DNA of 64,000 nt from contig NZ_MLHN01000014.1 in assembly GCF_001999285.1 (NCBI RefSeq), positions 1-64,000 on the forward strand, given 5' to 3'. Origin of the DNA: Rodentibacter genomosp. 1. GTDB lineage: Bacteria; Pseudomonadota; Gammaproteobacteria; Enterobacterales; Pasteurellaceae. Positions 1 to 64,000 of the stretch are shown here, in pieces. Every line of letters starts with the position of its first letter. Position 1 is the stretch's first letter. The position numbers and the translations under genes were made by a program. Under the pieces are notes generated by a model. The model saw only the letters and a list, made by a program, of their open reading frames with translations. It was not told the origin of the DNA and did not search any database.

Positions 1-19
1 AGTAGGGCACCGCCAGGTA
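1..19 (+). rRNA. rrf: 5S rRNA, 3' end only (first of two tandem copies)
   Basis: The first bases read agtagggcaccgccagg, which matches the 3' end of 5S rRNA (the helix I strand that follows the conserved GCGAGAGTAGG segment). A complete 5S gene begins about 50 bases later, so this is the tail of a preceding copy cut by the window edge. The exact end is uncertain by a few bases. Confidence 0.75.
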
Positions 20-68
20 GTTATTTCTTAAATTTATTGTTCTAAGAGTAAGTTTAAGAAATAGAATT

Positions 69-183
69 TTTGGCAGTCATAGTGCAATAGCTCCACCTGA
101 ATCCATCCCGAACTCAGAAGTGAAATGTTGTGATGCCGATGGTAGTGTAGGGTTTCCCTATGCGAGAGTAGGACACTGCCAAG
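69..183 (+). rRNA. rrf: 5S rRNA (second copy)
   Basis: Complete 5S rRNA of about 115 bases. The ends pair as helix I (ttggcagt at 70-77 with actgccaa at 175-182). The conserved internal segments ccgaactcagaagtgaaa and gccgatggtagt are present. The helix I bases differ from those of the preceding partial copy (accgccagg), so the two tandem genes are not identical. It lies at the distal end of an rRNA operon, directly before two tRNA genes. Confidence 0.93.
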
Positions 184-196
184 TGCCAAATTTAGT

Positions 197-273
197 GGAG
201 TGGTAGTTCAGCTGGTTAGAATACCTGCCTGTCACGCAGGGGGTCGCGGGTTCGAGTCCCGTCCATTCCGCCA
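197..273 (+). tRNA. tRNA-Asp (GTC)
   Basis: A 77-base tRNA with encoded CCA. The acceptor stem pairs ggagtgg with ccattcc, the T loop is ttcgagt, and the anticodon GTC is at 231-233 in the loop ctgtcac. It closely matches enterobacterial tRNA-Asp. It sits 14 bases after the 5S gene, as in many rrn operons that carry distal tRNA-Asp and tRNA-Trp. Confidence 0.97.
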
Positions 274-290
274 ATATTTTCATATCAGAT

Positions 291-366
291 AGGGGCGTAG
301 TTCAATTGGTAGAGCACCGGTCTCCAAAACCGGGTGTTGGGAGTTCGAGCCTCTCCGCCCCTGCCA
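291..366 (+). tRNA. tRNA-Trp (CCA)
   Basis: A 76-base tRNA with encoded CCA end. The acceptor stem pairs aggggcg with cgcccct, and the anticodon CCA is at 324-326, position 34 of the tRNA. It is 17 bases after tRNA-Asp and is probably co-transcribed from the rRNA operon promoter. Confidence 0.97.
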
Positions 367-434
367 TCTAAATAAATTTCATTTTATCATAAATAAACTT
401 TATACTAGCTCTATTTTTATTTAGGGCTTTATTT

Positions 435-1253
435 ATGTCATATTCAATTCAAGACTTTATCAAACTAATCGCTCAGCTTCGTCATCCGGACAAAGGTTGT
501 CCTTGGGATCTTAAACAAAATTATGATTCAATGATCCCCTGTTTAACAGAGGAAACTTATGAAGTCATTGAGGCAATTCAAAAGAAGGATATAGCAAATT
601 TAAGAGAAGAATTGGGTGATTTACTGTTACAAGTTGTATTTTTTAGTCAACTTGCAACTGAGGATAACTATTTTACTTTTGATGATGTACTTAATGATGT
701 CGCTGAAAAAATTATTCGTCGGCACCCACATGTATTTGCAAATGTTACGGCAGAAAATGAAGAGGAAGCCCTTGCCCGTTGGAATAGCATTAAAGCGTTA
801 GAAAAATCTAAAAAACAGACTCAATCTATTCTAGACAATGTCCCTTCTGCTTTTCCCGCATTAATGAGGGCACAGAGGTTGCAAAAACAATGTGCTAAAA
901 TTGGTTTTGATTGGAGTGAGATTGGACCTGTTCTCGCAAAAGTAGAAGAAGAGCTGCAAGAAGTTAAAGAGGAATTGAATAAGAACCCACAAAATATTGA
1001 AAGAATTGAAGATGAAGTAGGAGATTTATTTTTTGCGACAGTCAATCTATCCCGGCACTTAAAATGTAATGCAGAGGAGAGTTTACGTAAAGCAAATCTT
1101 AAGTTTGAGAGACGTTTCCGTAAAATTGAACAAAAAGTAAAAGCAGAGGGGGAAAAACTAGAAAGTCTCTCTTTGATAGAAATGGATATTTTATGGGATG
1201 AAGTAAAAGGAGAAGAAAAACAGCGAGCTAGTGAACTTGCCTCAAAAAGTTAG
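435..1253 (+). CDS. mazG: Nucleoside triphosphate pyrophosphohydrolase MazG
   Basis: Hydrolyses (d)NTPs to the monophosphate and pyrophosphate in the cytoplasm, a house-cleaning activity. The 272-residue protein has the two-domain MazG layout. The N-terminal half has the metal-binding acidic motif in two parts ([10 protein letters not shown] near 39-48 and EELGDLL near 58-64). The C-terminal half repeats it ([11 protein letters not shown], then EDEVGDLFF near 190-200). HPDKGCPWD near the start is typical of the family, and the length is close to E. coli MazG. The ATG at 435 is the first good start after tRNA-Trp. Decayed insertion sequences follow the stop codon, so it appears monocistronic. 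Confidence 0.95.
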
Positions 1254-1307
1254 GTTCATTTAATTCAGGACTGAGTTCTGTATTTCTCGGGGGTTAGTCC
1301 TTTTAGT

Positions 1308-2310
1308 TGTAGAAGATCAGACAAATCACAATAAAAAGTGAGCGTTTCCCGTTTAGAATGTGAGCGTCAACTTCAATCTACATAAAAGGAGACGCTTATA
1401 TTTTATTCTAACAATCCTCTACTTAAACGCAAGACAGGTTTACTCAATTTAGTCGACGAACTGGGGAAAGGGGGATGTATCTTTATCAACGAGCTGCCGA
1501 GTAAGGTGGTGTTCAGGTTTTGCTTAGTCAAAATCGCCGTCTTTCTAACTTAAAAATTGTGTCGATGAATCCATAGAGTAAGCTGCGCTTCAATTTGCCT
1601 TAGATAATCCAGATTTTGGTCAAGTTCATGTGAGCAATGAATGACGTAAACAAGGTATTTTAGTTTTAGCAGACGATGCTCCATTCTATTTGGTTAAGAC
1701 ATAATTTTGCTAATTTCAAACAAAGATTGACCGCACTTGAGGAATTATTATTCTCAATGAATCCCAAGTTTAAGCCTTAGAGAGTAAAAAGAAGATGAGT
1801 TTGCTTATGGTGAAATTGAAATGGTGCATCTGGGCTATTTTGGTGCTCAGGATACTTTCTATGTGGTGAATCTTAAAGGCGTTGGGTGAATTTATCAGCA
1901 AACCTTTATAGACAATCTATAGTAAAGCGTTTGCCAAACTCACACCATGAAAACAGCGACTACATCGGCATGCTTAATGATATTGACCATACAAAAACGA
2001 AAGTAAAACATCCACAGGCAAGTGGTATCCGTGAACTTTTTCACAAACCCATTTTGCATGAGTTTTATCAAATTGCTTTCAGAAAGCGAATTTATACGGA
2101 TTTGAGTACATTACAAGCTGACTTGGATGCATGGTTGGTTCATTATAACTATCATTGAACTTATCAAGGAAAAATGTATTGTGGTATAACATCAATAGAA
2201 ATATTAGTTGATGGAAAACGAATTTGGACGGAAAAGAATTTAAGTTCAAATTAATTTGACAGCTACCTAATTTTAAACGGGGTTTGTCTGACTGGGGTTG
2301 AGCTTCTACA
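1308..2310 (+). mobile_element. Decayed IS481-family insertion sequence
   Basis: About 1.0 kb bounded by imperfect inverted ends: tgtagaag at 1308-1315 is matched by cttctaca at 2303-2310. A second block, tcagacaaa (1317-1325), is matched by tttgtctga (2283-2291); the two blocks are 1 base apart on the left and 11 on the right. Between them, broken frames read in order as an IS481-type transposase (see the pseudogene entry). Family knowledge supports the assignment: left-end text such as gagcgtttcccgttta and the transposase order fit IS481-like elements. No target-site duplication is visible. It is inactive. Confidence 0.72.
1395..2253 (+). pseudogene. IS481-family transposase, multiply frameshifted
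   Basis: Reading across frames gives recognisable transposase pieces in the correct order. They are SNNPLLKRKTGLLNLVDELG near the start, then EFAYGEIEMVHLGYFGAQDT, DTFYVVNLKGVG, IYQQTFID, NDIDHTKTKVKHPQASGI, ELFHKPILHEFYQIAFRK, DLDAWLVHYNYH and finally GKMYCGITSIEILVDGK. In an intact copy these belong to one rve-type DDE transposase of about 340 residues. At least one central segment with a catalytic Asp is missing, and stops interrupt the rest. The longest open piece is 1886-2158. No function is expected. Confidence 0.72.
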
Positions 2311-2660
2311 ATTTATATGCTTTTGAAGATTCCTAAAAAATTGGCACTATCAAGTTTTATAGGATAGCTGAAAGGTAAATCTTCGTTGATGATATTTGAA
2401 AGGCACATGCGAATCTAAAATATCAATATGGAAATAGTCCCGATTAGGAAAAGAGGTACTATGTAAGTCCGGTAGGGGTAAACACCAAAGTGGTTGAAGT
2501 AATATATAAGAAATCAAGAAAGGGAAGATATGCTTCAGGATAATTTATTGAAGAAAAATATGTTAGTCCCCTTGAGAAAAGATAACCCATAGATTTATTG
2601 TAAGGTTGTCGATCTTTTCGTGTACTTCGAGGGGCATGTGAAGTATTAGGACCTTATAGG
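2311..2660 (+). mobile_element. Decayed IS200/IS605-family element (tnpA remnant)
   Basis: Starting at about 2332 the frame reads PKKLALSSFIG, LKGKSSLMIFERHM and then, after shifts, YYVSPVGVNTK and YIRNQEREDMLQDNL. This is the C-terminal half of an IS200-type Y1 transposase (families have PPK..VSSFMGYLKGKSSLM, GYYVSTVG and YIKNQ). After the stop, bases 2585-2660 resemble an IS200 right end, with a small hairpin-rich tail and accttatagggc. It lies directly against the IS481 remnant. It is truncated at its 5' side and inactive. Confidence 0.6.
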
Positions 2661-2667
2661 GCAGGCT

Positions 2668-2697
2668 AAAAACCGCCCGTTTTACGGGCGGTTTTTT
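2668..2697 (-). terminator. Rho-independent terminator of pckA
   Basis: Perfect stem aaaaaccgcccgt/acgggcggttttt with a short loop and T-rich arms on both strands, 8 bases beyond the pckA stop codon. It can act in both directions. Confidence 0.9.
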
Positions 2698-2704
2698 ACA
2701 ACGA

Positions 2705-4321
2705 TTATGCCTTAGGACCTGCCGCAATTAATGCTTTTCCTTCTGTGTTGGTTGCATATTTTTCAAAATTCTTCACGAAACGACCGGCTAAATCTTCTGC
2801 TTTTGCTTGCCATTGGGCTTTATCTGCGTAAGTATCGCGAGGATCTAGGATAGTAGGATCTACACCAGGTAAAGCTTTTGGAATTGCTAAATTAAAGATT
2901 GGCAACTCACCCATTTCTACTTGCTCAATGGAGCCATCTAAAATGGCATCAATAATACCGCGAGTATCTTTAATAGAAATGCGTTTACCTGTACCATTCC
3001 AACCGGTATTCACCAAATAGGCCTCTGCACCAGCAGCTTGCATCCGTTTCACCAGCACTTCTGCATATTGTGTCGGATGAAGCGTTAAGAATGCTGCACC
3101 AAAACACGCAGAGAAAGTCGGTGTCGGTTCAGTGATACCGCGTTCCGTACCCGCTAATTTCGCGGTGAATCCCGATAAGAAATAATATTTGGTTTGTTCC
3201 GGTGTTAATTTAGAAACCGGTGGCAACACGCCAAACGCATCCGCCGTTAAGAAAATCACTTTAGTCGCATGACCTGCACGGGAAACCGGCTTAACAATGT
3301 TGTCAATATGATAAATTGGGTAAGACACACGGGTATTTTCTGTTTTTGAACCATCATCAAAATCCACGGAACCGTCAGTACGTACGACAACATTTTCTAA
3401 TAATGCATCACGGCGAATCGCACGATAAATATCCGGTTCATTTTCTTCTGAAAGGTGAATAGTTTTCGCATAACATCCCCCTTCAAAGTTAAAGACTCCC
3501 ACATCATCCCAACCATGTTCATCATCACCGATTAATTCACGTTTTGGATCTGTTGAAAGTGTGGTTTTACCCGTACCGGATAAACCGAAGAAGACAGCAA
3601 CGTCTCCCTCTTTGCCCACGTTCGCAGAGCAGTGCATTGCCGCTACGCCCTTGAGAGGGAGGAAATAGTTCATAATGGAGAACATTCCCTTTTTCATTTC
3701 GCCGCCGTACCAAGTACCACCAATTAATTGAATACGTTCCGTTAAATTAAACGCAACGAAGTTTTCAGAGTTTAATCCTTGTTCTTTCCAGTTTGGATTC
3801 GTCACTTTGGAACCATTCATCACTACAAAGTCAGGTTCAAAATTTTCTAATTGTTCTTCTGTCGGACGGATAAACATGTTTTTCACAAAGTGGGCTTGCC
3901 ACGCTACCTCCGTCACAATACGCACCGCAATACGGTCTTGTTCGCTTGCACCGCAGAAACCATCAATTACAAACAAGCGTTTACGAGAAAGCTGGTTTGT
4001 CACCAAATCTTTCAAGCTTTGCCAAGTAGCCTGATTCATTGGCTTATTGTCATTTTTTGCTGCATCAGATGTCCACCACACAGTGTCTTTGGTCTTTTCA
4101 TCTAATACAATGTATTTATCTTTTGGTGAACGACCAGTAAAAATTCCGGTATCCACAGCCACAGCACCCGTAGTCGTTAATGTACCTTTTTCAAAGCCTT
4201 CCAAACCAGGCTTGGTTTCTTCTTCAAATAATTGTTCATAGCTTGGGTTATAAACAACCTCTTTTACATCATAAATGCCTAATGTCTCAAGTTGTTTGAT
4301 TACTTTGTTTACATCTGTCAT
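2705..4321 (-). CDS. pckA: Phosphoenolpyruvate carboxykinase (ATP)
   Basis: Converts oxaloacetate + ATP to PEP + CO2 + ADP in gluconeogenesis; in Pasteurellaceae it can also run in the carboxylating direction during anaerobic succinate formation. At 538 residues it is full length. Visible motifs: FTGRSPKDK (61-69), the P-loop [11 protein letters not shown] (246-256), and the metal/ATP motif LIGDDEHGW (263-271). The start has a ribosome site (gaggtg) just upstream. It is a single-gene unit with its own terminator. An uptake signal lies in the upstream gap at 4469. Confidence 0.98.
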
Positions 4322-4468
4322 AACTCACCTCTATCAATAAAAGTCCAAGATTTAATCTGAGGCTATTCTAAAGAAAGCCAATAAAAAAAAATGTTAAGTA
4401 GATCTCATTTTTGAAAATTGATACCAATTTTGGATTATTTTTTAGGGAGATTTGATGCTCAGTATCAA

Positions 4469-4477
4469 AAGTGCGGT
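4469..4477 (+). repeat. DNA uptake signal sequence, example copy
   Basis: Exact AAGTGCGGT followed by the usual AT-rich flank (cagtttttgaatt). It is the first of many copies in the window (both strands) and identifies the Haemophilus-type uptake-signal clade of Pasteurellaceae. Other exact copies include those near 9856, 14365, 16888, 28386, 31608, 33948, 43497 and 49708. Confidence 0.9.
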
Positions 4478-4532
4478 CAGTTTTTGAATTGATTTTGGAG
4501 GCGTGACAACTATTTTGCGAATCATACCTAAA

Positions 4533-4563
4533 TAAAAATCCCCTATCCGAACTTAGATAGGGG
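4533..4563 (-). terminator. Rho-independent terminator of asnA
   Basis: Stem cccctatc (4540-4547) and gatagggg (4556-4563), followed on the minus strand by atttttatt. It lies about 40 bases beyond the asnA stop codon. Confidence 0.85.
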
Positions 4564-4604
4564 CGACTATGATTCTCGACTATTCAATAATAGCGATTTA
4601 TACC

Positions 4605-5597
4605 TTAGAGAATATGTTCATATTGCTCTAACATTTCTTTTGGCCATACGCTTGATTGAACCTCACCGATATGCTTTTTACGCAATAAGAACATGGCTAA
4701 ACGTGATTGACCAATTCCACCGCCAATTGAGAGAGGTAATTTTCCGTCTAGCAATTCTTGATGCCAATCCATTTTTAAACAATCTTCTTTGCCGGTTAGT
4801 TCTACTTGTAAACGAAGTGCAGATTCATCAACACGAATTCCCATTGAGGAGAGTTCAAATGCGGTATTTAGCTGTTCATTCCAAACAAGAATATCACCAT
4901 TTAAACCTTTGTAACCGTTTTCGGATTCTGTTGTCCAGTCATCATAGTCCGGTGCACGTCCATCATGTGGTTTACCATCGGATAATTTACCGCCGATACC
5001 CACTAAAAATACTGCACCATATTCTTTACAGATTGCATTCTCACGTTCTTTACTAGAAAGATCAGGGTAACGTTTGACTAAATCTTCACTATGAATAAAG
5101 GTAATTTGTTTCGGCAAAATGGAAGGAATGTCAAAACGTGCTTCCACGGCAAGTTCTGTGAGACGAATAGCACGATAAATTGAATTAACGGTTTCTTTTA
5201 AATACGCAAAGTTACGGCGGCCGGCAGGAATCACTTTTTCCCAGTCCCACTGATCCACATAAACAGAATGGGTTGGATCTAAAGAATCTTCATCCGGACG
5301 CAATGCTTTCATATGAACAAATAGCCCCTCGCCTTCTTTGAAGTGAAAACGTGCAAGAGTATGGCGTTTCCATTTCGCTAGAGAATGAACCACTTCATAC
5401 ACAGCGTTCGGAATACATTTCACGTGGACTTGAACCGCTTTCTCAATGCCTGACAAATTATCTTGCATTCCATTGCCCACTTCACTAAGAATTGGTCCTT
5501 GAACCTCAATAATACCCAGTTGCTCGATTAGGTTTTGAGTAAAAGTGTTTTTAACAAAACTAATTTCTTGCTGTTGTAAAATAAATGTTTTCTTCAT
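4605..5597 (-). CDS. asnA: Aspartate--ammonia ligase (asparagine synthetase A)
   Basis: Makes L-asparagine from aspartate, ammonia and ATP in the cytoplasm. The 330 residues match the family length. Recognisable features are [16 protein letters not shown] at the N-terminus, the QWDWEKVI block, [19 protein letters not shown] (cut here), and the C-terminal catalytic-core segment [17 protein letters not shown], typical of this class II synthetase fold. The gene is divergent from asnC, the usual arrangement in which AsnC activates asnA when asparagine is scarce. The ribosome site is on the minus strand just before the ATG (gcggaaaatATG). Confidence 0.98.
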
Positions 5598-5634
5598 ATT
5601 TTCCGCCTGTTTTAATAATCAGTAAAATTTTGAC

Positions 5635-5665
5635 TATTATTCAACAAATCATAATTATTATTCAA
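5635..5665. promoter_or_regulatory. Candidate AsnC binding repeats in the asnA/asnC gap
   Basis: The 10-mer tattattcaa occurs at 5635-5644 and again at 5656-5665, 21 bases apart (two helical turns), in the AT-rich 152-base gap between divergent asnA and asnC. Spaced same-face direct repeats suit an Lrp/AsnC-type oligomer. This is inference from position and phasing; no known AsnC consensus was matched. Confidence 0.35.
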
Positions 5666-5749
5666 GCATTTTATTTACATTCAAAATAAATTTAAATACT
5701 ATCTAATTAAATAGTGATTTATTAGATAACCTCTAAAGGAGAGTGTTTT

Positions 5750-6202
5750 ATGCACAATATTGATAATCTTGATCAAAAAATTCTGCGCGTACTGACTAAA
5801 GATGCACGCACACCCTATGCGGAAATGGCAAAAAATTTTGGCGTTAGTCCCGGCACCATTCACGTTCGTGTGGAAAAAATGCGCCAATCCGGCATTATTG
5901 AAGGCACAAAAGTGATTATTGATGAACGGAAACTCGGCTATGACGTATGCTGCTTTATCGGGATCATTTTAAAAAGTGCGAAGGATTATGAGAAAGTGAT
6001 TAAAAAGCTGGAAACCTTTGATGAAGTAGTAGAAGCCTATTATACAACGGGAAATTACTCAATTTTCATCAAAGTCATGACCCACACCATTGCTGAATTA
6101 CATTCAGTTCTCGCCACGAAAATTCAATTAATTGATGAAATCCAATCTACCGAAACACTGATTTCAATGCAAAACCCTATTTTGAGGGATATTAAGCCTT
6201 GA
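5750..6202 (+). CDS. asnC: Lrp/AsnC-family regulator AsnC
   Basis: Transcriptional regulator of asnA. The 150-residue protein begins with the AsnC winged helix-turn-helix (NLDQKILRVLTKDARTPYAE, then FGVSPGTIHVRVEKMRQSGI) at about residues 5-55. The RAM/effector-binding domain follows from about 65 (GYDVCCFIGIILK, then YYTTGNYSIFIKV). The ATG follows aaaggaga with good spacing. Divergence from asnA supports the specific name. Confidence 0.96.
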   Translation: MHNIDNLDQKILRVLTKDARTPYAEMAKNFGVSPGTIHVRVEKMRQSGIIEGTKVIIDERKLGYDVCCFIGIILKSAKDYEKVIKKLETFDEVVEAYYTTGNYSIFIKVMTHTIAELHSVLATKIQLIDEIQSTETLISMQNPILRDIKP

Positions 6203-6382
6203 CTTTATTTACTTGGTGGACGTTTACCATTTCTAATGGGCTATGCTGGCTACTTGGTTTCTTTTATCTATGAGGAAAATTTGTTTGGTGCTAAGAGCAT
6301 TCATTCAGCGTTGCGAACAGAATATTATATTGGGCAACGATTCCATCAAGTTCTTTTTATTGGCAAAGTTGTACCAACTTAA
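6203..6382 (+). pseudogene. Unassigned open frame, possible gene remnant
   Basis: After the asnC stop the same frame stays open for 60 codons with protein-like composition: LYLLGGRLPFLMGYAGYLV, EENLFGAKSIHSALRTEYY, IGQRFHQVLFIGKVVPT. It starts hydrophobic and ends polar. The first ATG is at 6236 and has no clear ribosome site. It could be the tail of a lost membrane-associated protein or chance. I do not recognise a family. The rest of the 6203-6527 gap holds a 20-base palindrome and a promoter for the PTS operon. Confidence 0.25.
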
Positions 6383-6435
6383 GCCAATTAGCTATTTCTC
6401 AATCTACTCTGCATTCTCTGTCACCAAGATTTAGT

Positions 6436-6455
6436 TTGCACGATATATCGTGCAA
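6436..6455. promoter_or_regulatory. Perfect 20-base palindrome, likely operator of the PTS operon
   Basis: ttgcacgatatatcgtgcaa is an exact 20-base inverted repeat with no spacer. It lies 10 bases upstream of a candidate -35 box and 73 bases before the first PTS start codon. Its placement suggests an activator or repressor site. The PRD-type regulator encoded at the end of the cluster (9979-11931) is the obvious candidate protein, by inference only. Confidence 0.6.
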
Positions 6456-6464
6456 TGCTAAAAA

Positions 6465-6493
6465 TTGAGTCTCTAGCAACTTTCTCCTACATT
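6465..6493 (+). promoter_or_regulatory. Candidate sigma-70 promoter of the PTS operon
   Basis: TTGAGT at 6465-6470, a 17-base spacer, then TACATT at 6488-6493. It lies between the 20-base palindrome and the first PTS gene. Confidence 0.4.
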
Positions 6494-6527
6494 GTAATCA
6501 ATACTTAAACTTATGGAGAAAAATACA

Positions 6528-6959
6528 ATGCCGAAAGAAATTGCCCTAATGTTAATGAGCCACGGAAATTTTGCTAAGGCTGCAATAGAAAGTGCGGAGT
6601 TAATTGTAGGGAAACAAACTAACTTCGATACCTTATCAGTATTTACCGTAGATAATGTGGCTCATTTAAAACAAGAGCTACAAGAAAAAATTGACGCATT
6701 AGATACACAATCGGGGATTATCTTTTTAACCGATATTCTCGGTGGTACCCCTATGAATTTGGCCTCTCACTTACTCACGAAAGAAAACATCTTAGTCTGT
6801 TGTGGCTTAAATTTACCACTATTGTTAGATGTACTCATGAATCGTGATTTGCCATTTGATGAAATGAAATCACTCATTAAAAACGCCTATCAAAACGGAT
6901 TAACCATTCGAGATTTCAATGATCTACAAAAACAGGAGGATGAAGATGATTTGCTTTAG
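6528..6959 (+). CDS. PTS mannose-family transporter subunit IIA
   Basis: Cytoplasmic phosphocarrier that takes phosphate from HPr and passes it to IIB during sugar uptake. The start is chosen at 6528 because ggagaaa sits 8 bases upstream; an in-frame ATG at 6513 overlaps that ribosome site. The protein (143 residues) opens with IALMLMSHGNFAKA, where the His of the SHG motif is the conserved phosphorylation site of EIIA-Man. LTDILGGTPMNLA is the second family hallmark. It is the first gene of a five-gene overlapping operon. The substrate sugar is not evident. Confidence 0.92.
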   Translation: MPKEIALMLMSHGNFAKAAIESAELIVGKQTNFDTLSVFTVDNVAHLKQELQEKIDALDTQSGIIFLTDILGGTPMNLASHLLTKENILVCCGLNLPLLLDVLMNRDLPFDEMKSLIKNAYQNGLTIRDFNDLQKQEDEDDLL

Positions 6960-7416
6960 TCGTATTGATGATCGCTTGATTCACGGCCAGGTCGTCACAA
7001 CTTGGGTCAATCTATTCAAAGTGGAACAAATTGTGGTGCTAAACGATAAATTAGCGATAGATCAAACCCAAAAAAATATTTTGGCCATGGCAGCACCGCA
7101 AGGTATCAAAGTCGTCGTACTTACGATTGAAAAATTTGCAGAAATTTATCAAACAAAAGGACTCAGCAGACGCACAATGTTGTTGTTCACTAACAGCATT
7201 GATGTGTTATCAACCGTCAATGCTGGCGTTCCTATTAATGAACTAAATGTTGGCGGAATGCGTTTTCAAGAGGGGAGAACTCAATTAACCAAAGCTTTAT
7301 CGGTGACTAACGAAGAGCGTTCTGCTTTCCAACAACTGTTGGATAAAGAGGTTACGGTTACTATTCAAATGGTACCGAACGATGAAAAAATCAACTTGAC
7401 GGAGGTGATTAAATGA
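6946..7416 (+). CDS. PTS mannose/sorbose-family transporter subunit IIB
   Basis: Phosphorylates the incoming sugar. The start at 6946 is preferred because aggagg (6934-6939) is 6 bases upstream and the product then begins MICFSRIDDRLIHGQVVTTW; the RIDDRLIHGQ block with its phosphorylatable His is the signature of the family. The 156-residue length is normal. It overlaps the IIA gene by 14 bases and shares a 4-base ATGA overlap with the IIC start, which indicates translational coupling. Confidence 0.92.
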   Translation: MICFSRIDDRLIHGQVVTTWVNLFKVEQIVVLNDKLAIDQTQKNILAMAAPQGIKVVVLTIEKFAEIYQTKGLSRRTMLLFTNSIDVLSTVNAGVPINELNVGGMRFQEGRTQLTKALSVTNEERSAFQQLLDKEVTVTIQMVPNDEKINLTEVIK

Positions 7417-8183
7417 TAGCTGCACTTTTCGTTGCATTATGGGCGGGCATTTGTGCAATTGACGATATTGGTACGCAAATGATTAGACGACCACTATTGA
7501 TCGCAACAGTTGTCGGCTTGATTATGGGCGACTTACAAACCGCACTTTTAATTGGTGCAACTTTAGAAGTGATGTGGATGGGGGTAGGCAATGTTGGAGC
7601 TTATTCTGCACCGGATATGATTTCAGGCACTGCAATTGGCACCGCATTAGGGATTGCCGCCGGAGGTACGGAAGCAGCTATCGCTCTTGCCGTTCCAACA
7701 TCGTTACTTGCTCAGCAGCTCTTGATTTTATACCGTTCCGGCATTGTGGCTCTAAATCCAATTGCAGAACGTTGGGCAGAAGAAGGGGATTTCGATAAGA
7801 TTTTTCGGATTCAATATATTCCGATGATAATCGCTTTCTTGATTCGCGCTGTACCTACCTTTTTAGCCGTCTATTTCGGTGCGGATTTAATTGCACAAAT
7901 CGTGGCGCAATTACCGGATAAAATCATTACCGGTTTGAATGTTGCCGGCAAAATCATTCCCTCTATCGGCATTGCTTTACTCATGTTAATGATGTTGAAA
8001 AAAGCAGAACTTTGGCTTTTCTTAGTCGCGGGTTTTACGTTAGCCGTTTACCTTAAATTATCCGTCTTGCCGATTACTCTGATCGCTTTACCGTTAGCAT
8101 TAATTTATGACTTAGCAATTCATAAAAATACTCAAGCGATAGTTTCTAATCAAAATACTAATGATGAGGATTATGATCTATGA
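7413..8183 (+). CDS. PTS mannose/sorbose-family transporter subunit IIC
   Basis: Inner-membrane sugar channel subunit. The 256 residues are mostly hydrophobic segments, with the family pattern RPLLIATVVGLIMGDLQTAL followed by GATLEVMWMGVGNVGAYSAP. The GATLEVMWMG block is typical of EIIC of the mannose/sorbose superfamily. ATGA overlaps at both ends tie it to IIB and IID. The C-terminus is polar and Asn/Asp-rich. Confidence 0.92.
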   Translation: MIAALFVALWAGICAIDDIGTQMIRRPLLIATVVGLIMGDLQTALLIGATLEVMWMGVGNVGAYSAPDMISGTAIGTALGIAAGGTEAAIALAVPTSLLAQQLLILYRSGIVALNPIAERWAEEGDFDKIFRIQYIPMIIAFLIRAVPTFLAVYFGADLIAQIVAQLPDKIITGLNVAGKIIPSIGIALLMLMMLKKAELWLFLVAGFTLAVYLKLSVLPITLIALPLALIYDLAIHKNTQAIVSNQNTNDEDYDL

Positions 8184-8998
8184 CCGAACAAACGTCACAC
8201 CAAATTACGAAACAAGATTTAAACAAAGTCTTCTGGCGAATGCAGTTACTCAATGTCACCAACAATTATCAATCTATGCAGGCAATCGGTTTTCTATCAA
8301 GTTTCATTCCTGTTTTAAAACGTCTCTATCAAGACAAGCCTAAAGAACAGAAAGTAGAGGCAATGAAGCGTCACCTAAAATTCTTTAATAGCCATGTCAA
8401 TTCAGATGCGCTGATTCTAGGTATTGCCGCAGCGGTGGAAGAGTCCACCCAAGAAAGTGAAAAAGAAACGGTCACTGCAATAAAAACCGGTTTAATGGGA
8501 CCGCTGGCGGGATTAGGCGACAGTATTTTGAAATTCACTTGGTTACCTATCTGTGGCAGTATCGGTGCGGCACTAGCACTAAATGGTAGCGTATTAGGCC
8601 CAATTTTAATGTTCCTGCTTTACAATATTGTGAATGTTGCGTCTAAATATTACGGCATCCATTATGGTTACCATAAAGGTATGGATATGATTAACGGTAA
8701 CAGCAATGTTTTACAACGAGTCAGCAATATGGCGAATGTTGTGGGGCTAATGGTGATTGGCGCTTTAATCGCTTCGGTTGTGAGGGTGAAATTCGGTGTC
8801 GAATTTAGTGTCGGTGAAAATACGATCAAACTCCAAGAAATGTTTGATAAAGTGATGCCCGGTTTGTTCAGTTTATTAGTGACGGTGGGGATTTATTCAA
8901 TACTGAAGAAAACCAATGGTAAATATGCCGCCACATTAATTATCGGCACAATGCTACTCTGTATCGCCCTCGTATATTTGGGAGTATTAGTAAAATGA
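8180..8998 (+). CDS. PTS mannose-family transporter subunit IID
   Basis: Inner-membrane partner of IIC. The 272 residues contain the family blocks FWRMQLLNVTNNYQSMQAIG, RHLKFFNSHVNSDALILGI and a conserved Gly-rich stretch GLMGPLAGLGDS near residues 110-121, followed by C-terminal membrane segments. It overlaps IIC upstream and the phosphatase gene downstream by ATGA. A IIA-IIB-IIC-IID set is a complete mannose-class permease. Confidence 0.92.
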   Translation: MTEQTSHQITKQDLNKVFWRMQLLNVTNNYQSMQAIGFLSSFIPVLKRLYQDKPKEQKVEAMKRHLKFFNSHVNSDALILGIAAAVEESTQESEKETVTAIKTGLMGPLAGLGDSILKFTWLPICGSIGAALALNGSVLGPILMFLLYNIVNVASKYYGIHYGYHKGMDMINGNSNVLQRVSNMANVVGLMVIGALIASVVRVKFGVEFSVGENTIKLQEMFDKVMPGLFSLLVTVGIYSILKKTNGKYAATLIIGTMLLCIALVYLGVLVK

Positions 8999-9837
8999 CG
9001 GCAAATTTACAACAGCAAGCCCAGTTACGAACCCTCTCCATAGAAGGAATGAATAACTTTCGTGATATGGGTGGGTATCTCACACGGGATCATCGAAAAG
9101 TCAAATGGCAACGGCTTTATCGTTCCGATCATTTATACAATGCGAGCGAAAATGGGATAGCAATGTTAAAACCACTCAACATTCAGGCAGTAATTGACTA
9201 TCGTAGCCCCAATGAAATTGCCAAATACCCCAATAAGATTATTGGAACGGAGCAAATTTACCAATTTGATCCCAATGCCCATACGGCAGAATTGGCAGCA
9301 CAATTCACCTCCTCAAAGGAAAACGAAGATGAAAATTTAGTGAATAAAATCATTGAGCAGAAACAAAACGGTAGTTTGGTACATTATGATGATATTGTGA
9401 TGAGACAATACAAAAATTTTGTGGAAAAGCCGGAATGCCAACAGGCTTTTGCTTCAATGTTAAAAGTTGCCGCGAATCTGAAAGGTGGCGCTTTTATACA
9501 GCATTGTCGTGGAGGGAAAGATCGCACCGGTTTTGGAGCAATGTTACTGTTAGGGGTTTTAGGAGTCGATAAGAATCAAATAATTGATGATTATATGCTG
9601 ACCCATATCAATCGCTTAGAACGCAATCGACAGAAAATGGCGGTTTATCGCCAAATCACTCAAGATCAAGAAGTATTGAATTATCTTTACTCGCTCATTG
9701 ATACCAAACCTGAGTTTATTGAAATGTCGATCAATACCATTGAGCGACAATATGGTTCAATTCAATACTATGCCGAACAACTGCTTGGTATCAGTCGTGC
9801 GGAAATCCTTCAATTACAAGCGGATTATCTTGAATAA
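8995..9837 (+). CDS. Tyrosine-phosphatase-like protein (PTP loop HCxxGKDRTG)
   Basis: A 280-residue protein with the cysteine-phosphatase P-loop HCRGGKDRTG, nucleophile C171 and phosphate-binding R177, and an N-terminal block NNFRDMGGYLTRD typical of the Tyr/Ser phosphatase (Y_phosphatase3/LipA-like) family. The likely activity is dephosphorylation of phosphotyrosine, phosphoinositide-like or sugar-phosphate substrates; which one cannot be read from sequence. It is the last gene of the PTS operon and overlaps IID by ATGA, so a role in removing phosphate from the imported product or in tuning the PTS is plausible but inferred. No signal peptide is visible, so it should be cytoplasmic. Confidence 0.85.
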   Translation: MTANLQQQAQLRTLSIEGMNNFRDMGGYLTRDHRKVKWQRLYRSDHLYNASENGIAMLKPLNIQAVIDYRSPNEIAKYPNKIIGTEQIYQFDPNAHTAELAAQFTSSKENEDENLVNKIIEQKQNGSLVHYDDIVMRQYKNFVEKPECQQAFASMLKVAANLKGGAFIQHCRGGKDRTGFGAMLLLGVLGVDKNQIIDDYMLTHINRLERNRQKMAVYRQITQDQEVLNYLYSLIDTKPEFIEMSINTIERQYGSIQYYAEQLLGISRAEILQLQADYLE

Positions 9838-9978
9838 TCGGGCAATATCTTCTCAAAGTGCGGTCAATTTTGCCGATATTTTTGCATTATGCCGCACTAC
9901 TCACTCATTGAGGTCTAACATGACAAAATCCTGCCTTCTACTACTCTGTGCTATGAGCTTTAAAATAAAGGAAATTGA

Positions 9979-11931
9979 ATGGACATCAGTCAAATTTTAA
10001 GGATATTAGATAAAAACAAACGGTATAAAGCGATTTTTTTACTACTATTGAGAAGTAATCAATATATCAATAGTGAAAAATTATCAACTGAAATACAGGT
10101 AAGCAGCCGAACAATAAAAAATGACATTAAATATTTGAAAGAAATGCTAGAGAAATATCATGTTGTTATTTTGTCTAAAGCGGCTTATGGTTATAAATTA
10201 CATATCGAGCAAGACGAACTCGCCAATGCCTTACTTTCTCACTTTCAAATCTCGCAACTCTCTAATATTAATAATAAATTTGAACATCGGGTGAATTATA
10301 TTCTACGTAGATTACTTTCCAGTGAACACTATATTAAAATTGAGCAATTGCAAGAAGCACTATTCTTAAGTTTTAATAGCTCATTAAGTAAAGAGTTATG
10401 TCAAGTGAGAAAAACACTTGAAAAGTATGATTTAAAATTAGTAAGCAAGCCTTATTATGGTATAAAAGTTGAAGGGGCAACCTTTAAGAAAATTATGCTT
10501 ACAATAAGAATGTATAAGTATTTTAACTATAAAACGAAACCAAATTTTTTCATACCTCAATTTAATCAACTTTTCATCCACCCTAACAAAGAAAAAATTC
10601 GACTTATATTAAATAAAACATTAATTCAATCTGAAATTTTACTTTCCGATATTTATGCAGAAAGATTTTTATTATATTTAATCTATTTTTATCACCAATA
10701 TGATCGCCAACAAGATTATCGTATTGATTTACCCGTCCTACCCTTCCATTATAAGAAAACAAAAGAATATCTATTTTTAATCCAACTGTTGGAAAATCTA
10801 CAAAAAGAAGATATAGCTTACTATTTCTCCCCGGAAGTAATACGTTTTCTCACTTATGTTCTCATTATGAGTAATGATCTTTACCGTTATGCTGATTGCA
10901 GTAAGGAAAACTACAATAACCTCATCAAACAAACCGCTGAAATTCATCAATTTATTTTTAACGAAATCACCGCTATTTTATATGTAGATATTTCAACGGA
11001 TCACACAGGCTTCAAGGATCTGTTTAAATTACTCATTCCGATTACAATGAAAATTTCACTTGGCATATCTGATGATGTAGATCTTGGTTTTTACAATACA
11101 AATATTACTCAATCTAACCCTTTACTACTGAAAGTTGTTGAACGTTTAAACAAGGTATTTAAACAAAAATATTATTATCAATTCTCACAGCGTGAGAATT
11201 ATTTTATTTTTGATGTACTTTCCGGCATTTTCAATCGTATAAAATTGAATAAGAAAAAACTTAAACTGGCTATTATCTCAATCAATGGCAGATTAAGTAC
11301 TCAACAAATAAAATTCAATTTGAGAAATTATTTTAGTGATGAGATACTTAAAATTGATACAAAGATGCTCTATGAATTAGACTTAAATAAAAATCTCGAT
11401 TATGACTATTACTTATGTAATAGCTATGGTAAAAATATGGATATTCCTTATTCTCCTATTTATTATGCTGATGATAATATGAAGGAGAATGAATATGTTA
11501 GTTCACTTTCTACTATTTTCTATCATACCTACCAATATGATAAAATCTTACCCAAAATCACACCTAGCCCCATTCCAAAAGAATACAAGCTCAACATATT
11601 TCCTATTCAAGAATACTTAGAGAAAGATAAATATTATCTATGTTTAGATATTTTATCTAAAAAACAAAAAATAGGTATTTATTGTAATTTATCTGCAAAA
11701 GAAGAAACACTTGATATTCACTATTTTCACGACCGTGAAGATTTCACTTTACATAGTGAAATTGTTTTTATGGTAATTAATCTTAATATTAATCAGAATA
11801 CTCAGAAGCTAAAAATGTTGATGAATATTATTAAACAAATAGCAAGGCATCAACTTGATTTACGCCAGCTTTGTTTAAGCGAAAACCCGAATTATCAATT
11901 CTTTTTTATGAAGGATGATTACAACATTTAA
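9979..11931 (+). CDS. PRD/BglG-like (Mga/MtlR-type) PTS-linked transcriptional regulator
   Basis: A 650-residue protein with two N-terminal winged-helix regions: NKRYKAIFLLLLRSNQ with EKLSTEIQVSSRTIKNDIKY at about 14-50, then a second helical unit near 100-150. Long all-helical segments follow that suit PRD regulatory domains. A C-terminal part begins LKLAIISINGRLSTQQIK, recalling an EIIB-like fold without an obvious Cys. Such regulators are controlled by PTS phosphorylation. It lies 141 bases after the PTS operon on the same strand, with the ribosome site aaaggaa. It is markedly more AT-rich than its neighbours. The domain boundaries are by eye. Confidence 0.75.
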   Translation: MDISQILRILDKNKRYKAIFLLLLRSNQYINSEKLSTEIQVSSRTIKNDIKYLKEMLEKYHVVILSKAAYGYKLHIEQDELANALLSHFQISQLSNINNKFEHRVNYILRRLLSSEHYIKIEQLQEALFLSFNSSLSKELCQVRKTLEKYDLKLVSKPYYGIKVEGATFKKIMLTIRMYKYFNYKTKPNFFIPQFNQLFIHPNKEKIRLILNKTLIQSEILLSDIYAERFLLYLIYFYHQYDRQQDYRIDLPVLPFHYKKTKEYLFLIQLLENLQKEDIAYYFSPEVIRFLTYVLIMSNDLYRYADCSKENYNNLIKQTAEIHQFIFNEITAILYVDISTDHTGFKDLFKLLIPITMKISLGISDDVDLGFYNTNITQSNPLLLKVVERLNKVFKQKYYYQFSQRENYFIFDVLSGIFNRIKLNKKKLKLAIISINGRLSTQQIKFNLRNYFSDEILKIDTKMLYELDLNKNLDYDYYLCNSYGKNMDIPYSPIYYADDNMKENEYVSSLSTIFYHTYQYDKILPKITPSPIPKEYKLNIFPIQEYLEKDKYYLCLDILSKKQKIGIYCNLSAKEETLDIHYFHDREDFTLHSEIVFMVINLNINQNTQKLKMLMNIIKQIARHQLDLRQLCLSENPNYQFFFMKDDYNI

Positions 11932-11995
11932 AGCGATAGAAAATGAAGATATTATCTTCATTATTCCCAAACTGAATATTGTTAAGGAGTGAGCC

Positions 11996-13102
11996 ATGAA
12001 AATGTTTAAAACCCGCCAAATTTTAACCGCACTTTTATTGGGAATAGGCGCATTCTCTCTAACTGGATGCGTGCAAAATGCTCAACCGATTTCACCTCTT
12101 AGATTGACCTTATCGGACAGTATCAGTGCACCACTAGGTAAAGAAAGCGGGCGTGGGCAACCGATCGAGAATCTTGTAGTAAAATATGCAGAAGATTATG
12201 TAAATGATCCTTACTTGAGAGAAGATGTGGTGGCTTTTCGCCGTTGGGAATGGCAGAAACTTTATCATTCTTTAGATCAAAAAGTGAAAAAAACTCCCGA
12301 TTATCTTAATAGTTACCGTGTTCAGGCCGAAGCCTATCTCATTAATAAAGACTACCGCCCCGCGCTTTCCCAATTAGACCAAATTTTGCGCCGTAAACCG
12401 GATGATTTACATGCACTTGCCGTCAGTATTTTGGCGGCGAAAACGCTGGAAGATGAGACACAAGTGAAACAACGTTTAAATGCCTTGGAAAAACGTTCGC
12501 CACAAGCCGCACAGGCTATGCGTGATTTTTTTCGTTTCACCGAAAGTATTCTACAGCAATCGTTTTCCGACCAACCTCAAAGCCAATTATCATTTGATGC
12601 CATTGCTGTATTCGGGCAATCCCCCAATCCGGATGGATCACCCTCAAAAGGCTTATTACAACGTTTAGAAAAAACCAAGGAAATGGCGGAAAAATATCCC
12701 AATGCCAAATTGGTGCTAAGTGGTGGGCCGGTTAAAACGCCTTACGCAGAATCCGATGTGATGGCAAAATGGCTTAAAGAAAATGGGGTAAATCCAAACC
12801 GTTTTTTACTTGATCCGATTGCCCGTGATACGCCGGGAAATGCAATTGGTATGGTCAAACTATTTAAGCAACATAACTTGCATACTATTCTCGGTATAGG
12901 GACACAACTTCATATCCCAAGAGCCACCGCTGTTCTAAAAGGTTACGCTGATTATGTGGGCTATCCACTCAAGATTGATGGCGTAGGTGGCGGTAATCCA
13001 CCAAGTGCTGAGAAAAAACATATTGAAGCGCTTTATACCTATGTCAATGTTGCTCGTTCAATGGGATTATTTACTCTCAGTGATTTTCAACGTTTCCAAT
13101 AA
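11996..13102 (+). CDS. Lipoprotein with TPR-like region and YdcF/DUF218 domain
   Basis: A 368-residue envelope protein. The N-terminus has a lipoprotein signal (ILTALLLGIGAFSLTGC, lipobox LTGC), so it should be lipidated at that Cys. Residues of about 90-180 look like helical TPR-type repeats (YLNSYRVQAEAYLINKDYRP). The C-terminal half is a DUF218/ElyC-type domain: DAIAVFGQSPNPDGSPSKG, KLVLSGGPVKTPYAESDVM, and DTPGNAIGMV. Members of that family are linked to cell-envelope metabolism, but the reaction is unknown. aaggag lies 6 bases before the ATG. Expression is monocistronic. Confidence 0.82.
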   Translation: MKMFKTRQILTALLLGIGAFSLTGCVQNAQPISPLRLTLSDSISAPLGKESGRGQPIENLVVKYAEDYVNDPYLREDVVAFRRWEWQKLYHSLDQKVKKTPDYLNSYRVQAEAYLINKDYRPALSQLDQILRRKPDDLHALAVSILAAKTLEDETQVKQRLNALEKRSPQAAQAMRDFFRFTESILQQSFSDQPQSQLSFDAIAVFGQSPNPDGSPSKGLLQRLEKTKEMAEKYPNAKLVLSGGPVKTPYAESDVMAKWLKENGVNPNRFLLDPIARDTPGNAIGMVKLFKQHNLHTILGIGTQLHIPRATAVLKGYADYVGYPLKIDGVGGGNPPSAEKKHIEALYTYVNVARSMGLFTLSDFQRFQ

Positions 13103-13132
13103 TCATTAAAAACCTACAATTTTTCGAGTCAT

Positions 13133-13164
13133 CCCTCCCCGTTTAAAAGCAAAACGGGGAAGGG
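13133..13164 (+). terminator. Hairpin after the DUF218 lipoprotein gene
   Basis: ccctccccgttt pairs with aaacggggaaggg (one bulge). There is no clear T-run directly after the stem, so termination is less certain than for other hairpins here. Confidence 0.4.
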
Positions 13165-13193
13165 CTTAACACGCTTTTTATAAGGTAAATCTG

Positions 13194-14274
13194 ATGAAAA
13201 AACTATGTTTATTTTTACTGGTTTCGAGCATTATTCCTTCTTCTTTTGCCGTCCCGCTCTACCAACAAGAAAATTCCCGTATAGATTTACGCGGTTCACT
13301 TCGCTTTCAATTACAACATAAACAAGGTGTTCCCACAGACTTGGTCGATAACAGTTCTCGTATCAGTTTACGGCTTACCCATAAAATTAATGAAAATTTG
13401 ACCGCACTTGGTAACCTAGAAATGCGTTTTACCGATAAAAGTCTCGGAGATTCAGTTTATACCCGCTATCTTTATGCAGGCTTTCAGCATAAATCACTAG
13501 GCACATTGACTTTCGGTAAACAAACCACGAATGGTGATTTACTTAGCACTGCCGATTATAGTTATAACTTAACTGATGTAAAAAAAAGTAATTAAACGAG
13601 CTGACCAAGTGATTCACCTTACATCGAAGGATTTCTATGGTTTTAAACTGGGAGCTGATTATATTTTTGGTGAAAGTGGGAAACAAACCACCGACAAAAA
13701 CGGGAAAGTCAAAAACCTACCCAATACCAATGGCTATGTCCTAGCACTATTTTTCAATAAAGCTTTTCAAGATTGGAAAATAGATGTCAAAGCGGGGTTT
13801 AGCCGACAGCGAAAATCAGAAACGAATGTTGATCGCAGTTTAGGCTTCGATATGGCATTCCGCTATCAGGATTTCGCAGTCGGGTTAGATTACGGCAAGC
13901 GCCGTTATTATCAACAATACGGATTTGGCTGGCGGGGGCAACAAGTTGAATCAAAAGGCAAACAAAGTAATGCACAATTCCGTCAAGTGGAAGAATGGTT
14001 GATTGCTGCCAAATATCAACTTAATCCGAAAAGTAAAATCTTCGCCGGCTATTTATGGGGTAAAGCCCGATCACCCATTAAAAATGGAAAAGAAAATTTC
14101 ACGGCGAGAAAATTAAAAGGGGTGATTTTAGGTGCAGATTACAAATTACATCGTCAGGTTGTCGCTTTTCTTGAAGGGGCGAAATACCGCTATTCGGAAG
14201 GTGAATCAGTAAAATGGAATTTTGTTAATAATTCGGACTATGTGGTTAGTTTAGGACTGAGAATTCATTTTTAA
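13194..14274 (+). pseudogene. OmpP2-like outer membrane porin, split by a frameshift in an A8 tract
   Basis: A signal peptide (MKKLCLFLLVSSIIPSSFA) opens a porin frame that stops at 13593-13595. The adjoining frame from before 13609 to 14274 carries the rest (HLTSKDFYGFKLGADYIFG to the terminal VVSLGLRIHF with aromatic end). The break coincides with eight A residues at 13580-13587. Removing one A joins the two halves into a single frame of about 359 residues, the usual size of P2-type porins, and restores KVIKRADQVIHL at the join. It may be a slippage-controlled (phase-variable) gene, a fresh pseudogene or a sequencing error. A second, intact porin of this family is at 55432-56538. Confidence 0.8.
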
Positions 14275-14304
14275 AGAAACGCATAAGGCTGCCGCTTCTA
14301 ATTG

Positions 14305-14336
14305 ATATGACAGTATCTGTACAGATACTGTCATAT
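14305..14336. repeat. Perfect 32-base palindrome between convergent genes
   Basis: Arms atatgacagtatctgt and acagatactgtcatat are exact complements with no spacer. It sits between the 3' ends of the porin and the PuuB-like gene. Neither side has a T-run, so it is a poor intrinsic terminator; it may be a protein-binding site or part of a lost element. Confidence 0.7.
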
Positions 14337-14390
14337 TGGCAAACTCATTAAATCAGCACTATTAAAGTGCGGTCAATTTTAAATCTGTTT

Positions 14391-15686
14391 TTAACGATAT
14401 TTATCTAAAAACTGATAGTATTTTACTCCAATCTTCGTGGCTAAATTTTTCACCCATTTTCCACCATAAACAGAAGGCACTTTTAATCCCTCAAAAATTT
14501 GCAGGCGTTCATCATTGCCTAAAATCGCTTCCGCAATAATGCGGCCGGCCAATCCCGTTAACGCCACACCATGGCCTGAATAACCTTGCGCAAAATAAAT
14601 ATGAGGAGAAATTCGCCCAAAATGGGGGGTGGAATTCATCGTCATATCAATGGGGCCTGCCCAACCGTAGTCGATTTTTACATTTTCTAATTGGGGAAAA
14701 ACGTGCAACATATTTTTCCTCATCACCTCGACCATATCTTTTTCCGAACTGGAATCGCTGCCGAAAAGTAGGCGATTGTCCGCGCTCAAGCGATAATAAT
14801 CCAGTAACAGATTGTTATCGCATACTGACATACCATTGTTAATCACAGAATCCGCTACGGTTTGGCTTAATGGTTCGGTGGCAATAATAAAACTTTCTAC
14901 CGGCATAATTTTTCGGTTAATGCCATGGTGAATAGATTTAGGGAGTGCATCAATATAAGCGTTGGTGGCTAAAATAACATCTTGAGAAATGACCGCACTT
15001 TGGTCGGTTTTCACCTCAATACAGCCGTTTTTTTCGATGAGATCCACCACCGGTGATTGTTCAAAAATCTGCACGCCAAGATCTAAACAGGCTTTCGCCA
15101 ATCCCAAGCAATAATTGAAAGGATGCAAATGACCGGAATTGCTATCATATAAACCGCCCACATAAATATCGCTGCCCAGATGCTGTTTGAGTTTTGCCTT
15201 ATCCCAAAGCTGCATATTTTGATAGCCAAAATTTTTGTGGCTGGCTTTTTCCATTTCAATCAGATCATCCATACGGCGATGGTTCAACGCAAGGGTGGCA
15301 TAGCCTTTTTTCCAGTCGCATTGAATACCATACTTTGCGATACGTTCATCAATAATATCAATGGCCTCTAGCGACATTTCCCAAAGTTGACGGGCTTTAT
15401 CAAAGCCAACTTGTTTAATATATTCATCAATGCCTTCTTCAAAACCGTTAATCGCCTGGCCACCACTTCGACCGGATGCCCCAAAGCCCACCCGAGCACC
15501 TTCCAATACCACGACTTTTTTTCCTTTTTCCGCCAATTCTAATGCCGCAGATAACCCAAAAAAGCCCGCCCCGATCACACAGACATCAGCGTGTTCAATT
15601 TGTGTTAAAGCGGGAAGTTGGAAATCTTGATTGCGTGAATCAAAATAATAGGAAGGAACGTGTTCTTGATGAGCAAAAGTTAGCAT
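14391..15686 (-). CDS. FAD-dependent amine oxidoreductase (PuuB-like)
   Basis: Flavoprotein of the DAO family, probably oxidising an amine such as gamma-glutamylputrescine. The start at 15686 is preferred over an upstream in-frame codon (15743) because gagagg lies just ahead of it; this gives 431 residues, near the length of PuuB. The dinucleotide-binding motif DVCVIGAGFFGLSAALELAE is at about residues 30-49. The C-terminal block YFAQGYSGHGVALTGLAG is the usual FAD-contact segment. Divergence from a PotD-type polyamine-binding protein gene supports a polyamine link. The exact substrate is inferred. Confidence 0.82.
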   Translation of the reverse strand: MLTFAHQEHVPSYYFDSRNQDFQLPALTQIEHADVCVIGAGFFGLSAALELAEKGKKVVVLEGARVGFGASGRSGGQAINGFEEGIDEYIKQVGFDKARQLWEMSLEAIDIIDERIAKYGIQCDWKKGYATLALNHRRMDDLIEMEKASHKNFGYQNMQLWDKAKLKQHLGSDIYVGGLYDSNSGHLHPFNYCLGLAKACLDLGVQIFEQSPVVDLIEKNGCIEVKTDQSAVISQDVILATNAYIDALPKSIHHGINRKIMPVESFIIATEPLSQTVADSVINNGMSVCDNNLLLDYYRLSADNRLLFGSDSSSEKDMVEVMRKNMLHVFPQLENVKIDYGWAGPIDMTMNSTPHFGRISPHIYFAQGYSGHGVALTGLAGRIIAEAILGNDERLQIFEGLKVPSVYGGKWVKNLATKIGVKYYQFLDKYR

Positions 15687-15820
15687 AAAACCTCTCGGTG
15701 ATAAAAATTGGCGAAATCTTACTCTGATGGGGAAATATGTCAAACCCTTTACAAAAAAATGCTATACTGCCCCACGCGTGTATACGCTCTTATTCACTTT
15801 TACCCTAGGAGGTCAATAAA

Positions 15821-16873
15821 TTGAAAAAATCCCTTACTCAGCAACTCAAAAATCTTTTCCTTTCTGCAACCGCACTTTTTGCGGCCTCTGCCTTTGCCAA
15901 CAACAAACTTTATGTTTATAACTGGACGGACTATGTGCCTTCCGATCTCGTTGCACAGTTCACGAAAGAAACCGGTATAGAGGTCATTTATTCCACCTTT
16001 GAAAGCAACGAAGAAATGTATGCCAAATTAAAATTGACGGAAAACACCGGCTCCGGCTATGACGTAGTGTTTCCCTCAAGTTACTACGTTAACAAAATGA
16101 TCAAGGAGAATATGTTACAGCCTCTTGATCACAGTAAATTAGAGAATTTAAAACAAATCCCAAAACACCTGTTGAACAAAGAATTTGACCCAGAAAACAA
16201 ATTCTCCCTGCCTTATGTTTACGGTTTAACAGGTATTGAGGTCAATTCTGATGAGATTGATCCAAAAACCATCACCAGTTGGGCAGATTTATGGAAACCT
16301 GAATTTAAACACAAAGTGTTGATGACCAGTGATGCCCGTGAAGTTTTCCATATCGCCCTATTGTTAGATGGAAAATCCCCTAACACCACTAACGAAGAAG
16401 AAATCAAAGCGGCTTATGAACGTTTGGTGAACTTATTGCCTAATGTGATTACTTTCAATTCAGACTCACCGGAAGTGCCTTATGTGCAAGGTGAAGTAGC
16501 ACTTGGAATGATTTGGAACGGCTCTGCCTATCTCGCCCATAAAGAAAATTCAAGCCTACAATTTATCTACCCGAAAGAAGGGGCGATTTTCTGGATGGAT
16601 AACTATGCAATCCCTAAAACCGCAAAAAATGTGGAAGGGGCACACAAATTTATTGATTTCCTCCTTCGTCCTGAAAATGCCAAAGTAGTGATTGAGCGTA
16701 TGGGCTTTTCAATGCCGAATGAAGGCGTGAAAGCCTTGCTGAGTCCTGAACTGGTAAATGACCCAACCTTGTTCCCACCTTCAGAAGAAGTGGAAAAAGG
16801 TATCATGCAAGGTGATGTGGGTGATGCCGTGGATATTTACGAAAAATATTGGAATAAATTAAAAACCAATTAA
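15821..16873 (+). CDS. potD: Periplasmic spermidine/putrescine-binding protein (PotD family)
   Basis: Solute-binding component of a polyamine ABC importer. The 350-residue protein has a signal peptide (hydrophobic [15 protein letters not shown]), then [30 protein letters not shown] and [14 protein letters not shown], which are classic PotD blocks. The start is TTG with aggagg 8 bases upstream; no ATG suits the frame. No potABC genes lie alongside. A second paralogue lies at 32872-33918. It is divergent from the PuuB-like gene. Confidence 0.93.
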
Positions 16874-16883
16874 TTTCTTCTTT

Positions 16884-16916
16884 CAAAAAAGTGCGGTTAA
16901 AAATGACCGCACTTTT
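16884..16916 (+). terminator. Terminator formed by an inverted pair of uptake signals
   Basis: aaaaaagtgcggt and accgcacttttt form a stem ending in T-rich sequence, just after the potD stop. Paired uptake signals acting as intrinsic terminators are a known feature of this family. Confidence 0.85.
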
Positions 16917-16968
16917 TGTTATACTCCCACCAATTTTTTCTTAATTTAACGAATTTAAGGTTAATTCA

Positions 16969-18681
16969 ATGCGTACAAGTCAATATTTATTTTCGACATT
17001 AAAAGAAACCCCGGCGGAAGCCGCCATTGTCAGCCACCAACTGATGCTACGCGCGGGAATGATTCGCCCTCTCGCCGCCGGACTTTATAACTGGATGCCA
17101 ACAGGGTGGCGGGTACTACGTAAAGTAGAAAAAGTGATCCGTGAAGAAATGGATAAAAGCGGTGCGCTAGAAATTAAAATGCCGGTGGTGCAACCTGCAG
17201 AGCTTTGGCAAGAATCCGGTCGTTGGGAGCAATATGGCCCGGAATTATTGCGTTTTACTGATCGTGGAGAGCGTGGTTTTGTGATTGGCCCGACGAATGA
17301 AGAAGCCATTACGGATTTAATGCGTCGTGAAGTTACCTCTTATCGACAGTTACCTATTAATCTTTATCATATTCAAACCAAATTCCGTGATGAAGTCCGC
17401 CCACGTTTTGGTGTGATGCGTAGCCGTGAATTTATCATGAAAGATGCTTATTCTTTCCACACTGATAAAGAAAGTTTGCAACAAACTTATGATGTGATGT
17501 ATCAAACCTATAGTAATATTTTCACTCGGTTAGGGTTGGATTTCCGTGCAGTGCAAGCAGATACGGGATCCATTGGCGGCAGCGCTTCCCATGAATTCCA
17601 AGTGTTGGCGAATAGCGGCGAAGATGATGTGATTTTCTCGACTGAATCCGATTATGCCGCCAATATCGAATTAGCGGAGGCAGTGGCGATAGGCGAACGT
17701 GCTGCCCCAACAAAAGCGATGGAATTGATTGATACGCCAAATGCTAAAACCATTGCAGAATTGGTTACACAATTTAATCAGCCTATTGAAAAAACCGTGA
17801 AAACGTTGATCGTCAAAGGGGCAAGCGAGGAGCAACCACTGGTGGCATTAATCATTCGTGGTGATCACGAGTTGAATGAGATTAAAGCGGAAAAATTAGC
17901 GGAAGTGGCATCACCTTTTGAATTTGCCGATGAAGCAGAAATTAAAGCCAAAATTGGGGCAGGCGTAGGATCATTAGGGCCGGTCAATCTTAATATTCCT
18001 GTGATTATCGATCGTTCGGTAGCACTGATGTCAGATTTTAGCGCTGGCGCAAATATTGACGGCAAACATTATTTCAACATTAACTGGGAACGTGATGTTG
18101 CCTTGCCGAAAATCGCGGATATTCGTAATGTGGTGGAAGGCGATCCGAGTCCGGATGGAAAGGGAACGCTACTGATTAAACGTGGTATTGAAGTAGGGCA
18201 TATTTTCCAACTGGGCAAAAAATATTCCGAAGCCATGAATGCCACCGTGCAAGGCGAAGACGGTCGCCCAATGGTGGTAACGATGGGTTGCTATGGTATC
18301 GGGGTAACCCGTGTGGTGGCTGCAGCGATTGAACAACATCATGACGAACGTGGCATTATTTGGCCAACTGATGAAATTGCGCCTTTCACTGTGGCAATTG
18401 TGCCGATGAATATGCACAAATCTGAAAGTGTCCAACAATATGCAGAGGAACTTTACCGCACTTTACAGGCACAAGGCGTGGATGTGATTTTTGATGATCG
18501 CAAAGAACGCCCTGGCGTGATGTTTGCGGATATGGAGCTTATAGGTGTTCCGCATATGATCGTGATCGGTGAGAAAAATTTAACAAACGGTGAAATTGAA
18601 TATAAAAATCGCCGTACCGGTGAGAAAGAAATGATTGCAAAAGATCAATTATTTGATTTTCTGAAAGCAAAATTAGCTTAA
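16969..18681 (+). CDS. proS: Prolyl-tRNA synthetase
   Basis: Charges tRNA-Pro. The 570 residues match the bacterial long form. Motif 1/2 regions are present ([19 protein letters not shown], then [20 protein letters not shown], about residues 29-160). The YbaK-like editing insertion lies near 230-390 ([31 protein letters not shown]). Motif 3 ([18 protein letters not shown]) and the anticodon-binding domain complete it. The region immediately upstream holds the potD terminator, so proS has its own promoter. Confidence 0.98.
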
Positions 18682-18694
18682 TTTACATAAGTGA

Positions 18695-18738
18695 TCAGCC
18701 CCTCAAAATAGCGATATTTTAAGGGGCTGATTGTTTTA
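18695..18738 (+). terminator. Rho-independent terminator of proS
   Basis: tcagcccctcaaaat pairs with atattttaaggggctga, followed by ttgtttt, 14 bases after the proS stop. Confidence 0.85.
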
Positions 18739-18769
18739 TGGCTAACCTAATGGTCTAAAGTGCGGTCAA

Positions 18770-21547
18770 TTATTGGCGTAAAATTGCCTCAAAACGGGCG
18801 GGTTTAACTAGCACTTTTTTAGCAAGTGCCTCAATCTTAGGTTTACTTGCAAGTTGCTCTAAATGTTGATAGAGATAAATTGATTGCGGATCGCCTTGTT
18901 GCCAATAGCTCTCTTCAATTAAACTTGCCACCGAGACCAATGAGTCAAACTGACGTTTAATTTGTTGCTGTTGTTCCGCCTGTTTTTTGCGAAGCAAAGT
19001 TTCATCAATGCCTTGTTCAATGATCTCATCTAAAATTTGATGGGTTAATTTAATCAGTTCATCTGCTCTCTCCGGCGCACAACTAAATTCAATTTTTCCC
19101 TCAATTTGCGGCATATAAGGTTCTTGACTAAACCAACTATTCACGGAATAAATACCCGATGCTTTTTCCCTCAACACAAGGCGTAGTTTTTCTTGCACGA
19201 TATCGCCAAGAATGTCTAAGGCGTATTTTTGTTCTGCTTGCCATTGGTTTTCTGCAGTAAGATAAATTTCCACATCCGCTCGTGGTTCACTTAATCCTCT
19301 CATTGAGAATGTTTTGTTCGGTGTATGGATAGGGGTAGGTTGATAAACCCGAGATTGTGTTTTCACTTCAACCGTTGCCAAATATTGTTTTGCTAATTTT
19401 TCAACATCATCTCGTGAAATATCACCAATAATGAAATAAGTGAAATCCGTTTTATCTAAGATCTTCTCTTGATAAATTTGGCTTAATTGTGCCGTAGTAA
19501 AACCCAATAATTCCGCTTGATTTTGAGTATATGCGGTGGCGATATTCGGTTGGCGTAAACGGGAAACCGCCTGCATAAATTTGGTTTCCACATCAATTTG
19601 TTTGAAATAATCTTGCGTTTCCCGGCGATATTTTTGTAGTGCGCTGTCTGAAATCGGCGCGGATTGGAGTTTTAAACGAAACAGCGTGAGTAAATTCTCC
19701 AAATCCTGTGATTTCCCTACACCGGTGAAACCTTGCTTATCATCATCAATCACTGTTGCCAACACAAGGGGATTTTGCCCAAAAAGATGATTGATATCCG
19801 AAGAGGCAAGTTCACCTACACCGGTATCATCTACCAAAATAGTCGCCGTGCGTAATAGATGATAATCTTGATTCGGAACGGTGCGTAATCCACCACTTGT
19901 TACCGCTCTAAAATGCACTTGATTTGGTGTTTTATCGCTGTAATGATAAATCAGTTTTGCCCCGTTACTTAGGCGATATTCATCAATATTGCCTTTATCC
20001 CAATGTTTTTCCAACACCAATGCACCGCCCTCAGAAGCAAAGTGCGGTCGTTTTGCTTTGTGTTTTTCGTTTTGCCAAGGGTTTTGGGTTTGACGCAGGA
20101 TTTGTTCCCAAAGCTGTTCAATATCTGTGGCATTAAATGGGAGTTTTTGTTCCGGTAGCGGCTGGGTCACCAATAATAATTTGGCTTTTAATGCCAGCAT
20201 CTTATTAAAGGTTTCATTAATATCGCTGAGTTTGATTTCAGTTAAAAAACGGCGATTTAGTTTGTAGCGGTCTTTGGCATTTAACGTGATTTGATGGTTG
20301 GCCGCAACAGCAATCAACTCATCAGCAATTTTTAAACTGCCGCTACGAATCTCTTTTTGTTTTTCATTGAGGCGGTGAAGTCTTGTGATTTCCTCATTGA
20401 GTTCCTCCGGGGTAAAGCCGTGTTGCCTAATTTCAGCTATAAAGGTAAAAAGTGCGGTAATATTTTTTAAATAATGCGTATTGAATAATTGCAATGAAAA
20501 AACCGTTTGTAGGGTTTCTTTACCAAGATGAGAACGGTAAAAGTTGGCTGAATCCAACCAGTCGCCTTGACGTTCCTCCCATTTTTGCAAGCGTAAATTG
20601 ACTAAACGCGTAACAATTTGCTGAATGAGATCTTGTTTGTAGTCCGTCAGTGTTTCCTGTTGTTTATCCTCTTCAAAAAAACTGAGTTCCAATGCCGGAA
20701 TGTTTGTGCCTTGTTCGGCAACACTTGCCACCCGCCAATGGTTTATTAGTGGAATGGAAAAATTAATTTTATCAAGGGGTGTTTGTAAGCGTGGATCAGA
20801 TTGCGCTAAGGCGTTATTCAGCAAGGTTTTGACTTCATTGGGGTCAATATCCCCCACCACGATCACCGACATATTATCCGGTCGATACCATTTATAATAA
20901 AAATCCGCCACTCGATCACGGTAAATATGGCGAATAATCTTCATATCGCCAATGGGATCACGTAATACATAGCGTGATCCCACCATTTCTATAGCACTTT
21001 TTTTATCGCCGAGACGCAACATCGGGCTTAATCGGCGACGCCATTCTTCTTCAACCACACCACGCTCACCGTCAAGGTCTTTCGGCAAAATAGTGAGATG
21101 ATTCATCCATTGATTGATGACATCAAAGGCAAGAGATAGCTTTTGCGGGCTGTTATCGTCCAGATTTAGGGTATAAACGGTATTTTCAAAATCGGTGAAG
21201 GCATTGATATCACGGGCAAACTTCATGCCTAACTTTTCCAATGCAGTAATGATGGTATTTTCGGGATATTTTTTCGAACCGTTAAAAGCCATATGCTCCA
21301 CTAAATGGGCGATACCTTTTTGATCGTCATCCTCGTGCATTGAACCGGCATTCACCACTAAACGAAGATACACCCGATTTTTAGGCTCGCTGTTGTGCAA
21401 AATATAATATTGCAGTCCATTAGCCAACTTACCCTGTTTAATATCGGGATCGAAAGGCAATGTGTCGGCATCTGCTTTGTTTTGACAGGCGATAAGCCCG
21501 CCCAAAGTACAAAGTAGTAAAAAAAGTGCGGTTAGTTTTTTCATCAT
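18770..21547 (-). CDS. pqqL: M16-family zinc peptidase, PqqL-like lipoprotein
   Basis: A 925-residue periplasmic zinc protease. The N-terminus looks like a lipoprotein signal (LTALFLLLCTLGGLIAC). The inverzincin motif HLVEH sits near residue 85 in GIAHLVEHMAFNGSKKYPEN, with the distal Glu in the following helix (GVVEEEW near 145). Four M16-type domains in one chain is the PqqL/FusC layout. The gene follows a Fur-controlled TonB receptor on the same strand, 68 bases away. In other Gram-negatives such pairs import a host protein and cut it to free iron; that role is inferred here. USS copies lie inside the gene. Confidence 0.88.
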   Translation of the reverse strand: MMKKLTALFLLLCTLGGLIACQNKADADTLPFDPDIKQGKLANGLQYYILHNSEPKNRVYLRLVVNAGSMHEDDDQKGIAHLVEHMAFNGSKKYPENTIITALEKLGMKFARDINAFTDFENTVYTLNLDDNSPQKLSLAFDVINQWMNHLTILPKDLDGERGVVEEEWRRRLSPMLRLGDKKSAIEMVGSRYVLRDPIGDMKIIRHIYRDRVADFYYKWYRPDNMSVIVVGDIDPNEVKTLLNNALAQSDPRLQTPLDKINFSIPLINHWRVASVAEQGTNIPALELSFFEEDKQQETLTDYKQDLIQQIVTRLVNLRLQKWEERQGDWLDSANFYRSHLGKETLQTVFSLQLFNTHYLKNITALFTFIAEIRQHGFTPEELNEEITRLHRLNEKQKEIRSGSLKIADELIAVAANHQITLNAKDRYKLNRRFLTEIKLSDINETFNKMLALKAKLLLVTQPLPEQKLPFNATDIEQLWEQILRQTQNPWQNEKHKAKRPHFASEGGALVLEKHWDKGNIDEYRLSNGAKLIYHYSDKTPNQVHFRAVTSGGLRTVPNQDYHLLRTATILVDDTGVGELASSDINHLFGQNPLVLATVIDDDKQGFTGVGKSQDLENLLTLFRLKLQSAPISDSALQKYRRETQDYFKQIDVETKFMQAVSRLRQPNIATAYTQNQAELLGFTTAQLSQIYQEKILDKTDFTYFIIGDISRDDVEKLAKQYLATVEVKTQSRVYQPTPIHTPNKTFSMRGLSEPRADVEIYLTAENQWQAEQKYALDILGDIVQEKLRLVLREKASGIYSVNSWFSQEPYMPQIEGKIEFSCAPERADELIKLTHQILDEIIEQGIDETLLRKKQAEQQQQIKRQFDSLVSVASLIEESYWQQGDPQSIYLYQHLEQLASKPKIEALAKKVLVKPARFEAILRQ

Positions 21548-21615
21548 TTTTGCTTAAATATAAAAAAAGAAAATCTACGCCAATTCACATTAGCGTAGAA
21601 AGAATCAACATTAAC

Positions 21616-23979
21616 TTAAAATTTGTAGCCGACTTCCAACCAAAATTCACGACCGGGCGTGTAGATACCGTATTCATCATTCGTTGAAATGGCTCTAACG
21701 GTTTTGGATTTACGGGTTTGATTAAGTACGTTTAGGATATCAACCTGTAAATAAACACTGTGATTACCAGTAATTGTCGGTTGCCAACGAATGCTGGAAT
21801 CCCACTGAGTATGGCGACCATAATGGTATGAGCGGTAACGGGAAATATCATCGTCAAAATTACTATCCAGTAATTCGTAGCTGCGAATCGGGGCTTTCAT
21901 ATAAACTTTATTTGACCAAGTAATATGGTAATCCGGAATCGTCATATCCACACCCAATCGGGCAATCCAATCTTCCGTAGAGCTATTAGCTTTATTTAGC
22001 ATATTGCGGCGGGTCATTAATTTACCATCAAGATAAACGGTCTCATTTGGATCAAGCTCTCGACCAATATCGGCACGTTTTGTGTTCAGCCAATCAAAGC
22101 CTAATGAACCTGTCCAGTAGGTATTTCCCCATTTCCAAGGTTCAATGTTATTGACTTGGAATGTATAAATATCCACGCTGAAATCACTGCCATTATGATA
22201 GGAATTTACTCGGTTGGCGTCGCGTTTTAATAGAATCCGATTTTTATTCTGGCGGTGAATGTAATTCAATTTAAATGCTAAATTGCCGAATTCTTGCTCT
22301 ATTCCCAAACTGACTTCATCGGCATAAGGCGTTTTTAGTGAATTGAATGCTTGATATTCACGGCTGGTATCACGGTTGATTTTTAAAATTTCATTGGTCA
22401 GTTTTAATGACGCGAAAGAGCGGCCGTAATAACGGTTCAATCCTAATGTTAAACCGGTTTCTTCCCAAGGTTTATAGCGAGCCACAAAACGTGGGGCGAT
22501 ATTATTGTTTTGTAAATAATCATCCCTTTCGATACGTACTCCGGGGCGAAATTCCAATTTTTTCCAAGAGATTAAATCTTCCGCATAAAAGACAAAGTTT
22601 TGATAACGGGTTTTAGCACGACCGCTATAAGTGATACTGGTGCTTTCCGATGGATAAAACGGAGATTGAACAATCAGTTTTTGGCGAACATCTTGAGGTC
22701 GGTGGAATTTATAATGTGTTGCCTGATAAATACCACCAACGGAAATAGAATGGCGACTTGTGCCTAAATCAAAAGGATCAACGGCAAATTCCGTTGAGAA
22801 ATGAAGATTATCTTGTGTCAGAGAACTGTTACCATAACCGCCTTTTTCATAATCGTAAAACTGCTCATCATTTTCATCAAAAACAGAAACTGTTTCTACA
22901 TTGGCAGAAGAGGATTTTCGTCTATCGTTGAAACGATCATAAGCAAGGGTATTTGTCCAAACGCCAGAATCAAATGAATGCACCCATGCCAATGTCGTGC
23001 CGAAGGCTTGGTGATAGTCGCTAACATCGCTATCAATATTGGTCGTGTAATATTTTTGTTCTTTATAATTGGAATAACGGAATCCTAGTTCAAAACGATC
23101 TTTTTCACTTGCCGCTAAGTTGAAATTCAGCAATAAATTATCGGAATTGCGTAGGTGATTTTGTTTATTTAGTTTGGCTTCGGTATCGTATCCGATGAGT
23201 CGATTTTGTTGGATACGGGAATGACGTTTACTGTAACCCAGCACCATACCTAAATTATCAGTTAAGCCTTTTTCCAAAACGATGTTGAATGTTTGCTTGC
23301 GATATTTAGGCTGAAATTCGGCAACACCGGCGGCATCAGGTCTGATTTTATCCAATAAATTTTGTGCCGAATTATCGACATTCATTTTTGCCCAGCCGGA
23401 ATTTGTCGTGCGATATTTGAGTGAAACACTATCTTTACCATTATATTGTTTCGTTTTGGCGACCACTGCTCCCCCCATAAAGCCACCTAGACTGGCGGAA
23501 ATATTGCTGTCATGTACTTCAACTTTGGAAAGCATAGAAGCATCAAAGAAATAAGCCTGTGTATGGCTAATTCCCGGTAAGACTTGCATTGCACCGTCAA
23601 AGATTTCACTATCCACCGTTAAATCATTGTTTACATTGACATTGTCCACAAAATAAGCAGTTTGGTTTGCATCCGCACCATTAATTGAGATATTTTGCGG
23701 CTTAATTTCGCCACGTTGAAAACCGTCCTGATCGCTGTCTTCATAACGAATATGTGGGTTAGAGCGTAAATAATCGGTGATGTTGTTATTGCTTGTCGGC
23801 GTTTTTTCCATCTCTGCGGAAGTGAGCGTTTGAGTGGAGGAAAGTGATTTATTATGTTCTCCATATACCACAATTTCCGGTAGCATATTGGATTGATTGT
23901 CAGTGATTTTTTCTTCTGAAAATGTATTTGTAGCATACAAGGTCGCACAGATAAAAAGTGCGATTCTATTTTTATACAT
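21616..23979 (-). CDS. TonB-dependent outer membrane receptor
   Basis: A 787-residue receptor. It has a signal peptide ([16 protein letters not shown]), a TonB-box-like segment ([11 protein letters not shown] at about 32-42), a plug domain ([20 protein letters not shown], then [19 protein letters not shown]) and a long beta-barrel ending in FWLEVGYKF with terminal Phe. The cargo cannot be read off; the downstream PqqL-like protease suggests a protein ligand. aaggaat precedes the ATG, and a Fur box lies 27 bases upstream, so it should be induced by iron limitation. Confidence 0.92.
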
Positions 23980-24005
23980 GGTATTCCTTAAAGCGAAATT
24001 AAATT

Positions 24006-24024
24006 GATAATGATTATCATATTA
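24006..24024. promoter_or_regulatory. Fur box upstream of the TonB receptor
   Basis: gataatgattatcatatta matches the Fur consensus (GATAATGATAATCATTATC) over its core; gataat-g-attatc is an exact 6-1-6 palindrome. It lies 27 bases before the receptor start codon, over its likely promoter. Confidence 0.85.
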
Positions 24025-24183
24025 TTTTGAGTAACAATGTAAAGAAAATATTGACTAACGAGAGAACGTTTGATTTTTTATTGTGCTTGAAGAAAGAAAG
24101 GGATAAAGGAATGAACAATATCTGATCATAAAACAATCAAAAGTAAAGGGTAGCATGGCAATGAAGTGATAATCTACTTTAAG

Positions 24184-24212
24184 ATAAAAAAATAAGGGGG
24201 AATTATCCCCCT
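24184..24212 (-). terminator. Rho-independent terminator of the MgtC-like gene
   Basis: aggggg (24195-24200) and ccccct (24207-24212) around aattat, followed on the minus strand by ttattttttta. It lies just past the stop codon at 24217. Confidence 0.85.
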
Positions 24213-24216
24213 AATC

Positions 24217-24936
24217 TTAATTTTCAAACAACTCCACGCTCAACACCCCTTCTTCCGTTTTTAATAGGGTGTAAATATCTTTAATCATCGTGCTATCAAT
24301 TGCAAAACATCGAATTTGTACACGAACTTCGTTATTAACCAAATCTTTGACCGAAAGATTTTCAATACGGTAATCGTTTTGAATTAACAAGTTAGTAATC
24401 ACAGCAAGAGAAGCCGATGAGCTGAGATGAATGATAATTTTAGTTTTCTTTTTACGACCTTTACGCCTTACTAAACGTTGCACCATCGGACTGAAACGCA
24501 CCGAAACCAAAATCATCACTGTTGCAATCAGCGCATCAAAAATAAAGCCTGCACCGGTTGCAATACCAATACCAGCGGCAGCCCAAATAATTGCAGCCGT
24601 TGTTAAGCCGGAAATGGCATCATTCTTTTTATGCAAAATAACGCCAGCGCCAAGAAAACCAATCCCGCTAATCACCTGTGCAGCAAGGCGCATTGGGTCG
24701 GTACGAATATTTTCTGAAACTTGCGCATAATGTTCCGCTGCTTGAATGGAAACCATGGTTAATACGCAAGTCGTAATCGCAATAATCGAACAGGTTTTGA
24801 TACCGACAGGTTTGTGTTTTAACTCACGTTCCAGACCAATAATGCTCCCCAAAAGCAAGGCTAAAAACATTTTTCCGAGGATAATCAAATGATGAGAACT
24901 TAAAAGTGCGGTCAAAATAAGCGGTGAATTTTCCAT
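24217..24936 (-). CDS. MgtC/SapB-family inner membrane protein
   Basis: A 239-residue membrane protein with about five hydrophobic helices. The family core is clear: LALLLGSIIGLERELKHKP, then RLAAQVISGIGFLGAGVIL and ISGLTTAAIIWAAAGIGI. The C-terminus (about 150-239) is a cytosolic ACT-like domain. MgtC homologues inhibit the F1Fo ATPase in pathogens and help growth at low Mg2+; the general family name is safe, that role is inference. It is single-gene with its own terminator. A uptake signal overlaps its 5' end. Confidence 0.88.
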   Translation of the reverse strand: MENSPLILTALLSSHHLIILGKMFLALLLGSIIGLERELKHKPVGIKTCSIIAITTCVLTMVSIQAAEHYAQVSENIRTDPMRLAAQVISGIGFLGAGVILHKKNDAISGLTTAAIIWAAAGIGIATGAGFIFDALIATVMILVSVRFSPMVQRLVRRKGRKKKTKIIIHLSSSASLAVITNLLIQNDYRIENLSVKDLVNNEVRVQIRCFAIDSTMIKDIYTLLKTEEGVLSVELFEN

Positions 24937-25093
24937 AATGTCATTATTCTTAATAAAATTGGGTAAAAATTCTAACGGGTTGAAAAATAAAATACAGCTA
25001 ATTTTACAATTTTTTTACCTTTAATTGATCGCCTTTCACATTGAAATTGAGTAGAATTAGACGCTTTAATATGGCTAAAGTCGAGATAAATTT

Positions 25094-26431
25094 ATGCAAA
25101 ATCCAACCGGAAATATTGGCTTCGTAAGTCTGGGTTGCCCCAAAAACTTGGTTGACTCCGAGCGAATTTTAACGGAGCTGCGAACAGACGGGTACAATAT
25201 TGTGCCAAGTTACGAAAATGTTGATTTGGTCATTGTCAATACTTGCGGTTTTATTGATAGTGCCGTGCAAGAGTCCTTGGAAGCTATTGGCGAAGCGCTG
25301 GAAGAAAATGGTCGGGTGATTGTAACCGGTTGCTTAGGCGCAAAAGAAGATCGTATTCGTGAAGTGCATCCTAAAGTGTTGGAAGTAACGGGCCCTCATA
25401 GTTATGAAGCCGTGATGGCACAAGTACACAAATATGTACCTAAGCCTTCTCATAACCCTTACACGAGCCTTGTCCCAAAGCAAGGGGTGAAACTCACACC
25501 AAAACATTATGCTTATTTGAAAATTTCTGAGGGCTGTGATCATCGTTGCACTTTTTGCATTATTCCTTCCATGCGTGGTGATTTGGAAAGTCGTTCCATC
25601 ACTCAAGTATTGGATGAAGCCAAACGTTTAGCCGAAGCCGGCGTGAAAGAGTTACTCGTTGTATCGCAAGATACCTCTGCTTATTCTATGGATTTAAAAC
25701 GCCAAGAAGGCGGAGTAAAAACATCATTTTGGAACGGAATGCCGATCAAAAATGATTTGATGACGCTCTGTAAGCAATTGGGAAAACTCGGCATTTGGGT
25801 GCGTTTGCATTATGTTTATCCATATCCCCACGTGGATGATTTAATTCCACTGATGGCAGAAGGCATATTACTACCTTATTTAGATATACCCTTACAGCAT
25901 GCCAGCCCAAAAATTCTCAAAGCAATGAAAAGACCGGGCAGTATTGACCGCACTTTAGAACGCATAAAAAAATGGCGTGAAATTTGTCCTGATTTAACCT
26001 TGCGTTCCACCTTTATTGTAGGTTTTCCGGGTGAAACCGAAGAAGATTTCCAATTACTACTTGATTTCTTAAAAGAAGCTCAACTTGACCGTGTAGGTTG
26101 CTTTAAGTTTAGTCCGGTAGAAGGTGCACCGGCAACGGAGATGGCAGATCAAATACCGGAAGAAATCAAAGAAGAACGCTACCATCGTTTTATGCAATTA
26201 CAACAAGAAATTTCAGCCGAGCGGTTAAAACAAAAAATAGGTAAAACCTTGGATGTGTTAGTCGATGAAATTGATGAAGAAGGAATTGTGGGACGTTCAA
26301 AAGCGGATGCACCGGAAATTGATGGCCTAGTTTATGTCGATAACCCAAACGGCATCAATGTGAAAGTCGGTGATGTCATTAAAGTCACCATTACCCAATC
26401 AGATGAATACGATCTGTGGGGAATCTGTTAA
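25094..26431 (+). CDS. rimO: Ribosomal protein S12 methylthiotransferase
   Basis: Radical-SAM enzyme that adds a methylthio group to the conserved Asp of ribosomal protein S12. In the 445-residue protein the auxiliary cluster cysteines are C15 (LGCPKN), C51 and C80. The radical SAM motif is C148, C152, C155 in [19 protein letters not shown]-terminal TRAM domain follows (about 375-445). The ATG at 25094 is followed by the family start [17 protein letters not shown]. The N-glycosyltransferase gene begins 20 bases after its stop, so the two are probably co-transcribed. Confidence 0.97.
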
Positions 26432-26451
26432 AAATTGAGAAGGAGGGTAAA

Positions 26452-28449
26452 GTGTCTGAAGTGAAGAAACCGAGTGTACTGCGTTTTGAAAAAGAGGTCG
26501 CAGCTAAAAACTATGAAGCGGCTTGTGTCGAATTACTTGATATTCTGGGTAAAATTGACTCAAATTTTGGCGATATTCAAGATATTGAAATTGATTTTCC
26601 TCAGCAACTTGAGAACCTAACCAAAGAGAAAAATATCTACTTTTGCACTCGAATGGTTGTTGCCATCACTCAATTGTTTAGCGATCCTCAATTAGATATT
26701 TCCCCTTCCGGAGCACAACGTTTCTTTGTTTTACAACGTTGGTTAAATATGATTTTTGCTTCATCCCCTTTTGTTAACGCAGATCATATCTTACAAACCT
26801 ACAATCGTAATCCTACACCTCAAGATCCATTAAATATTCACTTAGATACATCAGAATTAGTTAAATTCTGTATTCTCTATTTACCTGAATCAAATGTTCA
26901 TCTTAATTTGGATGCATTATGGAATCTTGATCCTGAGCTTTGTGCCTCACTGTGTTTTGCATTACAGTCACCTCGTTTTATTGGTACAGAACAATCGTTT
27001 GGTAAACGTGCAACCCTCTTGCAATGGTTCCCTGAAAAATTAGCGCAGATTGAAAATCTAAACAATCTTCCTAGTGGTATTTCTCATGATGTCTATATGC
27101 ATTGTAGTTATGACGTAGCCGCCAATAAACATAATGTTAAGCACGCATTAAATCAAGTTATCCGCCGTCATCTTATCGCTTCAGGTTGGACAGACCGAGA
27201 TGTAACAAAATTAGGTGAGCGTAACGGTAAACCGGTAATGATTGTTCTCTTAGAACATTTCCACTCCGCCCATTCAATTTATCGAACCCACTCGACCTCT
27301 ATGCAAGCGGCACGTGAGCGTTTCCATCTAATTGGAATCGGTGGCAGTGCCGTAGATGATGCCGGTCGTGCCGTCTTTGATGAATTTCACTTAATTGAAG
27401 GCAATTCCATTATCGAAAAACTCACGTTTTTAAAAACTATTTGTGAAGAAAATGGCGCATCGGTATTTTATATGCCAAGTATCGGAATGGATCTCACCAC
27501 TATTTTTGCCAGCAACACCCGCCTTGCGCCTATTCAAGTCATTGCATTAGGTCACCCTGCGACTACCCATTCAGATTTTATTGAATATGTGATTGTTGAA
27601 GATGACTATGTGGGATCAGAAGAATGTTTCAGCGAAACGTTGTTACGTTTACCAAAAGATGCGCTTCCTTATGTGCCATCAGCCCTCGCACCACAGAATA
27701 TAGAATATCGCTTACGCACTCATCCGGAAGTCGTGAATATCGGAATAGCCTCTACAACAATGAAATTGAATCCTTATTTCTTGGAGGCATTAAAAGCCAT
27801 TCGTGATCGTGCTAAAGTGAAAGTTCACTTCCACTTTGCATTAGGGCAATCTAGCGGCATCACTCACCCTTATGTTGAGCGTTTTATTAAATCTTATTTA
27901 GGTGACGATGCCACCGCTCACGCTCACTCGCCTTACCATCAGTATCTTCAGGTTTTGTATCACTGCGATATGATGGTAAACCCATTCCCATTTGGGAATA
28001 CAAACGGCATTATTGATATGGTGACCCTTGGTTTGGTGGGAATTTGTAAAACCGGGCCTGAAGTGCATGAACATATTGATGAAGGCTTATTTAAACGTTT
28101 AGGTTTACCTGAATGGCTCATTGCCAATACCGTCGATGAATATGTAGAAAGAGCGATTCGTTTAGCAGAAAACCATGAAGAACGTCTGGCTTTACGCCGT
28201 CATATTATTGAAAATAACGGTTTGCAAACCCTCTTTACTGGCGATCCAAGCCCAATGGGTAAAATCTTACTGGAAAAACTTAACGAGTGGAAAGCAGAAC
28301 ATTTGAGCGAAAAGCCAAAGCAAAATGCTACAGTAAAAAAATCGGTAGACAAAAAAGCCGAAACCTCTAAAACCGGCGTGAAAAAAAGTGCGGTCAAATC
28401 TAAGGCTAAATCTACGGCGAAAAAAACCACGAGAAAAACTGAAAAATAG
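26452..28449 (+). CDS. HMW1C-type N-glycosyltransferase (GT41) with a lysine-rich C-terminal tail
   Basis: Cytoplasmic enzyme that transfers hexose (usually glucose) from UDP- or GDP-sugars to Asn in N-X-S/T sequons of adhesins and other surface proteins. The GTG start is chosen because aggaggg lies just upstream; an upstream ATG at 26416 overlaps rimO and lacks a ribosome site. The 665-residue protein closely resembles the Actinobacillus NGT, e.g. YFCTRMVVAITQLFSDP, FILYLPESNV-like text, HCSYDVAANKH, MIVLLEHFHSAHSIYRTHS and CDMMVNPFPFGNTNGIIDM. It then extends about 48 residues as a Lys/Ala/Ser/Thr tail rich in basic residues. The rimO link recalls A. pleuropneumoniae, but no second glucosyltransferase follows here. 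Confidence 0.93.
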   Translation: MSEVKKPSVLRFEKEVAAKNYEAACVELLDILGKIDSNFGDIQDIEIDFPQQLENLTKEKNIYFCTRMVVAITQLFSDPQLDISPSGAQRFFVLQRWLNMIFASSPFVNADHILQTYNRNPTPQDPLNIHLDTSELVKFCILYLPESNVHLNLDALWNLDPELCASLCFALQSPRFIGTEQSFGKRATLLQWFPEKLAQIENLNNLPSGISHDVYMHCSYDVAANKHNVKHALNQVIRRHLIASGWTDRDVTKLGERNGKPVMIVLLEHFHSAHSIYRTHSTSMQAARERFHLIGIGGSAVDDAGRAVFDEFHLIEGNSIIEKLTFLKTICEENGASVFYMPSIGMDLTTIFASNTRLAPIQVIALGHPATTHSDFIEYVIVEDDYVGSEECFSETLLRLPKDALPYVPSALAPQNIEYRLRTHPEVVNIGIASTTMKLNPYFLEALKAIRDRAKVKVHFHFALGQSSGITHPYVERFIKSYLGDDATAHAHSPYHQYLQVLYHCDMMVNPFPFGNTNGIIDMVTLGLVGICKTGPEVHEHIDEGLFKRLGLPEWLIANTVDEYVERAIRLAENHEERLALRRHIIENNGLQTLFTGDPSPMGKILLEKLNEWKAEHLSEKPKQNATVKKSVDKKAETSKTGVKKSAVKSKAKSTAKKTTRKTEK

Positions 28450-28451
28450 CT

Positions 28452-28476
28452 AAAAATCCCCGAAAGGGGATTTTTT
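28452..28476 (+). terminator. Rho-independent terminator of the rimO/glycosyltransferase unit
   Basis: aaaaatcccc-gaaa-ggggatttttt, directly after the stop codon. Confidence 0.93.
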
Positions 28477-28598
28477 ATTGATAACAATTAATCCACTCAT
28501 AAATTTATTGCTCTCCATCATAAAAATACTTGATTTTGACCGCACTATCTTGTAATTAATAAACCCATTCAAACACAACATTAACAAAGGAAAAAACT

Positions 28599-29714
28599 AT
28601 GAAAAACGTTGGTTTTATTGGATGGCGCGGAATGGTCGGTTCCGTATTAATGGATCGAATGGTGCAAGAAAATGATTTTGCAAACATCAACCCTATTTTC
28701 TTCACCACTTCACAAGCAGGGCAAAAAGCACCTGTTTTTGCCGGCAAAGACGCAGGTGAACTCAAAAATGCCTTCGATATTGATGAACTCAAAAAATTAG
28801 ATATTATCGTTACCTGTCAGGGGGGGGATTACACTAACGAGGTCTATCCGAAATTAAAAGCAACCGGTTGGAACGGCTACTGGGTGGATGCGGCTTCCGC
28901 ATTGCGTATGGAAAAAGATGCCATTATCGTGCTTGATCCGGTCAATCAAAATGTAATTGACGAAGGCTTAAAAAACGGCATTAAAACCTTTGTGGGGGGG
29001 AACTGTACCGTCAGTCTTATGCTGATGGCAATCGGTGGGTTATTTGAGCGTGATTTAGTGGAATGGGTCTCGGTGGCAACCTACCAAGCCGCGTCAGGTG
29101 CCGGTGCAAAAAATATGCGTGAATTGCTTTCCCAAATGGGCTTATTGCGTGATGCGGTGAAAGAGGAATTAGCTAACCCGGCATCTTCTATTTTAGATAT
29201 TGAACGTAAAGTTACTGCAGAAATGCGTTCTGCCGATTTCCCAACAGAAAACTTTGGGGCAGCATTGGGCGGTAGCCTTATCCCTTGGATCGACAAACTG
29301 TTACTGGAAACCGGACAAACTAAAGAAGAATGGAAAGGCTATGCCGAAACCAACAAAATTCTTGGCTTAAGTGACAACCCAATTCCTGTTGATGGCTTAT
29401 GTGTACGTATTGGTGCATTACGTTGCCACAGCCAAGCCTTCACCATCAAATTGAAAAAAGATTTACCATTAGCGGAAATTGAGCAAATCATTGCCTCACA
29501 CAATGAATGGGTGAAAGTGATTCCAAACGACAAAGAAACAACCTTAAAAGAATTAACGCCGGCGAAAGTAACAGGCACATTAAGTGTACCAGTCGGACGT
29601 TTACGCAAACTCGCCATGGGTGGCGAATACCTCTCTGCCTTCACCGTAGGCGACCAACTCCTATGGGGTGCTGCTGAGCCGGTTCGCCGTATTTTGAAAC
29701 AGTTGGTGATGTGA
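28599..29714 (+). CDS. asd: Aspartate-semialdehyde dehydrogenase
   Basis: Reduces aspartyl phosphate with NADPH to aspartate semialdehyde, feeding lysine/DAP, threonine and methionine synthesis. The 371 residues have the Gram-negative Asd pattern: NADP-binding [17 protein letters not shown] at residues 5-21, the catalytic Cys C136 in [12 protein letters not shown], and the substrate-binding block [16 protein letters not shown]. The ribosome site aaagga is before the ATG. It stands alone, with hairpins on both sides. Confidence 0.98.
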
Positions 29715-29737
29715 TGTAATCTTCCCTCACGAATGTA

Positions 29738-29776
29738 AAAACGGTCGGTTGTTTACCCGAAAACAGCCGACCGTTT
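29738..29776. terminator. Bidirectional hairpin between asd and the Sel1 gene
   Basis: aaacggtcggttgttt pairs with aaacagccgaccgttt (one G-U); the + side is T-rich. It serves asd and probably also the convergent Sel1-repeat gene. Confidence 0.8.
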
Positions 29777-29777
29777 A

Positions 29778-29843
29778 TTATTTTCTCGTTATTTATTCAT
29801 TTGTTTTTCATTATTTTCTCGTTATTTATTCATTTGTTTTTCA
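29778..29843. repeat. 33-base tandem duplication over a gene end
   Basis: The unit at 29778-29810 is repeated exactly at 29811-29843. On the minus strand it encodes NEKQMNK, the stop codon and a few more bases, so the last codons and stop of the Sel1 gene are duplicated. Confidence 0.9.
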
Positions 29844-30753
29844 TTAATTTCACGATATTTATCACAACCTTTCTGACTACCAAAATCGCAGGCAGAACCA
29901 AAATAGTCTTTGGCTTTTGTCTGATCTTCCGTTTTCTCACCTAATTTTAACCAAAATTCAGGATCATGATTGCTGTTCATTTCTGCCTCTAAAATTGCTA
30001 CCCGTTCTTGATATTCTTTCGGAATATCCATAGTCAGAATCTCGACTTTTAATTCATCAAGAGATAATTCTTCTAGAATATTCTTCACTGTTTTGTTTTG
30101 TACAAGTGAATTTCTCTCTGCTAATAACTGTTGAGCTTTGGCTTCGTTTTTCTCTGTACCAATCCCTAACAAATAGAAAATTACCAATTGTTTATAAGTA
30201 TCTTCAAATAAAAGATTGGTATTTTTCGTAGCCGGTATGGATAAATCAACAGCTGCCACATTTAACGCTTTCGCCCGTTGATAAGTTTGTAACGACCAAT
30301 CAAAGGCTTTCTCCCAGTTTTGTTTTACCCCGATTCCTTCTCGATACATTCCGGATAATAAGGACATTGCATGAAAATAACCTGCTTTGGCTGATTTTTC
30401 TACCAACATTGCTGCGGTGAGTTCATCATTTTCCAAATAAGAAATTGCCAAATTATAATCAGCCTTCGCATCACCTAAGGCTGAGGCTTTTTCTAACAAG
30501 GCTTTTTTATCTGATTTGTTTTCCTCAAGATTCGCCAATCCCACATAAGCACGAGTAATTTTTTGCTCTGCGGCTTTTTCATACCATTTTTTTGCTAATG
30601 TATTATTCTCACTTTCCTTATAATAATGCCCACAGGTAAACACACATAAGTGATATATACGCCAACATAGGGTAGAAAAACGATACATCCCCCTAAAATT
30701 AAAAATGCCCAAAAGGCAGCCATACCCAAAAATGATGCTAACTTTTTACGCAT
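29822..30753 (-). pseudogene. Sel1/TPR-repeat protein with an N-terminal frameshift
   Basis: The likely start is ATG 30753-30751, preceded by gagggg and one base from the upstream Sel1 gene's stop. It encodes MRKKLASFLGMAAFWAFLIL, then GGCIVFLPYVGVYI, a hydrophobic or lipoprotein-like N-terminus (LGGC). This frame ends at a stop after about 50 codons. The body lies in another frame from around 30640: GHYYKESENNTLAKKWYEKA, then Sel1-type units (ALGDAKADYNLAISYLEN, KAGYFHAMSLLSGMYREGIG) to the end EINEKQMNK. A single indel near 30640 would join the two. It may be decay or a read error. The function is unknown. Confidence 0.65.
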
Positions 30754-30754
30754 A

Positions 30755-31411
30755 CTATTTCCCCTCATTCAAATTACGATACATATCACAGGCACCTTGA
30801 TCACCATTCTCACAACTCTTTCCCATCCACTCTTTTGCTTTTTGCATATCTTGTCTAACCCCTTCACCCAAGAAGTACATTGTCGCCAGCATACCTTGAG
30901 CCTTTGCATGCCCTTGCTCAGCGGCTAAGCGGAACCACTTCACGGCTTGGTAGTCATCTTGTTTTACGCCCCGTCCGTTGTCATACATCACGCCCAAATT
31001 AAATTGAGCCTTTGCCTCCCCTTGCTCAGCGGCTAAGCGGAACCACTTCACGGCTTGGTGGTCATCTTGTTTTACGCCTTGTCCGTTCAAATATGCATTC
31101 CCCAAATTAAATTGAGCCTTTGCATGCCCTTGCTCCGCCGCTAAGCGGTACCATTTCACCGCTTGGTGGTCATCTTGTTTTACGCCTTGTCCATTGTCAT
31201 ACATCAGCGCCAAATTAAATTGAGCCTGTGCATCCCCTTGCTCTGCTAAAGGCTTCCAAAGATTGTAAGCGGTTTGAAAATCGCCTTTTTCTATAGCTTC
31301 AACGCCCTGTTGAAATTGGCTTTCACTATCCGAAAAAGCCACTTGGCTAAGCGTAGCGGTGGAAAAAGCAAAAAGTGCGGTAAAAAATAGGGTGGTTTTG
31401 TTGAATTTCAC
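30755..31411 (-). CDS. Secreted Sel1-repeat protein
   Basis: A 218-residue protein with a signal peptide (LFFTALFAFSTATLSQVAFS) and five to six Sel1 (TPR-like) units of 36 residues, e.g. AQFNLALMYDNGQGVKQDDH and AVKWYRLAAEQGHAKAQFNL. Two or three units are almost identical in DNA (period 108 bases, within about 30908-31190), so the gene can gain or lose units by recombination. The end has four Cys (KSCENGDQGACD region). Sel1 proteins act as periplasmic interaction scaffolds; the partner is unknown. It is one base ahead of the frameshifted Sel1 gene, forming an operon. Confidence 0.85.
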   Translation of the reverse strand: MKFNKTTLFFTALFAFSTATLSQVAFSDSESQFQQGVEAIEKGDFQTAYNLWKPLAEQGDAQAQFNLALMYDNGQGVKQDDHQAVKWYRLAAEQGHAKAQFNLGNAYLNGQGVKQDDHQAVKWFRLAAEQGEAKAQFNLGVMYDNGRGVKQDDYQAVKWFRLAAEQGHAKAQGMLATMYFLGEGVRQDMQKAKEWMGKSCENGDQGACDMYRNLNEGK

Positions 31412-31709
31412 TGGGTTTTCCTCTTTGGTTAAATCATTAAATTGGTTAAAAAATGATTATAAGTTGTTTTTTTTTTGCGCAATATTTTATACTTTGGCTT
31501 GCTTTAATTGATTGAAACTTGAACGTTATTAGAATGAAATCTGAGGGAAAGAGAATGCCGAATTTGGAATAATAAATGCTATAATGCCGACTCCCCCAAA
31601 TCCTTAAAGTGCGGTCGGTTTTGGCTGATTTTTCTGAATAATGGCATGACATCAAAATATGACAAAAGCCCATTAATTGCGTTATTTTTATCCAAAAGCC
31701 GTTGGAATC

Positions 31710-32663
31710 ATGATTATGATAAGAGAACCCCGTTTTTGCCAATTTGCCTTAGTGGAATTGTTGCCTTTTTTTGAAAGTGTGCCTACCCAATATGTTGTTG
31801 GGAAAGGCAATATTCGTATTGCCTATCGCCATTTTGTTCACGAGGGAAGTGCGGTCAAAAAATTGATGGTTTTGGTGAACGGGCGGGCGGAGAATATGAT
31901 GAAATGGTCGGAGCTTGCCTATGATTTTTATCATCAAGGCTATGATGTATTGCTGTTTGACCACCGTGGTCAAGGCTATTCCGAGCGGCTTTTACAAAAT
32001 CCGGAAAAAGGGCATTTAGATGAATTTCGTTTTTATGTGGAGGATATGCAAAAAGTGATTGAAGAAACGACCGCACTTTTTGACTATCAAACCCAACATC
32101 TGATTTCCCATTCTCTTGGTTCATTGATTGCTGCTTATTATTTGGCAAATTGCGATCATCACATTCACAAAGCGGTGCTTTCTTCCCCTTTCTTTGGCGT
32201 GCCGTTAAAACAGCCGATTCGTGATGAGCTGATAATTGCCACCATGAATTTACTGGGGCAGGGGACGCGTTATGTTTTCGGCAAAGGGGCTTACAAACCG
32301 GCGCATCTTGAACAAAATGAGCTGAGTTTTTGTAAAACCCGTATGAAATGGATGAATAGAATCAACCGAAAATATCCCGATCTTCACCTTGGCGGCCCGA
32401 CCTTCCGCTGGGTACATTTATGCCTGAGTGCGATCAAACGCTTGCCTACCATTCTTCCCCGCATTGAAATACCGGTGCTGATTTTGCAATCGGAAAAAGA
32501 AAAAATCGTGGATAACAAAACCTTGGAAAAACTGACCGCACTTTTCCCTCACGCTCATTGCGAGCTCATTCATCAAGCAAAACACGAGATTTTATTTGAA
32601 CGGGACGAACGCCGAACACAGGCAATGGAAAAAATTGCCCATTTCTTGCAAAAATCATCGTAG
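31710..32663 (+). CDS. pldB: Lysophospholipase L2 (PldB-like alpha/beta hydrolase)
   Basis: Hydrolyses lysophospholipids at the inner membrane. The first ATG (31710) gives 317 residues beginning MIMIREPRFCQFALVELLPF; an upstream TTG would add 11 residues. The alpha/beta-hydrolase pattern is clear: LFDHRGQGYSERLLQ (oxyanion region), the nucleophile elbow LISHSLGSLIAAYY, and a C-terminal catalytic His in HQAKHEILFERD. Several uptake signals lie inside or next to the coding sequence. The gene is monocistronic and convergent with none of its neighbours. Confidence 0.9.
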   Translation: MIMIREPRFCQFALVELLPFFESVPTQYVVGKGNIRIAYRHFVHEGSAVKKLMVLVNGRAENMMKWSELAYDFYHQGYDVLLFDHRGQGYSERLLQNPEKGHLDEFRFYVEDMQKVIEETTALFDYQTQHLISHSLGSLIAAYYLANCDHHIHKAVLSSPFFGVPLKQPIRDELIIATMNLLGQGTRYVFGKGAYKPAHLEQNELSFCKTRMKWMNRINRKYPDLHLGGPTFRWVHLCLSAIKRLPTILPRIEIPVLILQSEKEKIVDNKTLEKLTALFPHAHCELIHQAKHEILFERDERRTQAMEKIAHFLQKSS

Positions 32664-32717
32664 TTTTATGGGATTTTTGGGGCTTCAAACTCATTAGACC
32701 TCTGTTCATTTCCCCTT

Positions 32718-32761
32718 CCAAGGCGGTTTAAATGTTATAAAAATGTTGCAAATCCGCCTTG
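32718..32761. other. Hairpin in the pldB/potD gap
   Basis: aaggcggttt pairs with aaatccgcctt around an AT-rich loop. It could end pldB transcripts or be part of the potD leader. A second small stem, gatctt/aagatc near 32819-32834, is followed by a T-rich run ahead of potD. Confidence 0.3.
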
Positions 32762-32871
32762 TTACCCTACAATGGCGGAGCCTCAAATACTAAGGTTCTT
32801 CCCTCTTTGAGTGTGGCGATCTTACTTGAAAGATCTGGTTTTATTTTCTGTATTAAGGAGAATAAAAAATT

Positions 32872-33918
32872 ATGAAAAAATTGACCGCACTTTTCACTTC
32901 AAGTGTATTTTTATTTAGCACCCACAATATCGCAATGGCGAATGACAATACGGTTTATCTCTATACTTGGAGCGAATATGTGCCGGAAGGTTTACTGGAC
33001 AACTTTACCAAGGAAACCGGGATTAAAGTGATTGTTTCCAGTTTGGAATCAAATGAGACCATGTACGCTAAACTGAAAACTCAGGGTGAAAACGGTGGCT
33101 ATGATGTGATTGCCCCCACTAGCTATTTTGTCTCCAAAATGATTCGGGAAGATATGCTAAAGGCATTAGATCACGAAAAACTGCCCGTTATCAAAGAATT
33201 AGATCCGAATATGCTGGATAAACCTTTTGATAAAGGCAACAAATATTCCTTACCTCAATTATTTGGGGCGACCGGTATTGCTTATAACACGGATACGCAA
33301 AATCCCGCCCAATTTCAATCTTGGGGCGATCTGTGGAAACCAGAATTTAAGGGGCGTCTGCAAATGTTGGATGATCCAAGAGAATTGTTCAATATTGCCC
33401 TGTTAAAAATGAACAAAGACCCGAATACGCAAGATCCAAAAGTCTTGGAAGAGGCTTATCAAGAATTGCTTAAATTACGTGGCAATATTTTGGCATTTAA
33501 TTCGGATAACCCATCCAGCAGCTTTATTTCAGGTGAAACAGAAGTCGGTTTATTATGGAATGGCTCCGTTCGCATTGCCAAAAACGAAGGGGCAAAAATT
33601 GATATGCAGTATCCGAAAGAAGGCACAATGCTTTGGATTGATAATTTGGCCATTCCGAAAACCGCCAAAAATGTGGAAAGCGCACACAAGCTGATTAATT
33701 ATCTATTGAGTGCGGATGTGGCAGAAAAACTGACTTTACAAATCGGCTATCCCACTTCTAATCTCAAGGCATTAAAACGTTTGCCAAAAGAATTAACGGA
33801 TGATCGTGCAACCTTTATCACTCAAGACATGATCGATAGAAGCCAATGGCAACTTGATGTGGATGATGCCATTGAGCTGTATGATAGCTATTATCAAAAA
33901 TTAAAAGCCGCTCAATAA
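32872..33918 (+). CDS. potD: Periplasmic polyamine-binding protein, second PotD paralogue
   Basis: A 348-residue solute-binding protein of a spermidine/putrescine importer. Signal peptide MKKLTALFTSSVFLFSTHNI, then VYLYTWSEYVPEGLLDNFTK, LESNETMYAKLKT and the C-terminal [19 protein letters not shown]. It is clearly paralogous to the protein at 15821-16873. The strong ribosome site aaggag is before the ATG. The start region (aaaattgaccgcactttt) contains an uptake signal that encodes part of the signal peptide. No permease genes are adjacent. Confidence 0.94.
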   Translation: MKKLTALFTSSVFLFSTHNIAMANDNTVYLYTWSEYVPEGLLDNFTKETGIKVIVSSLESNETMYAKLKTQGENGGYDVIAPTSYFVSKMIREDMLKALDHEKLPVIKELDPNMLDKPFDKGNKYSLPQLFGATGIAYNTDTQNPAQFQSWGDLWKPEFKGRLQMLDDPRELFNIALLKMNKDPNTQDPKVLEEAYQELLKLRGNILAFNSDNPSSSFISGETEVGLLWNGSVRIAKNEGAKIDMQYPKEGTMLWIDNLAIPKTAKNVESAHKLINYLLSADVAEKLTLQIGYPTSNLKALKRLPKELTDDRATFITQDMIDRSQWQLDVDDAIELYDSYYQKLKAAQ

Positions 33919-33931
33919 TATTGACGACAGA

Positions 33932-33965
33932 AAAATAAACCGCATAAAAGTGCGGTTTATTTTTT
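33932..33965 (+). terminator. Rho-independent terminator of the second potD
   Basis: aaaataaaccgca pairs with tgcggtttatttt, followed by T-rich sequence; the right arm includes an uptake signal (aagtgcggt). Confidence 0.88.
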
Positions 33966-34123
33966 GAAATAGAAGCAAATGGCGTATTTAGGTGAAAACA
34001 TACACCTGTAATTAAATTGTAATTGGCTTTTTCCTCGCTCAACCTCTAAAATACCCTACATTAAAGTCTCTATTTTTCGGTCTATATTGCCGTCCATTTT
34101 CTTATCCCAAAACAGGTAACTCA

Positions 34124-34174
34124 ATGATTTCAGAAGATAATTTTTCTCATGATGCAGCGGGTTATGTTTATTGA
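34124..34174 (+). pseudogene. Displaced original 5' end of mutS
   Basis: ATG at 34124 with acagg upstream encodes MISEDNFS, then HDAAGYVY and a stop. MISE-NF is how MutS starts in Haemophilus (from memory of H. influenzae Mut[17 protein letters not shown]). The native text seems to continue as tctc then atgatgcagc (34149-34158), which also occurs in mutS at 42357-42366; 11 bases between are missing. After 34158 the sequence belongs to the island. This marks the left junction of the element inserted in mutS. Confidence 0.75.
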
Positions 34175-34203
34175 TTGGCAAGGGTTGGCACGTTATTAAA
34201 ATA

Positions 34204-34241
34204 AAAAGCTACATAATAACCTACACTTATGTAGCTTTTTA
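34204..34241 (-). terminator. Strong hairpin at the left end of the island
   Basis: aaaaagctacataa and ttatgtagcttttt are perfect 14-base complements with a 10-base loop and T-runs on both strands. It terminates the Rep-like gene (stop at 34255) and may insulate the island from the stranded mutS promoter. Confidence 0.9.
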
Positions 34242-34254
34242 TTATTGGTATTTG

Positions 34255-35283
34255 TTATTTATAGAATGGCTCAAAACGCTTTACAATATCCTGCCATTTA
34301 TCCCAATTTATATCAAGTTGAAATTTGCTTTCAGCTTTTCTTAGTTGGTCATTTAAAACAACTTGATTATGGCGAGTTGAACCATTTTGGCTTGCTAAGT
34401 AGTTCTTTATTGAAACAGGTAAGCTCCTTGCTGTTTGCAAATATGGAAGAAAACCACTAATGTTATTTTCTATCAATTCTTCATCATAAATCTTTATGAG
34501 TAAAAATGGATTGTCTAGTTTTGATAAATTATGAAGTCGATATTTTTTCCCTTTATTTTTAGGTTTTATCCTAAGCTCTAGCCTTGTTATGCGAGTTTCA
34601 ATATCCTTTTCACTAACAGTTATTAGGTCTTCACTATAATAGCTATTAGAAGTATATAGTTTTACCTTTTCATAAACCAGTAGATAAAAACTTGAACGAT
34701 TTGAACCAACAGCATAGTTGTTTTTAAGATTATCCTTATTATTTATAAACCTAATACCTGTTCTTGCTTTCGAGATAGAGAAGTAATAATTGGTAATAAA
34801 TTTTTTACTATGAATATCAATAGTAAGATCTAGTCTTGTTATTCTAGCTCTTCTAAATAATTTCTCTATTATTCCTTTACCAATTCCTTTCTTCAGCCAT
34901 TCCACGATATTAAAGATTGAATCTATTTCTGCATATTGTGGAGATAACTCAAAGCGAATAGTTGGAACATTTACCTTATACAAAGGGTCATAGGATATCA
35001 ATAAATAGAAACTAGGATTGTTTTTGCAACTAATTTTAAAGTTTTCCTTATATTTATTACTAAGCCCAATCTCCTTTTTGATATTATACCTTCTTGATGT
35101 TTCTTTGGACAAGAACTCTAGTTTTCTACATATTTCCTGATATTCTATTTTTGATTTTATATCACAAACAAAAGATAATTTATCAATTCCCATACATAGA
35201 TTATTGCCTCGGAATTTTCCTACTCTAATGAAGTTATTCATTTTATAAATTGCTGCCTTATTTAATAGTATAGTATTACTCAT
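34255..35283 (-). CDS. Probable replication initiation protein (Rep_trans/rolling-circle type)
   Basis: A 342-residue protein if started at ATG 35283 (gggga upstream); longer in-frame extensions exist but begin inside the AlpA gene region. The segment RARITRLDLTIDIH near the middle and ETRITRLELRIKPK later resemble the RLDLx(D) core of plasmid/phage replication initiation factors. A clear catalytic Tyr motif could not be fixed by eye. It is basic (many Lys/Arg), very AT-rich in codon use, and lies next to an AlpA-type regulator. It would allow autonomous circular replication after excision. Alternative: a relaxase of an integrative mobilisable element. Confidence 0.55.
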   Translation of the reverse strand: MSNTILLNKAAIYKMNNFIRVGKFRGNNLCMGIDKLSFVCDIKSKIEYQEICRKLEFLSKETSRRYNIKKEIGLSNKYKENFKISCKNNPSFYLLISYDPLYKVNVPTIRFELSPQYAEIDSIFNIVEWLKKGIGKGIIEKLFRRARITRLDLTIDIHSKKFITNYYFSISKARTGIRFINNKDNLKNNYAVGSNRSSFYLLVYEKVKLYTSNSYYSEDLITVSEKDIETRITRLELRIKPKNKGKKYRLHNLSKLDNPFLLIKIYDEELIENNISGFLPYLQTARSLPVSIKNYLASQNGSTRHNQVVLNDQLRKAESKFQLDINWDKWQDIVKRFEPFYK

Positions 35284-35293
35284 AATTCCCCCA

Positions 35294-35530
35294 TTAATTA
35301 GTATTACTAAGTAAATATGCTTGTAGTGTGCTAATAGAATGCGAAGAAACGCACTTACAAGTGGAAGAACGCTCTTCAATCCATTCATCAATTTCTTCTT
35401 CTAACCACGCAACCGCCCTTACTGAAAGCTTTTTTGGCTGTGGAAAATCAGATGATTTGATCAAGCGATAGATTGTCGATTTTGATAACGTCGTTTTTGC
35501 CATTACCTGGCGAAGTTTTATAAGTTGCAT
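35294..35530 (-). CDS. AlpA-family regulator / excisionase-like HTH protein
   Basis: A 78-residue protein starting MQLIKLRQVMAKTTLSKSTI; the start at 35530 is favoured by gaggta just upstream. The helix-turn-helix (TLSKSTIYRLIKSSDFPQPK), followed by AVAWLEEEIDEWIEER, is the standard AlpA/MerR-like pattern seen in P4-type satellites, where it activates the integrase or controls excision. It overlaps no neighbour and is read leftward with the Rep-like gene, 10 bases apart, so the two probably form an operon. Confidence 0.88.
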   Translation of the reverse strand: MQLIKLRQVMAKTTLSKSTIYRLIKSSDFPQPKKLSVRAVAWLEEEIDEWIEERSSTCKCVSSHSISTLQAYLLSNTN

Positions 35531-35640
35531 AGCTACCTCGATAGTCATCAAAAGGCGGAATTACCTTTTGTCGAGATGCATTTACAAATATGGGAAAATC
35601 AGTCTGAATTAGCTGAATTTTGGCTTTTTTATGAGTTAAA

Positions 35641-35712
35641 AACTGACAGTCAGTTATAAATAACTAAAATTTGCTGATTGTCAGTTTTGATAGGTATATA
35701 CTGACAGTCAGT
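35641..35712. promoter_or_regulatory. Triple operator (CTGACnGTCAG) with overlapping promoter
   Basis: Three related palindromes lie in the divergent gap: aactgacagtcagtt (35641-35655), ctgattgtcag (35674-35684) and actgacagtcagt (35700-35712). Their centres are 31 and 27 bases apart. A rightward promoter fits TTGCTG (35671-35676) and TATATA (35695-35700), so sites 2 and 3 overlap the -35 and -10. The layout resembles a phage-type repressor region. The island's XRE protein or AlpA-type protein is a candidate ligand. Confidence 0.7.
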
Positions 35713-35734
35713 TGAATTTAAGAGAGGTATCAAT

Positions 35735-36142
35735 ATGCATAAGAATTTAATAGGTCAGACTGCTGAGCAAAAAAGAAACTACAAAGAGCAAAGAAAGCGG
35801 AGAGAGGAGATTAAAAAGAAATTCCCTAAGACAATAACTTACTATACCTATGAACCTATCAATAAAAAGATTGAGAAAAAAGCTGAAAGATTTACTGCAA
35901 TTTTTGAAAAATTAAAGATTAAATATAGAAAAAGTGAACTAAAATCACTAGCTATTACTTACTATATCCATACTTATAAAAAAGAACATTTGAGAAAGTT
36001 ATTTTTATTTATATATAAAAAATTAGTTACAGATGAAGCTAGTGTAGATGACTTAATTCGACATTTAAATCGGAAGTTCTCTGAAATAGAAAGAAAATGG
36101 AATAAAGAGTTGATTATTAAGTATCTACTATTCAAGAATTAA
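35735..36142 (+). CDS. Hypothetical basic island protein
   Basis: A 135-residue protein of unknown family, under the triple operator. It is strongly basic: the N-terminus is almost all Lys/Arg/Glu helices (EQKRNYKEQRKRREEIKKKF), the C-terminal two thirds are helical (HLRKLFLFIYKKLV, FSEIERKWNKELIIKY). It could bind DNA or RNA. The ribosome site gagagg precedes the ATG. Its 3' end overlaps the end of the convergent protease-like gene by 11 bases. No signal peptide or membrane segment is seen. Confidence 0.6.
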   Translation: MHKNLIGQTAEQKRNYKEQRKRREEIKKKFPKTITYYTYEPINKKIEKKAERFTAIFEKLKIKYRKSELKSLAITYYIHTYKKEHLRKLFLFIYKKLVTDEASVDDLIRHLNRKFSEIERKWNKELIIKYLLFKN

Positions 36143-36587
36143 ATGAGATAAAGAAAACTGATGTAGGTAGAATTTCTGATATATTAATGCTTTTTATTGA
36201 GCAGCTATCAAATAGTATTAATTCTTCATCAGTATAATTGTTGATTACACTCCAATGAGAATAAGTAGAGAATAAAACACCTGCGTTTGGAGATTGTAAG
36301 TGGGTAATAATGTTAGATTTTAGAGTTGAACGTCGCTTTATTTCATTAGGCTGAATTTTGATCTTTTTATATAACTTAGATATATGGTTGAGTAAATACT
36401 CCATTTGGTAAATATCTAAACCGTTAGTGAGGAGATCATAAACTCCCCAATTATTCATATAAGCAAGTAGTAACTCATTGAATAATGGTTTACGTTTTAT
36501 TTTTCTATTTGATACGAAATAAACAGCATTCACAATGCTATAAATCCCACATAAACAGTCAAGTTCACCTTGTTGCAATGCTTTCAT
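36132..36587 (-). CDS. C39/papain-like cysteine peptidase-like protein
   Basis: A 151-residue protein from the first ATG. It opens MKALQQGELDCLCGIYSIVN, with a Cys-Gly (C13 or C11) at the start of a helix, as in C39-type peptidases. His 111 lies in STYSHWSVI and Asp 127 in ELILFDSCS. The Q..CG-H-D order and spacing fit a papain-fold triad. No signal peptide or export ABC domain is present, so it should act in the cytosol. It follows the XRE regulator on the same strand (41 bases apart), probably an operon. It could process a partner protein or serve as an effector; the substrate is unknown. Confidence 0.6.
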   Translation of the reverse strand: MKALQQGELDCLCGIYSIVNAVYFVSNRKIKRKPLFNELLLAYMNNWGVYDLLTNGLDIYQMEYLLNHISKLYKKIKIQPNEIKRRSTLKSNIITHLQSPNAGVLFSTYSHWSVINNYTDEELILFDSCSIKSINISEILPTSVFFISFNS

Positions 36588-36628
36588 ATTAAAATTATAT
36601 ATCAATATGTTAGCATATTTATTGCTAT

Positions 36629-36997
36629 CTACAAAACTGTCTCTAAAAAGACTAAAAGCCCTCGTTTTTTATCTGCACTTAGACGAGCTAAGTGTGCCGC
36701 TAATCGATTTTGCACACTATCCTCTGAAACAGGAATAAACTTCCATTTGTCATTACTTTTAATATCGGATACACAATCAATAAAGAACCACCCGATTTCA
36801 GTGTTTAAGGTGGTTGCAATTTCGACTAAGTGAGCCACATTGATTTTATTTTCTCCACGTTCGTAGCGAGAAAGCTGCTGTTGGGCGATACCTATCTGTT
36901 CCGACAACTCTGAGGCGCTAAATCCAAGTTCTTTTCTTTTTTGTTGAATCCTTTTACCTATCAATCTATCCGTCTCTGTTACTGAAAGTTTCGACAT
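36629..36997 (-). CDS. XRE-family transcriptional regulator
   Basis: A 122-residue protein. The Cro/CI-type HTH spans about residues 10-65 (GKRIQQKRKELGFSASELSE, then GIAQQQLSRYERGENKINV), followed by a short C-terminal dimerisation region that ends LARLSADKKRGLLVFLETVL. It is divergent from the 300-residue gene at 37105, with 107 bases between them, so it probably controls that operon and its own. A phage-type repressor role for island maintenance is likely. Confidence 0.9.
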   Translation of the reverse strand: MSKLSVTETDRLIGKRIQQKRKELGFSASELSEQIGIAQQQLSRYERGENKINVAHLVEIATTLNTEIGWFFIDCVSDIKSNDKWKFIPVSEDSVQNRLAAHLARLSADKKRGLLVFLETVL

Positions 36998-37104
36998 TGC
37001 TCAAGCCCTAAATTATCATTTATTGCTATTTTGTAAGTGTTTTACTCCTTTAAAAATATCGGTTATAGTATCTTTGTTCTATTTTACTTAATTAAGGGGT
37101 TATT

Positions 37105-38007
37105 ATGCCGTCTCAATCACAGGTTATCGATGCTTTCTATCGTTTGTATCAGGCTTATCATAATAAGCGGTTTACAAAGACGCTCAATTTTACTGAAAAG
37201 ACAGAGCGTGAATTACTCCCGTTAGTAAGAAATTACCTATTTGGTTATTTTGATCATCTTGAACCGGAAGCTGGGGTACAGATTACTACAAATGTTCAAG
37301 GTCGCTTTGATTTCCTCATTAATAATATCGCGGTTGAATTTGCAATCAGATCGGCAAGAAAAGGAGGAAATAACCTTAAAGCTGAAAAGAATGTGGGTGA
37401 AATTAAAAAATTAATTAGACATCCGGATCATTCTTTAATGATTTTATTTGACTTTAAAAAATCTATTACGGATGAAGAGGTCAACAAAACCCTTGAAGAA
37501 TATAGAAAAATTCCTTCTCTAGGGCGAGGAAATCCTCACAGATATCCATTTACAGTCGCTTACTTTTATCAAGATGAATCGGGGGATCTATCGTATGACA
37601 CAAGGAGAATCCGAGTAAAAAGACGACCGATTAGTCTATGTGAAGATAAAGATATTATTGAGCAAATCAACGTTATTAACCAACGAGATTTGACTGCTAT
37701 AGAATTTGATTTTAATACTGGAGATTATATTTGTACATACTTGGTTGAAGTGAGGCTGAAAAAAGAGGGAGAATTAACGATTGAATATCAGGATAGTGAA
37801 GGAAATTATCATCAATATAAGGGCTGTGAAACAAAGAATAATACTTATGAGTTAATCTCGGCTGAAAACTCGTTGAATAAAGCCACAGTATCTTTGTCTC
37901 TTGATGAAGAAGATAAAACGTTGACGATTGAAGGGACACTAATAGAAGATGGTTATAAAAAAGAGTGGTTTATCGAAAATAATACTGAAGTAAATAATAA
38001 AAAATAG
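37105..38007 (+). CDS. Island protein with possible PD-(D/E)XK nuclease fold
   Basis: A 300-residue protein of no family I recognise with certainty. The N-terminal 120 residues have the strand pattern of restriction-endonuclease-like folds: GRFDFLINNIAVEFAIR gives D69 and E78 in a D-x8-E arrangement, followed by a helix with Lys and a hydrophobic strand SLMILFDF. The usual Lys two after the Glu is Ala here, so catalysis is doubtful. The C-terminal part (about 200-290) is beta-rich (EVRLKKEGELTIEYQD). The gene ends 36 bases before the FtsK-type gene on the same strand, so the two probably work together. Confidence 0.45.
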   Translation: MPSQSQVIDAFYRLYQAYHNKRFTKTLNFTEKTERELLPLVRNYLFGYFDHLEPEAGVQITTNVQGRFDFLINNIAVEFAIRSARKGGNNLKAEKNVGEIKKLIRHPDHSLMILFDFKKSITDEEVNKTLEEYRKIPSLGRGNPHRYPFTVAYFYQDESGDLSYDTRRIRVKRRPISLCEDKDIIEQINVINQRDLTAIEFDFNTGDYICTYLVEVRLKKEGELTIEYQDSEGNYHQYKGCETKNNTYELISAENSLNKATVSLSLDEEDKTLTIEGTLIEDGYKKEWFIENNTEVNNKK

Positions 38008-38043
38008 CATGATTTTTCACTTTATTCTACTAGACAAATAGAT

Positions 38044-40182
38044 ATGATGAGTAAAACAAACGATGATAGTTCATTAAAAAATGAACAAATTATCCAAAAA
38101 TTAGAAGAATTTTATAAAGAGTATAATATCAATATAAAATTTAAATCAGTAACTACTTATTTTCACTTTAATTCTTACAATTTTGAAATTAAAAAAAGTC
38201 AGGATTTTTCAACAATAAAATCCTTAGAGAAAAAATTATATAAAGCATTTCAATTACCTTCAATCTTGATTACACAACAAGAAAGTACTGATGTTTCCTT
38301 TCAAATCATTCATCAAGATAGAAAACCTTATGTATTTTTAGAGGCGGTTCAAAGTGAAGCTTTCCAAAATCCAAAAGATATGCAACTTCCTTTCTTGTTA
38401 GGAGAAAGAAATGGAGCATTCGTAGCAAATTTGGCTAAATTTCCTCATTTGTTAATTAGTGGATGTGTAGGTGCGGGAAAATCAATGTTTATTCATAATT
38501 TAATATTAAGCCTGCTACATCATCAATCGCCAGAAAAATTAAAATTGATCTTAGTTGATCCTAAAGTAGTAGAATTAAGTATATATAATGACATTCCCCA
38601 TTTGCTGACACCCGTGGTTACCGATATGAAAAAAGCGGCAAATGCCTTACGTTGGTGTGTGGATGAAATGGAACGCCGTTATCAATTACTTTCTGCTTTG
38701 CAGGTGCGTAATATTGAAGGCTTTAATGAGAAAATTGATGAATATGAAGGAATGGGAATGCCGATTCCAAATCCGATTTGGAAACAGGATGATACTTCGG
38801 ATCAAATGCCGCCGGCATTGAAAAAATTTAGCTATATCGTGGTGATTTTGGATGAATTTGCTGATCTTGTGATGGTTGCCAGCAAGCAAATTGAAGAGTT
38901 AATCGCCCGACTTGCACAAAAAGCACGTGCGGTTGGTATTCACCTTATTTTGGCAACGCAACGCCCTTCCGGTGATGTGATTACGAAGCTGATTAAAGCC
39001 AATATTCCAAGTCGTATTGCATTTACGGTTACTTCGGCAACTGATTCTAGAATCATTATAGATTGTAATGACGCTGAATGTTTGTGTGGTAGAGGTGATA
39101 TGTTGGTTTCTCTACCTGGAAATTACGCTCCCCTTAGAGTTCAAGCACCTTTCATTAATGATGATGATATTTCACTTTTTACAGAAAGGTTACGTTTGCA
39201 AGGAAAACCGAAATATATTGATTTTCCTAAAGATTTTTCTAAAAGAATGGAAGAAAAACCGAAATATGATCCAATAATTCCCGATGTATTAAAATATATT
39301 CTTGATAGCCAAAATACCTCGATATCTGCGATTCTACGTCAATTTCATATCGGTTTTAATCGAGCTGCAAGAATTTTAGATTCTTTGGAAGATAAAGGTT
39401 TTATTTCTCCTTCTTATAACAACAAACGGAAAATCTTAATCAATGAATTTAGTGAGGCAGACTTACCACAAGAAATACTAGAGAGTAAACTACCGGAAGT
39501 TGTAGAAAATAAGCCTAGTTTACAAATAGGATTAATTACATTTGGAAAGTTTTCAGATAGCTTAATAAATAATATTGATGAATATAACATCACTTATTAT
39601 TCTTATGGCGACATTGATTATAATGCTATAGTTAATATGGATGTTTTTATATTAGTTGGTGATATAAATGAGAAAATATTAACAAATAAAAAGTTAGAAA
39701 AAATAATAGAAAATAATACCGAATTAATTACTTTTATTATATCTTTCAATAAAGATAAGGATTTTTTAGATAAATTTAATATTCCATATTTTATAGGAGA
39801 TGAAAATAATTCTGATAAGATTAATGAGTTAATAAGATCTTTATGCAATATGTCAGTTAATCCAGGGATGATTAATGTGGATATTGTTGATATTAGTTTA
39901 GCTTTTTCAGATTGTAGAAATGTGAAGTATTTATGTGTAAAAGATAGCACCAAAGAATATCGTCATAATATAAAAAATTATTTCAATAAATCAAATAAAA
40001 AGATATTATCTTCATTAGTGAATATTGAATCTGACTTTAGTTTATCTTTTGATATTATGTGTTCGATTACGGATTGGATTGCGGAGCAAGTTAATGAAAA
40101 TGCAAGGATTGTCTGTGGAACATCATTGAATTTTGCTCTTAAGGATGAATTAAAAATTCATATTTTTTATGCAGAAGAATAA
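38044..40182 (+). CDS. FtsK/SpoIIIE-type DNA translocase fused to a degenerate FtsZ-like domain
   Basis: A 712-residue fusion. Residues of about 100-390 are the FtsK motor: Walker A G140-S147 (GCVGAGKS), Walker B IVVILDEFAD (265-273) and the segment LATQRPSGDVITKLIKANIP. Residues of about 410-465 are a gamma winged-helix (SISAILRQFHIGFNRAARIL) that in FtsK reads polar DNA motifs. Residues of about 490-712 look like FtsZ without its GTP loop: PGMINVDIVDISLAF aligns with FtsZ PGLMNVDFADVRTV, and NARIVCGTSLNFALKDELKI with NATVVIGTSLDPDMNDELRV. The tubulin GGGTGTG motif is absent. No membrane segment is present. Codons in 38580-39030 look host-like, those around it AT-rich. Confidence 0.85.
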   Translation: MMSKTNDDSSLKNEQIIQKLEEFYKEYNINIKFKSVTTYFHFNSYNFEIKKSQDFSTIKSLEKKLYKAFQLPSILITQQESTDVSFQIIHQDRKPYVFLEAVQSEAFQNPKDMQLPFLLGERNGAFVANLAKFPHLLISGCVGAGKSMFIHNLILSLLHHQSPEKLKLILVDPKVVELSIYNDIPHLLTPVVTDMKKAANALRWCVDEMERRYQLLSALQVRNIEGFNEKIDEYEGMGMPIPNPIWKQDDTSDQMPPALKKFSYIVVILDEFADLVMVASKQIEELIARLAQKARAVGIHLILATQRPSGDVITKLIKANIPSRIAFTVTSATDSRIIIDCNDAECLCGRGDMLVSLPGNYAPLRVQAPFINDDDISLFTERLRLQGKPKYIDFPKDFSKRMEEKPKYDPIIPDVLKYILDSQNTSISAILRQFHIGFNRAARILDSLEDKGFISPSYNNKRKILINEFSEADLPQEILESKLPEVVENKPSLQIGLITFGKFSDSLINNIDEYNITYYSYGDIDYNAIVNMDVFILVGDINEKILTNKKLEKIIENNTELITFIISFNKDKDFLDKFNIPYFIGDENNSDKINELIRSLCNMSVNPGMINVDIVDISLAFSDCRNVKYLCVKDSTKEYRHNIKNYFNKSNKKILSSLVNIESDFSLSFDIMCSITDWIAEQVNENARIVCGTSLNFALKDELKIHIFYAEE

Positions 40183-40492
40183 ATAATTTTTATCTGAAAA
40201 TCTAAATTCTCAGTCGATCTTATTAAAAACAAGTGCATCTTCCTCTATTGGGAAGTTTGGAAGAGGGGATTCTAAAAGCGGAGCTTTCATAGACAGGTGG
40301 GGAAAGCTCACCTATTTTATTTAGACCATATAAATGATGAGACCGGCTCTTTGAGCTTAATTATCCATCGTTTCTTATTGTTAATGGCTTTTTTCTCTTA
40401 TTACTCATAGAATAGACCCCTAAAAGGCAAGACATAGTTCGGCTTTATCAATATTTAAGCATTAAAATGACTTTGAGATTAAGAGAAAGAAA
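40183..40492. other. Gap with a remnant of a second integrase 5' end
   Basis: No complete gene. On the minus strand ATG 40408 begins a 15-codon frame MSNKRKKPLTIRNDG, resembling the start of the downstream integrase (MSNSIKKPLTTKTIE). The DNA match runs over about 48 bases (40380-40425 against 42119-42167, roughly 80 percent by eye). This is the start of a lost integrase gene of a second element copy. The remaining bases show no gene or hairpin with a T-run. Confidence 0.6.
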
Positions 40493-40525
40493 GTGAATTT
40501 AAATGAAACATTATCCCAACACACC
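40493..40525 (+). other. att-like sequence inside the island (candidate internal junction)
   Basis: The 33 bases from GTG 40493 match the right island end/mutS junction at 42321-42353 in 26 of 33 positions by eye; both encode (V/M)NLNE..SQHT. This supports two related elements once integrated in tandem at the same site. It is followed at once by an FtsK gamma-domain fragment. Confidence 0.55.
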
Positions 40526-40856
40526 TGATTTAACAAGAATCCACAGTGCTTTTGTCAGTGATGAAGAAATTATGGCTATCACAGATTTCCTGCGTATGTT
40601 TGGACTACCTCGATATCAAGAAGATATTTTTACTGGTGAAACATTGTCATTATTAAATGACGAACTGGATCCTTTATTTGATAAAGTACGCAAATTCGTG
40701 ATTAAAACAGAAACTACTTCAATCTCGGCAATTATACGCAAGTTTAGCATTGGTTTTAATCGTGCTGCTAATATTATGGCGCAGCTTGAAGCAGAAGGGG
40801 TTATATCAGAACCATTAAAATCGGGAAAACGAGAGTTACTCATATCAAAAAATTAA
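40503..40856 (+). CDS. Stand-alone FtsK gamma (winged-helix) fragment
   Basis: A 117-residue protein that matches the C-terminal end of FtsK: NTPDLTRIHSAFVSDEEI at the N-terminus is the tail of the motor domain, and the gamma domain follows (DPLFDKVRKFVI, TSISAIIRKFSIGFNRAANI). It lacks the ATPase core. The ATG lies inside the att-like sequence. It is probably the 3' remnant of a second translocase gene from a deleted tandem element, but it could be expressed and act as a DNA-binding competitor of FtsK. Confidence 0.7.
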   Translation: MKHYPNTPDLTRIHSAFVSDEEIMAITDFLRMFGLPRYQEDIFTGETLSLLNDELDPLFDKVRKFVIKTETTSISAIIRKFSIGFNRAANIMAQLEAEGVISEPLKSGKRELLISKN

Positions 40857-40876
40857 AGTAATAGGCAGGAAACTGC

Positions 40877-42146
40877 CTATTTCTCAATTACTAAATCATC
40901 TAAATAATCAGCCCATTTCTGTAACCAAATACGGCATTCTTTGTCATAACTATGTAAATTATAAGTTCCTTCAATTCCTTTTTTTGAATGTCCTAAAATA
41001 GCCTCTCCAACTTCATTTGGACAGCCTAAACGGGCTAAGCCGGTACGAACCGTTCTGCGTAGATCGTGTGGAGACCAATGTTCAATATCTAACATTAAGC
41101 CATTTTTTCTTAAAGCCCACATTCTTTCTGTTAGATACTTTTGTTGTATTGGCTTTTCTTGTAATCTCATTTGAAATAGGTATCTCGTTGAATGATCAAA
41201 TGTTTTTATGAGTTCTATTGCTTGTGTAGAAAGTTGGACATAGCGGGAAGTACCTGTTTTTGTTTCTCTCAAGAAAATTGTTTTCATTTCTAAATCAATA
41301 TCATCCCACTCTATTGTACAAATTTCTCCTGTTCGGCATCCGGTGAGTAATGTAAGCAAAAATACATTTTGGATTTTTTCAGTTAAGCGAGATTTTTTTA
41401 TCCATTCTAAGAATATGCTAAGCTCTCTATGATCAAATGCTCGCGTTCCCCGATTATTAGTTAGCTTAACAGTACTCATTTTTAACGTTTCTTTTGCTAA
41501 AAGTGCAGGATTAACAAAATTTTCATCAAACTTGTCTAATCCTATTGCAAAACGGTAAGCTAAAGCCCACTCACGAAGAACGTTACCCGCTTGAACATTA
41601 GCTCCTCTTTCATTTACAATCTTCAAGATATGCTCGGCAATTTCTTTTCTAGTTATAGAAGACGCTAACCTATTACCAAAAGGAATGACAACATCATTAT
41701 GTAATGTTCGACGAACTTCATCTGTCCTTTAGGTTTTCTTGCACCGACTATCAAACGACCATTTTCACTATAGTGATCTTCAATATACTGTGATAGATAG
41801 AGTTCAATAAGATCTTTAACATAGAACGGTTTTTTTGATTAGCTTGTTCTTTCTTGTATTTTTTTAGTTCTGATGCGGGACAGCGACCTGCAAGTCGAAT
41901 ATGTTTCAATTCTTTAAGCTGCTTTCTCGCTTCTGCTAAACTGACAGCAGGAAATGAGCCAATTTTTACTTGAGTAAGTTTTTGAGTTATCGGGCTTGAA
42001 TAACGATAGAAAAAGGTTTTCAGCCCTGTCTTGCCACAGGTAACTCTTAGACCTGAGTATTCTCCAATATCAGCTTTATCGGGATCTTTGGGCTTCATCG
42101 CCTCAATAGTTTTTGTCGTTAATGGCTTTTTTATACTATTACTCAT
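40877..42146 (-). pseudogene. P4-type tyrosine integrase with two frameshifts
   Basis: Reading leftward, the arm-binding domain (MSNSIKKPLTTKTIEAMKPK, then GLRVTCGKTGLKTFFYRYSS) runs in one frame until a run of seven T (41830-41836). The next piece (PFYVKDLIELYLSQYIEDHY) is in a second frame. Another shift near the sequence for RKPKGQ leads to the catalytic half (40877 to about 41690). That half has the Arg in TGCRTGE, the HDLRR box, the GHS His and the YNLHSY Tyr. The intact length would be about 420 residues. It targets mutS, judged from position. It is inactive as written unless the shifts are read errors. Confidence 0.85.
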
Positions 42147-42180
42147 AAAATATCTCCTTAAAAGTGCTTATATATTATAC

Positions 42181-42268
42181 TATAGGTTTATAGGAGCCTA
42201 CAAATAAACCTATATTTAAGTATGGGTTTTTATAAGACTTTATGAAACTTTGATAAACTTTATGAAAC
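42181..42268. repeat. Inverted and direct repeats at the island's right end
   Basis: tataggtttat (42181-42191) and ataaacctata (42204-42214) form an 11-base inverted repeat. actttatgaaac occurs twice (42237-42248 and 42257-42268), 20 bases apart. They lie between the integrase start and the mutS junction, where arm-type integrase or excisionase sites are expected. Function is inferred. Confidence 0.5.
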
Positions 42269-42320
42269 GATGAACTTATTTAAAATCATTTAATATCAAT
42301 AACTTAATTAATTTAATAAT

Positions 42321-42353
42321 ATGAATTTAAACGAAAAAATGTCACAACATACC
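42321..42353. other. Right island/mutS junction (attR-like)
   Basis: The sequence encoding MNLNEKM comes from the island side; SQHTPMMQQ is native MutS. The junction lies near caacatacc. A similar sequence is found at 40493-40525. No good ribosome site precedes the ATG at 42321. Confidence 0.65.
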
Positions 42354-44906
42354 CCAATGATGCAGCAATATCTCAAACTCAAAGCGGAAAATCCGGATAT
42401 TTTGCTGTTTTATCGTATGGGGGATTTTTATGAGCTGTTTTATGATGATGCGAAAAAAGCGGCGGCATTATTGGATATCTCCCTAACCAAGCGGGGACAA
42501 TCTGCGGGGCTGCCCATTCCGATGGCAGGGGTGCCTTATCATGCCATAGAAGGTTATTTAGCAAAATTGGTTCAGTTGGGTGAGTCTGTCGCTATTTGTG
42601 AGCAGGTGGGGGATCCGGCAACAAGCAAAGGGCCGGTAGAACGTCAAATTGTACGGATTGTAACGCCAGGCACAGTGAGTGATGAAGCCTTGTTACCGGA
42701 ACGCCAAGACAATTTAATTGCTGCTATCTATCAAGAAAAAGATCAATTTGGTTTAGCCACATTAGATATGACATCCGGCCTTTTTCAACTGTGCGAGCCT
42801 GAAAATAAAGAAACGCTACGTGCGGAATTACAACGCATTGCTCCGGTGGAGTTGCTCTATTGCGAAGATTTCAGCGAAATGGCAATCATTGAACATTGTA
42901 AAGGATTACGCCGTCGCCCCATTTGGGAATTTGAACTTGGTACGGCGATTAGCCAGCTCAACCGTCAATTCGGCACGAAAGATTTGCGTGCCTTTGGCGT
43001 AGAAAAATCACCACTTGGACTAAGTGCAGTGGGCTGTTTGTTGCAATATGCGAAAGAAACTCAACGTACCGCCTTACCGCATATTAACAGCATTAGTGTG
43101 ATTCAAAATCAAGATTATATTCAACTGGATGCCGCTACAAGACGCAATTTAGAACTCACTCAAAATCTTGCCGGTGGCACAGAGAATACGCTTGCTTCAG
43201 TGTTGGATAAATGTGTCACCCCAATGGGAAGCCGTTTGCTCAAACGTTGGATTCATCAACCTATTCGGGATACCCAAAAACTTCGCCAACGCCAACAGGC
43301 GATTGCAGAAATTTTAAATTTTGATCTAGTAGATGAATTACAACCCTATTTAAAACAAGTGGGGGATATGGAACGTATTTTGGCTCGAGTGGCATTGCGT
43401 TCGGCACGTCCACGGGATCTCACCCGTTTGCGTACTGCATTGGAGCAACTCCCCGAATTACAAGCGATCATTCAGCAAAAAACACCGCCATTTTTGACCG
43501 CACTTTTTACTCAGATCGCAGATTTTAGTGAACAGTGTGATCTCCTACAACGTGCCATTATTGACTTGCCACCACTTTTGATTCGTGATGGTGGGGTGAT
43601 TGCACAAGGATACAATGAAGAATTGGACGAATGGCGAACCCTTTCTGATGGTGCAACTCAATATTTAGAGAATCTAGAAAAACGAGAGCGGGACAATACT
43701 GGGATCGATACCTTAAAAATCGGTTTTAATGCCGTTCACGGTTATTATATTCAAATTAGCCAAGGGCAAGCTCATAAAGCACCGATTCATTATGTTCGCC
43801 GCCAAACCTTAAAAAATGCGGAACGCTACATCATTCCGGAACTGAAGGAATATGAAGATAAAGTGCTGAAATCCAAAGGGGCAGCGTTGGCGTTGGAAAA
43901 ACAGCTTTACGAGGAATTATTCGATTTACTGCTCCCACATTTAGGCGCTTTACAACTGGCAAGCCTTGCCTTATCGGAATTAGATGTATTAGTGAATTTG
44001 GCGGAACGTGCAGACCGATTAAACTATGTGATGCCTACATTCTGTGATGAAATCAGTATGACGATTGAAAACGGCCGTCATCCGGTGGTGGAACAAGTGC
44101 TTAAAGAGCCGTTTATCGCCAATCCGGTTGAACTCAATAAAGATCGTCATTTACTCATCATTACCGGCCCTAATATGGGGGGGAAAAGTACTTATATGCG
44201 TCAAACCGCCTTGATTGCGTTAATGGCGTATATGGGAAGTTTTGTTCCGGCAGATCAGGCAAAAATTGGGCCGATTGACCGCATTTTCACCCGTATCGGT
44301 GCCTCTGATGATCTTGCCTCCGGTCGTTCAACCTTTATGGTAGAAATGACGGAAATGGCGAATATTCTCCATCAAGCCAGCGCACAAAGTTTGGTACTAA
44401 TTGATGAAATTGGACGAGGCACTTCTACCTATGATGGGCTTTCCCTTGCTTGGGCATGTGCAGAATGGCTGGCGAAAAATATCCGTTCGCTCACCTTATT
44501 TGCCACCCATTATTTTGAATTAACTGCTTTGCCGGAACAATTTGCAGGCATTGTGAACGTGCATTTAGATGCCCTTGAGCATAATAACACCATTGCTTTT
44601 ATGCACAGTGTACAAGAAGGGGCGGCAAGCAAAAGTTATGGTTTAGCGGTTGCCGCCTTAGCCGGGGTACCGCAACAAGTCATTAAACTGGCGAAGCAAA
44701 AATTGACACAATTAGAAAAAATATCGGGTCATGCTGCCGATCAACAAATTCAAGCTTTGCGAGAAGCTCATCAACACCAGGGAGAGCTTGCCTTTGAACA
44801 AGAAATGGAGGCGTTACGAACAGCAATTGAAAAACTTGATCCTGATGAATTAAGCCCTAAACAGGCATTGGCGTATTTGTATCAACTGAAAAAAATGGTG
44901 AACTAA
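42321..44906 (+). CDS. mutS: DNA mismatch repair protein MutS with an element-supplied N-terminus
   Basis: Recognises mismatches and starts methyl-directed repair. The 861-residue protein is complete: [20 protein letters not shown] and [11 protein letters not shown] (mismatch-contact region) at residues 10-40, core clamp domains, and the ATPase with Walker [15 protein letters not shown] and [13 protein letters not shown]. The first codons (MNLNEK) are not native; the original start is stranded at 34124. The ATG at 42321 has no Shine-Dalgarno (aataat precedes it), and an alternative ATG at 42339 gives MSQHTPMM. Expression from an island-borne or weak promoter is likely altered. USS hairpin follows the stop. 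Confidence 0.97.
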
Positions 44907-44921
44907 AACGCTCATAAAAAC

Positions 44922-44968
44922 GACCGCACTTTACACAATTCGATCTGATATAAAAGTGCGGTCAATTT
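44922..44968 (+). terminator. Terminator of mutS built from inverted uptake signals
   Basis: gaccgcactt (44922-44931) pairs with aagtgcggtc (44954-44963), followed by aattttt. Confidence 0.75.
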
Positions 44969-45023
44969 TTGAAAAGATTCTGTTGTTATGCAGGACAACA
45001 CTGATTTTTTGTTTGCTTGCAGA

Positions 45024-45100
45024 GGCACGCAGTGTGTGTCCGAATTTTAACATATTGAAATGATTTGATTTTATAACGGACACACGCAGTGTGTCCCTAC
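45024..45100. repeat. REP/MITE-like 82-base inverted-repeat element, copy A (77 bases)
   Basis: The right end cggacacacgcagtgtgtccctac and an imperfect left end (ggcacgcagtgtgtgtccg) flank an AT-rich centre. The whole matches copy B (55194-55275) in inverted orientation. Partial copies (acatagtgtgtcc near 45230, cggtgtccctac near 53074) lie nearby. No coding capacity. Bases 45101-45318 otherwise show no gene, only one uptake signal and a small hairpin. Confidence 0.75.
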
Positions 45101-45318
45101 TAACCACGTTATTTAATATTGAATAGGTAATATTAGTCTTTCACTTAACGGGATTAGCAAAATAAAACGGACGCACATTGAGTTTCCTTTATAAAAAACA
45201 ATTTCAACAAGTTATAAAAAATGACATACATAGTGTGTCCTTAAAAACAACTCAAAATGTTGTAAAAGTGCGGTTGTTTTCACTGATTTTCCCACCGTCT
45301 ATGGTGGGAGGTGTGTTG

Positions 45319-45903
45319 TTAATAGTAGGAATGTTCGCCTCGTTGATGTTCTGTCACATCTTTTGCCCCTTTCAATTCATTCGGGAATAGACCGACTAAT
45401 TGTTTTTCCACTCCATCTTTTAAGGTGACATCCACCATTGAACAACCATTACAGCCCCCTCCAAATTGTAAAACGGCATAGCCGTCTTCTGTAATTTCAA
45501 TGAGGGTGATTTTTCCACCATGGCCGGCTAACTGTGGATTAATTTGAGTTTGAATGACATATTCCACACGTTCAATCAAAGGCGCATCATCTGCAACCTT
45601 ACGCATTTTTGCATTTGGTGCCTTTAACGTGAGCTGCGCTCCCAATTCTTCAGTTACATAATCAATCTCGGCGTCTTCTAAAAACGGGAGGCTGATCTCA
45701 TCCACAAAGGCTGAGAACGTACTATATTTCATTTCAATATCACTTTCTTCCACTGCACTCGGGGGGCAATAAGATACCCCACATTCTGCATTCGGCGTGC
45801 CAGGGTTTACTACAAAAATACGAATATTCGTGCCTTCTTCTTGTGTATCCAATAATTTACGAAAATGTGCCTGTGCCGCTTCCGAAATAGCAATTTGTTC
45901 CAT
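45319..45903 (-). CDS. nfuA: Fe/S biogenesis protein NfuA
   Basis: Carrier that delivers [4Fe-4S] clusters under stress. The 194 residues have the degenerate A-type N-terminal domain ([40 protein letters not shown]) and a C-terminal Nfu domain with the cluster-binding CxxC in [18 protein letters not shown]. The ending [10 protein letters not shown] is the same as in E. coli NfuA. It is read leftward ahead of comF, in the next transcription unit. Confidence 0.98.
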
Positions 45904-45986
45904 AAAGCTTCCTTAATACTTGAGAAAATTTGTCAGATGATACGCCTACCTCGGTATTTTTTCCACTTTTTTGTCGCTCAATCTCA

Positions 45987-46685
45987 TTAAACACGTGCCA
46001 ATCCCCATACTTGTATTTCTTGAACACCCAATTGACGTAGTAACGTGGCTATTTCGTTAAGTGTGCTGCCTGTTGTAATCACATCATCTACAAGTGCTAT
46101 CCGCTTATAAGGAAAGGGAGATGAAAGAGTAATTTTAAACGCATTGTTCAAGTTTCGGCAACGGGCTGTTGCACTTAAACCACGTTGGGTCGGTGTATTT
46201 TTTACTCGCTTAACAATATGGGATAAACAAGGAATATTAAGCCATCGACTGAGCACTTTCGCTAATAAATCAGACTGATTATAGCCCCGTTGCCATTGGC
46301 GGAGATGGTGGAGCGGTACAGGAATAATGGCTTGAGGAAAGGTTAATCCGTATATTCGCCTTGCCTCATAAAGCTCAAGTAATAATAAACGGGCTAAAGT
46401 TCGATCAAGCCAAAATTTTTTTTGAAACTTAAAATGATGAATTAAATGGGAAAGTGGCTCATCATAACGCCCGATAACCACGAGCCGATCCCAAATAAAG
46501 GCATGACGATAGCAATTTCCACAATAACCGGCAACATATTGCAAAGGTGCGCCACAACGGCCACAGTAGGTATATCGTGGGATTTGTCGTTGGCACCTTG
46601 AACACAAGCCATTTGCCCCCAGTTTTAACGGAGATTGGCATAGCACACAGCTAAATTGGAAAAATTCACTAAAATTTAACCGCAC
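45987..46685 (-). CDS. comF: Competence protein ComF (phosphoribosyltransferase-like)
   Basis: Cytoplasmic protein required for moving DNA through the inner membrane in natural transformation. The 232-residue protein has N-terminal zinc-finger-type Cys pairs (CVLCQSP, CSRC, YCGRCGAPL) and a phosphoribosyltransferase loop (RIALVDDVITTGSTLNEIA). The start is GTG at 46685, in the uptake signal gtgcggt; aggaaaa from the end of comE is its ribosome site. It is the last gene of the comABCDEF operon, 2 bases after comE. Confidence 0.92.
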   Translation of the reverse strand: MRLNFSEFFQFSCVLCQSPLKLGANGLCSRCQRQIPRYTYCGRCGAPLQYVAGYCGNCYRHAFIWDRLVVIGRYDEPLSHLIHHFKFQKKFWLDRTLARLLLLELYEARRIYGLTFPQAIIPVPLHHLRQWQRGYNQSDLLAKVLSRWLNIPCLSHIVKRVKNTPTQRGLSATARCRNLNNAFKITLSSPFPYKRIALVDDVITTGSTLNEIATLLRQLGVQEIQVWGLARV

Positions 46686-46687
46686 TT

Positions 46688-48061
46688 TTATTTTCCTGAT
46701 TGGGTTTCTGTTTTTGGTTTTATCCCTTGTAAGCTTCCCCCTTGTTTTAGAATCCTTGGTGTAACAAAAATGACAAGCTCACGCTTCTGATGCCGCTCGG
46801 TTTCCTTACTAAATAATCGCTTGACTAACGGTATATCGCCCAATACGGGGACTTTATCAACACCTTTGGTGATCGTATCGTGAAACACACCGCCTAATAC
46901 AATGGTTTCTCCGTCTTTCGCAAAGACTTGCGTATTGATTTCTTGTTTATCAATGGACACCACTTCATTATTCTGCTGCCCATAAGATAGCCGGCTTCCC
47001 GGTGAATTCTGGCTTACCAATAAATCCAACAGAATATTATTATCTTTCGAAATATGTGGTGTGACTTCTAACCCTAATACGGCTTCACGAAACTCAACGG
47101 ATTGTGTCTCGTTTTTGCCATTTGTCACCACATAAGGAATTTCCGTACCTTGTTTAATACTGGCGCTTTTCTTATTTGTGGTCAGCAACCTTGGGCTTGC
47201 AATAATTTCGACATTATTTTCACGCTCAAGGGCGGTCAATTCTAAATCTAATAGTCTCCCATTAATTTTTGCCACTTGTAATGCAAGCGAACCTGCCGGT
47301 GTGATATTAGTCGCAAAATTGACATTCAAGTTATCCGTTAAATTCGAAAAACCATTCGCCGCAAGGCTTCCGCTGACACGATGAGCATTTTCTGCCGGTG
47401 AAAAAATGCCCCAACGAACCCCCAACTCTTTAAGGCTTTCATCCGTGATGGTGACAATACGAGCTTCAATGGCAATTTGCTCTATGGGTTTATCCAGTTC
47501 GGCAATCAGTTTTACCAGATTTTTGACGGATTTTGCCTCATCTTGAATAATCAATACATTACTCCGATCATCAAATGCAATACTTCCCACGGTAGAGAGT
47601 AATGAGCCGCTACCGGTCGTAAGTGATTTCATCACTTCGGAGGCTTTCGCAAAATGAAGTTTAATGGTTTTATTCACAAGGGGAGAGGAAGGTATTTTTA
47701 TGTGATCCAAGACCTCTTGCCCTGTGGGTAATGATGACATTGCCGTAGAAGCCAAGGTTTTTTTTCCTAAGTAATGAATTCCATCTTCCAATCGTAAGGA
47801 AAGCCCTTTCATTTTTGCGACAGAACGCAATACCCGCTCAAAATCAACATGATCTAATTGTAATGAAAGCGAACCTTCTAATTCGTCATCAATAATTAAA
47901 TTACGTCCCTGTGCCAACGCAAGTTCTTGTAGGCTAGACACCATAGGGGCTTGCTTCAATCGAATAGAAAAAACCTGATTATCCGCGAATTCTGCCGCAA
48001 ACAAATCGGCACAATAAAAACTTAGTAAAAAGAGACCGCACTTTTTAAGCCATATCTTCAT
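46688..48061 (-). CDS. comE: Competence secretin ComE (PilQ-like)
   Basis: Outer-membrane secretin pore for the type IV pilus/DNA uptake machine. The 457-residue protein has a signal peptide (LFLLSFYCADLFA) and N domains (VLRSVAKMKGLSLRLEDGIH), and a secretin core with NVEIIASPRLLTTNKKSASI, IKQGTEIPYVV and VPVLGDIPLVKRLFSKE, all typical. It shares an operon with comD and comF. The downstream neighbour starts 2 bases after its stop. Confidence 0.96.
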   Translation of the reverse strand: MKIWLKKCGLFLLSFYCADLFAAEFADNQVFSIRLKQAPMVSSLQELALAQGRNLIIDDELEGSLSLQLDHVDFERVLRSVAKMKGLSLRLEDGIHYLGKKTLASTAMSSLPTGQEVLDHIKIPSSPLVNKTIKLHFAKASEVMKSLTTGSGSLLSTVGSIAFDDRSNVLIIQDEAKSVKNLVKLIAELDKPIEQIAIEARIVTITDESLKELGVRWGIFSPAENAHRVSGSLAANGFSNLTDNLNVNFATNITPAGSLALQVAKINGRLLDLELTALERENNVEIIASPRLLTTNKKSASIKQGTEIPYVVTNGKNETQSVEFREAVLGLEVTPHISKDNNILLDLLVSQNSPGSRLSYGQQNNEVVSIDKQEINTQVFAKDGETIVLGGVFHDTITKGVDKVPVLGDIPLVKRLFSKETERHQKRELVIFVTPRILKQGGSLQGIKPKTETQSGK

Positions 48062-48069
48062 ATTTTCTC

Positions 48070-48462
48070 CTAAAATCTAAGTTCTAAGGGGGTAGTTTGT
48101 TCACATTGCCCTACTTTTGAACGCAATAACGTTATGCCACTTTTTTCGATCTGCTGTACTAAATACCCTTCTTGCCCTAACCTGTAACCCTGTTTAACCA
48201 TGATCAATTGTTGTTGAGGATCTAAAAACAGCGCCTCCGGTCTATTTTTGTAAAGTATTACACCCACTAATTTCAGCTGTTCAAAAGCACTTTCTGTGGC
48301 AAAGGAGGGTTCTTTAAACGCACATTTTTCTTTTGTTATTTTAGGGAGATTCACTTTATTTTCCCCAGTTTGGCGTTGAGTGTGATCAAAGGGATCTGCG
48401 GCGACCGCATTAAGGCTGAAAAGTAGGCAGCCCAATTCTAAAAAATGACGAGCTTTCAACAT
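48070..48462 (-). CDS. comD: Competence protein ComD (PilP-like)
   Basis: A 130-residue small periplasmic or membrane-anchored protein with a signal sequence (LELGCLLFSLNAVAA). The C-terminal half (QLKLVGVILYKNRPEALFLD, then VKQGYRLGQEGYLVQQIEKS) is a PilP-type pilot domain that contacts the secretin. It lies between comC and comE; gggaggaa precedes the ATG. The name follows operon order. Confidence 0.9.
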   Translation of the reverse strand: MLKARHFLELGCLLFSLNAVAADPFDHTQRQTGENKVNLPKITKEKCAFKEPSFATESAFEQLKLVGVILYKNRPEALFLDPQQQLIMVKQGYRLGQEGYLVQQIEKSGITLLRSKVGQCEQTTPLELRF

Positions 48463-48464
48463 CC

Positions 48465-48983
48465 TTATTCCTCCCTTTTAAGTTGTAAAACAATGTTGCT
48501 TTGTACCTTTCCACTTTCTGCTTTTTCCATCGCAAGTTGCACGAAAGAAAGTGAGCGTTGTTGTACTAAAAGTGCGGTAAGAAAATGATATAAATATTGA
48601 AATTGCCCTTCTAATTGAATCTGCAAAATCGGGCGTGAGGAAAAATCCCATTGGTAAACGATCAGTTCAATGTCATTACTCATTAATTGATGAATTTGTT
48701 CATCTAAAGCGACAATTTGCTTGGTGAGCTGAGGTGATAATTCATGCTGATTAGAATGTTTTTTCAAAGTGGAAAGTAATTTGTCTTGATGAGCTAATTC
48801 TATTGATTGCTGTGCGATTTCCTGTGCTAACGTTTGCCGTTGCCGCTCAGTTTTCCAGCCCTCCAAAAGAATAGAAAAATTGACTGCACCTAAACAACAG
48901 ATAAAAAAGCCCCAATGATACATTTTTGGCAATATCAACCACTTTTCAATAATGGGTATTCGCTGTTTAATTAGACGTCTCAT
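48465..48983 (-). CDS. comC: Competence protein ComC (PilO-like)
   Basis: A 172-residue inner-membrane protein with one N-terminal membrane segment (MYHWGFFICCLGAVNFSILL), a coiled-coil segment (WKTERQRQTLAQEIAQQSIE) and a small periplasmic domain, as in PilO. It overlaps comB by ATGA and is followed closely by comD. Assignment is by position in the comABCDEF operon and topology. Confidence 0.9.
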   Translation of the reverse strand: MRRLIKQRIPIIEKWLILPKMYHWGFFICCLGAVNFSILLEGWKTERQRQTLAQEIAQQSIELAHQDKLLSTLKKHSNQHELSPQLTKQIVALDEQIHQLMSNDIELIVYQWDFSSRPILQIQLEGQFQYLYHFLTALLVQQRSLSFVQLAMEKAESGKVQSNIVLQLKREE

Positions 48984-49498
48984 TTATCACCTCTTACTAT
49001 TTCTAGGGAGAGATCAACCTGAAAAACCAAGCGTCCTTGTTCTGTTTTAAATTGTGTCAATTTAACGGTGTTGAAATGCGAACTCAGAAATTCGTGCAAT
49101 AATTCAAATTCCTGTTGTGATAAACAAAACCCATTCAGCTGAATCCGTTCTTCATTAAGACTGAATATTTCCAGCTCACCTTGTTGAAAAGGAAATTGAG
49201 GTAACAAAGACAAAACTTGTTCAACCGTATCAGATTCAATGGCTTGCCACCCTGTTAAAGAGTGTATCCTCTGTTTTATTTGGGCAATATTTTGGACAGT
49301 TTGCGTTAGATGACTTTTTTGTTGTTCAAACTGCTGTAATTGCACATTTAATGCCTCTTTTTGTTGGTGTTGAAACCAACTCAGTGCAACATATAGCAAA
49401 AAAGCAATTCCCAACACGATAAACGTTTTGAGCCAAAACAGAAACAGCAATTGCCGATATTTCTCTAGCCGCCAAGGCAGTAAATTAATGCCGTTCAT
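48980..49498 (-). CDS. comB: Competence protein ComB (PilN-like)
   Basis: A 172-residue inner-membrane protein that begins MNGINLLPWRLEKYRQLLFL, the PilN signature NLLPWR; a membrane segment follows (WLKTFIVLGIAFLLYVALSW) and a coiled coil (QFEQQKSHLTQTVQNIAQIK). The ATG at 49498 is preferred over the one at 49510 because gag lies just upstream and the NLLPWR start is near the N-terminus. It overlaps comA by 14 bases. Confidence 0.9.
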   Translation of the reverse strand: MNGINLLPWRLEKYRQLLFLFWLKTFIVLGIAFLLYVALSWFQHQQKEALNVQLQQFEQQKSHLTQTVQNIAQIKQRIHSLTGWQAIESDTVEQVLSLLPQFPFQQGELEIFSLNEERIQLNGFCLSQQEFELLHEFLSSHFNTVKLTQFKTEQGRLVFQVDLSLEIVRGDK

Positions 49499-50318
49499 TA
49501 AGATTCTCATTTAAAAGTGCGGTCGAAAAATCAACATTATTTTGAGGTAAATCCCTTTGCCACAACGCATTTCCTAAGGCAATAAAAGGCAAGTTTATAG
49601 TAACCCGTTGCCAATTTTCCGGTAAATTTATTTGTTCAGTGTCGGATGTTTGATATACATAAACATGCGCAATCTCAACCTCAAAGCGTTGGCAAAATTG
49701 TGTATAAAGTGCGGTTAAGTTTTCCCTTGTTTGTAAGACCTGCAATCCTTGGGGGGCGGGACGGATAGCAAAACAATGGCATTCATCTTGGTATAAATAC
49801 AATGAATCCTCTTGTTCTTCACCTAAAAGGAAACGAAATGTACGTAAAATGGCATGATAGGCGACATCTAATACATCGAGAGATAAGCGTCCATAGATTT
49901 TTTGCGTTTCCTGAGCCACTTGTCGGCGAACGGCATAAATTTCTAAACGAAAACCTTGTTTTAACGGTGTTGAAATGTAATCAAACCACAGTTCTTCAAA
50001 AGGGATCGGCAATTCTTTTTGTAGGACAAAACGACATTGTTGCTCACATTCTTGCACATTCAATCTATGAGGTAAAAGTAAGGTTTTTGACCAAATCAAA
50101 TGAGGCAAAATACAACCTACACAGCGTAATTTTAAACGGGTTTGTGGAAAATCCTGCACGAGACGTGCCATGACTTGGGCTTCAATATTCCTTTCATCGT
50201 CCGGAAGTGAAAAAGATTGGACTTGATTTTGGCTGTTCAACCAAACAAATTGAAATTGATCCCGTTGTTGATGAACGCCAATTTGTATTATTTGCCGTTT
50301 TTTATAAGGTATTGGCAT
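49485..50318 (-). CDS. comA: Competence protein ComA (PilM-like)
   Basis: A 277-residue cytoplasmic actin-like protein that recruits ComB/C. It resembles the PilM pilus-assembly ATPase: QIGVHQQRDQFQFVWLNSQN at the N-terminus, then FVLQKELPIPFEELWFDYIS. First gene of the competence operon and divergent from mrcA. Natural competence genes of this family are controlled by Sxy and CRP through CRP-S sites; a clear one is not obvious in the 98-base gap, only a weak palindrome (50366-50382). Confidence 0.9.
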   Translation of the reverse strand: MPIPYKKRQIIQIGVHQQRDQFQFVWLNSQNQVQSFSLPDDERNIEAQVMARLVQDFPQTRLKLRCVGCILPHLIWSKTLLLPHRLNVQECEQQCRFVLQKELPIPFEELWFDYISTPLKQGFRLEIYAVRRQVAQETQKIYGRLSLDVLDVAYHAILRTFRFLLGEEQEDSLYLYQDECHCFAIRPAPQGLQVLQTRENLTALYTQFCQRFEVEIAHVYVYQTSDTEQINLPENWQRVTINLPFIALGNALWQRDLPQNNVDFSTALLNENLNERH

Positions 50319-50365
50319 ATGCTTTTCCTATTATTTAGGCGGTGAATCTTTTATACTTATTAGCC

Positions 50366-50382
50366 AAATCATAATGTGATTT
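50366..50382. promoter_or_regulatory. Weak palindrome in the comA/mrcA gap (possible CRP-S-type site)
   Basis: aaatca-taatg-tgattt is a 6-5-6 inverted repeat 47 bases from the comA start. It contains tgtga but not the usual paired TGCGA/TCGCA halves of CRP-S sites, so the assignment is doubtful. Confidence 0.25.
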
Positions 50383-50416
50383 TATTTATTATCATCAATC
50401 AAGAGAGAATTTTACG

Positions 50417-53026
50417 ATGAGGATCGCAAAATTAATATTTAGTAGCCTCTTAACCCTATGTATTTTAGGGCTAGTCGCGGGCGGTGTATTTTATCTCCAC
50501 TTAAAGTCTGAATTACCTTCAGTAGAAACGTTGAAAAATGTCGAATTGCAACAACCGATGCAGATTTACACGGCGGATGGAAAATTAATCGGAGAAGTGG
50601 GGGAACAGCGTCGTATTCCGGTGAAATTAGAAAACGTACCGCCACGTTTAATTGAAGCTTTCTTAGCCACTGAAGATAGTCGTTTTTATGATCACCATGG
50701 GATTGATCCGATAGGTATTGCCCGAGCATTGTTTGTCGCACTCAGCAATGGTGGGGCTTCTCAAGGTGCCAGTACGATTACTCAACAATTAGCACGTAAC
50801 TTTTTCCTAACACCGGAAAAGACACTTATACGTAAAGCTCGGGAAGTGGTGCTTGCCATTGAAATTGAAAACGCCTTAAACAAGCAGGAAATTCTTGAAC
50901 TTTATTTGAACAAAATTTTCTTAGGCTACCGTTCTTATGGTATTGCAGCAGCGGCACAAACCTATTTTGGTAAATCCTTGGATGAGCTGACTTTGTCGGA
51001 AATGGCAATGATTGCAGGTTTACCTAAAGCCCCTTCAACAATGAATCCTTTGTATTCTCCAAAACGTGCTGAAGAGCGTCGTAATATTGTTTTGGCACGA
51101 ATGCTTGATGAAAAATACATCACGAAAGAGGAATATAACACGGCGCTCAAAGAGCCGCTCACCGCAACCTATCATGGTGCAAAATTTGATTTCAGGGCAG
51201 ATTATGTCACGGAAATGGTACGTCAAGAAATGGTAAAACGTTTTGGTGAAGAGAATGCTTATACCCGCGGTTATAAAGTTTTCACAACCGTCCTTTCCAA
51301 AGATCAAGCCGAAGCACAAAAAGCCGTACGTGATAATTTGATCAACTATGATATGCGTCATGGTTGGCGTGGCGGTGCACCGTTGTGGAAAAAAGGCGAG
51401 ACGGCATGGGAGCATGAACGTATCGTTGCTTTCTTGAAACAACTTCCAAATTCAGATCCTTTTATTCCTGCGGCCGTCACCGCATTAAATAAAAATGGGG
51501 CAGAATTATTGCTAGCGAATAATCAAACGATGCACCTTTCAAGCAATGCGATGCGTTGGGCAGGAAAATCACCGGTCAAAGCGGGTGAACAAATTTGGAT
51601 TCGCCAACGTGATAATGGTGAATGGATTTTAGGACAAATTCCGGCAGCCAACTCTGCTCTCGTTTCTTTAAATTCCGACAATGGCGCCATTGAAGCATTA
51701 GTGGGTGGTTTTAGCTTTGAGCAAAGCAAATTTAACCGTGCAACACAATCATTGGTTCAAGTCGGTTCTTCCTTCAAACCCTTTATTTATGCGGCCGCAT
51801 TGGAAAAAGGCTTAACCCTTTCCAGTGTGTTACAAGATAGCCCAATCTCGATCTCCAAACCGGGGCAAAAGGTATGGAATCCAAAAAACTCACCGGATCG
51901 CTATGATGGGCCAATGCGTTTACGGGTAGGATTAGGACAATCAAAAAATATGATTGCGATTCGTGCCTTACAAACCGCTGGTATTGGTTTTACCGCTGAT
52001 TTCTTACAACGTTTTGGCTTTAAGCGTGAACAATATTTTGCTAGTGAAGCCCTTGCTTTGGGCGCAGCCTCCTTCACTCCGCTTGAAATGGCACGGGCTT
52101 ACGCTGTATTTGATAATGGTGGCTTTTTAATTGACCCTTATATTATTGAAAAAATTCAAGACAATAATGGTAAGGATTTATTCATTGCAAATCCTAAAAT
52201 TGCTTGTATCACCTGCCACGATATTCCGGTCATTTACGGTGAAACAAAAGACAAAATTGATGGCTTCCAGAATATTGCCAAACCTGATGATTTAAAAGTG
52301 GCAAAAGGTAATACTAACACGGATACGGAAGAAGATGTTCAACCTGAAAATGTGCCTGACTTACCGGAACTGCAAGCACAGAGTGGCGTGTTAAATGAGG
52401 GGGCGGTTAATCTGATGGCTGATGCAAAAGACGAAAGTGCCAGAGTGCAATATGCACCACGTGTTATCAGTGGAGAGCTAGCATTTTTAATTCGCAGTGC
52501 ATTAAATACGGCCATTTACGGAGAGCAAGGATTAAGTTGGAAAGGAACCAGCTGGCGGATGTCAAAAGAAATGAAATACCGCAGTGATATTGGCGGTAAA
52601 ACCGGAACAACAAATAGTTCAAAAGTGGCTTGGTATGCCGGTTTTGGGGCAAATCTCGTTACCACTACCTATGTCGGCTTTGATGATAATAAGCGTGTAT
52701 TAGGCCGAGGTGAATCCGGAGGTAAAACAGCAATGCCTGCATGGATCGCTTATATGAAAGTTGCGCTTGCCGATACCCCTGAAAGAAACCTTAATTTACC
52801 GCCAAATATTATGGAAAAAACGATCGACAGTAACTCCGGATTACTCTCGGAATACGGTGGGCGGAAAGAATACTTTATCGTAGGTACAGAACCAAAACGA
52901 ACCTATGTGGCCGAAATGAAGGAACGTGGTTATTACGTACCACCTGAATTACAACAACGCTTAAACGGTGGAACAGGAAAAATACAAGATGCCACCCCGG
53001 TTGCACAACCGGAAGAATTATTCTAA
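50417..53026 (+). CDS. mrcA: Penicillin-binding protein 1A
   Basis: Bifunctional class A PBP that polymerises glycan and cross-links peptides. The 869-residue chain has one N-terminal membrane anchor (LLTLCILGLVAGGVFYLHL), a GT51 glycosyltransferase domain with EDSRFYDHHGIDPIGIARA and GASTITQQLARNFFLT, and a transpeptidase domain with SSFKPFIYA (SxxK), SKN (GQSKNMIAI) and the KTGTT box (GGKTGTTNSSKVAWYAG). Length and order fit PBP1a. It is divergent from comA, the arrangement known in H. influenzae. Confidence 0.97.
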   Translation: MRIAKLIFSSLLTLCILGLVAGGVFYLHLKSELPSVETLKNVELQQPMQIYTADGKLIGEVGEQRRIPVKLENVPPRLIEAFLATEDSRFYDHHGIDPIGIARALFVALSNGGASQGASTITQQLARNFFLTPEKTLIRKAREVVLAIEIENALNKQEILELYLNKIFLGYRSYGIAAAAQTYFGKSLDELTLSEMAMIAGLPKAPSTMNPLYSPKRAEERRNIVLARMLDEKYITKEEYNTALKEPLTATYHGAKFDFRADYVTEMVRQEMVKRFGEENAYTRGYKVFTTVLSKDQAEAQKAVRDNLINYDMRHGWRGGAPLWKKGETAWEHERIVAFLKQLPNSDPFIPAAVTALNKNGAELLLANNQTMHLSSNAMRWAGKSPVKAGEQIWIRQRDNGEWILGQIPAANSALVSLNSDNGAIEALVGGFSFEQSKFNRATQSLVQVGSSFKPFIYAAALEKGLTLSSVLQDSPISISKPGQKVWNPKNSPDRYDGPMRLRVGLGQSKNMIAIRALQTAGIGFTADFLQRFGFKREQYFASEALALGAASFTPLEMARAYAVFDNGGFLIDPYIIEKIQDNNGKDLFIANPKIACITCHDIPVIYGETKDKIDGFQNIAKPDDLKVAKGNTNTDTEEDVQPENVPDLPELQAQSGVLNEGAVNLMADAKDESARVQYAPRVISGELAFLIRSALNTAIYGEQGLSWKGTSWRMSKEMKYRSDIGGKTGTTNSSKVAWYAGFGANLVTTTYVGFDDNKRVLGRGESGGKTAMPAWIAYMKVALADTPERNLNLPPNIMEKTIDSNSGLLSEYGGRKEYFIVGTEPKRTYVAEMKERGYYVPPELQQRLNGGTGKIQDATPVAQPEELF

Positions 53027-53237
53027 TCAGAGTATTACGTTGCTATGGGATTTGGTTTTAAAACGGATACTCTCGGTGTCCCTACGAATAAAACAAAAAT
53101 CCGGTTTGAACAGCAATGTGACGCTATATCATCACTAAAGTGCGGTTAATTTTATTCACTCCTTTGGCGCTATTGGAAAAGCCAACATTCAAAAAACTTG
53201 TTTTTTGTAACCGCACTTTTTAACGAAAAGGACAACT

Positions 53238-54083
53238 ATGCTGAGTTATCGTCATTCCTTCCATGCAGGCAATCATGCCGATGTGTTAAAACATATTGTG
53301 CTTATGCTCATTTTGGAAAATCTGAAACTCAAAGAAAAAGGGTTTTATTATTTGGATACACACTCTGGTGTGGGACGTTATCGTTTATCCTCAGACGAAT
53401 CGGAAAAAACCGGTGAATATAAAGAAGGAATTGGTCGCTTGTGGGGACAAAGCGATTTACCGGAGGAAGTGAGCCGCTATGTGGATCTAATCAAAAATCT
53501 TAATTATGGTGGAAAAGTACTTCGTTATTATGCCGGCTCTCCGATGATTGCCGCACAATTACTACGCCCGCAAGATCGTGCATTATTCACAGAATTACAC
53601 CCAAGCGATTACCCGCTCTTACGCAATAATTTTAAAGAATTTAAAAATATTACTGTAAAGTGTGACGATGGTTTTCAACAAGTTAAATCAACCTTACCTC
53701 CAAAGGAACGCCGTGGATTAGTATTGGTTGATCCGCCCTATGAGCTTAAAGAAGATTATGATTTAGTCGTCAAAGCCATAGAGGAAGGTTATAAACGTTT
53801 TGCTACCGGTACTTATGCTATCTGGTATCCCGTGGTGCTACGCCAACAAACTAAACGTATTTTTAAAGGATTGGAAGCAAGCGGTATTCGTAAAATTCTG
53901 AAAATTGAACTGGCAGTTCGCCCTGATAGCGATCAGCGGGGGATGACAGCAAGCGGTATGATTGTGATTAACCCGCCTTGGACGCTAGAAAATCAAATGA
54001 AAATGCTCCTGCCTTATCTCTCTAAAATTTTAGTACCTGAAGGTACAGGAAGTTGGAAAGTGGAATGGATCACGCCTGAATAA
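53238..54083 (+). CDS. rlmJ: 23S rRNA (adenine2030-N6)-methyltransferase
   Basis: Methylates A2030 of 23S rRNA. The 281 residues start MLSYRHSFHAGNHADVLKHI, the family signature, with the amino-methyltransferase motif DPPYEL (LVLVDPPYELKEDYDLVV) and GSPMIAAQLLRPQDR. Homologues are needed to use DNA as a nutrient in some bacteria. The ribosome site is weak (aaaaggac). It shares a bidirectional terminator with convergent hslO. An uptake signal pair lies in the gap upstream. Confidence 0.96.
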   Translation: MLSYRHSFHAGNHADVLKHIVLMLILENLKLKEKGFYYLDTHSGVGRYRLSSDESEKTGEYKEGIGRLWGQSDLPEEVSRYVDLIKNLNYGGKVLRYYAGSPMIAAQLLRPQDRALFTELHPSDYPLLRNNFKEFKNITVKCDDGFQQVKSTLPPKERRGLVLVDPPYELKEDYDLVVKAIEEGYKRFATGTYAIWYPVVLRQQTKRIFKGLEASGIRKILKIELAVRPDSDQRGMTASGMIVINPPWTLENQMKMLLPYLSKILVPEGTGSWKVEWITPE

Positions 54084-54114
54084 AACTCGGCAGGATTTGA
54101 CCGCACTTTTGATT

Positions 54115-54142
54115 CAAAAAATCCCGATTTCTCGGGATTTTT
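54115..54142. terminator. Bidirectional terminator between rlmJ and hslO
   Basis: aaaaaatcccgatttctcgggatttttt forms a compact stem with T-runs on both strands. Confidence 0.92.
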
Positions 54143-54157
54143 TGTTGGTTACTCTGC

Positions 54158-55024
54158 TTATGTGGCTGATTTTAACGCGGTGATAGCGTCTTTATTAAAG
54201 AAATAATGAGTACCACAACATTCGCATTGCATATCAATACTGCCTTTGTGTTCTTCTAAAATTTCATCAATCTCCGCATCAGGAATCAATAATAATGCGG
54301 CACCGGAACGCTCTGCCGAACAACCGCAAAAAAATTGAATGGCTTGTGGCGCATAGACTTCTACCGTTTCTTCGTGATAAAGTCGATACAGCATTTCTTC
54401 CGCCGGTAAACCGAATAATTCCTCATCTTTTGCCGTTGCCGCTAATGTGGCAAGATGTTCAAAATCCTCAGGCGAACCTTCACCATCAGGCATAATTTGT
54501 AATAACATTCCGGCTGCCACAGGTTTACCTGCATACTCCCCAGTGCGAATAATTAACTGGGTTTGAAGCTGCTCGGAGCGGGCAAAATAATCCTCTAAAC
54601 ATTCGGTAATGGTTGGCTTATCTAATCCAATGACGCCCTGATAACGCTCACCCTCTTTCGGTGCAATGGTGATCACCAATACACCTTTGCCAATCATTTC
54701 ATGCAGGGTCATTTCGGTTGATATTTCCCCTTCCACTCGAGCCAAAGCACGAATTTGTTGCTGATCATTGCCATTCACTAATGCAAGGCGAAGTGGACCG
54801 TCACCTTGAATTTGTACGGTAATATTGCCTTCAAATTTTAATGTCGCCGTAAGCAATGTGGTTGCCACCATCATTTCACCCAATAAATTCTGTACAGATT
54901 GTGGATAATGATGAGTGTTTAAAGTATCGACAAAACTTTGATTTAAACGCACCCATTCCCCACGAACAGCACGATTTTGGAAAAGATAGCGATAAAGTTT
55001 GTCATTGTCTTGTGTGTCATTCAT
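54158..55024 (-). CDS. hslO: 33-kDa redox-activated chaperone Hsp33
   Basis: Holdase chaperone switched on by oxidation and heat. The 288-residue protein has the N-terminal core (LYRYLFQNRAVRGEWVRLNQ) and the C-terminal zinc switch of four cysteines: CGC in IQFFCGCSAERSG and CECC in SIDMQCECCGTHYFF. The overall sequence is close to that of E. coli Hsp33. It is read leftward with a clear ribosome site (aaggaac). Confidence 0.97.
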   Translation of the reverse strand: MNDTQDNDKLYRYLFQNRAVRGEWVRLNQSFVDTLNTHHYPQSVQNLLGEMMVATTLLTATLKFEGNITVQIQGDGPLRLALVNGNDQQQIRALARVEGEISTEMTLHEMIGKGVLVITIAPKEGERYQGVIGLDKPTITECLEDYFARSEQLQTQLIIRTGEYAGKPVAAGMLLQIMPDGEGSPEDFEHLATLAATAKDEELFGLPAEEMLYRLYHEETVEVYAPQAIQFFCGCSAERSGAALLLIPDAEIDEILEEHKGSIDMQCECCGTHYFFNKDAITALKSAT

Positions 55025-55193
55025 ATTTTGTTCCTTATTAAAGTGAACTAGAAAGTGCGGTCACTAAAAACAAAGTTTTTTAAACGTTAGCTCTGCCAAC
55101 GGATCCAAAGGAATGAATAAATCACTTAGTGATTTATGAATAATTTTCGGTATTATGTAGCAGTTGCACAAATTTGTTTTTGAGTTAGCTTGT
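55025..55193. other. Gap between hslO and the repeat element
   Basis: The 407-base gap 55025-55431 contains the hslO promoter region, one uptake signal (near 55052), repeat copy B (55194-55275) and the porin terminator (55383-55414). No open frame with a good start or RNA gene is seen. Confidence 0.6.
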
Positions 55194-55275
55194 AGGGACA
55201 CACTGCGTGTGTCCGTTATAAAGTTAAATCATTTCAATATGTTAAAATGCGGACACACGCAGTGTGTCCCTACAT
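55194..55275. repeat. REP/MITE-like 82-base inverted-repeat element, copy B
   Basis: Perfect 24-base terminal inverted repeats (left gtagggacacactgcgtgtg..., right its exact complement) flank a 34-base AT-rich centre. Each terminus is itself an 8-3-8 palindrome, ggacacac-gca-gtgtgtcc. A near-full copy in inverse orientation lies at 45024-45100. It could fold into two hairpins, like REP/BIME units. Confidence 0.85.
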
Positions 55276-55382
55276 ATCGTTGAAATTTCTATTTCTGGGC
55301 ATTTGTTACATAATACCGAGAATTTTTACCGTACTTTTAGCTTGTGCTGTATTATGGGGGCATTTTAGGCAATTGCAATCCT

Positions 55383-55414
55383 AAAGAAAAAGCGAGCCAC
55401 TTCTGACTCGCTTT
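55383..55414 (-). terminator. Rho-independent terminator of the porin gene
   Basis: aaagcgag (55389-55396) and ctcgcttt (55407-55414), followed on the minus strand by ttttcttta. Confidence 0.85.
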
Positions 55415-55431
55415 GATAGCGGTAAATTTGA

Positions 55432-56538
55432 TTACCAGTATGCCCGTAAACCGACGACAGTTTTTAAATCACGGCTACGATCAATACTGCTATTTTCATA
55501 CTTCGTGCGTGTTGCCTGCCACTCTAAGAATGGTTTTAGTTTCAGCGAACCTTGTTTATAAACATAATATTCGGTTCCCACCATAAATTGGCGTTTTGTC
55601 GCTTTGTTCTCTAAACCGGAGGTCGGTTCAAATTTGTCCGTTTTATAGGCATACATCGCATAGACATTCCAATCATCATTCAAACCCTGGCGAATAACAG
55701 CACGTACTTCATTTTTGGTTTGTTTGTTCCCAATCGATGCTTTGTTTTTTATTACTTGTTGCTCAACATCTAAACCATAGGTAGTGTGGGAAAAATTGTA
55801 AGCTAAGCCTAGTGCATAAGCATTCTGTGAAAATGAAGAGGAAATAGATTGGTTTGCAGAAATCTCACGGGTAAACCCTGTTGCAAGGGTAAAATTTTGA
55901 ATATCATCAATTTTGTGATTAAAAATAAATGCCGTTCCCCAAACATTTTTACGTCGATTATCCAAATCTAAATTGGTATCACCCCGTTTACTTGCCCCAC
56001 CGTAATACACACCAAATTTGACTTTATTATCGCCATAGTGACCTCTATAAGTGTATTGAAGTACACGGCGGGCAGCTGAATCTAATAAACCATCGGATAA
56101 GCTATAGGTGTTTGGTAAGTCGGTTTGCTTCACTTCATCCGTAATTGTCGTCATATTACCATAAACCAATTCTCCAAATTGTTTATGCCCAAAACCGGCA
56201 TAAAGCTGGCGGGTATAAATATGATCAAAATCATGCTGTGACGGAGCCTCACCACGGAAACGCCATTCAACACGACCTAATGCATAAAAATCACCGCCTA
56301 GATTTTGTTTTACCTTAAAGCCAAAACGTGAACCGTTGTTATCGACGGCGTGATTAATATGTTCTTTGGTTTCCACGCCATTCACATAATTTGTTTTATT
56401 GGAAGTGCTCTCCCACTTCACACGAAGAGAACCACTGAAATCAATATCGGTGCCGGTTTCTTTGATGTTGAATTGGTAGGCTTGTGCTGAACCGGCTACG
56501 AATGCAGCAACAGTTAAAGCAAGAAGTGTTTTTTTCAT
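55432..56538 (-). CDS. OmpP2-like outer membrane porin
   Basis: Trimeric general-diffusion porin. Signal peptide KKTLLALTVAAFVAGSAQA, then a beta-barrel of alternating polar/aromatic strands (DFSGSLRVKWESTSN, KQNLGGDFYALGRVEWRF) ending VVGLRAYW with terminal aromatic residue, as required for outer-membrane insertion. At 368 residues it matches the P2/major porin family. It is intact, unlike the sister gene at 13194-14274. Its own terminator follows. Confidence 0.9.
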   Translation of the reverse strand: MKKTLLALTVAAFVAGSAQAYQFNIKETGTDIDFSGSLRVKWESTSNKTNYVNGVETKEHINHAVDNNGSRFGFKVKQNLGGDFYALGRVEWRFRGEAPSQHDFDHIYTRQLYAGFGHKQFGELVYGNMTTITDEVKQTDLPNTYSLSDGLLDSAARRVLQYTYRGHYGDNKVKFGVYYGGASKRGDTNLDLDNRRKNVWGTAFIFNHKIDDIQNFTLATGFTREISANQSISSSFSQNAYALGLAYNFSHTTYGLDVEQQVIKNKASIGNKQTKNEVRAVIRQGLNDDWNVYAMYAYKTDKFEPTSGLENKATKRQFMVGTEYYVYKQGSLKLKPFLEWQATRTKYENSSIDRSRDLKTVVGLRAYW

Positions 56539-56659
56539 AATGCTTTCCTTATAAAAATGAAGAAAAAAATTGAACTTTTTGGAGTTTATTCTTTCCCTAA
56601 GAAGGGATCAAGCAATTTTTCATCTATGATATAGCGAAAAAACATGAGTCCATTTAATT

Positions 56660-57610
56660 TCATCTGATCAATGTATTCAGATATTCAAAAACCTGAGTCG
56701 CAGAAATTCTATCCATCGAACCTGCCGATAAATAATGCTGATTGTTTCCATAACAACCGATTAATTTAGGATCTGTTGCACCATAAAGAGTGATATTGGG
56801 TTTATCCAACGCCGCCGTTAAATGTGCTAATCCTGTATCCACAGAGACCACGGCAGTTGCATTCGCAATTTGCTTTGCCAACTCGGTGAGCGTTAGCTTT
56901 GGCAGTACTTGAACATTCGGATAATTTTTTGCTAAGCGTTCCGCCCGTTCTTTTTCTTTTTCATTCCCCCAAGGTAAACGGATTTGTATGGAAAGTGCGG
57001 TCATTTTTTCAATTAAATTTTCCCATTCCGATTCAAGCCAATGTTTATCATCTCGGGTAGTGGAATGAAAAAAAATCACATAAGGCTCAATGGAGGTAAC
57101 GGTAAAATGTTGTGCAATACCATAATCACCTTGTGAATACGGCAATTCATAATTAAGGCTTAGTGCGAATAACTGCCGAATACGTTCAACAGCGTGTTGC
57201 TGATAGGAAATGGCGTATTTTTTATCATAAAAAAGAGAGGCTATCGGTTCTCGGATACTATGACGATCATAGCCATGCGTTGTGCCCTTTGCGAGACGGG
57301 TAGCAAAAAACGCACTTTTAAATAATCCCTGCGCATCAATCACGGCATCATAATGCTCTTTTTGGAGTAAAGTGCGGTAAGTTTTCCACTCATTTTTTGT
57401 TTGTGAGGAAAAAGGGGACTTCCGCCAACGACGGAGGGCAATAGGGATCACGCAATTCACCGCCGAATGCCATTGGGGAATTTCAGCAAAATTTTCTTCT
57501 ACTACCCAATCCACGGCTAAATTTGGGATCATTTGTTGGGCATCGGTTAATGCGGGCAATGTGTGGATAACATCGCCCATAGAGGAGGTTTTAATTAAGC
57601 AAATTTTCAT
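56660..57610 (-). CDS. waaC: LPS heptosyltransferase I
   Basis: Adds the first heptose to Kdo of the lipid A core. The 316-residue GT9 enzyme begins MKICLIKTSSMGDVIHTLPA and has the donor-site block VVSVDTGLAHLTAALDKPNI near 260. It overlaps waaF by ATGA (57607-57610), which shows coupled translation in a core-biosynthesis operon with the upstream hldD. Confidence 0.92.
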   Translation of the reverse strand: MKICLIKTSSMGDVIHTLPALTDAQQMIPNLAVDWVVEENFAEIPQWHSAVNCVIPIALRRWRKSPFSSQTKNEWKTYRTLLQKEHYDAVIDAQGLFKSAFFATRLAKGTTHGYDRHSIREPIASLFYDKKYAISYQQHAVERIRQLFALSLNYELPYSQGDYGIAQHFTVTSIEPYVIFFHSTTRDDKHWLESEWENLIEKMTALSIQIRLPWGNEKEKERAERLAKNYPNVQVLPKLTLTELAKQIANATAVVSVDTGLAHLTAALDKPNITLYGATDPKLIGCYGNNQHYLSAGSMDRISATQVFEYLNTLIR

Positions 57611-58653
57611 GATTTTGCTAATAATGTGTTTAATTTTTCCATCACCATTTGAGGGGGAATATCAATCAAACTTTGATGATACCCCTCGGCACTATCTTTG
57701 CTTTTACGTACTTTAATTAAATCCCCCTCAATTAATCGAATAATCACCGCTTTATCGGAAAGAGGTGGCGTGTAAGTCGGGCTGGTCGGGCCGTAAAGGG
57801 CAACTAACGGGCGATTGGTTGCGGCAGCAATGTGCATTAAACCGCTATCGTTGCTCACCACTGCCGTACAATTTGCGATAAGATCGACCGCTTGATTTAG
57901 ATTCGTTTGCCCCGCTAAATTCACACAAAAGCGTTGCTGCTCTTGAGGCAAGGTATGACGGATTTGCTCACCCGCCTCAATATCTTTTGGCGAACCGAAG
58001 ATTTCGACTGCGTAGCCTTGCTCAATGAGCATTCCCGCCAGTTCAGCATAATGATAATGAGGCCAACGTTTTGCCGGCCCAAATTCCGCTCCCGGACAAA
58101 AACCGATAATCGGGCGTTCGTCTAAAAGTGCGGTCTGTTTTTCAAATTTTTTTAAGATTTCTGTCTGTTGCTTTTCATTTACGCTTAAATAAGGGGTTAA
58201 TACAGGAATATTTGCCGCCTCGGGAACATTATTTTTTTCAAATGCGAGCGCAACATAGCGCTGTACCATCATCGGATAATCCCGCTTGTTGTTGCGTAAA
58301 TCATTCAATAAAAAATAGCGACTTTCTCCCTTCCAACCACGTCGTACAGCAATTTTCGCAAAGAGCGGAATCAGTGCGGATTTCAATGAATTCGGCAACA
58401 CAATCGCCATTTCATATCTCCCACGCAATGCTTTTCCCAGACGATAACGCTCACCAAGAGCAAAAGTGCCATGCCCTAAAGGCATTTCAATGGCATTGCG
58501 TACTTCAGGCATACGGGCAAGTAAAGGTTTACACCAATTCGGCGCCATGACATCAATGTTGCAATGAGGATACTGAATTTTGAGTTGTTGATATAAACTG
58601 TGCGACATCATCATGTCGCCAACCCAGGAAGGACCAATAACGAGAATATTCAT
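57607..58653 (-). CDS. waaF: LPS heptosyltransferase II
   Basis: Adds the second heptose to the inner core. The 348-residue GT9 protein begins MNILVIGPSWVGDMMMSHSL, with PGAEFGPAKRWPHYHYAELA and VVSNDSGLMHIAAATNRPLV, the family donor and acceptor blocks. It lies between hldD and waaC on the same strand. The gap to hldD (94 bases) carries an inverted uptake-signal pair, so some termination may occur there. Confidence 0.95.
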   Translation of the reverse strand: MNILVIGPSWVGDMMMSHSLYQQLKIQYPHCNIDVMAPNWCKPLLARMPEVRNAIEMPLGHGTFALGERYRLGKALRGRYEMAIVLPNSLKSALIPLFAKIAVRRGWKGESRYFLLNDLRNNKRDYPMMVQRYVALAFEKNNVPEAANIPVLTPYLSVNEKQQTEILKKFEKQTALLDERPIIGFCPGAEFGPAKRWPHYHYAELAGMLIEQGYAVEIFGSPKDIEAGEQIRHTLPQEQQRFCVNLAGQTNLNQAVDLIANCTAVVSNDSGLMHIAAATNRPLVALYGPTSPTYTPPLSDKAVIIRLIEGDLIKVRKSKDSAEGYHQSLIDIPPQMVMEKLNTLLAKS

Positions 58654-58747
58654 TTTTCACCTTGTAAAAAGTGCGGTAAAAAACAAATGAATTTTTGACC
58701 GCACTTTGCTTTTTAAATGTCGCAGATAAACTCAATCCAATGAGCGA

Positions 58748-59677
58748 TTAATTTTTATTGAGCCATGCCATATAGGCCGTTGTCCCTTCGGCGACAGATT
58801 TAAATTCACCTTTATAACCTGCCGCACGTAATGCAGTTAAATCCGCTTGAGTAAAGGTTTGGTAGCGGGATTTGAGATGGTCGGGGAATGGGATTGTTTC
58901 AATTTTTCCTTTACCGTGGAATTTAATCACCGCTTCCGCAACAGCTTGGAAGGATTCCGCATTGCCGGTGCCGAGATTGTAAATGCCGGAAATACGATTT
59001 TGCCACGCCCAAATATTGACTTTCGCGACATCTTCCACATAAACAAAATCACGGAGAAACGTTTCCGAACCGGCAAATAATTTTGGATTTTCCCCTTTCA
59101 ACATTTGATTATTTAAATGGAATGCCACACTTGCCATCGAGCCTTTGTGTTGTTCTCTCGGGCCATAAACATTGAAATATTTGAACCCGCAAACCGGCGA
59201 TTCTACCGTTGGTAAAATTTTTCTCACATATTCATCAAATAAGAATTTTGAGTAGCCATAGGCGTTGAGCGGACTTTCAAATTCCCGTTTTTCAATAAAA
59301 TTATCGGTACGTCCCCCATAAGTTGCCGCACTTGAAGCATAGAAAAAGGGAATTTGGCGATCTAAGCAATAATGCAACAATTCTTTGGAATATTCATAAT
59401 TGTTCTGCATTAAATATTTGCCGTCCCATTCTGTGGTGGCAGAACACGCCCCTTCGTGGAATACGGCATCAATATCGCCAAAATCATCACCGGCAATAAT
59501 GGAAGCGATAAAATCTTCTTTGTCACAATAATCGGCAATATCTAAATCCACCAAATTAATAAATTTAGTTCCATCTTTTAAGTTATCGACGACTAAAATA
59601 TCTTTACGTCCTATTTCATTTAATGCTTTGACAATGTTGCTGCCAATCATACCAGCGCCACCGGTTACAATAATCAT
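58748..59677 (-). CDS. hldD: ADP-L-glycero-D-manno-heptose 6-epimerase
   Basis: Makes the ADP-L-heptose donor for WaaC/WaaF. The start at 59677 (aaggac upstream) gives 309 residues beginning [20 protein letters not shown], the NAD(P)-binding Gly motif; longer in-frame extensions lack a ribosome site. Also present are the SDR block [24 protein letters not shown] (YxxxK) and [19 protein letters not shown]. The length fits E. coli HldD/RfaD. Confidence 0.97.
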
Positions 59678-59753
59678 AATGCTGTCCTTTATCATCGTAT
59701 AAAATTGTTGCCATTGTAATTGATTTTCAAGTGAAGGTAAAAGCAACCATCTT

Positions 59754-60257
59754 TTAACCTAAAAACTCGGTGAAAAACAACCGCACTTTTAACCCACAGT
59801 AACTTGTCCATCCTGTGGTGGCAAGATCCATTTTCCCTTTATTCAAAATAATGATCGTTGGCGTGACATTGGCTTGCCATTTTTGTGCGATTTCCCCTTG
59901 AGGATCATTGACTGTGGTGAAAATATAATTGTGTTCGCTTAAATACGCTTTCACCTCACTTGCATTCCCTGAACGTAGGGCAATAGAAATCACCGGATAA
60001 CCTTCTTTTGCCAAATCATTAATTGCCGGGGAGGTATATTGACAATAACCGCACCAAGTTCCCCAAAAATAAATCAATGTAGGCTTATCTTGAGCAATTT
60101 GTGGGAGAAAGAAGGCATTACCCTGCAAATCATATAAGGCTGTGGTATTAATTTCCGGTGGAATCTCAGGCTTACGGATAAAATCCAAAATACTACTGAC
60201 GATAATGAACGTAAGCACAAGGGAAATGCTATTTTTGAGTAATTTTGCTAATTTCAT
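59754..60257 (-). CDS. Thioredoxin-fold redoxin, TlpA/ScsD-like
   Basis: A 167-residue membrane-anchored periplasmic disulfide oxidoreductase: N-terminal membrane segment ([19 protein letters not shown]), active-site WCGYC in [20 protein letters not shown], and cis-Pro in [12 protein letters not shown]. Related proteins in H. influenzae (HI1115-like) lie between rfaD and deoC, as here. The exact partner is unknown. Uptake signals flank it. Confidence 0.88.
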
Positions 60258-60369
60258 AAAATGTTCAATAAAAAAGAATGGCGATAATTTATCATAAAAG
60301 TGCGGTCAAATTTCACAATATTTTGCTATCATAGCCAGGCAAATTTTTACTGTATAAAGGAGAACCAAA

Positions 60370-61041
60370 ATGGACAACAAAACCCTTGCAAAATATATTG
60401 ATCATACCGCGCTTACCGCTGATAAAAATGAGCAGGATATTTTAATGCTCTGTGATGAAGCGGTGAAATACGGTTTTTACTCTGTTTGTATCAATTCGGG
60501 TTATATCCCCTTAGCAAAAGAGAAATTAGCAGGATCTGATGTGAAGATTTGTACCGTTGTCGGTTTTCCGCTTGGCGCTAATTTAACATCAGTGAAAGCC
60601 TTTGAAACGCAAGAAGCCATCAAAGCCGGTGCAAATGAAATTGATATGGTCATCAATGTGGGTTGGATTAAATCAAATAAATGGCAAGCGGTAAAAGACG
60701 ATATTCAAGCTGTATTAAATGCCTGTAATGGAATACCGCTGAAAGTGATTTTAGAAACCTGTTTATTATCTAAAGAAGAAATCATTAAAGCCTGTGAAAT
60801 TTGTCTGGAATTAGGTGTGGCGTTCGTCAAAACTTCTACTGGATTCAGCAAAGGCGGAGCTACCGTTGAAGATGTCGCATTAATGAAAAAAATCGTGGGT
60901 AATATTGGTGTAAAAGCCTCGGGCGGGGTACGTGATACGAAAACGGCATTAGCCATGATTGAAGCCGGTGCAACACGTATTGGCGCCAGTGCAAGTGTTT
61001 CAATTATTGGCTGCACTAATGAAGCACAAAGTGATTATTAA
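60370..61041 (+). CDS. deoC: Deoxyribose-phosphate aldolase
   Basis: Splits 2-deoxyribose-5-phosphate into acetaldehyde and glyceraldehyde-3-phosphate in deoxynucleoside catabolism. In the 223-residue protein the Schiff-base Lys lies in VAFVKTSTGFSKGGAT, with GANEIDMVINVGW and KASGGVRDTKTALAMIEAGA completing the barrel. aaaggag precedes the ATG. Its own terminator follows. Confidence 0.97.
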   Translation: MDNKTLAKYIDHTALTADKNEQDILMLCDEAVKYGFYSVCINSGYIPLAKEKLAGSDVKICTVVGFPLGANLTSVKAFETQEAIKAGANEIDMVINVGWIKSNKWQAVKDDIQAVLNACNGIPLKVILETCLLSKEEIIKACEICLELGVAFVKTSTGFSKGGATVEDVALMKKIVGNIGVKASGGVRDTKTALAMIEAGATRIGASASVSIIGCTNEAQSDY

Positions 61042-61043
61042 AC

Positions 61044-61075
61044 AAAAATCCGCACATATTATGTGCGGATTTTTG
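61044..61075 (+). terminator. Rho-independent terminator of deoC
   Basis: aaaaatccgcacat pairs with atgtgcggattttt directly after the stop. Confidence 0.92.
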
Positions 61076-61173
61076 TTTCTATATTTTTGAAAATCTTCTA
61101 TATAAGAAATGAAACCTTTTTAGAATTTGAGGCATGTTATTTTCAATATTGATAATCTTCAATCTATAAAGTT

Positions 61174-61653
61174 TTAGGTAGTTTCATACCAAATTCGGTT
61201 AACGTAGTATGTTATACGCCCTGAAGGTGTTTTCACATTCACCTCATCATCAATGCTTTTACCAATTAAAGCACGTGCTACAGGGGAGTCAATAGAAATC
61301 CAGTTTTTTGCCGGATCAAACTCATCGCAGCCGACCAGACGATATTGCTTTATCTCTCCTGCGTCATCTTCTAATTCCACCCATGCGCCAAAAAAGACTT
61401 TACCTTCTTGTTTAGGGTTGTAATCCACAATTTGTAAAACTTCTAGGCGTTTGGTGAGAAAACGCACACGGCGATCAATTTCCCGCAATCGGCGTTTACC
61501 ATAAATATACTCGGCATTTTCACTGCGATCCCCTAACGCTGCCGCATCAGACACCGCTTGAGTGACTTTGGGGCGTTCCTCTTTCCACAAAAATTTGAGT
61601 TCTTTGTCCAAAGCGTTCCAGCCTTGGCGTGTGATGTAGTTTGATTTTGCCAT
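61174..61653 (-). CDS. greB: Transcription elongation factor GreB
   Basis: Helps backtracked RNA polymerase by stimulating transcript cleavage. The 159-residue protein has the N-terminal coiled coil with acidic tip (KVTQAVSDAAALGDRSENAE, in which the D-x-x-E/N motif enters the channel) and a C-terminal FKBP-like domain (SPVARALIGKSIDDEVNVKT). It starts MAKSNYITRQGWNALDKELK, which favours GreB over GreA. It is divergent from tex. Confidence 0.95.
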   Translation of the reverse strand: MAKSNYITRQGWNALDKELKFLWKEERPKVTQAVSDAAALGDRSENAEYIYGKRRLREIDRRVRFLTKRLEVLQIVDYNPKQEGKVFFGAWVELEDDAGEIKQYRLVGCDEFDPAKNWISIDSPVARALIGKSIDDEVNVKTPSGRITYYVNRIWYETT

Positions 61654-61764
61654 TTATTTTATAAAGGTCGGAAAATTTATTGAATTATATTTGAGCCAAG
61701 GTATCAAAACCAGTATTCTATGCCCGATTTTCATTAACTTTATTTTCAACAAAGACGTATTCCG

Positions 61765-64000
61765 ATGTTAAATCAACAAATCAGTCAAATTATCGCAACA
61801 GAGCTTAATGTTGCACCTAATCAAATTCTCTCTGCCATTCAACTTGTCGATGACGGCAATACTATTCCATTTATTGCACGTTATCGTAAAGAGGCTACCG
61901 GTGGTTTAGATGATACTCAACTACGCCATTTTGAAACCCGTTTAGGCTATTTACGTGAGCTTGAAGAACGCCGTCAAAGTATTTTGAAATCTATTGATGA
62001 ACAAGGCAAACTCACCGATGAATTACGTGCCCAAATTGAAGCGACACAAAGCAAAACTGAACTTGAAGACCTCTATTTACCTTATAAACCTAAACGTCGT
62101 ACAAAGGGGCAAATTGCTATTGAGGCAGGGCTTGAGCCTCTTGCCGAGTTACTTTGGAACGAGCCAAAAAATGAGCCGGAAACGACCGCTCTTTCTTTCG
62201 TTGATACTGAAAAAGGTGTCGCTGACACGAAAGCTGCGTTAGATGGGGCACGCTATATTTTAATGGAACGTTTTGCCGAAGATGCACAATTATTGGCAAA
62301 AGTACGTCAATATTTGCAGCAAAATGCACAAATTGAATCGAAAGTAGCAGAAGGAAAAGAACAAGAAGGGACAAAATTCCAAGATTATTTTGACCATCAG
62401 GAATTATTGAAAAATGTGCCTTCTCACCGTGCTTTGGCGATGTTCAGAGGGCGTAATGAAGGCATTTTACAGATTACCTTAAATGCAGATCCTGATGCAG
62501 AAGAAGGAACACGCCACAGTTATTGTGAAGACATTATTCGAGAACACTTGGGCGTGCGTTTCAGCGCTCTGCCGGCGGATAAATGGCGTGAACAAGTCAT
62601 TGCTTGGACGTGGAAAATTAAAGTCTCTCTGCATTTAGAGACGGAATTAATGAGCGCCTTGCGTGAAAAAGCGGAGGAAGAAGCCATTGATGTTTTCGCC
62701 CGAAATCTGACCGCTCTTTTAATGGCGGCACCAGCCGGGTCAAAAAATACTATGGGGCTTGACCCGGGGTTACGCACCGGGGTGAAAGTTGCCGTGGTGG
62801 ATAACACAGGGAAATTATTGGATACAGCGACCATTTATCCTCACACCGGTCGTGAGAGTGAAGCGCGAATGACCTTATTCAGCTTGATTTGTCAGCATAA
62901 TGTGGAACTTATTGCCATTGGTAATGGCACAGCCTCTCGTGAAACGGAACGTTTTGCGAAAGAGGTGATTAAAGAAATTAAAGACAATAAACCGCAAACT
63001 GTAGTGGTGAGCGAAGCGGGCGCTTCAGTTTATTCCGCTTCCGAATTTGCCGCCAATGAATTTCCAAATTTAGATGTTTCCTTGCGTGGGGCGGTATCCA
63101 TTGCCCGCCGATTACAGGATCCTTTGGCAGAGCTGGTGAAAATCGAACCCAAGGCGATTGGCGTGGGGCAATATCAACATGATGTCAATCAATCTCAATT
63201 AGCCCGTAAATTAGATGCGGTCGTTGAGGATTGTGTGAATGCAGTAGGCGTTGATTTAAATACGGCTTCCGCACCATTACTTGCCCGAGTAGCAGGCATG
63301 ACAAAAACCTTGGCGCAAAATATTGTGGCTTATCGTGATGAAAACGGTCGCTTTGACAGCCGTGAGCAACTAAAGAAAGTGCCTCGTTTAGGACCAAAAG
63401 CCTTTGAACAATGTGCCGGTTTTATGCGTATTGCAGACGGAAAAAATCCACTGGATGCATCAGGGGTTCATCCGGAGGCTTATTCATTGGTAGAAAAAAT
63501 CTTACAAGCGACTCAACAATCCATTCAAGAATTAATGGGAAGCCATACGGTGCGTCAGCTTAACGCCGCACAATTTACCGATGAACGTTTTGGGTTACCA
63601 ACGGTACAAGATATTTTCAAAGAATTGGAAAAACCGGGACGTGATCCTCGTGGTGAATTTAAAACCGCCACCTTTATTGAAGGTGTGGAAGACATCACCG
63701 ATTTAAAAGCCGGAATGATTTTAGAAGGCACAATCACGAATGTCACCAATTTTGGCGCATTTGTAGATATTGGGGTACACCAAGACGGGCTGGTACATAT
63801 TTCATCACTCAGTGATAAATTTGTAGAAGATCCACATCAAGTGGTGAAAACCGGTGATATTGTGAAAGTCAAAGTGTTAGAGGTGGATATTCCTCGTAAA
63901 CGCATTGCACTGACCATGCGATTAGATGAAAGTGCGGTAAAAAATACCGATAAATCTGACCGCACTTCATCGGCTAAACCAAAGGCGAATATATCACGTC
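61765..64000 (+). CDS. tex: Tex-family RNA-binding protein (3' end beyond the window)
   Basis: Transcription accessory protein. The ATG at 61765 opens a frame that stays open to the window end (745 codons seen, typical total about 770). Domains in order: Tex N-terminal helical region ([19 protein letters not shown]), YqgF-like nuclease-fold core ([20 protein letters not shown]), helix-hairpin-helix segments ([20 protein letters not shown]), and an S1 RNA-binding domain ([20 protein letters not shown]). The last visible part includes an inverted pair of uptake signals that encode [19 protein letters not shown], an extended basic tail. Divergent from greB. Confidence 0.95.

Follow-up and report, generated by a model that had tools for sequence, protein, structure and literature searches.

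Probable fusion of two tandem integrative elements at the 5′ end of mutS in Rodentibacter genomosp. 1

The window, a 64,000-nucleotide stretch of a Rodentibacter genomosp. 1 contig, carries an integrative element between a gene for a solute-binding protein (32872-33918; Pfam, named potD by eye) and mutS. The region starts with an ordered set of element genes ending in ftsK. This set is followed by short relics of an integrase start and of a mutS start, the 3′ end of another ftsK, an integrase gene and finally mutS itself. The features are as follows, with elements 1 and 2 numbered according to the preferred interpretation.

34124-34148, forward strand: stump of the native mutS start of the host, at the outer left junction
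34149-34254, no strand: element 1 left end, containing a 17-bp inverted repeat (34200-34216 and 34227-34243) and one ACCTACA arm-like site (34219-34225)
34255-35283, reverse strand: putative replication initiator (Rep-like; tentative, by eye)
35294-35551, reverse strand: AlpA-type regulator, excisionase-like (Pfam PF05930, E 1.3e-21)
35735-36142, forward strand: open reading frame conserved in sister elements (39% identity)
36132-36605, reverse strand: open reading frame shared with the sister elements (68-69%), resembling a cysteine peptidase by eye only
36629-36997, reverse strand: XRE/HTH_3 repressor-like protein (Pfam PF01381, E 1.1e-14), 86-88% identical in sister elements
37105-38007, forward strand: variable cargo open reading frame
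38044-40182, forward strand: FtsK/SpoIIIE motor of element 1, with FtsK_gamma followed by an FtsZ-like domain at the C-terminus (Pfam FtsK_SpoIIIE, PF01580, 2.5e-67; FtsK_gamma 8.8e-17)
40295-40313, forward strand: terminator-like hairpin after the FtsK gene (consensus scan; three in the region against 1.2 expected)
40321-40426, reverse strand: putative relic of the 5′ end of the element 1 integrase gene and its leader
40427-40492, no strand: putative shortened right-end leader of element 1, in which no RCCTAYA arm-like site was found
40493-40525, forward strand: internal att relic of mutS 5′ coding sequence, the presumed former junction of elements 1 and 2
40524-40856, forward strand: 3′ end of the putative element 2 ftsK (gamma domain; Pfam FtsK_gamma 5.5e-21)
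40877-42146, reverse strand: putative element 2 integrase, a tyrosine recombinase (Pfam PF00589 and PF13356) with two frameshifts, near 41722 and 41811-41838
42147-42320, no strand: putative right end of element 2 with arm-like sites at 42181-42187, 42196-42202 and 42208-42214
42321-42353, forward strand: right junction, where an element-supplied mutS start (MNLNEKMS) is joined to the host core CAACATACC

Two further loci, in Haemophilus seminalis SZY H1 (G067) and Haemophilus parainfluenzae C2006002596 (G078), came up when genome contigs were scanned with the Rep alignment. The left ends of both are conserved with that of element 1. The Rep-like protein is 46-52% identical among the carriers and occurs in 3 of 140 Pasteurellaceae genomes, which are the three carriers at mutS. 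It has no match in Pfam, PHROGs or NCBIfam and no tblastn match in plasmid or phage records, and its alignment returned nothing beyond the window's own genome among 369 genomes drawn from the class. The structure model is of low confidence (mean pLDDT 52.5), and a fold search gave a weak match to an inovirus protein; no function is drawn from this model. The AlpA-type regulator is 76% identical in the H. parainfluenzae element. Both conserved open reading frames lack a family match in Pfam, PHROGs and NCBIfam, as does the cargo open reading frame in these three and in PADLOC. Different genes occupy the cargo position in H. parainfluenzae, where the slot between repressor and ftsK (L018, 8556-9494) holds an open reading frame with weak PDC-S14 similarity and another open reading frame. 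A tailed prophage was considered and rejected; Pfam named no structural or packaging genes on ten open reading frames of the element region, and with PHROGs, run on five of these, the sole matches were to FtsK, one of them a weak terminase-like match in the ATPase region. Megablast of the region against 50,697 phage records gave no match, and alignments of FtsK or Rep confirmed no relative among viral contigs. The PADLOC matches to FtsK are to other FtsK/HerA-type motors (SspH, mad8 and HerA) and are not counted as evidence for a defence system.

The gene starting at 42321 contains all five MutS domains (Pfam), and its junction is defined by comparison with 14 congeners. None of these 14 other genomes of the genus has an interruption in the mutS leader or start, the start reading ATGATTTC and being preceded by CAGGTAACT. 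The stump at 34124-34148 matches the uninterrupted mutS start of one congener (G124, L066). Together, the stump and the uninterrupted starts place the element in the 5′ end of mutS, to which it supplies a new start. The outer left junction (34140-34160) is short of about 9-10 att core bases (ACATACCCC) in comparison with the uninterrupted site of the same congener. In 5 of the 14 congeners a potD-like gene immediately precedes mutS; it was not found in the flank of the other nine, among which the L066 flank upstream of mutS is shorter than 400 bases. The native leader is replaced at the element-supplied start (42300-42321 compared with 34110-34124), where no ribosome-binding site is evident by eye. 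Judging from these sequences, the new start may alter mutS expression.

The element family is rare among the genomes searched. At E <= 1e-60, the integrase was matched in 4 of 140 Pasteurellaceae genomes, namely the window's own, the two Haemophilus carriers and G113; three of the four integrases are at mutS. The matches in H. seminalis and G113 contain one stop codon each. The G113 integrase (L054, 10602-11879; 68% identical) is away from mutS in an unrelated neighbourhood. In both Haemophilus genomes the integrase adjoins mutS (Pfam) and a single element sits at the 5′ end of this gene, with the uninterrupted order left end, rep-like, alpA, xre, cargo, ftsK, int and mutS. The core CARCATACGCC is present at both of their junctions; at the left junction it is followed by TGATGCATAAGG, and at the right CAACATACGCC precedes host mutS. 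The window departs from this order after ftsK, with an integrase-start relic, a mutS-start relic, a foreign ftsK 3′ end from 40524, and then int, att core and mutS. This arrangement does not recur in many unrelated hosts among the 140 genomes, and of the three carriers at mutS only the window has the scar. A DNA search of the 140 genomes with 40183-40523 gave no match outside the window's genome, with four candidates scored per genome. This search missed the integrase starts of both Haemophilus carriers and is of limited sensitivity, so the stronger evidence is that both other carriers at mutS lack the scar.

The internal scar reproduces the right end of the element in order and orientation. 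The initial annotation had counted 26 of 33 matches between 40493-40525 and the right junction at 42321-42353, and re-alignment returned the same count. It is the best gapless match to this 33-mer on either strand of the window, followed by one of 22/33, and it exceeds the maximum of 24 in 200 dinucleotide-preserving window shuffles scored on two strands (also 24 in a one-strand run). Read from 40493 in the mutS frame, the relic gives VNLNETLSQHT; on the alignment and frame, the att-like 33-mer is read as 5′ mutS coding sequence, the last two bases of which may already belong to the ftsK tail. An att core is common to the internal and both outer junctions, the left one having lost about 9-10 of its bases. 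Before the internal core lies the right end of element 1, recognized by a gapless identity of 44/55 between 40372-40426 and the integrase start at 42110-42164, where the next best match in the window has 32 and the shuffle maximum is 35 (200 two-strand shuffles, one-strand the same). The similarity of 40380-40425 to the integrase start had been seen before, and it stands at 38/46; the length of 48 bases then given for it is in fact 46. Gapped alignment with the window's own right end extends the relic inward to about 40321 with a score of 115, while the maximum of 300 shuffles is 92. The same gapped test gave no significant score with the right ends of the H. parainfluenzae and H. seminalis elements (80 and 72; shuffle maxima 91 and 85). 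In blastn, 40348-40414 matches the integrase start of either element (74% identity, 69 columns, E 2e-5); elsewhere in the two loci nothing falls below E 0.03 (next E 0.037 or worse). Each Haemophilus element has a single copy of the integrase start and lacks an internal relic.

The sequence after the internal att core belongs to a different ftsK. DNA identity to the H. parainfluenzae element is 76% over 40524-40880, and directly upstream of 40524 it drops to 1-2 of 5 matches per block. The tail protein is 65% identical to FtsK of H. parainfluenzae, 50% to that of H. seminalis, 53% to an FtsK on contig C49, which is taken as the host's, and only 40% to the complete FtsK of the window. The tail is therefore no copy of the neighboring ftsK, and the two genes come from two distinct elements. 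An FtsK gamma tail at 40503-40856 had been proposed initially; the gamma domain is confirmed, but the ftsK sequence begins at 40524, and the start codon of the open frame called from 40503 lies inside mutS-like sequence. At the breakpoint, the window reads CCTGAT, as do the left junctions of the relatives, and ftsK of H. parainfluenzae reads CCAGAT. With CC(T/A)GAT shared at the join, a deletion via this short sequence is plausible; alternatively, the integrase may have made the deletion at a site in ftsK that it met by chance. No left end of element 2 was found after the internal att; at most TGAT could be left of it, and ftsK follows from 40524. We read this missing end as deleted and classify the locus as a collapsed rather than a standing tandem.

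The integrase next to mutS is 87.5% identical to that of the H. parainfluenzae element in its main piece. The gene initially described as the surviving integrase is frameshifted; against the intact H. parainfluenzae integrase, tblastn recovers it in three segments, each in a different frame. As the assembly behind the window consists of 50 contigs, sequencing errors could account for small indels, these frameshifts included. All three elements have RCCTAYA arm-like sites, one at the left end and two or three at the right, and there is none in the 85-base relic leader; this motif, selected by eye, has 21 occurrences on the two strands of the window.

The homologies, gene order, reading frames, breakpoints and uninterrupted congener sites point to tandem accretion of two elements of the same family at mutS, followed by deletions that fused them, and we consider this very probable. 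A small integrative element, with an integrase, AlpA-like factor, Rep-like protein and FtsK motor, would have its attachment site in the 5′ coding end of mutS and provide the gene with a new start. Two divergent members of the family would have come into tandem at mutS, here or in an ancestral host. Deletions would then have removed the greater part of the integrase gene and some of the right-end leader from element 1, and from element 2 the whole stretch between the left junction and a position within ftsK, with the join at CC(T/A)GAT. The resulting composite would consist of the element 1 genes, the internal att scar, and the FtsK tail and integrase of element 2. The second element beside the first, mostly deleted afterwards, was already proposed in the initial annotation, and it is supported by the gene order, the foreign FtsK tail and the uninterrupted single-copy relatives. 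The relic before the internal att suggests in addition that element 1 is truncated too, with most of its integrase lost. With outer ends of one and the same att system, the composite may in the past have been mobile as a whole by means of integrase 2. At present it is probably immobilised, given the frameshifts in this integrase and the core bases lost at the outer left junction. Two observations weigh against the tandem. The left end of element 2 is wholly gone, so that this element is attested solely by its FtsK tail and integrase; and the integrase relic of element 1 is short, with a gapped extension significant only against the window's own right end.

The order of events could differ in one respect that is compatible with the main claim. 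The tandem may have arisen and collapsed in another host, and the fused element entered this mutS via integrase 2. Outer ends of the same att family fit such an entry, as does the light damage of integrase 2 next to a far more decayed element 1 integrase relic. However, the scar is present only in the window's genome of 140 Pasteurellaceae, by a DNA search of limited sensitivity and direct inspection of the two other mutS carriers, and we regard this version as possible but rather unlikely. Much less probable is a local origin with no second element, in which the element duplicated its own right end (int start, leader and mutS start) and the 3′ end of its ftsK. Both right-end copies do lie within 2 kb in direct orientation, but about 20% of their sites differ, the FtsK tail resembles FtsK of H. 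parainfluenzae and of the presumed host more closely than the element's own, and a duplication would not predict so abrupt a change to ftsK where the att core ends.

Chance resemblance of AT-rich DNA can be practically dismissed. The 14-base core pattern with at most two mismatches is no rarer than chance (10 in the window against 6.4 expected), but the shuffle controls, the correct order and orientation of both copies and their common mutS reading frame argue strongly against coincidence. It is also improbable, if less so than a local duplication, that the FtsK tail at 40503-40856 works as a small gene in its own right, encoding a stand-alone DNA-binding protein of the gamma-domain type under selection. 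The frame is open with a good FtsK_gamma match, and comparison with H. parainfluenzae gives dN 0.21 and dS 0.83, a ratio that we judge uninformative because much of the divergence may predate the truncation. Against this function are the start codon in mutS-like sequence and the two sister elements, where no stand-alone gamma open reading frame of at least 80 or at least 90 aa lies between FtsK and int. The collapsed tandem thus remains the preferred reading, and the locus would then be a readable fossil, junctions included, of two tandem integrative elements collapsing into one composite.

Tandem accretion of ICEs and IMEs is a known phenomenon; here it has probably occurred in a rare element family. 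Integration at a mismatch-repair gene also has a precedent in SpyCI of Streptococcus pyogenes, which integrates at mutL. As in that case, the mutS element sits at the 5′ end of the gene and parts it from its native leader, although gene, host and element are different and no evidence of regulated excision is seen for the mutS element. The locus also puts on record elements that exchange the start of a mismatch-repair gene for one of their own, a family seldom met in the genomes searched. Literature searches found no paper on elements with mutS and FtsK in Haemophilus, on elements at mutS or on tandem accretion with mutS. A comparable arrangement is formed by the tandem AICE pairs Fean5518/Fean5534 and Sav3708/Sav3728 in tRNA genes, as described in PMC3218068. 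There too, two elements adjoin at a shared site and an att-like junction separates them, but in the mutS composite each member is cut short at the internal junction, and integration is in the mutS 5′ end instead of a tRNA gene. According to PMC3218068, AICEs encode an integrase, Rep and a single FtsK/SpoIIIE-type translocase. The mutS element resembles them in being small and in having a tyrosine integrase (broken in the window), a Rep-like gene and an FtsK motor with gamma domain. It differs in its Pasteurellaceae host, the named sister carriers being Haemophilus and not Actinobacteria, in a Rep-like protein without match in the family models tried (AICE initiators being of RepSA, RepAM or Prim-Pol type), and in the FtsZ-like tail on one FtsK of the mutS elements. 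Membership of the AICEs is not claimed.

This FtsZ-like tail, close to the tandem scar, is the more unusual feature of the two. The complete FtsK has 712 residues, in which motor and gamma domain are followed by about 225 residues resembling FtsZ (39505-40182). The tail matches Pfam FtsZ_C (6.8e-5) and NCBIfam TIGR00065 ftsZ (1.2e-5), both below the curated cut-offs, as well as FtsZ chains of the PDB (6e-4), and is 26-31% identical to host-type FtsZ proteins over about its last 120 residues. A glycine-rich GTP-binding signature is not apparent by eye. The domain model is weak (mean pLDDT 51.7), and FtsZ is not among the 50 matches listed in a fold search with this model, an absence that counts neither for nor against a resemblance to FtsZ. 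FtsK of H. parainfluenzae ends with no such domain, and that of H. seminalis (477 residues) is too short for one. Among 689 plasmid records with a match, not one covered 80% of the complete FtsK in a single place, and a literature search found no paper on an FtsK-FtsZ fusion. We might speculate that the family is a Gram-negative counterpart of actinomycete FtsK-type elements that takes over the mutS leader, and that FtsK of element 1 gained a degenerate FtsZ-like domain tethering the motor to the division ring of the host, so that the DNA pump of the element would sit at the septum and dispense with the membrane anchor of host FtsK; we consider this unlikely. An FtsK with an FtsZ-like tail is worth a study of its own. 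Small FtsZ-like proteins outside ftsZ are found in four other Pasteurellaceae, G034, G050, G006 and G005 (L058, 576-1247; L060, 8321-9079; L032, 1441-2301; L046, 1468-2322 and 2340-3128).
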